A stretch of 42,130 nucleotides of DNA from an uncultured Porphyromonadaceae bacterium (GTDB lineage Bacteria > Bacteroidota > Bacteroidia > Bacteroidales > Muribaculaceae). The notes beneath the pieces were generated by a model. That model was not told where the DNA came from. It saw nothing but the letters and a program-made list of their open reading frames with translations, and made no database searches. Within the stretch, counting starts at the first letter, position 1. The number at the start of each line of letters is the position of its first letter. Where the stretch lies: contig CAMWNT010000006.1 of NCBI GenBank assembly GCA_947175695.1, positions 1-42,130 of the forward strand, read 5' to 3'. The position numbers and the translations under genes were made by a program. Shown piece after piece: positions 1 to 42,130 of the stretch.

Positions 1-2
1 TA

Positions 3-1253
3 CTGATTGGTCTTGGACTGGCCATCTTCCTGATAATAAAGAAAGTCCCGATAGCCCTGTGTCTGATCCTCGGAGCCGTCGTAGGCGGCTTGTGCGGCGG
101 CGTGCCGCTGGAGGCGACAATCGACCAGATGTTTGCCGGAGTGAAGGATATCACTCCCGCCATATTGCGCATCATCACCGCCGGAGTGCTGACCGGAATC
201 CTGATCCAGACCGGCGCGGCAGAAACCATCTCGGCCGCCATCATCAAAAAACTCGGGCGCAACAATATCTTCCTGGCGCTGGCACTCTCGACTATGCTGC
301 TGACAGCGGTCGGCGTGTTTATCGACGTGGCGGTGATCACGGTCGCACCGGTGGCGATCTCGCTCCATCGGCGCTATCGCATACCGGCCTCAAAACTGCT
401 GCTGATGATGATCGGAGGCGGCAAATGCGGCAATATCATTTCGCCCAATCCCAACACGATCGTGGCGGCCGAGAACTTCAAGGTGGCACTGTCGTCGGTC
501 ATGGCTGTCAATATCGTGGCGGCCATAGTGGGGCTGATATTCACCGTCACCGTCATCAAATGGATCTACAAAGGGAATCACGACGGCGTCCTTTCGATCG
601 ACCCCGAAAGCGTGGATCCCGAAATCGACAACCGCCGGCTTCCCTCGCTTTTCAGCAGTCTGGCGGGGCCGATCGTGGCGATACTCTTGTTGGCTGTGCG
701 ACCGATATTCGGGTTTGTGATCGACCCGTTGGTGGCGCTCCCTGTAGGCGGCCTTGTGGGAATCCTGTGCATGGGGCGTGTGCGCGAGACCCTGAGCAGC
801 ATAAGCCTCGGCCTCTCGAAGATGACCGGCGTGGCCATCCTTCTGATCGGCACCGGCACGATAGCCGGAGTCATCAAGGCATCATCAATCACGGGCATCA
901 TCGTAGGCTGGCTCTCCGCGAGCAGCTTCGGAGAGACACTTATGGCACCGTTGTCGGGCATACTGATGTCGGCAGCCACCGCATCGACCACGGCGGGCGC
1001 GACCATCGCCTCGGCCTCGTTTGCCCCGTCAATACTGGCCACAGGCGTGTCGGGAGTATGGGCGGCCGCCATGATCAACTCCGGCGCGACAGTGCTCGAC
1101 CATCTGCCTCACGGCACATTCTTCCACGCGACCGGAGGCACGATGGGACTTCCTTTCAAACGCTGCATGGCGCTTGTGCCTTATGAGACGGCCATCGGCC
1201 TTGTGCTGGCCGTCATGACGTTCTGCTGCTACGAAGTAGTCAAGCTCTTCTGA
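3..1253 (+). CDS. GntP-type permease, 5'-truncated
   Basis: This is an inner-membrane transporter whose beginning lies before the window; the frame is open from base 3. The product is almost entirely hydrophobic helices. The segment GVFIDVAVITVAPVAI, followed by GGGKCGNIISPNPNTIVAAE, resembles the conserved core of the GntP (gluconate/organic acid:H+ symporter) family. About 415 residues are visible against roughly 440-450 for the family, so little is missing. The substrate cannot be read from sequence: gluconate, glycerate and related hydroxy acids are all possible. It is followed by a strong hairpin and faces galK, so it ends its own transcription unit. A distant ion-transporter superfamily relative cannot be excluded. 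Confidence 0.75.
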   Translation: MIGLGLAIFLIIKKVPIALCLILGAVVGGLCGGVPLEATIDQMFAGVKDITPAILRIITAGVLTGILIQTGAAETISAAIIKKLGRNNIFLALALSTMLLTAVGVFIDVAVITVAPVAISLHRRYRIPASKLLLMMIGGGKCGNIISPNPNTIVAAENFKVALSSVMAVNIVAAIVGLIFTVTVIKWIYKGNHDGVLSIDPESVDPEIDNRRLPSLFSSLAGPIVAILLLAVRPIFGFVIDPLVALPVGGLVGILCMGRVRETLSSISLGLSKMTGVAILLIGTGTIAGVIKASSITGIIVGWLSASSFGETLMAPLSGILMSAATASTTAGATIASASFAPSILATGVSGVWAAAMINSGATVLDHLPHGTFFHATGGTMGLPFKRCMALVPYETAIGLVLAVMTFCCYEVVKLF

Positions 1254-1310
1254 TCCCTCCACCTCTGCCACACAATCCGCCGTGTATCAGCAGAATCGGC
1301 CAACGACCGA

Positions 1311-1354
1311 ACGCCCCCCGAATCTCAACCGAGACGTTGAGATTCGGGGGGCGT
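1311..1354. terminator. Perfect 19-bp hairpin between convergent genes
   Basis: The arm ACGCCCCCCGAATCTCAAC (1311-1329) and its exact complement (1336-1354) flank a 6-nt loop. It sits between the stop codons of the permease and galK, so it probably terminates both directions. No long T run follows. Confidence 0.75.
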
Positions 1355-1381
1355 CAGTATATCGCAAAGCGATGCGACGTC

Positions 1382-2515
1382 TCAATCGAGTCGACGTGCC
1401 CCGGCACTGATCACTACCGGATAGACCTCCGGCGCATGACCATAGCGCTCACGGAAACGCCCGACAGCCTCCGTCACGAAATGCGACATCCGATCCTTCG
1501 CGACAAGATTAATCGTACAGCCGCCGAAGCCGCCGCCCATTATGCGCGAACCCGCCACGCCGCATTCGCGAGCCACTTCATTCAAGAAATCAAGCTCCTC
1601 GCAACTGACCTCATAATCCGCCGACAGTCCGCGATGGGTGGCATACATCTGTCGACCGACCTCCTCATAATCGCCGGCAAGCAGCGCGTCGCACACAGTC
1701 AGGACGCGCTCCTTCTCCTCGATCACAAACTTTGCTCTTTTGTAATCCTCATCGCTGATATCGCTTTTGGCAGCCTCGAGCATATCCATCGTTGCGTCGC
1801 GCAACGTCTCGACTCCAAGACGCGCGGCCACACGCTCACACGACTCACGCCGACGATTGTAGGGCGATCCGGCAAGCTCATGCTTCACCTTCGAATCAAT
1901 GAGCACAAGTTCATAATCCGCCGGATCAAACGGGAAATACTCATATTCCATCGACCGGCAATCGAGGCGTATCAGCTTTCCGCGCTGACCCATCACTGAA
2001 GCAAACTGATCCATGATGCCGCAATTGACGCCGCAGTAGTTGTGCTCGGTCGACTGGCCGATGCGAGCCAGCTCGATACGATCGATACGATTGTCGTTGA
2101 ACAGATCGTTGAGCGCGAAAGCGAAACACGACTCCAGCGCGGCCGACGAACTCAGTCCGGCTCCCAGAGGCACATCACCGGCAAACACCGCATCAAATCC
2201 CTTGACCGTGCCCCCGCGCTTGATGATCTCGCGCGCAACGCCAAACACATAGCGTGCCCACGACTGCCGCGGAGCATCCTTCTCCTCAAGACCGAATTCG
2301 GCATACTCACCGAGATTGACGGCATAGACCCGCACTCGCTCGCCGGCGTTAGGGGCCACGGCCGCCATTATCCCCTTGTCGATGGCTCCGGGAAACACAA
2401 ACCCGCCGTTATAGTCGGTGTGCTCGCCGATCAGATTTATGCGACCCGCCGAAGCGTAAAGCGTCGGCGATGATGTGAATCTTTCCTTAAACTCCTTGAT
2501 AATTTGGTTTTTCAT
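1382..2515 (-). CDS. galK: Galactokinase
   Basis: It phosphorylates galactose to galactose-1-phosphate with ATP, the first committed step of the Leloir pathway in the cytoplasm. The 377-residue protein has the galactokinase signature GRINLIGEHTDYNGG near residue 24, the GHMP-kinase ATP loop PLGAGLSSSAA near residue 116, and the C-terminal motif GGGFGGCTIN. Length is typical. The ATG at 2515 lies about 75 nt downstream of a good Bacteroidetes promoter. No galM, galT or transporter is adjacent; the permease upstream in coordinates is convergent and separated by a terminator, so galK appears to be monocistronic here. Confidence 0.96.
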   Translation of the reverse strand: MKNQIIKEFKERFTSSPTLYASAGRINLIGEHTDYNGGFVFPGAIDKGIMAAVAPNAGERVRVYAVNLGEYAEFGLEEKDAPRQSWARYVFGVAREIIKRGGTVKGFDAVFAGDVPLGAGLSSSAALESCFAFALNDLFNDNRIDRIELARIGQSTEHNYCGVNCGIMDQFASVMGQRGKLIRLDCRSMEYEYFPFDPADYELVLIDSKVKHELAGSPYNRRRESCERVAARLGVETLRDATMDMLEAAKSDISDEDYKRAKFVIEEKERVLTVCDALLAGDYEEVGRQMYATHRGLSADYEVSCEELDFLNEVARECGVAGSRIMGGGFGGCTINLVAKDRMSHFVTEAVGRFRERYGHAPEVYPVVISAGARRLD

Positions 2516-2598
2516 GTAAAAACTGACTTGTGTGAAAAATTAGCAAATCGGTGTAGAAAACGCTCCCGACACTCCGGAAGAGTATTTTCAAAGCAACG

Positions 2599-2629
2599 CA
2601 AATATAGCGATTTCGACCGACCCGACAAA
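2599..2629 (-). promoter_or_regulatory. galK promoter (-33/-7)
   Basis: On the minus strand TTTG (2629-2626), then exactly 19 bp, then TATATTTG (2606-2599) match the Bacteroidetes -33 TTTG/-7 TANNTTTG consensus. The predicted start near 2592 gives a leader of about 75 nt. Confidence 0.65.
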
Positions 2630-2680
2630 ATATTATCGATACCGTATTAATAACAGACAAAATAGTGTGATTTCCCGCTG

Positions 2681-2710
2681 CATCTATGCTCATCCATGCT
2701 CATCTATACA
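2681..2710. repeat. Three 10-bp tandem units
   Basis: Units CATCTATGCT, CATCCATGCT and CATCTATACA lie in tandem just upstream of the promoter of the hemerythrin-LuxR gene. The GCTCAT core recurs in the 9-bp minisatellite 75 bp further on, so the two arrays may have a common origin. Confidence 0.6.
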
Positions 2711-2743
2711 GCAGGGCGGATTGTCAAATATGTTTAAAAAAGT

Positions 2744-2774
2744 TTTGAATTGCGAAGGAAATGGAGTAACTTTG
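2744..2774 (+). promoter_or_regulatory. Promoter of the first hemerythrin-LuxR gene
   Basis: TTTG (2744-2747), 19 bp, then TAACTTTG (2767-2774): a full match to the Bacteroidetes consensus. The expected start, about 5-8 nt downstream, coincides with the first unit of the minisatellite, so the array would be transcribed as 5' leader. Confidence 0.65.
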
Positions 2775-2783
2775 ATATCCGGC

Positions 2784-2936
2784 GCTCTCAGTGCTCCCGG
2801 CGCTCTCAGTGCTCATAGTGCTCTCAGTGCTCATAGTGCTCTCAGTGCTCATAGTGCTCTCAGTGCTCTCAGTGCTCATAGTGCTCATAGTGCTCATAGT
2901 GCTCCCGGCGCTCCCGGCGCTCCCGGCGCTCCCCAA
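2784..2936. repeat. 9-bp minisatellite, 17 units
   Basis: Seventeen contiguous 9-bp units (the last degenerate) come in three types: A = GCTCTCAGT (6 copies), B = GCTCATAGT (6) and C = GCTCCCGGC (4). The order is A C A B A B A B A A B B B C C C, then GCTCCCCAA. Because 9 is a multiple of 3, the frame into the downstream gene stays open at any copy number, and several units contain an in-frame GTG. The array lies between the promoter and the ATG at 2956, so it is either a repetitive 5' leader or a hydrophobic N-terminal extension made of LPA/LIV/LSV triplets. Confidence 0.95.
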
Positions 2937-2955
2937 ATTAGACTTTACCCTCGAC

Positions 2956-3918
2956 ATGATACACAAACATCAAGGCTATCTACCCTCACACACCATGCGC
3001 GATCTGATCCGCGACAACGCCCTGCTGCTCCCGGCAATAGGAAGATTCGACATAGCTTTCGGATTCGGCGACAACAGCGTCAGTCAGGTATGCGAGGCCA
3101 ATAATGTCGACACCGACACCTTCCTAAGCGTCTGCAATCTACTGAGCGACAATAAAGTCGACCCTCGGCTCATATCTCTTCCATCGCTCATGGCCTATCT
3201 CAAACGCGCCCATGCCGCATTCCTTGATGTCGATCTTCCCAAAATCCGCCACCATCTGCTCGAAGCCATCAACTGCTCCGAAACAAACGAAGTGGCGCTA
3301 CTGCTGATCAGATTCTACGACGACTATGTGGCGGAGGTCAAAAACCATATGGATTATGAAAACAACGTCATTTTCAAATACGTAGAAGGGCTGCTCAACA
3401 ACGATATCGACCCCGATTTCTCGATCTCCGGCTTCTCGGTCAACCATAACCATATGGCAGCCAAACTCAATGAACTAAAAGACATTTTCATCTACCACTA
3501 CAAGCAGAAAGACACCTACAGACTCAGCACCGTGCTCTTCGACATCATCAACTGCGAACGCGATCTGATATCCCACTTCAACGTCGAAAGCCGACTGTTT
3601 ATCCCGGCTGTGGAGATGCTCGAAAACAGTCTGCGCGAGAAGCACGACAACAACTCGCAGGGGAATGCCGACGACAGCGCCGCCTCCGACAATCAACTCG
3701 ATCTATTGAGCGAACGCGAAAAAGACATTATCCGCGCCGTGGCATATGGCAAAGCCAACAAAGAGATCGCCGACGAACTCTGCATTTCGGTGCACACCGT
3801 CGCCACCCACCGCCGCAACATCAGTGCCAAACTCGGCATCCACACATCGGCCGGCCTAATCATATTCGCCATCATCAACCACCTCGTCGATCTCAACGAC
3901 GTCAAATCCAAGTGGTAA
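2956..3918 (+). CDS. Hemerythrin-like domain plus LuxR-type DNA-binding regulator (copy 1)
   Basis: A 320-residue cytoplasmic regulator. Residues 12-75 resemble the N-terminal domain of RIC/ScdA iron-sulfur repair proteins. Residues 80-225 look like a hemerythrin four-helix bundle with possible diiron ligands His86, His131-x3-Glu135, His164/166 and His207-x3-Glu211. Residues 250-305 are a LuxR/NarL helix-turn-helix (LSEREKDIIRAVAYGKANKE). By family knowledge the bundle could sense O2, NO or iron and control DNA binding; this is inference. The ATG at 2956 is chosen because the paralogue at 8232-9215 aligns from just after it. The frame is open upstream through the minisatellite, and a GTG start at 2791 would add 55 hydrophobic residues. 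No histidine kinase or receiver domain is present. Confidence 0.85.
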   Translation: MIHKHQGYLPSHTMRDLIRDNALLLPAIGRFDIAFGFGDNSVSQVCEANNVDTDTFLSVCNLLSDNKVDPRLISLPSLMAYLKRAHAAFLDVDLPKIRHHLLEAINCSETNEVALLLIRFYDDYVAEVKNHMDYENNVIFKYVEGLLNNDIDPDFSISGFSVNHNHMAAKLNELKDIFIYHYKQKDTYRLSTVLFDIINCERDLISHFNVESRLFIPAVEMLENSLREKHDNNSQGNADDSAASDNQLDLLSEREKDIIRAVAYGKANKEIADELCISVHTVATHRRNISAKLGIHTSAGLIIFAIINHLVDLNDVKSKW

Positions 3919-3939
3919 GCCTCCCCTGACGGCGCGACT

Positions 3940-4536
3940 TCAGAGAGACAGCCGCAGGAAATTCTCCATTATCCGAAGGCCGCAATCCGAGATCATGCTT
4001 TCCGGATGAAACTGTGTGCCGAAGATCGGCAACTCCACATGACGCAACGACATGATATTCCCATCCTCATCTTCCGACGTCGCGACAAGACACTCGGGCA
4101 GACTGCCGCGATCGACAACCCACGAATGATAACGACCCACTACCGGCGCGTCGGCGGCGAGCATCCCTACAATCGGATCCTTCTCGTCGATCGCCCGCAA
4201 CTCCGACCTATGGCCATGACGCGGCATAGGAAGATTTCTGAGCGTCGCCCCGAAATGGCACGCTATCGCCTGAAATCCGAGACAAACGCCGAATATCGGA
4301 CGCTTCCCGGCATAGCGACCGAGCAGCTCCATCATCCTTCCCGCCTCCGAAGGGAGCCCGGGACCCGGCGATAAGACGATTGCTTCACACGACTCCACAT
4401 CCGCATCTGTCGCAACATCATTACGCACGACACGCCACGCCAGCGACTCCATCCCCGGGCGCCCGGCGACATCACGCATCAATCCAACAATGTTGTAGAC
4501 AAACGAATCATAGTTGTCGATTATCAATATTTCCAT
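3940..4536 (-). CDS. pabA: Aminodeoxychorismate/anthranilate synthase glutamine amidotransferase
   Basis: It supplies ammonia from glutamine to the chorismate-aminating subunit. The 198-residue class I amidotransferase has the nucleophile loop GVCLGFQAIACHFG and the His-Glu pair in FHPESM near the end. The longer frame back to 4629 is rejected: MEILIIDNYDSFVYN at 4536 is the canonical N-terminus, and an exact -7 element (4562-4555) lies inside the longer frame. The gene is divergent from pabB and pabC, which supports a folate role, although Bacteroidetes enzymes of this type may also serve tryptophan synthesis. It is convergent with the regulator that ends at 3918. Confidence 0.92.
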   Translation of the reverse strand: MEILIIDNYDSFVYNIVGLMRDVAGRPGMESLAWRVVRNDVATDADVESCEAIVLSPGPGLPSEAGRMMELLGRYAGKRPIFGVCLGFQAIACHFGATLRNLPMPRHGHRSELRAIDEKDPIVGMLAADAPVVGRYHSWVVDRGSLPECLVATSEDEDGNIMSLRHVELPIFGTQFHPESMISDCGLRIMENFLRLSL

Positions 4537-4554
4537 CGGATTCTTTTTGAAACG

Positions 4555-4562
4555 CAAAATTA
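4555..4562 (-). promoter_or_regulatory. pabA -7 element
   Basis: TAATTTTG on the minus strand, 18 nt before the pabA ATG, matches TANNTTTG. No -33 TTTG is seen at the expected distance. It supports the short pabA start. Confidence 0.45.
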
Positions 4563-4638
4563 TAAAGAATCTTCCATAATCGGGCGCAGATAGAAGGCTG
4601 TTTCGCCAAGATTCGGATGGATTACGCATATTTTTGGC

Positions 4639-4650
4639 CGGTCATGACCG
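4639..4650. promoter_or_regulatory. 12-bp perfect palindrome between pabA and pabB
   Basis: CGGTCATGACCG is a perfect palindrome in the divergent pabA/pabB spacer, 31 bp before the pabB ATG. It could be an operator shared by the two directions; nothing in the window names a binding protein. Confidence 0.3.
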
Positions 4651-4681
4651 ATTTTTCATAATTGATGGCTAAATTCGCACT

Positions 4682-5677
4682 ATGGAATTTATCGACAGCT
4701 CAACCCTGCGCGACACTCTCAACCGGCTCGGAGAGGCGCGCAAGCCATTTCTATGGGGCATTTCCTACGACATGTCGCGCGGATTCGCAGTCGCAGAGCC
4801 CGCCTCGCAATCCGAAATCCTTTGGCAGATCGGCAATGCGGGCAATATCGACGCATCCCCCGGGCCGGAGCGTGCCGGATCGACCGACCGCGACGCTCTG
4901 CGCGTCATCGCGCCGCCGACACGTGACGCCTACCGCAACATGTTCGCCACCATATCGGCAGGTCTGCATCGCGGCGATTCATTCCTGGCCAATCTGACCG
5001 CCCCCACTGAAGTGGAATGCGACCTCACATTCCGCGAGATCTGCATCCGTTCGCGAGCCCCTTATCGTCTTGCAATCGGTGAAGAATTCGTCTGTTTCTC
5101 TCCCGAGCCGTTCGTCAGAATCGACGGCCGACGGATTTCAACCTATCCCATGAAAGGAACCGCCGACGCCACTCTCCCCGATGCCCGACGCCGACTCCTC
5201 GACGACTACAAAGAGCTATGCGAACACCACACGATTGTCGACCTCATGCGCAACGACCTCAACTCCGTCGCCACTGATGTCAAAGTCGACCGATTCCGAT
5301 ATGTCGAAGAGATCGCTACCGCCAACGGCCGCATACTCCAGACAAGCTCCGAGATAAGCGGACTCCTCCCCGAGGAGCAATGCCGACGCTTCGGCGACAT
5401 ACTTCTCCCGCTCCTTCCGGCGGGAAGCATCAGCGGCGCACCGAAACCGGCCACCGTCGACCTTATCCGCCGCGCCGAGACTGCGCCCCGCGGATGGTAT
5501 ACCGGTGTATTCGGATACTTCGACGGCCTACGGATGCAGACTGCAGTCATGATCCGCTGCCTTCAGCGCCACCCTTCGGGACGAATCTACTTCCATAGCG
5601 GCGGCGGCATCACCGTCAACAGTCGCGAATCGGAAGAATATGACGAACTCCTCGCAAAAATATATCTCTCACTCTGA
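4682..5677 (+). CDS. pabB: Aminodeoxychorismate synthase component I
   Basis: It aminates chorismate to 4-amino-4-deoxychorismate, the first step to p-aminobenzoate and folate. The 331-residue chorismate-binding enzyme carries YPMKGT near residue 157, VDLMRNDLNSVA near 186, GSISGAPK near 248 and a terminal GGGITVNSRESEEYDELLAKI block (shown only in part by position 300-325). It is shorter than E. coli PabB, with a reduced N-terminal region, as is common for Bacteroidetes homologues. pabC follows after 62 nt on the same strand, and pabA is divergent. A TrpE or menaquinone-type enzyme is less likely, given the pabC neighbour. Confidence 0.92.
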   Translation: MEFIDSSTLRDTLNRLGEARKPFLWGISYDMSRGFAVAEPASQSEILWQIGNAGNIDASPGPERAGSTDRDALRVIAPPTRDAYRNMFATISAGLHRGDSFLANLTAPTEVECDLTFREICIRSRAPYRLAIGEEFVCFSPEPFVRIDGRRISTYPMKGTADATLPDARRRLLDDYKELCEHHTIVDLMRNDLNSVATDVKVDRFRYVEEIATANGRILQTSSEISGLLPEEQCRRFGDILLPLLPAGSISGAPKPATVDLIRRAETAPRGWYTGVFGYFDGLRMQTAVMIRCLQRHPSGRIYFHSGGGITVNSRESEEYDELLAKIYLSL

Positions 5678-5739
5678 CTATCTCTCTCAAAATATCCGAC
5701 AATCACTTCCGATTCCCGATCTATTACCAAGTCCTCCCT

Positions 5740-6354
5740 ATGCTCCTTGAAACAATCCGAATAGTCGCAGGCGAATTCTGCAACACCGATCTCCATCTTG
5801 AACGCATGCACCGCTCGACGATGGAACTCTATGGGTGTGCCGCTCCGACTCCCGACTTCGATCCGGCCCTCATACCGGAATCGCTGCGCGCGGCGACGGC
5901 CAAATGCCGCATACTCTATGACGCCGACTCCTACACGATGGAATTCCATCCCTACACGCCCCGCACGGTGCGCTCACTCCGATTCACAGAGGCCAATGAC
6001 ATCGACTATCATCTCAAATATGCCGACCGCAGCGCGCTCGATTCGCTCGCGCAAAAAAAAGGTGACGCCGACGAGATCCTGATTGTCAATCAAGGTCTTG
6101 TCAGCGACACAACTTATTCAAATATCATATGTATCGGCGCCGAAGGTAGGTGGCTGACTCCGCGCCGGCCGTTGCTACGCGGCGTCATGCGCCAGTGGCT
6201 GCTCAACTCCGGAGTCGTGGAAGAGGCCGATATCACCCCCGAAATGCTCCGTCCGGGCAATTCCGCGGGCATATCCGCCGTCGTGATGATCAACGCCATG
6301 CTTCCCCCCGGAGCGACACCGCCCGTTCCCGTCGAAAACATCGTCGGGCTTTGA
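5740..6354 (+). CDS. pabC: Aminotransferase class IV / aminodeoxychorismate lyase
   Basis: It probably releases pyruvate from aminodeoxychorismate to give p-aminobenzoate. The 204-residue fold-type IV PLP enzyme begins LLETIRI, has the likely PLP lysine Lys93 (YHLKYADRS), and the substrate/cofactor loop VSDTTYSNII near residue 121. At 204 residues it is short but in the range of Bacteroidetes PabC-like proteins. The frame is open back to the pabB stop without another ATG, so 5740 is the only ordinary start. It is cotranscribed with pabB and followed by a hairpin. A branched-chain or D-amino acid transaminase is possible from sequence alone; the context favours PabC. Confidence 0.85.
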   Translation: MLLETIRIVAGEFCNTDLHLERMHRSTMELYGCAAPTPDFDPALIPESLRAATAKCRILYDADSYTMEFHPYTPRTVRSLRFTEANDIDYHLKYADRSALDSLAQKKGDADEILIVNQGLVSDTTYSNIICIGAEGRWLTPRRPLLRGVMRQWLLNSGVVEEADITPEMLRPGNSAGISAVVMINAMLPPGATPPVPVENIVGL

Positions 6355-6361
6355 GGACCCG

Positions 6362-6386
6362 CAATTCCGCGCTTAGCGCGGAATTG
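6362..6386. terminator. Hairpin between convergent pabC and TRIC-like gene
   Basis: An 11-bp perfect stem (CAATTCCGCGC and its complement) with a 3-nt TTA loop lies 8 nt after the pabC stop and 30 nt from the stop of the opposing gene. It has no long T run; probably a bidirectional terminator. Confidence 0.6.
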
Positions 6387-6415
6387 GATCGATTGGATCG
6401 TGGTGGTTCCGCGAA

Positions 6416-7069
6416 TCAGTCGCGAGTCTTCCGCGGTGCAACATCTTCATCGGCAGGATCCGTACGGTCGAGCACAGGCAACGAAAGATTGAAACGCAAC
6501 GCGCAAAAGCGGATGATGATTATCGTAGCCGCGCAAGCCACCTGGCTCAACATCGGCGCGTGCCAGAGCTCATTGATGATCCAATAGACAAAGCCCCCGG
6601 CGATGCAGGCCGTAGCGTAAATATCCTTGCGAAACACCAGCGGCACTTCATTGATCAAGATATCGCGCAACACACCGCCGAAAGCGCCCGTGATGATGCC
6701 CATCACCAACGCCACCCACATCGGATAATCGATAGCCAGCGTCTTATTGATGCCGATCACACAGAACATCGCCAATCCGATGCTGTCGAATATAAAAAGC
6801 ATCTTATCCTTGCTGACCAGCAGATTTCTGAACACCAGCACAGCCAGCAACGACAATCCTGTCACAGCCAGATACCACCAGCTCTGCATCCAGAACACCG
6901 GTATATCAAGCAAAATATCGCGCAGCGTGCCGCCGCCGATCGCCGTCACAAGGCCGACGGTATAGGCTCCGAACCAATCGAACTTCTTTGTAGCGGCCAG
7001 ACGTATGCCGCTTATCGCGCACGCCACTGTGCCGATCACTTCCAGGATGAACGAAAGCGTATCCTCCAT
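6416..7069 (-). CDS. UPF0126 / bacterial TRIC-type membrane protein
   Basis: A 217-residue inner-membrane protein with about seven hydrophobic helices. It is built from two related halves, each with a glycine-rich signature: AIGGGTLRDILLDIP near residue 43 and GAFGGVLRDILINEVP near 127. This is the UPF0126 (YicG/YadS) family, related to trimeric intracellular cation channels; homologues conduct monovalent cations, but the role here is unknown. The last 20 residues are polar and end in the cytoplasm or periplasm. It lies downstream of the OmpA-type lipoprotein on the same strand, 142 nt away with a hairpin between, so it may be a separate unit. Confidence 0.88.
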   Translation of the reverse strand: MEDTLSFILEVIGTVACAISGIRLAATKKFDWFGAYTVGLVTAIGGGTLRDILLDIPVFWMQSWWYLAVTGLSLLAVLVFRNLLVSKDKMLFIFDSIGLAMFCVIGINKTLAIDYPMWVALVMGIITGAFGGVLRDILINEVPLVFRKDIYATACIAGGFVYWIINELWHAPMLSQVACAATIIIIRFCALRFNLSLPVLDRTDPADEDVAPRKTRD

Positions 7070-7150
7070 TTCAATTTTTAAACTACCTTATCTTTTTTTC
7101 TTTTCTACCTGCAATACAATCCTTCCTCCCGGCTCCCCAAATCCGCAGAG

Positions 7151-7179
7151 ATGCCGTCCCCGCGGAGCGGAGACGGCAT
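7151..7179. terminator. Hairpin downstream of the OmpA-type gene
   Basis: ATGCCGTC (7151-7158) pairs with GACGGCAT (7172-7179), and an inner CCGC/GCGG closes a 3-nt loop with one mismatch. It follows the OmpA stop by 33 nt on the minus strand and has no T run, so termination is plausible rather than certain. Confidence 0.4.
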
Positions 7180-7211
7180 TCGGCCGGACGCCCTTATCGG
7201 CGCCCGAATAT

Positions 7212-8060
7212 TTACTGATTCGTTGTTGCCTCTTCCGGAGCCTGGTCGATCAGATCAAGAAACTGGTCGAGCTTCGGAGTGATGATAATTTCCGTGCGGC
7301 GGTTTCGGCTCCGGCCGGTCTCGGTGTCGTTGTCGGCCACGGGGTTATACTCGCCGCGTCCGGCTGCGGAAAGGCGCGAGGGATTGATGCCGAAGTCATT
7401 CTGCAGACACTGCACCACCGACGAAGCGCGCAGCGCCGAAAGATCCCAGTTGTTGCGGATGTTGGTGCGCGAAATGGGCACATTGTCGGTGTTGCCCTCG
7501 ACGAGCACATCATAATCGTTATAATCCTTGATGATCTTGGCGATCTTCGAAAGAGTCTCCATCGCGCGATCGGAAATCTCATACGAACCCGACTTGAAAA
7601 GCATATTGTCGGCAAGCGAGATATAGACAACGCCCTTGAGCACCTTCACGTCGACATCCTTCAGCTCGTCGGTGGAAAGCGAACGCGTCAGCTTGTTGGT
7701 CAGCGCGATATTGAGCGAATCCGACTTCGACTTGGCGTCGACAAGCTGCTTGATATACTTATTGGAAGCGTTGATCTCATCCACAAGCTTCGAGATATTC
7801 GCTCCCGACTGCGCAGTCGTCTCCATCGACTTGTCGAGAGTGGCCTTCAGCGATGCGAGGCCGGCGCGAAGCTCGTCGTTGGACTTCTGAGCATTCTCCA
7901 ACTGCACTTCAAGAGTGCGCGAGGTGGTGTTACACTCATTGAGATCGGTCTTGGCCGCAATATAATTGTCGCGCAATTCGGCATATTTCTTATTGCTTAC
8001 GCAGCTGCCGAGCATCATTGAGGCTCCGGCGACAAGGAGCAGAATTCTGTTGATTTTCAT
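7212..8060 (-). CDS. OmpA-family peptidoglycan-associated lipoprotein
   Basis: A 282-residue outer-membrane lipoprotein. The start at 8060 is chosen because it gives a clean lipoprotein signal with lipobox MMLGSC (Cys20); the longer frame would add 27 residues that spoil the signal. Residues 25-130 are Asn/Lys/Glu-rich and predicted coiled coil. Residues 150-270 are the OmpA C-terminal domain that binds peptidoglycan diaminopimelate, with VEGNTDNVPISRTNIRNNWD and the conserved SxxRAxxV and GRSRNRRTEI segments. It is similar in layout to Pal/YiaD-type anchors that tie the outer membrane to the cell wall. The tail after residue 270 is acidic and short. Confidence 0.9.
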   Translation of the reverse strand: MKINRILLLVAGASMMLGSCVSNKKYAELRDNYIAAKTDLNECNTTSRTLEVQLENAQKSNDELRAGLASLKATLDKSMETTAQSGANISKLVDEINASNKYIKQLVDAKSKSDSLNIALTNKLTRSLSTDELKDVDVKVLKGVVYISLADNMLFKSGSYEISDRAMETLSKIAKIIKDYNDYDVLVEGNTDNVPISRTNIRNNWDLSALRASSVVQCLQNDFGINPSRLSAAGRGEYNPVADNDTETGRSRNRRTEIIITPKLDQFLDLIDQAPEEATTNQ

Positions 8061-8231
8061 AATCTGTCGAATTTGTGATAAAAAAATGTAGTGCCCGCTG
8101 CGGCTTATCTGCCACGAGTGACGCCCGGCAATCGCCGGCAATCAGCAATCAAATGTAGCGAATCCACCCCGGCGCATCCGCCACGTGTGCCGCAGGCCGT
8201 TTATTATACAACGTTTGAGCGACTTGTTTTC

Positions 8232-9215
8232 TTATGAAGGGCTCGACAGACTGACGCCGTCGATATCGATAAGATGATGAATTATCGCGAATATGGTCAA
8301 GCCGGCGGCGGAATGGATGCCCAGCTTGGCGGTGATGTTGCGCCGATAGGTGGTCACTGTGTGAAACGACAGCTTGAGATCATCGGCGATCTCTTTGTTT
8401 GACAATCCACGGGCCACACAGCGGATGATATCCTTCTCGCGGTCGGAAAGAGTGGCGGGATCGGCATCGGCCACCTCGGTCGGCGCGACAACCGACGGCT
8501 CCGCGACTGTAGGCTCGCTGGCCACTTTCTGCTCGAGCCGCTTCACGGCCGGCACAAACAGCGTGTCCTCCACCTGACAATGGCTGATCAGATCATGTTC
8601 GCAATTGATGATGTCGAACAGTGCCGAATTGAGCAGGTCGTTGTCTTTCTGATTATAGTGGTAGATGAAGATATCCTTCAGGTCGTTGAGTTTTTCGACT
8701 ATTCCGGTGTGTCCCTCTTCATATTCCCTGATGCTGAATCCGGGCGTCAGTCGCCCCGCGCGGAGAGCCTCCACATATTCGAAAATCGTTGTGTTCTCAT
8801 GCCCCATATGGCGCTCCACTTCCCCGACATAATCGTCATACATCCTCATCAGCAGGAAGGGCACATCCGAAGAGTCCGAACAGTTGATCGATTCTATCAG
8901 TTTGCGGCGTATCGTCGGGAGGAGAAACTCAAGGAAATAAGAATGAGCGCGACGCAGATAGCCCATCAGCGAATGCAGATCCACTACATATCCGCTGAAA
9001 TCACGACCGGAGATAAAATTGCAGACCGCAAGGAATGTCGGGCAATCCACATCATTCTCCCGGCAGAGATCCTCGACCCGCTTGTCGCCGAATCCGAGGG
9101 GCAAGCCGAAGCGACTCATCACCATGAGCAGGAGATTATTGTCGATTATAAGGGAGCGCATGGTGTCGGTCGGGCGATAGGGGCGCGCTGTGCCGGATAA
9201 TGTGGATTGATTCAT
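8232..9215 (-). CDS. Hemerythrin-like domain plus LuxR-type DNA-binding regulator (copy 2)
   Basis: Paralogue of the protein at 2956-3918, aligning over nearly the full length (327 residues). It contains the same RIC/ScdA-like N-terminal segment (GFGDKRVEDLCRENDV) and a helical bundle with His91, His136-x3-Glu140, His169 and His212-x3-Glu216. A variable Ala/Glu/Pro/Thr linker at about 230-255 leads to a LuxR-type helix-turn-helix (LSDREKDIIRCVARGLSNKE). One histidine expected in YtfE-type sites, between 91 and 136, is not obvious in either copy, so the metal site may be modified. Unlike copy 1 it has an ordinary leader without tandem repeats. Likely role: redox- or gas-responsive transcription factor (inference). 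Confidence 0.85.
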   Translation of the reverse strand: MNQSTLSGTARPYRPTDTMRSLIIDNNLLLMVMSRFGLPLGFGDKRVEDLCRENDVDCPTFLAVCNFISGRDFSGYVVDLHSLMGYLRRAHSYFLEFLLPTIRRKLIESINCSDSSDVPFLLMRMYDDYVGEVERHMGHENTTIFEYVEALRAGRLTPGFSIREYEEGHTGIVEKLNDLKDIFIYHYNQKDNDLLNSALFDIINCEHDLISHCQVEDTLFVPAVKRLEQKVASEPTVAEPSVVAPTEVADADPATLSDREKDIIRCVARGLSNKEIADDLKLSFHTVTTYRRNITAKLGIHSAAGLTIFAIIHHLIDIDGVSLSSPS

Positions 9216-9258
9216 TGGGGTAAGTTTGGTTATTCGGAGAATAATCGTGTAGTTCTGA

Positions 9259-9266
9259 CAAAATTA
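9259..9266 (-). promoter_or_regulatory. -7 element upstream of hemerythrin-LuxR copy 2
   Basis: TAATTTTG on the minus strand matches TANNTTTG and gives a leader of about 37 nt to the ATG at 9215. No TTTG is found at the -33 position. Confidence 0.4.
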
Positions 9267-9357
9267 ACATTTTTTTTCGTCATCCCCCCCATCCGCCCCG
9301 ATAAAATTTTCAAGAACCGGTACGATTCAGTAATTTTATAAAAAATTTTTTACACCA

Positions 9358-9687
9358 ATGGATATCAAAGAAGCTCAATCAATGGTCGATGTGTGGATCC
9401 GCGACATCGGCGGAGGATATTTCTCGCAACTGACAAACATGGCTCTGCTGACCGAAGAAGTCGGCGAGCTCGCGCGCGTCATCGCGCGGACATATGGCGA
9501 GCAAGTGGCCAAAGAGGGGGATCTGCGCAAAGGGCTCGATGAGGAGCTCGCCGATGTGCTGTGGGTGACGATCTGCCTTGCCAATCAATGCGGGGTCGAT
9601 CTCAACGCCGCTCTTCAGCGTTCTATTGAAAAGAAGACGCGCCGCGACCGCGACCGTTTTAACCCCCCATCCGACAATCGATCATGA
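9358..9687 (+). CDS. MazG-like nucleotide pyrophosphohydrolase
   Basis: A 109-residue all-alpha NTP pyrophosphatase-like protein. The metal-binding motif is visible as EEVGELARVI (residues 23-32) and, further on, DEELADVLW (61-69), the EExxE and ExxD pattern of single-domain MazG/dCTPase-like enzymes that hydrolyse (d)NTPs to monophosphates, often as house-cleaning. The ATG at 9358 follows an AT-rich leader with a weak TAATTTTA element (9331-9338). Its stop overlaps the start of the TatD-like gene by 4 nt (ATGA), so the two are translationally coupled. The preferred nucleotide cannot be told. Confidence 0.88.
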   Translation: MDIKEAQSMVDVWIRDIGGGYFSQLTNMALLTEEVGELARVIARTYGEQVAKEGDLRKGLDEELADVLWVTICLANQCGVDLNAALQRSIEKKTRRDRDRFNPPSDNRS

Positions 9688-10337
9688 CAATCCTTGACGT
9701 TCACACCCATCTTCCGGCGCCCCGACCGGGCGCTGTCATTTCTTGTACTCCCGACGAGCTCCCTTCGCAGGATGCTTTCCCGGAGCAGTTGTATTCTCTC
9801 GGCATACATCCATGGGATGTCACTCCCGCCGGAATTTCCATCGCCGACACAGCGCGGTTGCGCGAGGAATTGTCGCGCCCCGATGTAGTGGCAGTCGGCG
9901 AGACAGGGATCGACCTGGCCCGCAAAGACTGCGCCCCGCTCTTCGCCCAGATGCTCGCTTTCCGAGCCCATATCAAGCTGAGCGAAGAACTCTCGATGCC
10001 GATGATAATCCATTGCGTGAAGGCCCTCGACATAATCATCGGTCTGCGGCGCGAGATGAAGCCCGCGCAACGATGGCTGATCCACGGATTCCGGGGAAAG
10101 CCCTCGATATTGGCGATGCTGCTCGCTGCCGGAATCGATGTCAGCTACGGCCCGCTTTTCAATGCCGACAGCGTCGCGGCCACACCGGCCGATCGGCTCT
10201 TTGCCGAGACCGACGAATCGGGCATTGACGCGGCCGACGTCATCAGCCGGCTTGCAGATGCTAATCCGGCTGCATCGGAAGCCGTCGTAGCCTCGAATGC
10301 AGCCGGATTTTTCTCTATCTATAGGTCGATAAATTGA
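9684..10337 (+). CDS. TatD-family metal-dependent hydrolase
   Basis: A 217-residue TIM-barrel hydrolase. The expected metal ligands are present in order: DVHTH near residue 5, GETGID near 70, IIHCVK near 109, LIHGFRG near 132, and the terminal AETDES near 173. TatD relatives are Mg-dependent 3'-5' nucleases or unassigned phosphoesterases acting in DNA repair or turnover. It is shorter than E. coli TatD (about 260), which is usual for the Bacteroidetes TatD-like subgroup. It is coupled by a 4-nt overlap to the MazG-like gene, which suggests joint nucleotide/nucleic acid sanitation. It is convergent with gltB, with only 13 nt between stops. Confidence 0.88.
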   Translation: MTILDVHTHLPAPRPGAVISCTPDELPSQDAFPEQLYSLGIHPWDVTPAGISIADTARLREELSRPDVVAVGETGIDLARKDCAPLFAQMLAFRAHIKLSEELSMPMIIHCVKALDIIIGLRREMKPAQRWLIHGFRGKPSILAMLLAAGIDVSYGPLFNADSVAATPADRLFAETDESGIDAADVISRLADANPAASEAVVASNAAGFFSIYRSIN

Positions 10338-10350
10338 CGCGTCGCGTCGC

Positions 10351-13300
10351 TCAATGACTCAATGTGGGGGCGGATAGCTTCGCCTTTTCCATGACCCGCT
10401 TGTATTCCACAGGGGTCACTTTCAGGAATCGGCGCGATTGCACATCCCAATCGTCGAGGATATGCGCGGCGAGCGGACTGCCGGTGTGACGGCGATGGCG
10501 CTCGATAAGATCCCTCAGTTCGGCGAATTCCGATTCGTCGGAAAGAAGGGTTATCTCCACAAGATCCATATTGACATAGAAATCCATGTCGCCCTGCACA
10601 TTCCATATGTAGGCGATGCCACCGCTCATGCCGGCCGCGAAATTGCGGCCGATCTTGCCAAGCACCACCACCCGGCCGCCGGTCATATATTCACACCCAT
10701 GGTCGCCGACACCCTCCACGACAGCCGTCGCGCCGCTGTTGCGCACTGCGAAGCGCTCGCCGACACGGCCGTTGGCATAAAGCTCGCCCGCAGTGGCGCC
10801 ATAGAGAAGCGTATTGCCCGCGATCGTATTCTTCTCGGGAGGGAAGCCCGAATCGCGCGGCGGCACGAGTATCACGCGCCCTCCGCTGAGGCCTTTGCCG
10901 ACATAATCGTTGGCATCCCCTTCAAGCCGGAGCGTCACCCCCTTGCAAAGGAATGCGGCGAAGCTTTGTCCGGCCGAGCCGGTGAAGTCGAGCCGCAAGG
11001 AATCGTCGGGCAACGCATCGGCGCCGAATTCGCGGGTGATATAGCCCGAAAGCATTGTGCCGACGCTGCGGTCGGTGTTGACTATCGGCATGCCGAGCGT
11101 CAGCGGCTGGCCGCGGCGCAGAGCGCCCGATGCCAGACTGATCAGCGCACGGTCTTTGACATCGGATATATGATGATCCTGGCTGCCGACGCAATGAAGC
11201 GGTGTGTCGACCGCCGGCACATGGAAAAGTCGGGAAAGATCAACCTTTGAAGCCTTCGAGCCCGGAGCCTGCGGCCGTGTCAGCAGAAGGTCGGCCCGAC
11301 CGGTGATCTCATCGATGCTTCGATAGCCCATAGCCGCAAGTCGCTCGCGCACTCCACGCGCCATGAAACGGAAATAATTGACCACCCACTCCGGGCGACC
11401 GGCAAAACGAGCACGCAACGCCGGATCCTGCGTAGCCACTCCCTTCGCACACGTATTTGAATGACACTGACGGATCATGCAGCATCCGAGCACGATCAGC
11501 GCCGCTGTGCCGAATCCAAACTCCTCCGCACCAAGAAGCGCCGTCACAATCACATCATGAGGCGACTTCATGCCGCCGTCGACCTGCAGGCGCAGATTGC
11601 CCCGCAGACGATTGACAACGAGCGTCTGCTGTATTTCAGCCAATCCGATATCGGCCGGCACGCCGGCATGCTTCATCGAGCTTGCCGGACTGGCGCCCGT
11701 GCCCCCATCCGCGCCACTGATCAGAATCTTGTCGGCCTTGGCCTTGGCCACGCCGGCGGCGATTGTGCCGACGCCGCTTTCAGCCACAAGTTTCACACTT
11801 ATCTTCGCCTCGGGATTGATATTTTTCAGATCGAATATCAACTGAGCGAGATCCTCGATTGAATAAATATCGTGGTGGGGGGGCGGCGAGATCAGCGTGA
11901 TACCGGGCAGAGAGCGGCGTGTGCGCGCTATGACCTCGTCGACCTTGAATCCGGGGAGCTGTCCCCCCTCGCCAGGCTTCGCGCCCTGAGCCACCTTGAT
12001 CTGGAGCTCATCGGCGTTGACAAGATACTCCGCATCGACTCCAAAGCGACCCGAAGCAACCTGACGCACCGAGCTGCGTGCCCACGAGCCGTCGGGACGA
12101 ACGGCATTGCGCGACGGATCCTCGCCCCCCTCGCCGCAGTTGCTCATCGCTCCGATGCTATTCATTGCTATCGCAAGAGCCTCATGAGCCTCCTTGCTTA
12201 TCGCGCCAAACGACATACCTTCAGTGCAGAAACGCCGCATGATATCCTCCTCCGACTCAACCTCATCGATAGATATCGGCTCGCGATCAGAGCTGACGCC
12301 CATCATATCGCGCAGAGAGCCGGGCGATTCCTTTTCCTCCACCTCTTTCACAAAATCGAGGAAGCGGGCGTAATCGCCGCTGACCGCGGCTTCACGCAAT
12401 AATTTGACCACTTTCGGATTCCAGGCATGACGCTCGCCGTCGCGCCGGAATCGGTATTCGCCGGCATCGGGAAGACCGTCGGTGATACCGCCTTCGGCGG
12501 GAGCGTCTTGGGCGAAGGCCTCCGAATGACGGCTGAGTGTCTCTCGCGCCACATCGGCGATATCTATGCCCCCTATGGCCGACACACCGCCACCCATATA
12601 CCGTTCGAGCAGCCGCTCGCTGACACCGAGCGGCTCAAACAAAGCGCATCCCCGATAACTGCGGATCGTCGATATGCCCATTTTCGACATAATCTTGAGC
12701 ATCCCTTTGTTGACTGCCTTGATATAGTGGCTTTCCGCACCCTCATAGTCGAGCTGCAACTTTCCACGCCCCACCATATCCTTCAGAATCGCAAACACCA
12801 TATATGGACATACGGCGCTCGCGCCATAGCCCATCAGCAGGGCGACGTGCATCACCTCGCATATCTCCGCGCTTTCCACGATAATCGCGATCTGCGAGCG
12901 CTTGCGACGCGCCACAAGATGATTGTGCACGGCCGAGAGAGCAAGAAGCGAGGGGATCGGCGCCATCTTCGCCGACACACCGCGGTCGGAAAGCACCATA
13001 TAGTTATAGCCATTGTCGACGGCGTCCTCCGCCTCGCGACAGAGATTGTCGAGAGCGCGCTCGAACGCATTCTCTCCCCCCGCGGCCTCGAATGTCATCG
13101 GGAGTGTGATCGTGTTGAATCCCTTGTATTGGAGATGGCGCAATATGTCGAGCTCGGAATCGCTGACGATCGGCGACTCCATTCTGACCACATTGCAGAG
13201 TTCGGCCGAAGGGGCGAGTATATTCTTGCGCACTGCCCCGACATAGCTTGTCAGCGACATGACCAGCTCTTCGCGGATAGGATCGATCGGCGGATTGGTG

Positions 13301-14883
13301 ACCTGCGCGAATTGCTGACGGAAGTAGTTGAAGAATCGCGCCGGGCGCTCGGAGAGCACCGCCGGGGGCGTATCGTCGCCCATCGACACGACCGGCTCGG
13401 CCGACGATGTGGCCATCGGAGTGATAATCATATCGATATCCTCACGCGTATAGCCGAAAGCGCGGAGAAGCCGGGCCGCGTCCTCCACCTCGTGGGTCAC
13501 ACGCCGTCCGCTCTTTATGTCGCGGAGCACAATGCGGTTTTCGTTGATCCATTCTGCATAGGGGTGTTCTTCGGCCAATGCGCGCTTTATGTCGCGGTCG
13601 ATCAGGATTTCGCCGGTCTCGGTGTCGGCCATGATGATTTTGCCCGGTTTGAGTCGTGCGCGGTGTTTGATCGATTCCGGCTCAAGGGGGAGCACTCCCG
13701 ACTCGGATGCGATGATCATCTCCCCCGAGTGGGTCACAGCCATGCGGGCCGGGCGCAGCCCGTTGCGGTCGAGCATGCCGCCGGCATAGCGGCCGTCGGT
13801 GAAGATGATCGCCGCCGGGCCATCCCACGGGGCCATGAAGATGGAATGATATTCATAGAAGCAACGCAGTTTGCGCGAGAGTGGATTCTGATCATTGATA
13901 CTTTCGGGCACAAGCATTGCGAGCGCATGGGGGAGCGACATGCCGGAACGCACGAAGAATTCCAATACGTTATCAAACGACGCGCTGTCGCTCATCCCGG
14001 GCTGGATGACCTCTCCGATCTCAAGCACCGGGTCGCCTCCGCCGGGATTGATCACAGCCTCGCGAGTCGACATCCAGAAGCGGTTGCCCCGGATTGTGTT
14101 GATTTCGCCGTTGTGGCCTATCAGGCGGAAAGGCTGGGCAAGCCGCCACTGCGGGAAGGTGTTGGTGGAGAAGCGGGAGTGGACGAGGGCTATCGCGCTC
14201 GTGAAGTAGGGGCTCTGCAGATCTTTGAAATATTGGCGGAGCTGCAGCGAGGAGAGCATCCCTTTGTAGGTCAGTGTGCGCGTGGAGAGGCTGACGATAT
14301 AGCAGCTGTCGCGATCGGTGATATCATCGGCTGCAAGCACACGCTGTTCGGTGCGCCGGCGGATCAGATAGAGTTGACGTTCGAGCCGCTCGCGGTCGTC
14401 GCATCCGACGATGAAATACTGTCGGATCAGCGGCTCGCATTCGGCCGCGTCGTGGCCGAGGACGCTGCGGTCGACGGGCACTTCACGGGTATGCATCAGA
14501 AAGAGCCCGGCGCGGCGGATCTCCTCCTCGAGAATGGCCTCGAATCGGGCGCGATCGGATTCTTCGCGGGGGAGAAACACCATCCCCACTCCATAGCGCC
14601 CTTTTTCAGGCACAGGAATGCCATTGAGCAGAATATATTCGTGTGGGATCTGCACCGTGATTCCGGCGCCGTCGCCGGTCTTGTTGTCGGCGCCTTCCGC
14701 GCCTCGGTGAGCCATATTTTCGAGCACCTGCAGTCCGCGGTCGACGATCGAATGATGCTTGCTGCCGTCGATTTTGACCACAAGTCCGACTCCGCATGCG
14801 TCATGCTCCGCATCGGGTCGATAGAGCCCGCAGGCTGCCGCCCGGGCGATATGAGAAGTCGTTGTAGTTGTTGTTGCTTTCAT
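10351..14883 (-). CDS. gltB: Glutamate synthase large (alpha) subunit
   Basis: It transfers the glutamine amide to 2-oxoglutarate to make two glutamates. The 1510-residue protein has an Ntn glutaminase domain whose nucleophile is probably Cys30 (EHDACGVG) after propeptide removal. A central domain follows, then an FMN-binding synthase domain with the 3Fe-4S cysteine pattern CCMIRQCHSNTCAKG, and a C-terminal GXGXG beta-helix (NSGATAVVEGVGDHGCEYM). The start at 14883 is preferred; the frame runs to 14946 with 21 basic residues unlike family N-termini. The small subunit gltD is not beside it: downstream is the convergent TatD-like gene and upstream a divergent ABC gene, so the electron-donor partner must be elsewhere, or the enzyme may use ferredoxin. 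Confidence 0.96.
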   Translation of the reverse strand: MKATTTTTTSHIARAAACGLYRPDAEHDACGVGLVVKIDGSKHHSIVDRGLQVLENMAHRGAEGADNKTGDGAGITVQIPHEYILLNGIPVPEKGRYGVGMVFLPREESDRARFEAILEEEIRRAGLFLMHTREVPVDRSVLGHDAAECEPLIRQYFIVGCDDRERLERQLYLIRRRTEQRVLAADDITDRDSCYIVSLSTRTLTYKGMLSSLQLRQYFKDLQSPYFTSAIALVHSRFSTNTFPQWRLAQPFRLIGHNGEINTIRGNRFWMSTREAVINPGGGDPVLEIGEVIQPGMSDSASFDNVLEFFVRSGMSLPHALAMLVPESINDQNPLSRKLRCFYEYHSIFMAPWDGPAAIIFTDGRYAGGMLDRNGLRPARMAVTHSGEMIIASESGVLPLEPESIKHRARLKPGKIIMADTETGEILIDRDIKRALAEEHPYAEWINENRIVLRDIKSGRRVTHEVEDAARLLRAFGYTREDIDMIITPMATSSAEPVVSMGDDTPPAVLSERPARFFNYFRQQFAQVTNPPIDPIREELVMSLTSYVGAVRKNILAPSAELCNVVRMESPIVSDSELDILRHLQYKGFNTITLPMTFEAAGGENAFERALDNLCREAEDAVDNGYNYMVLSDRGVSAKMAPIPSLLALSAVHNHLVARRKRSQIAIIVESAEICEVMHVALLMGYGASAVCPYMVFAILKDMVGRGKLQLDYEGAESHYIKAVNKGMLKIMSKMGISTIRSYRGCALFEPLGVSERLLERYMGGGVSAIGGIDIADVARETLSRHSEAFAQDAPAEGGITDGLPDAGEYRFRRDGERHAWNPKVVKLLREAAVSGDYARFLDFVKEVEEKESPGSLRDMMGVSSDREPISIDEVESEEDIMRRFCTEGMSFGAISKEAHEALAIAMNSIGAMSNCGEGGEDPSRNAVRPDGSWARSSVRQVASGRFGVDAEYLVNADELQIKVAQGAKPGEGGQLPGFKVDEVIARTRRSLPGITLISPPPHHDIYSIEDLAQLIFDLKNINPEAKISVKLVAESGVGTIAAGVAKAKADKILISGADGGTGASPASSMKHAGVPADIGLAEIQQTLVVNRLRGNLRLQVDGGMKSPHDVIVTALLGAEEFGFGTAALIVLGCCMIRQCHSNTCAKGVATQDPALRARFAGRPEWVVNYFRFMARGVRERLAAMGYRSIDEITGRADLLLTRPQAPGSKASKVDLSRLFHVPAVDTPLHCVGSQDHHISDVKDRALISLASGALRRGQPLTLGMPIVNTDRSVGTMLSGYITREFGADALPDDSLRLDFTGSAGQSFAAFLCKGVTLRLEGDANDYVGKGLSGGRVILVPPRDSGFPPEKNTIAGNTLLYGATAGELYANGRVGERFAVRNSGATAVVEGVGDHGCEYMTGGRVVVLGKIGRNFAAGMSGGIAYIWNVQGDMDFYVNMDLVEITLLSDESEFAELRDLIERHRRHTGSPLAAHILDDWDVQSRRFLKVTPVEYKRVMEKAKLSAPTLSH

Positions 14884-15074
14884 TTGCGTCACGTTAACGA
14901 GTGGATATTCCCGATGCCCGGGCGCCTTCCGGCGAGATCGGAACAATAATGCATCCCTACCGCTAATTGCGGATTTACGTGCATCCGGGACGGCGTCAAT
15001 CGGGCCGTAGCTGCGTTATGGCAATATGCAAGCATTGACTTTACACAGAAAAACCGTTTCAACACCAAAGTTTA

Positions 15075-15122
15075 CAAAATTACAGTCTACCTTGATAAAC
15101 CTTAAGATCTTGCACAAAGATA
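15075..15122 (-). promoter_or_regulatory. Two candidate gltB -7 elements
   Basis: TAATTTTG (15082-15075) and TATCTTTG (15122-15115) on the minus strand both match TANNTTTG. Neither has TTTG at the proper -33 distance. They imply a 185-225-nt gltB leader. Confidence 0.35.
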
Positions 15123-15162
15123 ATTAAAAAATATGAATTTCGGTAAATTTCGCTATTTTTTG

Positions 15163-15221
15163 TTAGAGTATGTTTAGTTTTAAGTTTCATTCACTCAAAG
15201 GTCTTTTTCGAGGGATTTTTA
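15163..15221 (+). repeat. Single unit of a dispersed intergenic repeat
   Basis: The stretch starting TTAGAGTATGTTTAG and containing TTTCATTCACTCAAAG, then TTTTTCGAGGGATTTT, aligns with the right arm of the inverted repeat at 33551-33752 (read on its minus strand). It lies in the gltB/ABC divergent spacer and runs right up to the ABC gene's -7 element. Confidence 0.7.
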
Positions 15222-15222
15222 T

Positions 15223-15230
15223 TATTTTTG
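15223..15230 (+). promoter_or_regulatory. -7 element of the ABC ATPase gene
   Basis: TATTTTTG ends 7 nt before the ATG at 15238, so the transcript would start at or next to the start codon (leaderless or nearly so). No -33 TTTG is seen. Confidence 0.4.
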
Positions 15231-15237
15231 CATTCAA

Positions 15238-15873
15238 ATGGAAATGATTCGCTTGGAAAATATCGGCGTCGAGTTTGACGGCAAATGGCCGCTGCGGGAT
15301 TTTAATTTCACGCTGCAAAGGGGAGAGTTTGTCATTCTCAACGGGCCGAACGGCTCGGGAAAGACGACCCTGCTCAGGGTGTTGCTGCGCCTTCTGCGGC
15401 CGACGCTGGGATGTGTGACTTATTTCAATGCCGAGGGGAAAGCCACCAAGCGCCTCCCGATCGGCTATCTTCCTCAAAAAAACAATATTGATACGAGATT
15501 CCCGATCACTGTGCGCGAAGCGGTGGAATCGGGGGCGCGCCGCGGCTGGCTTCAGCGGCTCGACCGCGAGGCTCGCGAAAATGTTGACCGCGTAATTCAA
15601 CTATGCGGCATCGGCGACCTGCTCGACCGCACTGTAGGCACCCTTTCGGGGGGCCAGCTGCAACGAACTCTTTTGGCCCGGGCATTGGCCGGCGCTCCGG
15701 AGCTGCTTGTGCTCGACGAGCCTCTTTCGTATGTCGACAAGACATTTGAGGCCCGGCTATATGAGATTCTCGGCCAATTGGCGCCTACCCATACCATCCT
15801 GCTTGTCAGCCATGAGCTGACGGGGCTTGCGCCGCTCGCGACACGCATCATCGATCTCTCGCGGCGCGACTGA
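15238..15873 (+). CDS. ABC transporter ATP-binding protein, metal-ion type
   Basis: A 211-residue ABC ATPase with Walker A GPNGSGKTT (36-44), Q-loop Gln80 (YLPQ), signature LSGGQ (136-140), Walker B LLVLDEP (156-162) and H-loop His192. Overall it most resembles ZnuC/MntB-like ATPases of zinc/manganese ABC-3 importers, including the phrase IGYLPQKNNIDTRFPITV. No permease or binding protein gene is adjacent: gltB is divergent and the next gene is convergent. It therefore works with a permease encoded elsewhere, or in another process. A second ATG 6 nt downstream (15244) is an equally good start. Confidence 0.88.
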   Translation: MEMIRLENIGVEFDGKWPLRDFNFTLQRGEFVILNGPNGSGKTTLLRVLLRLLRPTLGCVTYFNAEGKATKRLPIGYLPQKNNIDTRFPITVREAVESGARRGWLQRLDREARENVDRVIQLCGIGDLLDRTVGTLSGGQLQRTLLARALAGAPELLVLDEPLSYVDKTFEARLYEILGQLAPTHTILLVSHELTGLAPLATRIIDLSRRD

Positions 15874-15899
15874 AAGGGGGGATTGCCCTTCCGCCCGGC

Positions 15900-16454
15900 T
15901 CAGATCACTCCCGACTCGTCGTAATAGGAATCGTAAGCCGAATTGTCGTCGATATCCTCCGATGTGTGGTCGGAGTCATGATCCCCGTGATAATGGTCGG
16001 ATGTCATCTCATCGGATGCCATATGAGTCGGATCGTAATACATTTCAGAATCATGATGGGAAGGATCGCCGCCACCATATCCCGAGGCTAAAGCGGCCGA
16101 CTGACGGTCGTCGTAATAATGCTCGCCGAAGGATGCATATCCTCCGTCAGCCATCCCATATGTATCATGCGAGGCATAGCCATCGTCGTGGCCGCCATAA
16201 TAACTGCCGTCGAAATCGACAATCGCCGACTCGTCGAGCAATAGGAAATCTTCCTCCGGGAAAACTTCGGCCGAATAATCGGAATATGACTGCACTTCGG
16301 CCGAAAGCCCCATCAGATCTTCATCGGAATCTATATATTCCGACACATACATCTGCTCCGACTCATCAAGCGTTCCTTCAAGATATGCGCCCAGCATCTC
16401 CTCTGTGATAGGGAGTTCTTCCAGGCTTTCAAAACGTTCTTCGTAATTTTTCAT
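15900..16454 (-). CDS. Acidic His/Asp/Tyr-rich protein coupled to an ECF sigma factor
   Basis: Function unknown; 184 residues with only one Lys and two Arg but many Asp, Glu, Ser and Tyr, and ten His, nearly all after residue 85 (for example DHYHGDHDSDH near 152). The first 50 residues (PITEEMLGAYLEGTLDESEQ) resemble the short N-terminal helix region of Bacteroidetes anti-sigma-like proteins. There is no signal peptide or membrane segment, so it is cytoplasmic. Its ATG overlaps the sigma gene's stop by 4 nt, implying translational coupling and equimolar synthesis. A soluble anti-sigma factor whose disordered tail binds metal is a reasonable hypothesis, not shown by sequence. Confidence 0.7.
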   Translation of the reverse strand: MKNYEERFESLEELPITEEMLGAYLEGTLDESEQMYVSEYIDSDEDLMGLSAEVQSYSDYSAEVFPEEDFLLLDESAIVDFDGSYYGGHDDGYASHDTYGMADGGYASFGEHYYDDRQSAALASGYGGGDPSHHDSEMYYDPTHMASDEMTSDHYHGDHDSDHTSEDIDDNSAYDSYYDESGVI

Positions 16455-17044
16455 ATAAGTCCCTCCTTTCTGAGCTGCTCGGAGAATTGAGCTTTGGCGA
16501 GCTTATGCTTATTATAGTAGTTCGCCATGGTCATTCCGAGCAGCAAGGCTGTCTCTTCATTTGATTTTTCCTCGACATAGCGATACTCAATCAAGCGCCG
16601 ATAGCGCTCGTTGGGCATATTTTCGAGGATTCGGTTGAGATCCCGACGGTCGAGATCCAACATACTTTCTTCTAAAGAGAGGTCGACAGGGAGATTTCTA
16701 TCACCGTCAGTCAAAGATTCTTCAAAAAACTCACCTTTTTTCGCGAAAAGCTGCCGGCAATAATTCTGGGCCACGATCTTGAGCCACATCGTCAGCGAAC
16801 AGCGGCCGGCGAATTGGCCGAGTTTTGACTCGCCGGTAGATTTGCCGGGCACCATGATGAAGAGATAGATCTCATTGATAAATTCAAAGCAGCTTGAGCA
16901 GTCGGTATAATATCGGTCGTAGATCGATTTGAAGAGCGGATAGCATTTCTTGAAGAGGTAGTGCTTCGTCACATAAGGATCACGACGCATGAGCGCCTCT
17001 ACAATATCGGCGTCTGCAAGGGTTGCAATATCAATTGTTGGCAT
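16451..17044 (-). CDS. ECF-type RNA polymerase sigma factor
   Basis: A 197-residue sigma-70 family protein. Residues 25-110 hold the region 2 helices (KKCYPLFKSIYDRYY, then SLTMWLKIVAQNYCRQLF). Residues 135-190 hold region 4, with the DNA-binding helix-turn-helix in YVEEKSNEETALLLGMTMAN. Such factors direct core polymerase to a small regulon. It is the first gene of a two-gene operon with the acidic protein. It lacks a linked FecR/SusC locus, so it is not a typical polysaccharide- or siderophore-uptake sigma factor. A -7 element lies about 95 nt upstream. Confidence 0.87.
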   Translation of the reverse strand: MPTIDIATLADADIVEALMRRDPYVTKHYLFKKCYPLFKSIYDRYYTDCSSCFEFINEIYLFIMVPGKSTGESKLGQFAGRCSLTMWLKIVAQNYCRQLFAKKGEFFEESLTDGDRNLPVDLSLEESMLDLDRRDLNRILENMPNERYRRLIEYRYVEEKSNEETALLLGMTMANYYNKHKLAKAQFSEQLRKEGLI

Positions 17045-17139
17045 AATTTTGTCGGAATATAGAATGTAGCGGAGAGCTTCAAATATCTATGTCGGCCACC
17101 GTAGACAGGCAAGTCCGGTGCGTATAGGTTGGGATTCCA

Positions 17140-17147
17140 CAAAGTTA
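17140..17147 (-). promoter_or_regulatory. -7 element upstream of the ECF sigma gene
   Basis: TAACTTTG on the minus strand is identical to the -7 elements at 2767, 22260 and 40915. The start near 17133 gives an 88-nt leader. There is no clear -33. Confidence 0.45.
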
Positions 17148-17255
17148 GCAATTTTTTTTGATATTTCCCGATTGATGCCAAACTATTTTTCTTTTCGGCG
17201 CGTTATAATTTTTGCCCCTTGGCAAATCGCATAAACATTTGGTCGCATAACATCA

Positions 17256-17263
17256 TAATTTTG
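17256..17263 (+). promoter_or_regulatory. guaD -7 element
   Basis: TAATTTTG ends 7 nt before the guaD ATG, the same spacing as at the ABC gene, so the mRNA is probably leaderless. The nearest upstream TTTG (17238-17241) is only 14 bp away. Confidence 0.4.
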
Positions 17264-17270
17264 GCCTGTC

Positions 17271-18620
17271 ATGAAGAATAATATCATACCGCCTGACTCC
17301 GCGAGCCTGAAGGCGATCCGCGGCATGTCGCTCTCTTTCACAGCCGATCCGTTTTTGAATCCTCAGGATAAGTGCTACACTCTGATCGAGGACGCTCTGA
17401 TCGTCATGTCGGAGGGCCGGATACTCGATATCGGCAATTATGCCGAGTTGGCTCCGCGCTATCCGGGGTTGACGAATATCACACGCTATGACGACGCGCT
17501 GATCATTCCCGGGCTGATTGATTGCCATGCCCATTATGTGCAGTCGCCGATGATCGCATCGTGTGGCGACACACTTCTGGAATGGCTCGAGCGCTATACA
17601 TTCCCCACCGAGTCGAAGTTCCGCTCGAAGGATTTCGCGGCGGCCGCTGCGCGACAGTGGTTTGGCGCCGTTCTCAGCCAGGGCACAACGACTGCAAATG
17701 TGTTTGCCACGACCTTCGCCGAATCGGTCGATGCCTTCTTCGAGGAGTCGGAGCGCTATAACACGCGGATGATCTGCGGCAAAGTGCTCCAGGATCGCAA
17801 TCTGCCCCCTTCGCTGCGCGATGCGAGCGCCGAGGAGTCGGTGGAGTTGGCGGAGTCGCTGATGAAGAAGTGGCATGGCCGGGGACGTCAGCTTTACGCC
17901 GTCATACCGCGATTCGCACCGACCTCGACCCCGCGTCAGCTTGAGCTGGCCGGTCGGCTCTATGGCGCCCATGTCGGCGAGGGGGTATATCTCCATACTC
18001 ATCTCGACGAGGCCGAGGGGGAGATCGAGTGGGTGAAGGAGCTCTTTCCGGAGTGTCGCACCTATACCGATGTCTATCGCCGCTATGGACTTCTCGGCAA
18101 GCGGTCGGTGATGGCGCATTGCTGCGTTGTCGAAGAGGAGGAATGGCGGATGCTGCATGATTTCGGATGTGGCGTGGCGCACTGTCCGTCGTCGAATCTA
18201 TTCCTTGGCGACGGCGAATTCCGCTATTGGGAGGCCAAGCAGGCCGACAGACCTCTGAATGTCGGGATGGCTACCGACGTCGGAGGGGGCACGAATTTCT
18301 CCGTGCTCCGGCAGCTCGGCGAAGCGTATAAGGTGGCGATGCTTCAGGGCCGCAATCTCGATGCCGTGCGGAGCCTCTTTCTTGCCACCCGCGGAGGCGC
18401 CGAGACATTGCGTCTTGCCGATCGCATCGGCAGTCTGGAGCCGGGGATGGAGGCCGACATAGCCGTCATCGATCTTGCACCCGATGAGTTCACGGCATGG
18501 CGCATGCAGTTTTGCGAGGATATTTTCCAGCGCCTTTTCGTGTTGACGACACTCGGCTCCGACCGCATGATTCGGGCCACCTACGTGGCCGGCGAGCGAG
18601 TCTTCAACCGAGAAAGATAA
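17271..18620 (+). CDS. guaD: Guanine deaminase
   Basis: It converts guanine to xanthine in purine salvage or catabolism (cytoplasm, zinc enzyme). The 449-residue amidohydrolase has the zinc motif GLIDCHAHYVQSP (His86, His88) followed by the guanine-deaminase-specific MIASCGDTLLEWLERYTFPT. Further motifs are VIPRFAPTSTPRQL near 211, LHTHLDE (242, 244), MAHCCVV (His283), HCPSSNLFLGDG near 304 and the catalytic Asp336 in ATDVGGGTNFS. Length and order match the family. It stands alone on its strand; no xanthine dehydrogenase or permease gene adjoins it. It is followed by a 9-bp repeat array and a strong terminator. Confidence 0.95.
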   Translation: MKNNIIPPDSASLKAIRGMSLSFTADPFLNPQDKCYTLIEDALIVMSEGRILDIGNYAELAPRYPGLTNITRYDDALIIPGLIDCHAHYVQSPMIASCGDTLLEWLERYTFPTESKFRSKDFAAAAARQWFGAVLSQGTTTANVFATTFAESVDAFFEESERYNTRMICGKVLQDRNLPPSLRDASAEESVELAESLMKKWHGRGRQLYAVIPRFAPTSTPRQLELAGRLYGAHVGEGVYLHTHLDEAEGEIEWVKELFPECRTYTDVYRRYGLLGKRSVMAHCCVVEEEEWRMLHDFGCGVAHCPSSNLFLGDGEFRYWEAKQADRPLNVGMATDVGGGTNFSVLRQLGEAYKVAMLQGRNLDAVRSLFLATRGGAETLRLADRIGSLEPGMEADIAVIDLAPDEFTAWRMQFCEDIFQRLFVLTTLGSDRMIRATYVAGERVFNRER

Positions 18621-18639
18621 AGAGCTTCAATAGAGCTAA

Positions 18640-18711
18640 GATCCCCGGGATTCCCAAGATCCCCGGGATTCCCGAGATCCTCAAGATCCCCAATATTCCC
18701 GAGATTCCCGA
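18640..18711. repeat. Second 9-bp minisatellite, 8 units
   Basis: Eight contiguous 9-bp units of the form GATYCCCRR (GATCCCCGG, GATTCCCAA, GATCCCCGG, GATTCCCGA, GATCCTCAA, GATCCCCAA, TATTCCCGA, GATTCCCGA) begin 20 nt after the guaD stop and end 16 nt before the terminator. It has the same period as the array at 2784-2936 but a different sequence. Confidence 0.93.
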
Positions 18712-18726
18712 GAGTTATTATAAAGG

Positions 18727-18763
18727 AAAAGAGCGCGTCTTCAATCGAAGACGCGCTCTTTTT
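18727..18763. terminator. Bidirectional terminator, guaD / amylase
   Basis: GAGCGCGTCTTC (18731-18742) and its exact complement (18747-18758) surround a 4-nt loop, flanked by AAAA on the left and TTTTT on the right. It serves both convergent genes. Confidence 0.9.
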
Positions 18764-18793
18764 ATAGCGGGGTTGGAGTTAGTCAATCAAGGA

Positions 18794-21700
18794 TCAACGG
18801 ATCACGACCTTAGTGGCCTTGGTGCCGCGACGCATGATGTAGATGCCGGGAGCGGGATCGAAGACGCGTACACCCTGGAGAGTGTAGAACTCGGGCTCTG
18901 CATCTTCATACCCAGGCATTTCAACAACCGACGACCATACGCCTTCCTGACCGTTAGCGTTGTAGAGAGCGTTGTTGACGAAGGGGAAGTCGCCTGTCTG
19001 AGAGCCGCTGCCGTTGTTGAAGATGATATTCTCGGGCTGTTCGTCGAGTTCAACCACATAGTAGAGCTTGCCGTTGATCTCTTCGGTCTCGGTCAGCTTA
19101 GTGCCGGGCCATTTGCCGAGCTGCTGATCGTTGCCTGACCAAGTGTAGGCGTATACGCTACCCCAGTTCTGAGAGTTGTTGAAGTAAGCCACATATCCTG
19201 TGCGGGCTGCAGCCTTGGTGTAGGTTGCGGAGCCGGTCTTGGTAGTAGTGCCGTCAGTTGCGCTCCAAGTGACAGTGACGCTTTCGCCGTCGGCCATGTC
19301 GCCGCCGAGGGTGAAGGAGTCGGAGCCGGTGAAGTATTTCTGAGCGCCGTTGCCGATCTTATACCAAGCGGAAGTTGCGTTGCGCGAAGAGATGTTGACT
19401 GTCAGAGTGTCGGTGAAACGACCGCCGTTGGGCGAGAGTGTCACAGAGGGCTGGGGAGTAGCGACCACGTCGACCACTTCGTAGCTGTCGCCATTGTAGG
19501 AGTAGTAAGTATCGCCGGTGATGCCGGTGATGTCGCCGGTCTGCTGGCTGCCGTTGCTGAAGATTACGTTGACGCTGTCAACGCTGTCGAAGCTTACATA
19601 GTAGTATGTCTTGCCGTCGATTTCAGTAGACTCTGAGAGCTGCTTGCCGGGCCATGCTCCGTTGAGCTCGACAGTTTCACCACCTTCTTCACCCCATGCA
19701 TAGACATAAGGAGCGCTGGAGGAAGTGACATATACAGTGATGGCTGCGTTCGGATCGACTTTCTTGTAGGTCGCTTTGCCTGTGAATTCAGTGCCCTCGG
19801 AGTTTTTGGCACCCCAAGTGACAGTGACGCTGTCGCCATAGCCCATGCCATCGCCTACAGTGAAGGTTTTTTCCTGACCTGCGGCTGTGAGGTTGACCTG
19901 AGCGTTGTCGCCGACCTTATACCATCCGCTGGCTGCGTTTTCGCCGAGAGTTGCGGTGACAGTGAGAGTTTCGGTCTTGAACGAGCCGCCGGCGGGAGAG
20001 AAGTTTACGCTCGGATTGCCGATTGCATCGTCAGCAGTATAATACTGCGAAGCACCGGGATCGGAGAAGGATACGCTGCCACCGTGAGCGACGGGGCTGG
20101 AAGCGTAGATGAACTGGCCGTCGGTGCCGACTTTGCCGCCTGTCCAGTCTTTTACGAGCACACGGAGCTGACCCTTAGTGTTGGGAGCGCTGACAGTGAT
20201 TGAGCCGCCACCCTGATAGGTCTGGCCTGTGACGAGGTCGGTGTAAGTGCCGGCGGGCACGTTGCTGAATGTAGCGCCGCCGTTGATGGCTACGAGAGCG
20301 TAGCTGTCTTTATAAGCGCGTTTGAATGCGAAGCCACCCTTTGCGGAGCAGCCGTCGAAAGTGTACTGGCCTTTGCGGAGCGCGGGCACAGCGGCACGGA
20401 TTTTGTTAAGGCGGATGATGTGCTGAGCGAGGTCGGCGTTGAGGGTCTTGGCCGCATTGCCTGTGGCGGTGAACTCACCAAAGTCGGAAGCGTTGACAGA
20501 ACCCTCGATATAATGGCCGAAGTAAGCGCGGCCTGACTGGCCGACGGGCATGTCGGTGCCACCGGCGTCAACTTTAGCGCCCTTCTGGAATTCAACCTCC
20601 GAACCGTAATAGATACAGGGGATGCCGCGGAAAGTGAACATCAGCGCGAGGTTCTCTGCCCACTGTGCTGTGCCGCCGTTGAAGCGAGTGAGGTCGTTCG
20701 GGCCGGGGCAGTAGTCGTGAGAGTCAACGTATACGACGTTGTAGGATGCGTCGTTGTAGTAATGGTCGCCCTCTTTGGCGATATTCACGGCAGCTTCGGC
20801 GCTATTGAAGTTATAGTGCATCGGGAAGTCGATGACATTGTAGCCGGAAGCCTCGGAATAGTCGGGCTCATGCCAAGCGCCATTCTTCATGAATACGTTG
20901 TCGGAGTTCTTGTCGAAAGCTGTCTCCTGCTCGCAGAGCGCCATCGGGCCGACGGGGCTGTCGTGGCCCTCGGGGAGCACCTGCGAATCCCAGAAAGCCT
21001 GGCTGCCGTCGTAGGCGTCGAGGAGGCTCTGGGGCGATTTCCAAGTGTAGTAGTGGCTCGAAAGGTTGTGCTGGTCGCGATAGATCACTCCGCCGAAGCG
21101 TGCGCAGCACTCACCGAACATGTAGAAGGGGCAGCCGTTGAGACGTTTGCTCTTGTATTTCTCGCCGAGTTCGATGAAGCGGGGGATAAACTGCTTGTTG
21201 AAAGTCAGGCGGGAGATATGGCCTGTAGTGTCGATACGGAAGCCGTCGACGCCCATTTCGATAAACTTGCCGTAGCATTCCACGAGGTAGTCGGCCACAG
21301 TGTTGTTTTCAGTGTTGAGGTCGACGCAGTCGCCTGCGATCTGTCCCCACCAGCGGTTGGGAAGGTCCCAGTTCCAGCCTGTGCCGTAGTGGTGGTAGTA
21401 GTTGTGTGTATCGTATTGGGGCTGCTTGAAATATTTGAAGCGAGCTTCATACTGCGCCTTGCCGTCGAGGTCGTTGTAGTTGGAGGGGAGACGGTCGTAG
21501 TTGGGTGTCAGCGAAGCTGCTACGTCTGCCTGGTTGCGGATATCCTCGGAGCGAGTGAAGAGGGGGTTGAGGTTGACTTCGCCGAAGTTGCCGGTGTGAT
21601 TGAGCACGATGTCAAGCACAATCTTCATTCCTTTGGCGTGAGCAGCGTCGATGAGGCTCTGGAAAGTGACGTCTTCCGACGAACCCCAGGATTTGCGGGA

Positions 21701-22069
21701 TTCATAGCGGAGGTCGACTTTGCTCATATCCATGGCGTGATAGCCGTGGAAGTCGGTGCCGGAAGCGTTCTGTACGATAGGAGTGATCCAGATGGCAGTG
21801 AAGCCGAGAGCCTTGATGTAGTCGAGTTTATCGATAAGGCCTTTGAAGTCGCCACGCCAGTCGGGATCGTTGTGGGCGATCTGTACGTTCTGATGGTCCC
21901 AGCCGCAGACGTTGTTTGCGGGGTCACCGTCATAGAAGCGGGTCGTCATGGCGAAGTAGATGGTTTCGTCGCGGAAGTCGTCGCGGTCGCCTACGAAAGT
22001 GGCCGCTGATCCTGCGAAAGCCGTGGTCGCCATGAGGGTTCCTGCAAGGAATCTTGAAAAGCGATTCAT
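18794..22069 (-). CDS. Secreted GH13 alpha-amylase with two starch-binding modules
   Basis: It hydrolyses starch-like alpha-glucans outside the cytoplasm. Of 1091 residues, 1-23 form a signal peptide. A GH13 barrel at about 30-560 carries nucleophile Asp280 (GVDGFRIDT), acid/base Glu320 (YMFGECC) and Asp452 (VDSHDYCPG). A beta C-domain follows to about 650. Then a duplicated two-module unit appears: Ig/chitobiase-like 686-772 plus CBM26-like 776-865, and again 874-952 plus 958-1046. The end (PGIYIMRRGTKATKVVIR) resembles type IX-type or Muribaculaceae C-terminal sorting tails. No SusCD genes adjoin it, so it is a free-standing amylase gene. A likely promoter lies about 185 nt upstream. Confidence 0.93.
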   Translation of the reverse strand: MNRFSRFLAGTLMATTAFAGSAATFVGDRDDFRDETIYFAMTTRFYDGDPANNVCGWDHQNVQIAHNDPDWRGDFKGLIDKLDYIKALGFTAIWITPIVQNASGTDFHGYHAMDMSKVDLRYESRKSWGSSEDVTFQSLIDAAHAKGMKIVLDIVLNHTGNFGEVNLNPLFTRSEDIRNQADVAASLTPNYDRLPSNYNDLDGKAQYEARFKYFKQPQYDTHNYYHHYGTGWNWDLPNRWWGQIAGDCVDLNTENNTVADYLVECYGKFIEMGVDGFRIDTTGHISRLTFNKQFIPRFIELGEKYKSKRLNGCPFYMFGECCARFGGVIYRDQHNLSSHYYTWKSPQSLLDAYDGSQAFWDSQVLPEGHDSPVGPMALCEQETAFDKNSDNVFMKNGAWHEPDYSEASGYNVIDFPMHYNFNSAEAAVNIAKEGDHYYNDASYNVVYVDSHDYCPGPNDLTRFNGGTAQWAENLALMFTFRGIPCIYYGSEVEFQKGAKVDAGGTDMPVGQSGRAYFGHYIEGSVNASDFGEFTATGNAAKTLNADLAQHIIRLNKIRAAVPALRKGQYTFDGCSAKGGFAFKRAYKDSYALVAINGGATFSNVPAGTYTDLVTGQTYQGGGSITVSAPNTKGQLRVLVKDWTGGKVGTDGQFIYASSPVAHGGSVSFSDPGASQYYTADDAIGNPSVNFSPAGGSFKTETLTVTATLGENAASGWYKVGDNAQVNLTAAGQEKTFTVGDGMGYGDSVTVTWGAKNSEGTEFTGKATYKKVDPNAAITVYVTSSSAPYVYAWGEEGGETVELNGAWPGKQLSESTEIDGKTYYYVSFDSVDSVNVIFSNGSQQTGDITGITGDTYYSYNGDSYEVVDVVATPQPSVTLSPNGGRFTDTLTVNISSRNATSAWYKIGNGAQKYFTGSDSFTLGGDMADGESVTVTWSATDGTTTKTGSATYTKAAARTGYVAYFNNSQNWGSVYAYTWSGNDQQLGKWPGTKLTETEEINGKLYYVVELDEQPENIIFNNGSGSQTGDFPFVNNALYNANGQEGVWSSVVEMPGYEDAEPEFYTLQGVRVFDPAPGIYIMRRGTKATKVVIR

Positions 22070-22252
22070 GGTTGATGTGGTTAAAAAAAGTATATGAATA
22101 AAAATGTTAAGCCTTTATGGACTCCTTGATCCGGCAAGAAGCCGCTCAATGCAGGGCGGCATGCAGAATCGGGGATTGGATCGCGTCGGCGCGATGAGGT
22201 TGCGAAATGTCGGGATGATAGTGAGTTTCCATGGCCCGGACAAAATTTCGCT

Positions 22253-22260
22253 CAAAGTTA
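22253..22260 (-). promoter_or_regulatory. Amylase -7 element
   Basis: TAACTTTG on the minus strand; a TTTG lies 23 bp upstream (22287-22284), slightly too far. It implies a 175-nt leader that contains a small ATCGCG hairpin (22180-22195). The rest of 22070-22421 holds no gene. Confidence 0.45.
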
Positions 22261-22364
22261 ACATATTTTATTCTATATTTCAGCAAATTCCCTCAAATTT
22301 AATTGTTAATTTATGTTAATTAGACTTTTGAACGCGCACTTGGGTTTTCTTGGCCGCTATGATA

Positions 22365-22395
22365 ATCCGCCGCCGGGACATACCCCCGACGGCGG
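22365..22395 (-). terminator. Hairpin after the YD-motif gene A
   Basis: TCCGCCG-C-CGGG pairs with CCCG-A-CGGCGGA around a 7-nt loop, 26 nt beyond the stop of the gene ending at 22422. The T run is poor (TTATCAT), so this is a probable but weak terminator. Confidence 0.45.
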
Positions 22396-22421
22396 ACCAC
22401 ACGTGGATGATTCCACAACTA

Positions 22422-23000
22422 TCAATAGTATGAGATTTGGCGCGTCTCGACAAATTCCACGGATTTGGGAGCTTTGCCGGTCTGTGTGGTGGTGGAGCTG
22501 ACCTTGCGACTGATCCAGTTGCCGGCGGCATCGAGGCTGTAGTCTGAGTAGGTCATTACGACCGATTTTTCTTTGCTTGATTTGGAGTCGGTCGAGGTGA
22601 TTGTCTCTTTGACCATTGTCCCGTCGGGGGAGTATTCAAAGGATTCGACGGTTTGGTAATCTGTGCTTCCTTTGTGGTAAACTTCCGAAATTTGGTTGAC
22701 CCTCTTTGACTCATTGTATTTGACATCGACTTCGAGGATATTGTTGTCGCCAATCACAAAAGAGGATCCGAGGGGATAGCCCTCATCATCGTAATACATA
22801 TGGGAAAAGCATAGCAAACCGTTATTCATAAACTCGGGATTCGAATCGATGATCGACCGTTTTGCTTTGGTTTTCAGCTTAACTTTTTTCACAGTCCCCT
22901 CCAGTCCGTAAAGAGCCTGTCCGTGGTATTCGGTGGCGGCGAAAGCATTGATGCTCATCAGCATCGCCAGTACGCTCAACCATATATGCAGTCTTTTCAT
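22422..23000 (-). CDS. Exported YD-motif protein A (cassette copy 1)
   Basis: Family not recognised; function unknown. It has 192 residues: a signal peptide (1-21, ending AFAA), then TEYHGQALYGLEGTVKKVK. Short Tyr-Asp-Gly motifs reminiscent of RHS/YD repeats follow: YYDDEGYPLGSS near 69, FEYSPDGTMVKE near 121, and YSLDAAGNWISRKV near 152. It ends FVETRQISYY. It is therefore periplasmic or outer-membrane exposed. It is 18 nt downstream of gene B (23019-23618) and most similar to A' at 24704-25282, sharing the N-terminus, KTKAKR, YSPDG and GNWISR. No catalytic residues are evident. Confidence 0.75.
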   Translation of the reverse strand: MKRLHIWLSVLAMLMSINAFAATEYHGQALYGLEGTVKKVKLKTKAKRSIIDSNPEFMNNGLLCFSHMYYDDEGYPLGSSFVIGDNNILEVDVKYNESKRVNQISEVYHKGSTDYQTVESFEYSPDGTMVKETITSTDSKSSKEKSVVMTYSDYSLDAAGNWISRKVSSTTTQTGKAPKSVEFVETRQISYY

Positions 23001-23018
23001 GATTAAAGCATTTTAAGG

Positions 23019-23618
23019 TTACGGATAATATTCAATCTCGCGGGTTTCGACATAGCGGTCATCTTCGACCAACTCACCATTTTCGTAGAAACTGAACACT
23101 ACACTCCGCTCGATCCAATTGCCGGCGGCATCATATTTATAGCCATCGTAGTCCAATTCCGCAAACGGTGTCGCAACGCCGTCGCCATCGTCGGGCAGAG
23201 TGCTGATGACACACTTCTCGACTTCGCCCGACGAAGAATATTGATTCTTGTAAGACATCGAAGTAGGCCCATGAAGACCATGCCTTGTCTTAGAAATCTG
23301 TTCTACAGGCCGCTTCATCTCGTCGTACCGAATGTCGATCATGATGTACATCTCGCCGAGCACGGAGGATAGACCCAACGGATAGCCATCGGCATCGTAA
23401 TACATGAACGACTTTTTAACGCGTCCGTCATTCGTAAACCCGACCTTCGACATCTTCGGGAATATATATTTCAGGAACTTGCTGTCGGACTTCCTCTTCA
23501 TTTTCTTGACATTTCCCTTCAATCCATAGGCCACGCGACCATAATACTCGGTCGCTGCAAAGGCAGTCGTGAAGAGCAACGACATCACCAAAGCGGCCAA
23601 AATTCTGAGCTTTTTCAT
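23019..23618 (-). CDS. Exported YD-motif protein B (cassette copy 1)
   Basis: A 199-residue secreted protein of unknown function. The start at 23618 is chosen because it gives a standard signal peptide (MKKLRILAALVMSLLFTTA) and matches B' (25346-25951); the frame extends to 23777 with no such features. Architecture parallels A: AATEYYGRVAYGLKGNVKK, YYDADGYPLGLS near 74, NQYSSSGEVEKCVI near 119, YDGYKYDAAGNWIERSVV near 154, and the ending YVETREIEYYP. It is the first gene of the B-A pair, preceded by a promoter (23873-23843) and a structured leader of about 218 nt. The repeated Tyr-Asp/Gly-Asn-Trp motifs suggest a beta-hairpin scaffold rather than an enzyme. Confidence 0.75.
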   Translation of the reverse strand: MKKLRILAALVMSLLFTTAFAATEYYGRVAYGLKGNVKKMKRKSDSKFLKYIFPKMSKVGFTNDGRVKKSFMYYDADGYPLGLSSVLGEMYIMIDIRYDEMKRPVEQISKTRHGLHGPTSMSYKNQYSSSGEVEKCVISTLPDDGDGVATPFAELDYDGYKYDAAGNWIERSVVFSFYENGELVEDDRYVETREIEYYP

Positions 23619-23683
23619 GATAGTAGTGTTATTTGATTCAGACTTTGCAAGTCTAACTTGTTGATTTTTTCGATTGTAGGGAT

Positions 23684-23735
23684 GCGCCATGGCGCGTTGA
23701 CGCGTCCAATCCCTTTTATCACGGGCATCGATTGG
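23684..23735 (-). promoter_or_regulatory. Structured 5' leader of gene B
   Basis: The transcribed leader contains the perfect palindrome GCGCCATGGCGC (23684-23695) and an inverted repeat CCAATC/GATTGG (23706-23711, 23730-23735). It lies between the promoter and the start codon. A regulatory function is inferred only from position and structure. Confidence 0.3.
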
Positions 23736-23842
23736 GAGAGATGTCTGACTGTTTCGTGTCGATGTGCCGGGAAGCAACCTTATAGCTCAAGCTCCTTGAC
23801 CATCGGAAGTTAAACTTGCGAAACAATTTTTTGATTTCGAGT

Positions 23843-23873
23843 CAAAGATAGTCAATAAATTTTAATAATCCAA
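23843..23873 (-). promoter_or_regulatory. Promoter of the B-A gene pair (copy 1)
   Basis: TTG (23873-23871), 20 bp, TATCTTTG (23850-23843) on the minus strand. The predicted start near 23836 leaves a 218-nt leader. The AT-rich stretch from about 23874 to 24240 upstream shows no gene. Confidence 0.5.
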
Positions 23874-24241
23874 CAGTTTTTTTGCATTTTTATGTTTTTA
23901 ACATTTTTATAGTATCATACTACTGAAATTTATCTTTTTTAACACTTGATCGTCGAATCTGCCGATTGTCACGGTCATCATTATTAGTGATTTTTACAAA
24001 ATTACAGCATTGTTATGTTGTCAGCCATACCTTAATCAATACTTTTTGTCATTTTAATACATTTCTGCAATTACTCAAATATATGCAACATATAAATTTG
24101 GAAATCTGTCATTTTTATCAGCATACTCATCATCTCAAACCCGACATCCGGGCAGCAGAAGGCAACAAACGGCGTTGTATTGGAGAAAATATTCTTATTT
24201 TATGCAATAATACTCCAAAGACGTCCGATCGGCATGGAGAC

Positions 24242-24284
24242 AAAAAAAGAATCGGACTCCCGCGAGGGCGGTGATGTCTGATTC
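24242..24284 (-). terminator. Terminator in the gap between cassettes (copy 1)
   Basis: On the minus strand a 9-bp stem (GAATCAGAC / GTCCGATTC, one G-U pair) is followed by TTTTTTT (24248-24242). It lies over 400 nt beyond the nearest upstream stop codon, so it may end a separate small transcript starting from the TAATTTTG at 24571-24564. A diverged copy is at 26540-26587. Confidence 0.5.
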
Positions 24285-24493
24285 TCGATTTTGATAATGA
24301 ATTGTCGTAAGAATGAAACGGCACTTGTCGGCTAAGGGCAATGTGACGTGTCGCCGTTTCAGCATTGTAGCGCGGCCGCGAAGACCGCAGTCAGAACCCG
24401 TCTACAATCTTAAGCGTTGTAGATCTGTGCGCACGAATCAATGTATGCGCGCAGCACTTTTTCAATAAAATGCATCATAGCAGTAAAATTTAA

Positions 24494-24567
24494 AACTCTA
24501 ATCGGCCTTCAAATCATGGCGGCTTTTAACCCGCCTCAACCATCCGGCCTTTGAAATAGAACACAAA
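24494..24567. repeat. Flank of the duplicated cassette (left copy)
   Basis: AACTCTAATCG (24494-24504) and CCTTTGAAATAGAACACAAA (24548-24567) recur, the second with one mismatch and with similar spacing, at 26627-26699. With the terminators and the gene pairs they show that the duplication covers about 2.1 kb, not only the coding parts. Nothing coding is seen in 24285-24650. Confidence 0.7.
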
Positions 24568-24652
24568 ATTACAAAAAATGTTTTGAAAAACTATGTTTTA
24601 TAACATATTTTTCACCACCAATGCCTATTTTCCCCGAATTTTACCCCTGCAA

Positions 24653-24696
24653 ATTCGCACCTATTCGTCATCAAGATAGAGCGAATAGGTGCGAAT
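24653..24696 (-). terminator. 15-bp perfect hairpin after gene A'
   Basis: ATTCGCACCTATTCG and its exact complement flank a 14-nt loop, starting 7 nt beyond the A' stop codon. Followed on the minus strand by TTTGCAGG, a weak T tract. It is a likely transcription terminator or mRNA 3' stabiliser of the B'-A' operon. Confidence 0.6.
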
Positions 24697-24703
24697 ACAT
24701 CGT

Positions 24704-25282
24704 TCAAAAGTATGTAATAGTTCGTGTTTCTACAAACTCAGAGGTTTTTGTGGAGCCATTCTCCTTTGTGGTGATAGAGGTTACACTCCGGCTTATCCAA
24801 TTTCCTGTTGAATCGAACTGATAATCGGAATATCTCATTTCAACCTTTTTTGCTTTTCCGGATTTGACATCGGTCTCGGTGACTGTCTCTTTGACCAACA
24901 TACCATCAGGAGAATATTCAAAGTCATCTGTGGTAGTGAAATTCGAGCCATATGATTGGCTGGTCTCGGTTATTTGCCCCACCCGATGATCTTCTCCATA
25001 TTTCACATCTACAGTGGTTGAAAATTTATTGTTCGCCACCATACTTGATCCGATCGGATAGCCGTCGGAATCGTAAAAAAGTGTGGAATTGCAAAGAAGT
25101 CCATTCTCAAAAAATGATGGATTGGATTCCGGATAAAGCCTCTTTGCTTTGGTTTTCCATTTTACGCTCTTCACATTTCCGACCAAACCGTAGAGAGCCC
25201 GGCCGTGATATTCAGTAGCCGCGAATGAGTTGAAACAAATCAACATCGCGATCACCGACATCCATATATTCAGTTTTTTCAT
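24704..25282 (-). CDS. Exported YD-motif protein A' (cassette copy 2)
   Basis: A 192-residue secreted protein, the same length as A and clearly its paralogue: signal peptide ending FAA, TEYHGRALYGLVGNVKSVK, WKTKAKR, FYDSDGYPIGSS, DFEYSPDGMLVKETV, FDSTGNWISRSV and a terminal FVETRTITYF. Divergence is concentrated in the middle (residues 85-115). Function unknown. It lies 63 nt downstream of B', presumably cotranscribed, and ends just before a 15-bp hairpin. Its base composition is more AT-rich than the housekeeping genes around, as for the whole 22.4-26.7 kb island. Confidence 0.75.
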   Translation of the reverse strand: MKKLNIWMSVIAMLICFNSFAATEYHGRALYGLVGNVKSVKWKTKAKRLYPESNPSFFENGLLCNSTLFYDSDGYPIGSSMVANNKFSTTVDVKYGEDHRVGQITETSQSYGSNFTTTDDFEYSPDGMLVKETVTETDVKSGKAKKVEMRYSDYQFDSTGNWISRSVTSITTKENGSTKTSEFVETRTITYF

Positions 25283-25345
25283 AATTGCAATGTTTAGAAT
25301 CAGTAGTAATGATAATCGTCGATAATAATCTCTTCTTACAGATGA

Positions 25346-25951
25346 TCAATCCGAATAATATTCAATTTCCCGGTTTTCGACATATCGACTGTTCTCAACC
25401 AACTTGTCATCCTTGATAAAGCATAACACGACGTTTCGCTCAATCCAATTGCCGGTGGAATCATACTTATAGCCATCGTAGCTCACTTCCATAATCGGAG
25501 TGGCATCCGCATTACCATTTTCTGCGGGAACTTCCTTAATCACACATTTCTCGACATCACCCGATGATGAATATTGATTGGAAAAAATCATAGATAACGC
25601 CTCATTACCCTTGGTCATAGCCTTATATTCCAATTCGATCGGTCGATTCATAGCATCGTAACGGACATCAAGTAATGAATATGTATCGCTACCTACAACA
25701 TACATCCCTTGAGGATAACCGTTAGCATCGTAATACATAAACGACATCTTAATCCGGCCGTCTTTAACAAACGAAACATTTGACTTCATAGGAAAAATAT
25801 ATTTCCCTAACGTTTCAGTGGAATTACATTTTACCTTCTTTACATTCCCCTTCAACCCATATGCAGCGCGCCCATAGTATTCTATAGCTGCGAATGCCGT
25901 TGTGAAGAGCAACGACATCATCAACGCCGCCAAAATCCTTAACTTACTCAT
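25346..25951 (-). CDS. Exported YD-motif protein B' (cassette copy 2)
   Basis: A 201-residue secreted protein, paralogue of B: signal peptide LRILAALMMSLLFTTAFA, EYYGRAAYGLKGNVKKVK, FMYYDANGYPQGMYVV, NQYSSSGDVEKCVIK, YDGYKYDSTGNWIERNVV and the terminal YVENREIEYYSD. It heads the B'-A' pair. The ATG at 25951 is preceded by a very strong hairpin (25976-26014) and a three-codon ATG-GAA-AAT-TAA mini-frame at 25975-25964. A full -33/-7 promoter about 206 nt upstream matches the leader length of copy B. Function unknown. Confidence 0.75.
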   Translation of the reverse strand: MSKLRILAALMMSLLFTTAFAAIEYYGRAAYGLKGNVKKVKCNSTETLGKYIFPMKSNVSFVKDGRIKMSFMYYDANGYPQGMYVVGSDTYSLLDVRYDAMNRPIELEYKAMTKGNEALSMIFSNQYSSSGDVEKCVIKEVPAENGNADATPIMEVSYDGYKYDSTGNWIERNVVLCFIKDDKLVENSRYVENREIEYYSD

Positions 25952-25975
25952 ATCTAAGAGTTTTTAATTTTCCAT

Positions 25976-26040
25976 CTCGTCGGGAAATGATCTTTCAGAT
26001 CATTTCCCGACGAGTGTTTGAATTTTGAATGCAAACACTC
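25976..26040 (-). promoter_or_regulatory. Overlapping hairpins in the B' leader
   Basis: A perfect 18-bp stem with a 3-nt loop (25976-26014) overlaps by 3 bases a 9-bp stem GAGTGTTTG/CAAACACTC (26012-26040). Both lie in the predicted leader, the first ending 24 nt before the B' ATG. There is no T run after it, so it is not a standard terminator; it could act on mRNA stability or translation. Confidence 0.6.
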
Positions 26041-26163
26041 GCTATGATATAATTACATCGGGGTTACTACTATCAACTCAACCCGACCCGACACATACAC
26101 TACAAATTAGTGTGAAAAGAAAAATAAGTTTGTTCATAGGTATCAAATTTTATTGTTACGCCA

Positions 26164-26194
26164 CAAATATAGTCAAAAAATGCCAACATGCAAA
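26164..26194 (-). promoter_or_regulatory. Promoter of the B'-A' gene pair (copy 2)
   Basis: TTTG (26194-26191), 19 bp, TATATTTG (26171-26164) on the minus strand: full consensus. Start near 26157, leader about 206 nt. No gene is seen in 26195-26540. Confidence 0.6.
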
Positions 26195-26539
26195 TTATAA
26201 CTATAACTTTTTACATTTTTTAACCTGATATTGAAATATTCTATTTGATTTTTGTATTTTTTAACACTCTTAGACCGATTATCAATTATGACAGTTACAC
26301 ATACACGAAACTATTTAGAACATTTTTATTACATGAATCAAGTCTTTAAAGCAAATGAATGCTATTTTTTCATTTTGTCACAAAAATGATATTGCGAAGT
26401 GTTATGCAATAGCCAAATATAGAAATCTGTTAAAATTCTTTGATTATACCAATAACCAAAGGGGGGGGTTTGAACAAAATTCAAGTTGGAATTGAATAAT
26501 CTTACATTCTTTACTGCAGATTTTTTCAATATCCAAATT

Positions 26540-26587
26540 AAAAAAAAGGAATCGGGTTCTCTGATGATGCCGTAGATGCCTGACTCC
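26540..26587 (-). terminator. Terminator in the upstream flank (copy 2)
   Basis: On the minus strand GGAGTCAGG pairs imperfectly with CCCGATTCC and is followed by eight T (26547-26540). No minus-strand gene lies upstream of it (the next gene is on the plus strand), so it is either a duplication relic or the end of a small RNA. Confidence 0.45.
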
Positions 26588-26626
26588 TGATGGTCGAATT
26601 AATGAATTGTGGGTTTGATAAACGAT

Positions 26627-26699
26627 AACTCTAATCGACTCGCCGATCGGTGAAATCCGCATCCCCCAAACCGGGCGAGCCTTTGAAACAGAACACAAA
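26627..26699. repeat. Flank of the duplicated cassette (right copy)
   Basis: AACTCTAATCG (26627-26637) and CCTTTGAAACAGAACACAAA (26680-26699) match 24494-24567. The similarity stops at 26700, exactly where the tandem promoter repeat of the next operon begins. Confidence 0.7.
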
Positions 26700-26700
26700 C

Positions 26701-26746
26701 AGCCGACTTGCGCTATTTGCCGACTCGCGAATTTTTGTTAAATTTG
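26701..26746 (+). repeat. 46-bp direct repeat carrying a promoter, copy 1
   Basis: It differs from 26788-26833 at only two positions (TT versus CC). It contains TTTG (26716-26719), 19 bp, TAAATTTG (26739-26746), a full promoter consensus. Confidence 0.8.
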
Positions 26747-26787
26747 ACGGTCGGGCAAATTGCCTTCGGCATCGCGCACCGGCTTGC

Positions 26788-26833
26788 AGCCGACCCGCGC
26801 TATTTGCCGACTCGCGAATTTTTGTTAAATTTG
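26788..26833 (+). repeat. 46-bp direct repeat carrying a promoter, copy 2
   Basis: TTTG (26803-26806), 19 bp, TAAATTTG (26826-26833). The predicted start near 26840 gives a 28-nt leader to the GYF-CD225 gene. Period between the two copies is 87 bp. Confidence 0.8.
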
Positions 26834-26867
26834 TAATCTATATCTGTAACTATTTATACTTCTGCCT

Positions 26868-27362
26868 ATGAATGCGTATTATTACATCAATCAAGCCAAC
26901 CAACAAGTAGGACCAATCGATGGCTCTCAACTGCTCCAGGCCGGCGTAGGTCGCGACACTATGGTGTGGTGTGCAGGTATGCCGACATGGACGCGCGCCG
27001 CCGATGTGCCCGAACTCGCACCGCTCTTCGCCGCTTCCCAACCCGTCTACGGCCCGAAATATGGCGATCCCAATGGGGGAGCCTACGGCCAACCCTACAG
27101 CCCCGGCGCACAGCCCCCGATGGTGCAACCGCAATCCTATCTCTGGCTTGCCATCCTCTCAACCGTGCTCTGCTGCATGCCCCTTGGTATCGTGTCGATC
27201 ATCTACGCCTCGAAAGTCAACTCTTGCTGGACTCAAGGCCGATATCAAGAGGCGTACGATAATTCTAAAAATGCCCGACTCTGGGCATTGATCGGCGCAG
27301 GCGTCGGATTGGTGGTATCCATCATATATTTCTTCGTCGTAATCGCTGAATTACTGAATTGA
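26868..27362 (+). CDS. GYF-domain / CD225 (dispanin) membrane protein
   Basis: A 164-residue protein with an N-terminal GYF_2 domain (YYYINQANQQVGPIDGSQL, residues 4-22) that in this family precedes a membrane module. A Gly/Pro/Tyr/Gln linker (about 58-88) follows, then a CD225/dispanin segment with two transmembrane helices (SYLWLAILSTVLCCMPLGIV near 89 and LWALIGAGVGLVVSIIYFFV near 138) joined by a KVNSCWTQGRYQEAYDNSKNA loop (by position 115-135). Bacterial members are of unknown function; the GYF domain suggests a protein-interaction role. It is cotranscribed with the DUF2752 gene 58 nt downstream and driven by tandem promoters. Confidence 0.88.
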   Translation: MNAYYYINQANQQVGPIDGSQLLQAGVGRDTMVWCAGMPTWTRAADVPELAPLFAASQPVYGPKYGDPNGGAYGQPYSPGAQPPMVQPQSYLWLAILSTVLCCMPLGIVSIIYASKVNSCWTQGRYQEAYDNSKNARLWALIGAGVGLVVSIIYFFVVIAELLN

Positions 27363-27420
27363 GGTTTCGCAAGCTTAACTCAAGCTACTTAACCGACGAC
27401 TTAACCGTTTATAAGAGAGA

Positions 27421-27825
27421 ATGAAAGCAAGACGACGCAGAAGATATTCTCATCGCGGGAGATTGAAATGGTTCGTCATGGCGATCATCGCCGTGGCTTG
27501 CCTCTTCTATTATCGGTTTGATCCGTCGTCGTTCGCCTGGATGCCGCAGTGTCCGGTGCATCTGCTGACGGGATGGCAATGCCCGTCGTGTGGTGCACAG
27601 CGCGCTTTCCATTCCCTTCTCCACGGCGATCTCGCGGCGGCATTCCGGTTCAATCCTTTCCTGACCGTGTCGACGCCATATCTCGCGGCGGCTCTATGGG
27701 GATGTTCCTCGCGACTTCCGCGCGGACTGACCCTGCGCCGTCTGACCCATTCGCGCGGCGTAGTCGGCAGCTATATCACGCTTTACCTCATCTGGTGGGT
27801 CGTGCGCAATATCTTCTCGCTATAA
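27421..27825 (+). CDS. DUF2752 membrane protein
   Basis: A 134-residue small membrane protein. A basic N-terminus (KARRRRRYSHRGR) precedes a first helix (16-32). The DUF2752 signature follows: CPVHLLTGWQCPSCGAQRAF near 42, with paired cysteines, then HSLLHGDLAAAFRFNPFL near 63. Two further hydrophobic segments end the protein. The family is of unknown function; the conserved CPxCGxxR motif suggests metal or redox chemistry but no activity is established. It frequently travels with CD225-type proteins in Bacteroidetes, as here. Confidence 0.88.
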   Translation: MKARRRRRYSHRGRLKWFVMAIIAVACLFYYRFDPSSFAWMPQCPVHLLTGWQCPSCGAQRAFHSLLHGDLAAAFRFNPFLTVSTPYLAAALWGCSSRLPRGLTLRRLTHSRGVVGSYITLYLIWWVVRNIFSL

Positions 27826-27840
27826 GCCGCTTACACACAT

Positions 27841-27885
27841 AAAAAAGAACGCTCGCCCCGGCAATTCGGGCGAGCGTTCTTTTTT
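27841..27885. terminator. Bidirectional terminator, DUF2752 / ansA
   Basis: GAACGCTCGCCC (27847-27858) and its complement (27868-27879) form a 12-bp stem, extended by six A-T pairs, around a 9-nt loop, with T runs on both strands. It lies between convergent genes. Confidence 0.92.
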
Positions 27886-27901
27886 ATGCGTGTAACATCG
27901 G

Positions 27902-28930
27902 TCAATTATCGGTCAACTCACCGACAACCGACACTTGCAGATAGCGCTTGACGCTTTCGGCATCCATGCCGCTGCCGAGCAGATACATCAGTTTGGTGAT
28001 GGCTGCCTCGGCTGTGATGTCGAAGCCGGAGATGACGCCTGCGCGGGCGAGCATATCGCCGGTGTAATAGCGCTTCTGCTCATCGCCGCCGTTGGCGCAT
28101 TGGGTGACGTTATAGACGATCAGACCGCGCTTGACAGCCTCGGCCACATCATCGAGAAACCACTGCTCCGTAGGCGCGTTGCCGGCGCCGAATGTGCGGA
28201 GCACAACGGCCTTGATGCCTGGTGTGGCCAGTTGAGCCTTGACCACACTCTCAGTGATGCCCGGATAGAGCCAGAGCACGAGGATGTTGGGATCCATGTC
28301 GTAAAACGGCTCAAGCGGGAGCTTCTCGTCGTGACGCATCAGATAGGGTGTGGCATACGAGATGTGGAGGTCGATTGTGCCGAGATCGGGATAATTGAAG
28401 CTCTTGAAGGCATGGAAGCCGGTGGATGTGAATTTGGTCGAGCGGCATCCGCGGACGATATAGTCCTGGAACGCGATCACAACCTCCTGAATCATCGGAT
28501 CGCCGTTTTCATCCTTCGCACCGGCCACCTCGACGGCCGAGATCAGATTCTGAGTGCCATCCTCACGCACATCGCCGATCGGGAGCTGGCTGCCGGTCAC
28601 TACGACCGGCTTGCGCAGATTCCGCAGCATGAAGGCAAGCGCCGAGGCGGTGTATGCCATTGTGTCGGTGCCGTGAAGCACGACAAAGCCGTCGTATTTA
28701 TCATAGTTGTCGGCGATATCCTTGACGATCATACCCCAATATTGGGGATTCATGTTTGAAGAATCGATCGGGTCCTTAAACTGGACACTGTCGATCTCAT
28801 ATCCGAGATTGCCCAACTTGGGCACATTATCCATCAGATGAGAGAAATCGAAAGGCTGTAGCCCTTCCGGAGTCTCCACCATACCGATTGTGCCACCGGT
28901 ATAGATAATCAGAACTTTAGGTTTTTCCAT
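27902..28930 (-). CDS. ansA: Type I L-asparaginase
   Basis: It hydrolyses asparagine to aspartate and ammonia in the cytoplasm. There is no signal peptide, so it is the type I rather than the periplasmic type II enzyme. The 342-residue protein has the first catalytic-threonine motif IIYTGGTIGMVET (near 9-21) and the second, VLHGTDTMAYTASALAF (near 84-100), with the lysine-containing VVTGSQLPIGDVREDG following. It is the last gene of glsA-MFS-ansA, 24 nt after the transporter, which fits co-regulated use of amide amino acids. It is followed by a strong terminator. Confidence 0.95.
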   Translation of the reverse strand: MEKPKVLIIYTGGTIGMVETPEGLQPFDFSHLMDNVPKLGNLGYEIDSVQFKDPIDSSNMNPQYWGMIVKDIADNYDKYDGFVVLHGTDTMAYTASALAFMLRNLRKPVVVTGSQLPIGDVREDGTQNLISAVEVAGAKDENGDPMIQEVVIAFQDYIVRGCRSTKFTSTGFHAFKSFNYPDLGTIDLHISYATPYLMRHDEKLPLEPFYDMDPNILVLWLYPGITESVVKAQLATPGIKAVVLRTFGAGNAPTEQWFLDDVAEAVKRGLIVYNVTQCANGGDEQKRYYTGDMLARAGVISGFDITAEAAITKLMYLLGSGMDAESVKRYLQVSVVGELTDN

Positions 28931-28954
28931 AATTTCAATTTATTTATCGGGAAG

Positions 28955-30364
28955 TCAAGAAGCGGAAGCGGCTGCCGGAGCGGCTGCGGATGTCGCAGTC
29001 TGCGACGAAGCGGCTACACTCTTTGACGGATCGGAAGCGGGAGTTTCCGACGAATCACTGTCGACGTCTTCATAATAGTAGGGCTTGATGCCGAATGTGA
29101 AGTGGTTGACGCGGATGATGACAAACACGAGCACAAGCGCGCAAGCCGCTGTGACGAAGTAGAAGGGGAAGATCTCGCTATGCTGCATGCCGAAGATGTC
29201 GGCGAAGAAATCCACGATCACCGGCACGAGTGAAATCGCCACATAGTTGGCCACCTGCAGATAGGCCAGTGCAAGAGTCGATTTCGTGTTGCTTACGCAA
29301 AGTTCGGTAGCTTTCGTATAGAAGATAGGCTGCGCGAGACCATTGCCCAATCCGACGATGCCATAAGCAAGAATAAACACCGGATACGACCGCGTCACGA
29401 TAAAGAGCAGCATGCCGCCCGCGACAAGCGCCATAGCCAGAATGAACGTCACCTTGCGGAACACCTTCATTACGCCCGTCACACACAGACCGATAAGGAA
29501 CATCGCGGCGTAGAACACCGATGTCACTACGGATACATCCTCGGTCGACATATGGTATTCAGGCATAAGATCAGGCAGATAATATGCCGGCACGGATGTG
29601 GCGAACACAAAGAAGAAATAGGCGAGAAGCAGCCAGATCGTGCGGCCGATATAGAACCCGCCGGCCACGTGCTGACCCTTGGTCGAGAAGCCGTCGACAT
29701 CAACGGCCGGCACAACAGGGCGCTGAGCCTTAGAGGGATCCTTGTCGGCATCGGCCACCGACGCTTCATTGGCCGGAGTGCCGTAGTCGCTCTTCGGGAT
29801 CTTGTTGAGGAAGGGGATCAAGACGAGCGAGATCAGCGGGATCAGATACACCAGGAAGGGGAGATGCCAGCTCTTCGCGGCCAGGAAGCCTACCACAAAC
29901 GTGGCGCCCACAAGCGCGATATTGCCGATAGCAGAGATAATACCCATCTGCTTGGTGCGATACTTGCCAACAAACACATCGGCGATAAGTCCGGTCGAGA
30001 AGGGGAGAATCAAGCCGCAGCCGGCGCCGAGAAGGCAGCTCAGCCATATCAGCATTGTCAGACTCTTCGATCCGATCGAAAGCACACCCGCTATGATATA
30101 CATTATTGTGCCCAAAGCGATGACAAGCACTTTATGGCGAGTCTCCGACAGTTTGCCCGAAAGCAACACGAAGGGGATAATCACCACATTAGGCAACACC
30201 GTAAGCAATTGGATTTTGAAATCCGTAACATCCGGGAAAATCGTGTGCAGACTCCCCTCGATAGGGGTCACAGCGAGTCCCGGCAGGTCGACCGCGAGTG
30301 AAAGCGACCATATGGCCAATACCACAATCATGGATATCGACCCTTTACCAGTCTTTATCTGCAT
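28955..30364 (-). CDS. MFS transporter, probably for amide amino acids
   Basis: A 469-residue inner-membrane protein with about 12 hydrophobic segments and a long central cytoplasmic loop (residues 195-232) rich in Asp, Ala and Ser. The loop after helix 2 (GKLSETRHKVLVI) corresponds to the MFS inter-helix A motif. The last 40 residues are low-complexity Ser/Ala/Thr. The substrate is not evident from sequence. Because it is sandwiched between glutaminase and asparaginase with gaps of 20 and 24 nt, import of glutamine/asparagine or export of glutamate/aspartate is the natural inference. Confidence 0.85.
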   Translation of the reverse strand: MQIKTGKGSISMIVVLAIWSLSLAVDLPGLAVTPIEGSLHTIFPDVTDFKIQLLTVLPNVVIIPFVLLSGKLSETRHKVLVIALGTIMYIIAGVLSIGSKSLTMLIWLSCLLGAGCGLILPFSTGLIADVFVGKYRTKQMGIISAIGNIALVGATFVVGFLAAKSWHLPFLVYLIPLISLVLIPFLNKIPKSDYGTPANEASVADADKDPSKAQRPVVPAVDVDGFSTKGQHVAGGFYIGRTIWLLLAYFFFVFATSVPAYYLPDLMPEYHMSTEDVSVVTSVFYAAMFLIGLCVTGVMKVFRKVTFILAMALVAGGMLLFIVTRSYPVFILAYGIVGLGNGLAQPIFYTKATELCVSNTKSTLALAYLQVANYVAISLVPVIVDFFADIFGMQHSEIFPFYFVTAACALVLVFVIIRVNHFTFGIKPYYYEDVDSDSSETPASDPSKSVAASSQTATSAAAPAAASAS

Positions 30365-30384
30365 AACTTTAATTTTTTAGGGAA

Positions 30385-31356
30385 TCATTCATCACTGACA
30401 TTGACGGCGACGCCGTCAAACACTCCGAGACCGAGTTTCGACATGACCGACTTCACGGCGGCCTGCGCACGCACCGAATTGCCCGCAGGATCAAGCGGGG
30501 GAGCAAACGCGGCGATGCCGAACACTCCGGGAAGAACACCCAACACACCGCCGCCGACTCCGCTCTTGGCCGGTATGCCGGATGTGTAGAGCCAGTCGCC
30601 GGTGTTCTGATAGAATCCTACGGAAGATATGAGTGTCGTGATCTTCGGAGCAAGCTCCGGAGCGAACACCTGCACGCCTGTCACAGGATTCTTGCCGCCG
30701 TTGGCGATCGTGGCCGCACACACTCCGAGCTGACGCGCAGTGATGCCGACGCTACACTGACGTGTGTAGAGATCCAGGCTCATCGGCACATCATCATAGA
30801 TACGACCGTAATTCTTAAGTAGCCAGGCTATCGAACGATTGTTGAAATTTGTGTCGGATTCGGAGCGGTAGAGCTCGTCGATCACTTCCGACTCTGTGGC
30901 GCAAAGATCGCGGAAATTGTTGATAATCGCTTCCCACTTGCCCCACGAATCCCCCTGAGGCTGCACCATAGAGCATGCAGTGATCGCACCGGCGTTGACC
31001 AGCGGAGTCGACGGATGGTCATTCTCAAGAAGGATCGCGAATATCGAATTGAACGGCAGGCCGGTGGCATCGGCTCCGATCTGCTTCAGCACAGCCTCGG
31101 CGCCATACTGCTTGAGCACAAGGATCGCAGTCAGCACCTTCGACACCGACTCGATGCCGAACTTATACTCCGTATCACCGACAGCATAGGTTGTGCCGTC
31201 GGGGAGCGTCAGACTGATTCCGAACAATTCAGGATCAATATTGGCCAGATAGGGGATATAGTCGGCATTCTTGCCCCCTTGGATCCCCTTGCATTCCGCA
31301 TAGGTCTGCTCCACAGCTTCCCGAATTTGGGATTTTGTGATTGTCTTTGTTTCCAT
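30385..31356 (-). CDS. glsA: Glutaminase
   Basis: It hydrolyses glutamine to glutamate and ammonia. The 323-residue serine-dependent (beta-lactamase-like) glutaminase has the Ser-x-x-Lys pair Ser70-Lys73 (FGIESVSKV), then PFNSIFAILLENDHPSTPLV near 98 and NAGAITACSM, Asn/Tyr-containing MSLDLYTRQCSVG near 187, and the C-terminal GVGGGVLGVLPG. It is the first gene of the operon with the MFS transporter and ansA. In enterobacteria, glutaminase with an amino acid antiporter gives acid resistance; whether that applies here is open. A 6-2-6 inverted repeat AAGTATTTATACTT (31372-31385) lies just upstream. Confidence 0.95.
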   Translation of the reverse strand: METKTITKSQIREAVEQTYAECKGIQGGKNADYIPYLANIDPELFGISLTLPDGTTYAVGDTEYKFGIESVSKVLTAILVLKQYGAEAVLKQIGADATGLPFNSIFAILLENDHPSTPLVNAGAITACSMVQPQGDSWGKWEAIINNFRDLCATESEVIDELYRSESDTNFNNRSIAWLLKNYGRIYDDVPMSLDLYTRQCSVGITARQLGVCAATIANGGKNPVTGVQVFAPELAPKITTLISSVGFYQNTGDWLYTSGIPAKSGVGGGVLGVLPGVFGIAAFAPPLDPAGNSVRAQAAVKSVMSKLGLGVFDGVAVNVSDE

Positions 31357-31515
31357 ATTTTTATGTTTTTCAAGTATTTATACTTATCATTACAGATGAG
31401 TGCGACGGTAAGTTCCGGGCGTATCCGAGCAAGAGACCCGTTTAATTCCAAACAGCCTCCAATGAATCCATCATATTTATGTTCTTAAAACGCCTTCCCG
31501 GCGGCATTGGTTGAC

Positions 31516-31565
31516 AAAAAAATTAGGAGGAATCCCGTTTTAACAATTCACTGCGATTCCTCCTA
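31516..31565 (-). terminator. Rho-independent terminator of the LD-carboxypeptidase operon
   Basis: On the minus strand TAGGAGGAATC pairs with GATTCCTCCTA (11 bp, 20-nt loop) and is followed by TTTTTTT. It lies 30 nt after the carboxypeptidase stop. Confidence 0.85.
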
Positions 31566-31582
31566 TATCAAATTTTTATATA

Positions 31583-31602
31583 TCCAAACACTCTCTTAGA
31601 GA
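31583..31602 (-). repeat. 20-bp end of the dispersed repeat
   Basis: TCTCTAAGAGAGTGTTTGGA (minus strand) is identical to 33752-33733. It overlaps the last codon and the stop codon of the carboxypeptidase gene, so the gene's end is built from repeat sequence. Confidence 0.8.
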
Positions 31603-32597
31603 TATGTCAGACGCGCCATAGCATCGGGCGTCACTTCGAGGCGCATCCGCCGCCCCTCGACTATCGGCACATTATACGATGTATGGCCGATCGGGAAGCG
31701 AGTGGCGATCGGCTTTGTGATTCCCCATTCACGCAGACGCCGACAGATCATCTCCTCCATCGAGTCATGATTCGCATCGGGACTATATTCCGTAAATCGG
31801 CCGAACACAATTCCGGCCGTCGCATCAAGCGCGCCGGCCAGTCGCAGTCGCGTCAACATTCTCTCCACTTGATATATTTTCTCGCCTATATCCTCCAGGA
31901 AAAGCAATTTGCCGCGAAGATACTCCGGCGTCAATATATCCCACGGAGTGGCCGCAAGGCCGTTGAGCACAGCCAGATTGCCGCCGACCATCTCCCCCTC
32001 GGCCACACCGGCCCGGGATCCTTCGGCCGCCGCGGCCTCGACAGTCGCGGATTCCGGCGCCACTTCATCGGCAAGCAGCCCGAGCATCAATCGCGTGGTG
32101 AAGCCGATATGCTCCAGTCCCTCTGCATCCGGAATTTCCGAAGCCGGCAACGCGGCCCCCTCCTCCGACTCCGGATCGAGCCCGAAGAGAGTCAGCTGCT
32201 TCGCCATCGAACAATGTATCGACTCCACACCCGCCATCTGCCATAGGGCATGAAGCGCCGAAATGTCGCTGAATCCGACCAGCCACTTCGGATTGTCGGC
32301 CACGAGTCGCTGAAGATCATCCGACAGCAGATGAACGCATCCATAGCCGCCGCGGGCGCAGAGGATCGCCTTCACTCCGGGATCGGCCAGCGCACGACGG
32401 AGATCGTCGAGCCGATCGGCATCCGAGGCCGCGAACGAGCCGCTCGCCGGCCCCGACACATGCGGCGAGGGCTCCGGACGATAGCCTAAACGCTCAAGTT
32501 CGGCCACTGCACCCTCCACCCAGCAAGGCGCCACCTTCGTGGCCGGCGACACAATCGCAATCCGATCGCCCCGCCGCAAAGCATCGGGCCTTATCAT
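31596..32597 (-). CDS. LD-carboxypeptidase (peptidase family S66)
   Basis: It probably trims the terminal D-Ala from peptidoglycan tetrapeptides during cell-wall recycling. The 333-residue protein has the S66 segments CARGGYGCVHLL near 80, the nucleophile Ser110 in GFSDISALHALW, a Glu in FLEDIGEKIYQVERML near 235 and the C-terminal His in IGHTSYNVPIVEG. No signal peptide is visible, which fits the cytoplasmic LdcA type. It overlaps the radical SAM gene by 4 nt, so the two are translationally coupled. A microcin-immunity (MccF-like) role is possible for this family but has no support from context. Confidence 0.9.
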   Translation of the reverse strand: MIRPDALRRGDRIAIVSPATKVAPCWVEGAVAELERLGYRPEPSPHVSGPASGSFAASDADRLDDLRRALADPGVKAILCARGGYGCVHLLSDDLQRLVADNPKWLVGFSDISALHALWQMAGVESIHCSMAKQLTLFGLDPESEEGAALPASEIPDAEGLEHIGFTTRLMLGLLADEVAPESATVEAAAAEGSRAGVAEGEMVGGNLAVLNGLAATPWDILTPEYLRGKLLFLEDIGEKIYQVERMLTRLRLAGALDATAGIVFGRFTEYSPDANHDSMEEMICRRLREWGITKPIATRFPIGHTSYNVPIVEGRRMRLEVTPDAMARLTYL

Positions 32598-33376
32598 ACA
32601 CTCACCTCGATTCCCGCCTCGCGGATGCGTCGGGCGATATCAAGCAACTCCTCTCGGCCTACCTTCTCCAGATTCTCCTCCGGCGTGCTGCGGTCGATAG
32701 TGTAGATCATCACACTCTTCGGGCCGATCCGGCGATAAGCCTCGATCAGCGCGTCGACCTCCTCCGGGGTCGTATTGTCGATCGGCCGACCGTTGTGGCT
32801 GCCGCGCAAAAACATCGTCTGGATGATCCCCTGCCCGGCAAACTGCCGCAATCCCTCGACGAGGCGCTCGACTGTGAACAACTTCTCCGTCGGATTGTCG
32901 ATCAGCCGCATGGTCGGCTCAATGGCCGAATCCAGCTTAAGGATATTATTATCCACCAGCTTAAGCGCCTCCGCCACCCGGGGATCGAAGATGCGCGTTG
33001 AATTGGTCAGCACGCTCGTGCGCGCCTCCGGATAATATTTGTCGCGCAGACGATTGACGATCTCCACCACCTCCGCAAAGCGGGGATGAAGAGTCGGCTC
33101 GCCATTGCCGCTGAATGTGATGACATCGAGCGACTCGCCACGCGACTTCATATCGCGAAGCTTCGCCTCCAGATCGCGCTCCACACGTTCCGGAAGCGGA
33201 AGGCCCGTTGTGCCGGTGCCCTGCGCGTTATAACCCGCCTCGCAATAGACGCAGTCGAAAGTACACACCTTCCCGTCGTCGGGAAGGAGATTAATGCCCA
33301 GCGACGTTCCCAGCCGCCGGCTATGTATCGGGCCGAACACTGTAGAGTGAAACAGCACTGTCTGATCTTTTGCCAT
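32594..33376 (-). CDS. Radical SAM protein
   Basis: A 260-residue radical SAM enzyme with the 4Fe-4S cysteines Cys38-x3-Cys42-x2-Cys45 (VCTFDCVYCEAGY). It also has the phrases SRRLGTSLGINLLP near 19 and ITFSGNGEPTLHPRFAEV near 86, typical of the COG0731-like group related to wyosine and other RNA- or protein-modifying enzymes. It has no SPASM extension. Its substrate is unknown. It is the first gene of a pair with the LD-carboxypeptidase (4-nt overlap), a coupling with no obvious biochemical explanation. Confidence 0.88.
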   Translation of the reverse strand: MAKDQTVLFHSTVFGPIHSRRLGTSLGINLLPDDGKVCTFDCVYCEAGYNAQGTGTTGLPLPERVERDLEAKLRDMKSRGESLDVITFSGNGEPTLHPRFAEVVEIVNRLRDKYYPEARTSVLTNSTRIFDPRVAEALKLVDNNILKLDSAIEPTMRLIDNPTEKLFTVERLVEGLRQFAGQGIIQTMFLRGSHNGRPIDNTTPEEVDALIEAYRRIGPKSVMIYTIDRSTPEENLEKVGREELLDIARRIREAGIEVSV

Positions 33377-33550
33377 GATAAAAACAGATAGTAATCACCG
33401 GCTTTATTTTAACTCTCATTCAGGCACAACATCCTTTCGATCGGGTTAAAAATCCACCGTTTCAGAGAACGATATTGCTCTGCAAGGCGAAATTACAAAT
33501 AAAAATCCGCCCGAGCAAATACACAGCCTCCCAATCACCCCCCGACGCTT

Positions 33551-33752
33551 TAGAGAGTGTTTGAACTTAACACGATTAAAGAACTTAGTCGATCGAAAGA
33601 GAATCTTTTCATTCGCTCAAAGGTCTTTTTCGGTGCTTTTCGTCCGAATTCATCGGTCACTATTTGCAATTGCTCCCTCGAATCCGAACGAAAATCCCTC
33701 GAAAAATCCTCTTTGAGCGAATGAAAGTTAACTCCAAACACTCTCTTAGAGA
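33551..33752. repeat. Head-to-head pair of dispersed repeat units
   Basis: A roughly 200-bp imperfect inverted repeat. The left arm has TAGAGAGTGTTTGAACTTAA (33551-33570) and CATTCGCTCAAAG (33610-33622), with about 35 extra bases between. The right arm, read on the minus strand, has TCTAAGAGAGTGTTTGGA, then GTTAAC and CATTCGCTCAAAG (33723-33711), then TTTTTCGAGGGATTTTCG. A unit like the right arm is at 15163-15221 and a 20-bp end piece at 31583-31602. The arrangement resembles REPIN/MITE-type elements. The 69-codon minus-strand frame inside it reads through both arms and is not considered a gene. Confidence 0.8.
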
Positions 33753-33801
33753 ATGTCATTGCTCATTTATTCAGGAGGCAAATTTGTATATTTCCGCAAC
33801 T

Positions 33802-33882
33802 ATGACTAATTTTGTAAAAAATATCAACGGAACTTCCCGAACGCCACGTAACCTGCTTCCTTACGGTTTAAACGGATATTGA
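33802..33882 (+). CDS. Possible 26-residue peptide containing VKNINGTS
   Basis: The frame ATG-ACT-AAT-TTT... encodes MTNFVKNINGTSRTPRNL and eight more residues. The phrase KNINGTS recalls, from memory, the start of a family of tiny bacterial proteins that usually continue with cysteine-rich CGSWxxHW; here the continuation is different. It may therefore be a diverged member, a fragment, or chance. A TATATTTC element (33787-33794) lies 7 nt upstream. It sits in an otherwise gene-free, repeat-rich gap. Confidence 0.3.
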   Translation: MTNFVKNINGTSRTPRNLLPYGLNGY

Positions 33883-33895
33883 GGTTTAGCTGCTG

Positions 33896-33942
33896 TTAAG
33901 AGAATGTTTGCTTCAACTTGATTGATGTAGCCGCTCTCTAAA
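33896..33942. repeat. Short degenerate copies of the repeat end
   Basis: TTAAGAGAATGTTTG (33896-33910) and, inverted, CTCTCTAAA (33934-33942) resemble the TTAGAGAGTGTTTG end motif. The remaining 33943-34204 shows no gene and only the leader of the response regulator. Confidence 0.4.
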
Positions 33943-34204
33943 GTATTGACTCAGTATAAATATAAGCCATAGTGAGGAATAATTCAAACTTAATGAAGCC
34001 GATATCTATCCATAGAAGAAACTATCCGCCTCAATCAAAGGCGGACTTGAGCATTCCGACACGCCCATTTCCAGATCACTTGCCTACGATCCCATGGAAA
34101 AATGAGGCGTCATCTTCTCTGATCTTGTAACGTTGATTTTACAACCGCCCCCGGCGGCTCACAGCTTTCGGGTCTTTCCCTTTATCTCACAACACACAGC
34201 CAAT

Positions 34205-34828
34205 ATGCACAACAAGAAAACCATCCTCGTAGTCGACGACCATCCCATCGTGCTTGAAGGAATACAAAGTATTCTTTCTCCCTTAGACTACACTGTCCTC
34301 AAAGCATCTAACGCAGCCACAGCGATCGAAATCGCCCGCGAACGAAAGGATATCTGCGTTTATGTCATCGACTATTCCCTGCGCGACAGCGTCGACGGCC
34401 TGCGACTTGTGGCCGAACTTCGCGACATGGGCCTCTATCACCCCACGATCATCTATACGATGCATGAAGAGCTCTGGAACATCTCGGCCATTCTGCAGGC
34501 CAATGTGGAGGGTATTGTGCTCAAAGGGGAGGATATCACCGAACTGACACGCGCCATCGAAGTTGTAGCCAGCGGCGGCCGATATCAGAGTCCGGCTGTC
34601 GACGAGCGACGCGAAGCCGCGACCCAGACCGCGCGCCTCCTCTCGGCAAAGGATGTGGATGTGCTCCGCCTTCTCGCCGCCGGCCTGACCAACCGCGACA
34701 TTGCCGCAGAAATGAAACTCAGCGAAAAATCGATCGAATACCACCGCAGCAATATCCTGCGCAAACTTAACGCCAAGACGATGCTGGAGGCCACCAAGAA
34801 GGCGATTCAGCTCGGCATCATCGACTGA
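34205..34828 (+). CDS. NarL/FixJ-type response regulator, orphan
   Basis: A 207-residue two-component regulator. The receiver domain (1-120) has the acidic pair Asp11-Asp12 (LVVDDHP), the phospho-acceptor Asp56 (YVIDYSLRD), Thr in IIYTMHEE near 85 and Lys in VLKGEDI near 105. The LuxR-type helix-turn-helix (about 142-198) reads SAKDVDVLRLLAAGLTNRDI. The start at 34205 is chosen by homology; the longer frame to 34133 adds 24 residues before the receiver fold. No histidine kinase gene is in the window, so its partner is distant. It ends 26 nt from the convergent DUF4294 gene. Confidence 0.92.
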   Translation: MHNKKTILVVDDHPIVLEGIQSILSPLDYTVLKASNAATAIEIARERKDICVYVIDYSLRDSVDGLRLVAELRDMGLYHPTIIYTMHEELWNISAILQANVEGIVLKGEDITELTRAIEVVASGGRYQSPAVDERREAATQTARLLSAKDVDVLRLLAAGLTNRDIAAEMKLSEKSIEYHRSNILRKLNAKTMLEATKKAIQLGIID

Positions 34829-34854
34829 CGCGGCATTCTCAGGCCGCCATTCTG

Positions 34855-35607
34855 TCAAAGCGCTCCCTGCTCGATGAGAGTGGCGATCCGGTCGATCACG
34901 GCGTCCTCCTTGTCTTTCTCCGGATTGAACCCGGCTTTCATGTTCATTCCGAAGAATCGGCCGAACGTCTGCCAGAATCCCGCGCGGAAATTCCCCAAAA
35001 ACGCTTTTACGATATGATATGAGCTTTGATCAGTCTCGCGGTTGATCAGTTTCAAGAGTATTTTCCCTTGATTCTTGGTCATGGATTTGACTGTAGGCTT
35101 GTAGGTTTCGAATATATCCTTCTCGAGGCGCTTCAGATGCGCCTCGCGTTGTTTACGGTCGGGGATGGTCTGGATATATTCGTAGGTCTCGCAAAGGGTG
35201 GAGTAGCATAACTTTGCGAGCGGGAGCGTCTTGCGCACATCGCGCACTGTGCGCCAATAGAATTCCTCCTCTTTTTTGTTTTTGAATTTCATGGGGGGAT
35301 AGACGGTTATCTCGCGGATGAAATAGAGGCGGCATGTGTCGCCATAGGAGTCGACTATATATTGGAATCCGTCGTAGGCCTTTATCTTGAGCTTGGGCTC
35401 GGCGGCGGCCTCACGAAACGCGTCGGCCGACGGAGGGGGCGCCGATGCCGCCCGGGCCGTCGGAGCCTGAAATATAGCGATGAGCCACGCCGTCGCGACT
35501 GCCAAAGCGACAGCCGACCCGAATGCGCGTCGGGCGACACATCGGCCGCTTGCTCCGTGGCGCCACGGGGCAAACACATTCACTATTTTCCGGAGGCTGG
35601 CAAGCAT
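34855..35607 (-). CDS. DUF4294 exported protein
   Basis: A 250-residue Bacteroidetes-specific protein of unknown function. An arginine-rich N-terminus precedes a hydrophobic signal segment (residues 29-50, ALAVATAWLIAIFQA). The conserved DUF4294 core runs from about 85 to 235, with YFIREITVYPPMKFKN, RTVRDVRKTLPLAKLCYST and KSMTKNQGKILLKLINRETD. The end is Phe/Gly-rich (FWQTFGRFFGMNMKAGFNP). It is the last gene of the PCMD-dapB-lepB-wbqC operon, 53 nt after wbqC. The unusually long positively charged n-region means the true start could lie further inside. Confidence 0.85.
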   Translation of the reverse strand: MLASLRKIVNVFAPWRHGASGRCVARRAFGSAVALAVATAWLIAIFQAPTARAASAPPPSADAFREAAAEPKLKIKAYDGFQYIVDSYGDTCRLYFIREITVYPPMKFKNKKEEEFYWRTVRDVRKTLPLAKLCYSTLCETYEYIQTIPDRKQREAHLKRLEKDIFETYKPTVKSMTKNQGKILLKLINRETDQSSYHIVKAFLGNFRAGFWQTFGRFFGMNMKAGFNPEKDKEDAVIDRIATLIEQGAL

Positions 35608-35660
35608 CTTGATTGACGATTGGGTTGCGGCCGATTGAGTATCGGCTTTATTTTAAACGG

Positions 35661-36260
35661 CTAAATGAGCGTCAACACACTCTCTTTTCCTTTCCTGAAT
35701 ATAACGTCGAGAAAGGCTCTTTCAGCATATAGGTGCATTTTCCGGTCGGCGCTCCATATCCGGCGGCGGAAGTCATCGGCCGGAAGTGAGGCGATCTGAG
35801 GGAGAATCTCCTCGATGCCGATGAATCGGGCGCATTCTTCGTGGATGAGCCATGCGAGATGCAGAAATGGAGAGCCGTCGGGAGCGGAAGCCATGGCTTC
35901 GCAAAGCTGCGGATAGAGATGCTGAAAATAGGGGGCGGAGCCGTAGGCGGCTTCCAGGGCGCGGAGATGACGCTCGCGCCAGCGGTCGTGGCCCGAGAGG
36001 GTCCAACGCTCCGGACGGCCGCGCTTGACGACTCCGGCGCCCCCCTCGATCGCCGCCGAGAGGAGCAGATCCGACTGACCGTGGGCCCCGGCCACTATAG
36101 CGCGGCAGAGATCGCGCGGACGCATTCCGCGCGCCACACACACCCAGGCATCAGCAACGGAGTCTCCCCCGAGGCGCAGCGCCATCCATTGGCGCCACGC
36201 TCCGAGGGAGGCCATATAGGGTATCGCCGTCAATACGGCGCTTTGGGTCGGCAATGTCAT
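35661..36260 (-). CDS. WbqC-like family protein
   Basis: A 199-residue protein. The start at 36260 is chosen because it falls 19 nt after the lepB stop and begins at the conserved region; the longer frame to 36386 overlaps lepB. The N-terminal AVLTAIPYMASLGAWRQWM resembles the WbqC motif (A-Y-x-P-x-x-Y), with the later SGHDRWRERHLRALEAAYGSAPYF block (by position 115-138) matching WbqC 'W...HL..L..AY..APYF'. WbqC-like proteins are linked to glycan synthesis but their reaction is uncertain. The order lepB-wbqC is common in Bacteroidetes. The protein is shorter and more divergent than usual at its N-terminus. Confidence 0.8.
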   Translation of the reverse strand: MTLPTQSAVLTAIPYMASLGAWRQWMALRLGGDSVADAWVCVARGMRPRDLCRAIVAGAHGQSDLLLSAAIEGGAGVVKRGRPERWTLSGHDRWRERHLRALEAAYGSAPYFQHLYPQLCEAMASAPDGSPFLHLAWLIHEECARFIGIEEILPQIASLPADDFRRRIWSADRKMHLYAERAFLDVIFRKGKESVLTLI

Positions 36261-36279
36261 GAAGGATCGGGAATTGGGT

Positions 36280-37878
36280 TCACTTCCAGTTTTTCTCCGC
36301 AGCCTTTGCCTTATCGGGGTTGGGGTTGATAAGCGTACGGTCAAATCTGTATTTGGCCGGATCGAAGAGGGAGCGTTCCTCATCAAACGAAGTCAACACC
36401 ACCATCGGCGAACCGACGATATGATCTTCGGGCACAAATCCCCAATAGCGCGAATCGAGCGAGCGGTCGCGGTTGTCGCCCTCCATCCAGTAATAGTCGT
36501 AGTGGAAGGTATAGTAGGGATTGTCTTCGCCGTTGATGAAGATGCGGCCGTCGCGCACCTCGACCTTATTCCCCTCATACACTTCGACACATCGGCGGTA
36601 GAGGGGAAGGTTGTTGAGGGTCAGTTCGAGAGTGACGCCGCGCTTGGGGATCCAGAAGGCCGAGATATTGTCGCGGGTCCAGCCATAGGAGTCGGCATAG
36701 GGGTAGACGCCCCCCATGTCGAAGAGCCCCGTGAGGGATTCGCGCACGATCGGACCGGCCACCTGCGGCCATTTCTTCACCTCCTCGAGGGCTGTCGCCG
36801 TCAGCGGCACGTCATAGAACGGATAGGGCACATAATCAACCTGATACGGAAGCTCGCCGCAGTCTTCGCGACGCACACCGATCGACTCCCACTGAGCGGC
36901 CGGAATCGGGTCGTTGACCGGTATGACGTAGTTATACTGCACATTGTCGGCATCGGCGATCGCGCGGCCGTTGATCAATATAGTGTCATTGCGGATCTCA
37001 AGCCATTCGCCGGGGAGTCCGACACATCGCTTGACATAGTTTTCGCGGCGGTCGACCGGGCGGGAAATCACTTCGCCGAATTCCTGCGGATTGTTGAGGA
37101 TATAGGCGCGGGGATCTTCGATCCCTTTGCGGCGCAGGCGGTCGAGAATCATATAGTAGTCTTCGGCGGGACGGGCCGTCAGCACGGTGTCGCCCTGCGG
37201 ATAGTTGAACACGACGATATCACCGCGCTCTACGGATCTCAGGCCAGGCAGGCGATGATAGGCGAGTTGCGGATTCTCGATATATGATTTTCCGCCGAAG
37301 ATCGGCATAGTGTGCTGGGCGAGAGGGAAATGGAGGGGCGTCTGGGGCACACGCGGGCCGTAGATCACCTTGCTCACCCAGAGATAATCACCGACGAGGA
37401 GCGACTTTTCGAGCGACGACGACGGGATCTTGTAGTTCTGGCCGACGAACGCGAAGATGATGTAGACAAGCACGAGGGCATAGACGATCGCATCGACCCA
37501 CGCCATGATGGAGCGGGTCACGCCTTTGGTCTTCTTCCACCAGTTCCAGGGGATGTAGCACGTGATATAGATGTCGAGCAGGAGGAGCCACAGCAGCGCC
37601 ATCCAGGGATTGCCGAGCCACACGACGAAGCCGCAGAAAAGTAGCGACACGACGGCGAACCGGATCCAGCGCGTAGTCTTGACGCGGCGCAGACGACGGC
37701 GCAGGTCTTGCATGAAGGAGAGTTTCTCCTCCTCGACGGCAAGGCTTGCACGCACACCGCCGGCCGGGGTTTTCTCAGGAATCGGAGTATTCGCGGGTTC
37801 GCGGGTGGGTTGGGTATCAGAGGATTTCGGGGAATCCTGCGGGTTATTGGGAGCGGTGGGATCCTTTGTTTCGTCCAT
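36280..37878 (-). CDS. lepB: Signal peptidase I, long Bacteroidetes form
   Basis: It cleaves signal peptides at the outer face of the inner membrane. The 532-residue protein has a Pro/Thr/Asp-rich cytoplasmic N-terminus (1-55) and hydrophobic segments near 72-88, 90-108 and 125-146. The catalytic serine Ser155 is in KIPSSSLEKSLLVGDYL and the general-base Lys283 in ENYVKRCVGLPGE. The family box GDNRDRSLDSRYWGFVPEDH follows near 475. At more than 500 residues it is longer than E. coli LepB, with an insertion between the serine and lysine boxes, usual for this phylum. It lies between dapB and wbqC in one operon. Confidence 0.95.
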   Translation of the reverse strand: MDETKDPTAPNNPQDSPKSSDTQPTREPANTPIPEKTPAGGVRASLAVEEEKLSFMQDLRRRLRRVKTTRWIRFAVVSLLFCGFVVWLGNPWMALLWLLLLDIYITCYIPWNWWKKTKGVTRSIMAWVDAIVYALVLVYIIFAFVGQNYKIPSSSLEKSLLVGDYLWVSKVIYGPRVPQTPLHFPLAQHTMPIFGGKSYIENPQLAYHRLPGLRSVERGDIVVFNYPQGDTVLTARPAEDYYMILDRLRRKGIEDPRAYILNNPQEFGEVISRPVDRRENYVKRCVGLPGEWLEIRNDTILINGRAIADADNVQYNYVIPVNDPIPAAQWESIGVRREDCGELPYQVDYVPYPFYDVPLTATALEEVKKWPQVAGPIVRESLTGLFDMGGVYPYADSYGWTRDNISAFWIPKRGVTLELTLNNLPLYRRCVEVYEGNKVEVRDGRIFINGEDNPYYTFHYDYYWMEGDNRDRSLDSRYWGFVPEDHIVGSPMVVLTSFDEERSLFDPAKYRFDRTLINPNPDKAKAAEKNWK

Positions 37879-37906
37879 AGTGTCGCGGGGTTAAAAAGTC
37901 GCGGGA

Positions 37907-38632
37907 TTAAAAATTGAGCACGTCGCTCATGGTGAAGTAGCCTGTATGGCCGGGGAGCCATTCGGCGGCGAGCACGGCGCCGAGTGCGAATCCGGCACGC
38001 GAATGGGCCGAGTGGGTGATCGATATCTCATCGGCCGGGGAATCCCAGCGGATGGTGTGGATGCCGGGTACTTCCCCCTCGCGGCGTGCGGTGATGGCGA
38101 GCGCGTCAACGCCGGGGGCCGCGTCGGGCGCCGGCTCTTCCCAGCGGGTCAGCGGGGGATATAGGGAGATGAGGTCTTCGGCAAGGGTGATGGCGGTGCC
38201 CGACGGATGATCGAGTTTATGGATATGGTGGACTTCCTCCATCTCGGGATGATACTCCGGGAAGCGCGACATGATGCGGGTCAGATGGCGGTTGAGCTCC
38301 ATGAAGATGTTCATGCCGACTGAGAAATTCGACGACCAGAGGAGTGTGCCGTCGCCTTTGTCGCACATCAGTCGCAATTCGGGAAGCGACTCGGTCCATC
38401 CGGTTGTGCCGCTGACTACGGGCACTCCGGCCGCGAAGCACTTCAGTATATTGTCGACGGCGCTTTTGGGGCATGTGAATTCGATAGCCACATCGGCCGA
38501 GCGGAATTCGGGCGAAGCGAGTTCGTGGATATTGTTTTCGTCGATTATCTTGACTATTTCGTGGCCGCGTTCGCGGGCGATATTTTCGATTATATGGCCC
38601 ATTTTACCGTGGCCTATAAGTGCTATCTTCAT
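37907..38632 (-). CDS. dapB: 4-hydroxy-tetrahydrodipicolinate reductase
   Basis: It reduces the dapA product with NAD(P)H in the diaminopimelate/lysine pathway. The 241-residue enzyme has the nucleotide-binding GHGKMG (7-12), VVSGTTGWTESLPE near 71, and the active-site block EVHHIHKLDHPSGTAITLAE near 137, including the catalytic His and Lys. It ends with the typical GHTGYFTMSDVL. It is slightly short compared with the 270-residue E. coli enzyme, as in other Bacteroidetes. It sits between the PCMD gene and lepB. Confidence 0.96.
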   Translation of the reverse strand: MKIALIGHGKMGHIIENIARERGHEIVKIIDENNIHELASPEFRSADVAIEFTCPKSAVDNILKCFAAGVPVVSGTTGWTESLPELRLMCDKGDGTLLWSSNFSVGMNIFMELNRHLTRIMSRFPEYHPEMEEVHHIHKLDHPSGTAITLAEDLISLYPPLTRWEEPAPDAAPGVDALAITARREGEVPGIHTIRWDSPADEISITHSAHSRAGFALGAVLAAEWLPGHTGYFTMSDVLNF

Positions 38633-38661
38633 ATCTTGAGGTTTTGAGTGTTATTTTACTA

Positions 38662-39621
38662 TCAGAATCCGAAGGCGAAGTTGCTGACGTAGAGCGTAAT
38701 TCCTTCGGTGCCCACATACGGCTCGCCGCATGAGCTGCTTGCCATGACAAGCACATGGGTGGGCTGTGCATCAGCCGGGGCCCATCCCTCCTCCTGCACC
38801 GGCACAAGCTTGCCCTTCGAATTGCGGGCGTAGTAGGCTTTGTCGCCGTTGAGCAGTCCCATGTAGGATTTGTAGAAGGGCTGTTTGGTGATGTCGCCGT
38901 AGTGGATCGTCAGCTGGTGGCCTTTGGTCAATCCTATGGATTTCGAATAGCGTTCGCGGCCTGTGCCGACGCGCTGGGCGTGGAGTCCGCCGTTGGCGTC
39001 TTCCCAGCGTTTCTGGAGGAGCACGTAGACCTCCGCCTGGTCGCGACCCTGAAGCGTCTTTTTCCCACCGATGCCGGTAGATTTGACGCGGGTGTTGACA
39101 TTGGGCATGTCGACTTTATAGTCAAACACGAGTGCTTTCGGTCGCTTCGTATAGGGCATACCCATCGACATTTTGGCGAAGGGGCCTTTGGTGGAGGTGA
39201 TCGGCTCTACGATTTCACCCAGGAATATCGTTCCGGCCACCATCACATCCATATTGATGATGCCGAGCGCCTTGACGTGCTCCATCTTCGCCTGCACCTT
39301 GGCCATCTTCTGGCCGTTGACCGTAGCCGGCTCGACGGCGCACGAACCCTTGACAACGCCCGACACTTTCGCGTAGACATTGGATGTGGCCCAAGGGGAT
39401 CCGCCGAGGTTTTTATATGCTTTGTTGCCTGTCGTGCTGCCGGCAGGGGCGATTTCGTAGAGCGTTTTGGTGGCGCCGCCGATGATTGCGGATTCCGACA
39501 CTGTGCGCTTATACCACGACTGCATGTTGCCGAACTTTATCGGCTCCAGCCTCAGCGCCGACGCCGAAACTGCGACGATCAGCAGCAATGCCGCCGAGAG
39601 GAAACGACCTGTTATATTCAT
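38662..39621 (-). CDS. PCMD-domain exported protein
   Basis: A 319-residue secreted protein with a signal peptide (1-22) and a single PCMD (putative carbohydrate metabolism) domain. It starts with EPIKFGNMQSWYKRTV, continues with VMVAGTIFLGEI near 126 and the SMGMPYTKRPKALVFDYKV block near 152, and ends in a beta-strand-rich region (ITLYVSNFAFGF). PCMD proteins are usually found in polysaccharide-utilisation settings as glycan-binding or processing proteins, but the activity is unproven. Here it is the first gene of an operon with dapB and lepB, and it has its own good promoter 29 nt upstream. Confidence 0.85.
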   Translation of the reverse strand: MNITGRFLSAALLLIVAVSASALRLEPIKFGNMQSWYKRTVSESAIIGGATKTLYEIAPAGSTTGNKAYKNLGGSPWATSNVYAKVSGVVKGSCAVEPATVNGQKMAKVQAKMEHVKALGIINMDVMVAGTIFLGEIVEPITSTKGPFAKMSMGMPYTKRPKALVFDYKVDMPNVNTRVKSTGIGGKKTLQGRDQAEVYVLLQKRWEDANGGLHAQRVGTGRERYSKSIGLTKGHQLTIHYGDITKQPFYKSYMGLLNGDKAYYARNSKGKLVPVQEEGWAPADAQPTHVLVMASSSCGEPYVGTEGITLYVSNFAFGF

Positions 39622-39649
39622 TCAGTTAATTGTATTTCGGTTCAAACTA

Positions 39650-39681
39650 CAAAATTATAAAAAAATTTCGCGGTAGGCAAA
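39650..39681 (-). promoter_or_regulatory. Promoter of the PCMD-dapB-lepB-wbqC-DUF4294 operon
   Basis: TTTG (39681-39678), 20 bp, TAATTTTG (39657-39650) on the minus strand. The predicted start near 39643 gives a leader of about 22 nt. Confidence 0.6.
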
Positions 39682-39749
39682 TAGCAATCGACTCAATCGC
39701 CGGGCAATCGGACTCAATCCCGTGCAAAGGGAGCCGACCGATCTTTTCT

Positions 39750-39799
39750 AATAAAACAGACGCCGGAGTCGCGGGTGCGGCTTCGGCGTCTGTTTTATT
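39750..39799. terminator. Terminator of the DUF2135-like lipoprotein gene
   Basis: AATAAAACAGACGCCG and its exact complement give a 16-bp stem, continued by an imperfect inner stem to a GGGT loop. T-rich tracts occur on both strands. It lies 14 nt after the lipoprotein stop. Confidence 0.92.
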
Positions 39800-39812
39800 T
39801 GTCGTAAAGCGA

Positions 39813-40805
39813 TTAGTCTTCGAGAAGATCAAGCTTGTTGAGGTCAGACTCTCTGAGGGGCGCGGGGATAAATTTCCACGATGATTTGATGTCGGGAATC
39901 ATATAGCTTCTTGTGCCTGCCTTTGTGATACGGAAGCTCATGACAAATGTGTGGTCGCCGCTTCGGGCTCCGATCGGGTAGACACCCGATGCGGGATTGC
40001 TTCCCTCGACAGGAGTGATGAGTTCGCCCTGATAGCGGGTGACGATCGACCAGCTTGTAGCGATCGACGAATTGCAGTTGCTGTACATATCGACCACAAC
40101 CGTATACACGCCATCCTCCACGAGTTCTTCAGGAATGTAGATGTTTTCCTTGTTGATATTGTCGATGTTGCATCCGGCGTTGGAGTCTACGTCAAGGCCG
40201 TAGGAGATTTCCTCGCCGTTGTCGTTGACGTATGTGCCGCCGCGATTGCCGAAGTAGATGTGTTCGTCGCTCGGAGTGTAGAGGTGGAGGTCGATATCCT
40301 TGCTGTTGCTGAAGGAGAGTTTCACTTCAAGCGCACCGACTTTTGTCTCGATATAAGTCAGCTCGGTTTCCACAGGCTTGGTGACTGTGCCATCCTCAAG
40401 TTCGCCGCTGAGCATCATGGTTGAGTTACCGCTGTAGGACTGGCTCATCATGACCGGGATGACGTAGGAGCTATAGGCTTCATCATCGGCGCTTTTCTCA
40501 TCGGGGATGTATTCATAATATCCCTCCACCTCCTTGGCTGCGAGGTAGAACTTCGATACTTTCTGCTCGGTGACAACTGTCACATAGTTCATTGCGCCGT
40601 TCATGACCTGATTGCTCATATCGACGCCCTGGAGCTTCTCCGATGTTGTGGCTTCGGGGAAATTACCTTCGAAATACTCCGCGTTTTCAATAGTGAAATA
40701 CTTCTCTTCGAGTTCGCTGACGGTTTTTACATCGTCGTCTTTACTGCACGACTGCAACTGCATGCCCACAAAGAGGGCTACAAGAATGTAACAGATTTTT
40801 TTCAT
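39813..40805 (-). CDS. Lipoprotein with DUF2135/YfaP-like domain
   Basis: A 330-residue envelope lipoprotein with lipobox QLQSC (Cys20) followed by SKDDD; the Asp/Lys-rich start after Cys is typical of surface-exposed Bacteroidetes lipoproteins. Residues 147-255 resemble the DUF2135/YfaP beta-domain: VKLSFSNSKDIDLHLYTPSD, YFGNRGGTYV, YGLDVDSNAGCNIDNIN and DGVYTVVVDMYSN. The rest is not recognised. Function unknown; the acidic DIDLHL and LDVDSNAG loops may bind calcium. It is monocistronic, between its terminator and a -7 element about 100 nt upstream. Confidence 0.78.
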   Translation of the reverse strand: MKKICYILVALFVGMQLQSCSKDDDVKTVSELEEKYFTIENAEYFEGNFPEATTSEKLQGVDMSNQVMNGAMNYVTVVTEQKVSKFYLAAKEVEGYYEYIPDEKSADDEAYSSYVIPVMMSQSYSGNSTMMLSGELEDGTVTKPVETELTYIETKVGALEVKLSFSNSKDIDLHLYTPSDEHIYFGNRGGTYVNDNGEEISYGLDVDSNAGCNIDNINKENIYIPEELVEDGVYTVVVDMYSNCNSSIATSWSIVTRYQGELITPVEGSNPASGVYPIGARSGDHTFVMSFRITKAGTRSYMIPDIKSSWKFIPAPLRESDLNKLDLLED

Positions 40806-40907
40806 GATGTTGTTATTAATGATGTTATTACTGCAAATTCAATTATAAACGACCTTCACCCTGCGATGCATGTGCGGGGCAATTGTCATTGGCGAAGAAT
40901 GCGAATG

Positions 40908-40915
40908 CAAAGTTA
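40908..40915 (-). promoter_or_regulatory. -7 element of the lipoprotein gene
   Basis: TAACTTTG on the minus strand, about 103 nt before the ATG at 40805. No -33 at 19-20 bp. The 240-bp gap up to 41045 holds nothing else recognisable. Confidence 0.45.
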
Positions 40916-41045
40916 ATCAAATTTTTACAAGTATTAACACCGCTGCCCGAAAAAATCACATATCATCTTGCACACACAGACACAAGTTGCACACCGACAC
41001 AAGACGACCCTACAAAATATGGCTCATCCGAACTGACAATCAAAC

Positions 41046-41528
41046 TTACTGAATCAAATCAGGTTGATTGGATGAAACTTGCTTAAACGAGCAATTCTTA
41101 TGTTTAGATTTGAAACGCCTCTTTGCCTTCTCAAACTCGGTATTGGCCTTATTGGCCGGAAATGATTTCGCAACTATGCGTGCATGCACCTCATCAACCG
41201 ATGAATGATTGAATATCCGATTATCGAGCGTAGCATCCAGTTGAGCCAATGCATGAAGCACATCCTTACCCTTTAATTCCACAAAGATGGATTTCCATTT
41301 CTCATCTTTATTCGCAGTCTCATCCTGGCGTGCAAGTATCAGGAAATCACACTTGTTTCCTTCCTTAATTATCTTACCATCAATTTGATATACAACCGAT
41401 TGACGAGCTTTGCCGAAATTCAGTTTATATGTAGTGTTCGTCTCTTTTATGGAAAGATTCTTTCTGTCGGTCAACGACATGTAGGGAGAGTATTTTCTCG
41501 AAAGTACTGTATGCAAAGACTCTGACAT
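41046..41528 (-). CDS. PD-(D/E)XK nuclease-like protein partnered with an AAA ATPase
   Basis: A 160-residue basic protein not assigned to a named family. Residues 55-100 fit a PD-(D/E)XK nuclease core: Asp61 in GNKCDFLILAR, then 22 residues later Glu84-x-Lys86 in IFVELKGKDVLHALAQLD, with Gln96 in the following helix. The C-terminus is Lys/Arg-rich (EKAKRRFKSKHKNCSFK). The ATG at 41528 is preferred; the frame continues to a TTG at 41546 that would overlap the ATPase gene by 10 nt. It follows the ATPase gene by 8 nt and is AT-richer than its right-hand neighbours. It is probably the effector of a two-gene system (inference). Confidence 0.65.
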   Translation of the reverse strand: MSESLHTVLSRKYSPYMSLTDRKNLSIKETNTTYKLNFGKARQSVVYQIDGKIIKEGNKCDFLILARQDETANKDEKWKSIFVELKGKDVLHALAQLDATLDNRIFNHSSVDEVHARIVAKSFPANKANTEFEKAKRRFKSKHKNCSFKQVSSNQPDLIQ

Positions 41529-41536
41529 ATCACAGA

Positions 41537-42130
41537 TTACCGGCAAATTATATCATTAAGTTGATCAAGACTATCTTCAACGATTTGGGAAACTGTATCA
41601 AGATTCATTCCGCTGACCATATAGAGATCCGGATCGATTATATTGACGGCGTGGCCATCAGGCGTCAGATAGTAAGCCGAGATGCTCCCTTTGGGAAGGA
41701 TATATTCTTCCGGCACAATTTCTATCGTGGCGGCAGCATCAATCTCATACGCCTCAGAAGCCGCCATCAGCACATTGAGTGCCGTCAGTATATACGGACT
41801 GTGCGTGGTCATCGACACCATCGATCGATTACCGTCAAATTTGGCATTCGCACCCTTTATCGCTGCAACAATATGTCTTAGCAAAGCCGCCTGCGACTCG
41901 GGAAAAAGATTCTGCTCAATCTCTTCGATGAAGAACACCGCCCCCTGATATACCATCAGATTCTTGCTTAATTTGCTTTCCACCACAACCTTGTTGATGT
42001 CGGCATCATCCTCCATCAGCGAACTGACAATGTCCATCAGATCGCTTTTACTCATGTTTGCCTTTGTGCCGACCGTTTTCGTCAATGCGTTGATCATTAC
42101 TTCCAGAGGGAGGGCGGATTGCACTCCGCT
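41537..42130 (-). CDS. AAA15/OLD-type ATPase, C-terminal part only
   Basis: The gene runs off the window end; 197 codons plus stop are visible. The segment SGVQSALPLEV at the edge is the usual (S)SGxQSxLPL element of AAA15/OLD-like ATPases. Walker B is VFFIEEIEQNLFPESQ (about 65 residues in) and a switch histidine is in TTHSPYILTALN. The Walker A must be beyond 42130. The C-terminal TOPRIM domain of true OLD nucleases is absent, since the protein stops about 100 residues after the His motif. The nuclease function may instead be supplied by the small gene just downstream. Such ATPase-effector pairs are common in anti-phage systems. Confidence 0.8.
   Translation of the reverse strand, partial: SGVQSALPLEVMINALTKTVGTKANMSKSDLMDIVSSLMEDDADINKVVVESKLSKNLMVYQGAVFFIEEIEQNLFPESQAALLRHIVAAIKGANAKFDGNRSMVSMTTHSPYILTALNVLMAASEAYEIDAAATIEIVPEEYILPKGSISAYYLTPDGHAVNIIDPDLYMVSGMNLDTVSQIVEDSLDQLNDIICR

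Follow-up and report, generated by a model that had tools for sequence, protein, structure and literature searches.

The window (the whole 42,130-nt stretch of DNA analysed) carries at 2956..3918 (+) a gene for a 320-aa protein that, on profile matches and with its start placed by homologues, fuses a hemerythrin-like, weakly RIC-like domain to a LuxR-type helix-turn-helix (HTH) domain. The protein matched Pfam GerE with an E value of 2.9e-17 and scored just under the cut-off for Pfam hemerythrin HHE (24.2 bits, cut-off 25.3); its match to NCBIfam RIC, the iron-sulfur-repair di-iron family, was weak (35.7 bits, cut-off 204.7). A paralogue at 8232..9215 (-), 52% identical to the regulator and above the Pfam hemerythrin cut-off, had been described as free of any array, and we found none in the 140 nt inspected upstream of it. 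The nearest named relatives of the regulator are Muribaculaceae, for example Paramuribaculum intestinale (68%), and 96 of 101 genus genomes (the window's own genome counted) had a match, many of the matches covering only part of the protein. In many genus genomes, the hemerythrin part and the LuxR-type HTH matched in adjacent reading frames (such as G103:C14:70938-71627 and 72004-72222), as if the fused regulator also existed as two genes in members of the genus. On the other side of the intergenic space ahead of the regulator gene lies a divergent reading frame (1382-2515, minus strand), which we take to be galactokinase-like.

That intergenic space contains a 9-bp tandem array at 2784..2927 (+), delimited with Tandem Repeats Finder, lag-9 identity and a unit-by-unit reading. 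It consists of 16 exact units of three types, T (GCTCTCAGT, six copies), A (GCTCATAGT, six copies), and C (GCTCCCGGC, four copies), in the order TCTATATATTAAACCC. Unit reading also identified a decayed unit on the 3' side (GCTCCCCAA, 2928..2936, +), followed by a repeat-free spacer of 19 nt (2937..2955, +) that runs up to the start codon; the decayed unit on the 5' side (ATATCCGGC, 2775..2783, +) lies approximately where transcription is predicted to start. The initial annotation had been right about the 16 intact units of three types, about their placement between a promoter motif and the start codon, and about the 19 nt that separate the end of the array (the decayed unit, at 2936) from the ATG at 2956; however, it had counted one degenerate unit in all, rather than one on each side, and had begun the array at 2744, which is the start of the -33 box, instead of at 2784. 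The lag-9 identity over 2775-2934 was 119 of 151, a value lowered by the alternation of the units, compared with a mean of 41.4 and a maximum of 60 in 2000 mononucleotide shuffles, and the best Tandem Repeats Finder row had a period of 36 and a score of 183. The array is thus a tandem short-unit repeat beyond chance, that is, a simple sequence repeat or minisatellite. Because the order of the units includes runs of identical ones (TATATA, AAA, and CCC in the unit letters), duplications of one and two units look likely.

The array lies 3' of the predicted promoter motif. A putative -33 box TTTG (2744..2747, +), itself within GTTTTG, and a putative -7 box TAACTTTG 19 nt past it (2767..2774, +) match the Bacteroidetes sigma-ABfr consensus as it appears in the excerpt of PMC7366714 used here; the transcription start is a prediction. 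From the -7 motif to the start codon, the window has 181 nt, compared with 1 to 109 nt (median, 34) in 37 homologues, for which the distance was taken to the extrapolated start. Since the same excerpt gives a median 5' untranslated region (UTR) of 32 nt for Bacteroides thetaiotaomicron, with more than 100 nt in 13.5% of mRNAs (PMC7366714), the window leader would be long, yet not unheard of. In silico, the leader RNA (2779-2990) folds at -56.2 kcal/mol into a ladder of AGUGCU self-pairings. A structured leader was nevertheless rejected, as shuffles averaged -53.8 kcal/mol (z -0.66) and 49 of 200 folded at least equally well, which counts against the suggestion in the initial annotation that leader structure acts as a tuning element. 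Folded as DNA, the minus strand of 2779-2934 did worse than shuffles (z +2.62), and Rfam at gathering thresholds gave no match anywhere in the window.

The start codon at ATG 2956 is backed by homologues: at 18 Muribaculaceae loci (L095-L112), the alignment began at residue 1 in 12 cases, at residue 2 in one, and at residues 7-9 in five. Upstream of this ATG, the frame is open from 2776 (it is closed by a TGA at 2773) and contains 12 in-frame GTGs. The observation that many units carry an in-frame GTG therefore stands, but the use of these codons as multiple start sites is unlikely, given that homologues start at or near the ATG. The array might, on a coding reading, be translated from one of the 12 GTGs into a variable hydrophobic N-terminus, and the open frame that runs from 2776 through the ATG, the two arrays of the same family that sit inside the 3' ends of reading frames (see below), and the choice of GTG 2791 by a hexamer-scored ORF caller before we reset the start by hand would all agree with this. 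Two of the three reading frames of the array are, however, open through unit composition alone; an extended protein is unlikely because the homologues start at or near the window ATG; and in the homologues, the -7 motif precedes the start by a median of 34 nt, which leaves an N-terminal extension no room. We regard translation of the array into a variable N-terminus as scarcely credible.

We compiled 48 homologue loci (that of the window's own genome included), which yielded 40 distinct leaders once duplicates, matches starting past residue 12, and loci too close to an end had been dropped; at about 50% identity, some of these homologues may be orthologous to the paralogue instead. TAnnTTTG was present in 38 of the 40 leaders. 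Apart from the window's own, none of the 39 homologue leaders contained an array of 7- or 9-bp units or any CTC-type pair. Of the 38 leaders with a -7 motif, 31 had GTATT in the preceding 30 nt, mostly at the position of the -33 box, and in the L077 promoter it lies inside the palindrome CAATACCCAAATTTGGGTATTG; the window leader has no GTATT there and reads GTTTTG (2742-2747) where the homologues mostly have it. GTATT, or CAATACCCAAATTTGGGTATTG, is possibly an autoregulatory operator that was lost or changed at the window gene, and a LuxR-type regulator that binds its own promoter would fit such a pattern.

Elsewhere in the genome, the 9-mer is dispersed. A strict two-unit pattern gave 34 matches on 7 contigs (reversed control, 1), and a looser pattern that allowed one mismatch was noisy (52 and 22 matches, compared with 24 and 21 for the control). 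We read 11 stretches of this genome (the window included; fetched stretches L063 and L064 were left out) for arrays with three or more CTCn(C/T)(A/G)G units and found ten arrays at nine loci, namely, C6 (the window), C15, C17, C21, C55 (two arrays), C56, C60, C126, and C133; the C121 and C21:8130 stretches had no array of at least three units. Among the nine loci, no array of this family exceeds the window array in length, with its 16 units of only three exact types. The C6 and C56 arrays lie past a promoter motif and ahead of a gene, in putative leaders, the C56 array 73 nt after TAACTTTG and with a short frame also called over it by the ORF caller. The C15 and C17 arrays lie between tandem genes, those of C55 are in a convergent space, and those of C21 and C133 are antisense to both neighbors. 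At C60 (L035:1982-2053) and C126 (L060:1889-1942), in reading frames that are presumably QueG-like and topoisomerase-A-like, respectively, the array reaches into the 3' end of the coding region; both stretches are Ser/Gln rich, and the C60 array encodes Ser/Gln/Cys repeats. The two C55 arrays (L033:1934-2014) stand head to head, partly complementary by eye, just ahead of a terminator-like hairpin. The gene after the C15 array, which we assume to be MscS-like, had matches in 14 of 16 genomes searched, and none of the 12 distinct homologue leaders of that gene had an array at the C15 position. Compared by eye, the 60-nt flanks of the arrays in this genome look unrelated; two arrays of G026 (L241 and L242) have a flank in common. 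A second 9-bp array of the window, AAGATCCCCGAGATTCCC (18638..18713, +), lies just past the stop codon of a 449-aa reading frame that we take to be amidohydrolase-like.

The wider population of short-unit arrays was surveyed in 822 kb (40 stretches plus the window, with 679 called genes), about a third of the genome and drawn from large contigs rather than at random; genes were called with the hexamer-scored ORF caller, and the start of the window gene was set by hand to 2956. Intergenic lag runs numbered 24 at 7 bp, 20 at 9, 16 at 14, 14 at 18, and 13 at 21, and at other periods there were 1 each at 5, 6, and 8, 6 at 10, and 3 at 11. For the related G001, 400 kb gave 0 at 7 bp and 1 at 9, the highest count being 5 at 11. 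The array motifs in the sample included TTTTAGG, TTAAGGnCn, TTAGCTAnn, AATTAGnCC, GGTCAGACA, GATTCTCGG, and GCTCnCAGT. A context count at lags 7, 9, 14, 18, 21, and 27 gave 51 arrays with a period of 7, 9, or a multiple of these, of which 40 were intergenic, 5 lay within genes, and 6 were found at the edges of stretches (one of the last a poly-C contig end); in this third of the genome, then, the arrays occur many to a genome, as simple sequence repeats do. The 40 intergenic arrays fell into convergent (14), tandem (24), and divergent (2) spaces, compared with 4.3, 27.3, and 8.4 expected by length, and the nearest gene end was a 3' end in 31 and a 5' end in 9. Random placement put a mean of 17.6 (sd, 3.0) nearest a 3' end, and none of 1000 placements reached 31. 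Only the window array, 1 of the 40, lies between a TAnnTTTG and a start, so that its leader position is an exception among the sampled arrays; C56, outside the sample, is a second such case. In some intergenic spaces, TTTTAGG arrays faced CCTAAAA- or CCTAATA-type arrays as inverted pairs (L154:5541-5820, L146:10688-10908, and L150:19811-19966).

Other genomes were scanned in sets with one genome per species. The strict three-unit pattern matched 1 of 61 genomes, that of the window itself. The loose 9-mer pattern matched 11 of 111 genus genomes (the window's own included), with 57 matches in G000, 29 in G108 (some of which span N), 20 in G133, 14 in G026, and 8 in G107, and the reversed control was positive in two, G000 (1) and G062 (17), the latter probably by virtue of a different 9-bp array of its own. 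Three copies of TTTTAGG were found in 7 of the 111 and three copies of TTAGCTAnn in 10 (G001 among them), with no control matches. Across the family, 9 of 198 genomes matched, from 6 of 30 genera, and because the control was positive in 6 genomes (1-4 matches), the four genomes with one or two matches prove little. Clear sets were present in G000 (57), G224 (55), G151 (16), G107 (8), and G285 (4), from four genera, and the recurrence of the 9-mer among other Muribaculaceae is patchy. Many matches to the pattern were seen in G108, G133, and G026 of the same genus and in G224 and G151 of other genera. In 20 stretches from ten other genus genomes, the arrays likewise occupied tandem, convergent, and divergent spaces and occurred in either orientation.

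We think it probable that a dispersed 9-bp simple repeat gave rise to the window array by lineage-specific expansion, having either arisen in the leader or been copied into it. The dispersed repeat has the core CTCn(C/T)(A/G)Gnn and is of a kind that fills intergenic spaces here and does so patchily in other Muribaculaceae. Once present, the window array would have grown by replication slippage (which we infer) or unequal exchange, probably in one- and two-unit steps, as the runs of identical units suggest. It is probably transcribed within a leader of about 175 nt, whose final 19 nt, up to the start codon, are repeat-free, and its location in a leader is most likely an accident of its place in a genome prone to simple-repeat expansion. 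Several observations sit less easily with such an expansion: the window array, which lies exactly between a promoter motif and a start, is the longest at the nine loci; at C56, too, the array comes after TAACTTTG and ahead of a gene; and for 9 of the 40 sampled arrays, the closest gene end is a 5' end. In addition, slippage alone does not account for the appearance of the 9-mer in several genera, the one-mismatch pattern is noisy relative to its control, and a repair defect, considered as a cause, was dropped, none having been found since MutS1 and MutL are present. It is also conceivable, if rather improbable, that the CTCnCAGnn arrays across genera, rather than being independent products of slippage, are one motif that a motif-specific and perhaps templated process has copied from locus to locus and genome to genome, and that the copies in leaders then tune the gene by their length.

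The initial annotation had proposed a phase-variation-like switch, in which slippage would alter the number of units in the 5' UTR and the length or structure of the leader would set the level of the regulator. The position of the array between the promoter motif and the ATG, the long distance from the -7 motif to the start relative to homologues, and the identical-unit runs, which suggest recent change in copy number, are what such a rheostat would lead one to expect, and in the Moraxella uspA2 5' UTR, a change in repeat copy number alters expression (cited in PMC4679880, as excerpted). Nevertheless, with 9-mer arrays at nine loci, 31 of 40 intergenic arrays nearest 3' ends, arrays seldom found between a promoter motif and a start, no array in any of the 39 homologue leaders, and an RNA fold not above shuffles, a switch dedicated to this leader is not supported, and we consider a leader-length rheostat unlikely. 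Because the 9-mer adjoins several genes, the units could instead be clustered sites at which a DNA- or RNA-binding regulator of those genes binds, a role that has been proposed for heptamer repeats near and upstream of starts (PMC4679880, in the extract used). The arrays, however, lie in both orientations, in convergent spaces, and in the ends of coding regions; several further families of 9-mers and 7-mers are present in the genome; and the few neighbors that can be named have no obvious common function, all of which makes a binding-site cluster very improbable. Returning to the expansion of a dispersed repeat, we infer that the effect of the array on expression of the regulator is small or incidental, and a modest effect through leader length is possible.

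By itself, the window array adds another bacterial simple repeat, this one in a leader, and the wider pattern matters more. This gut species has intergenic spaces crowded with arrays of 7 and 9 bp that are built from a few motifs, and the one related species sampled is nearly without them, a contrast that offers a natural comparison for the origin and spread of repeats in bacteria. The 7- and 9-bp arrays are candidate variable-number tandem repeat (VNTR) markers for strain typing, and what merits pursuit is the reappearance of one 9-mer across several genera. In the open-access papers searched, we found no report of intergenic tandem repeats in Muribaculaceae and none of hemerythrin-LuxR transcriptional regulators in Bacteroidetes.

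Dispersed intergenic arrays of short units are known from cyanobacteria as short tandemly repeated repetitive (STRR) sequences, which differ from the arrays described here in unit length and host phylum. The window array fits the description of prokaryotic long simple sequence repeats (LSSRs), with units of 5-11 nt, in the work of Mrazek and co-workers, as far as the extract of PMC4679880 goes. Like the arrays here, LSSRs in that extract have a short tandem unit, occur many to a genome, are scattered phylogenetically, include abundant heptamers, and have units in multiples of three in coding regions; unlike them, the arrays here combine 7- and 9-bp families in one genome and share one 9-mer core among several genera. 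The TAACTGA heptamer repeats of Beggiatoaceae, Cyanobacteria, and some Bacteroidetes (PMC4679880, same extract) are likewise tandem arrays of one short motif at many intergenic places, patchy among species and, as here, sometimes missing from the corresponding site of a close relative. The window units are, however, GCTCTCAGT, GCTCATAGT, and GCTCCCGGC rather than TAACTGA, and whereas the arrays of the Beggiatoaceae strain are reported in the extract to lie mostly just upstream of start codons, 31 of the 40 intergenic arrays sampled here are nearest a gene 3' end. BrickBuilt of Porphyromonas gingivalis (PMC4596501, as excerpted) is also an intergenic minisatellite present in many copies in a Bacteroidales genome, but its unit is 23 bp and it is carried within a miniature inverted-repeat transposable element (MITE) with a leader and a tail, whereas the arrays here had no common flanks by eye. 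As a tandem repeat in the leader of one gene, a predicted leader in the present case, the window array resembles the AGAT repeat in the 5' UTR of Moraxella catarrhalis uspA2, which in the extract of PMC4679880 ranges from 6 to 23 copies among strains and alters expression.
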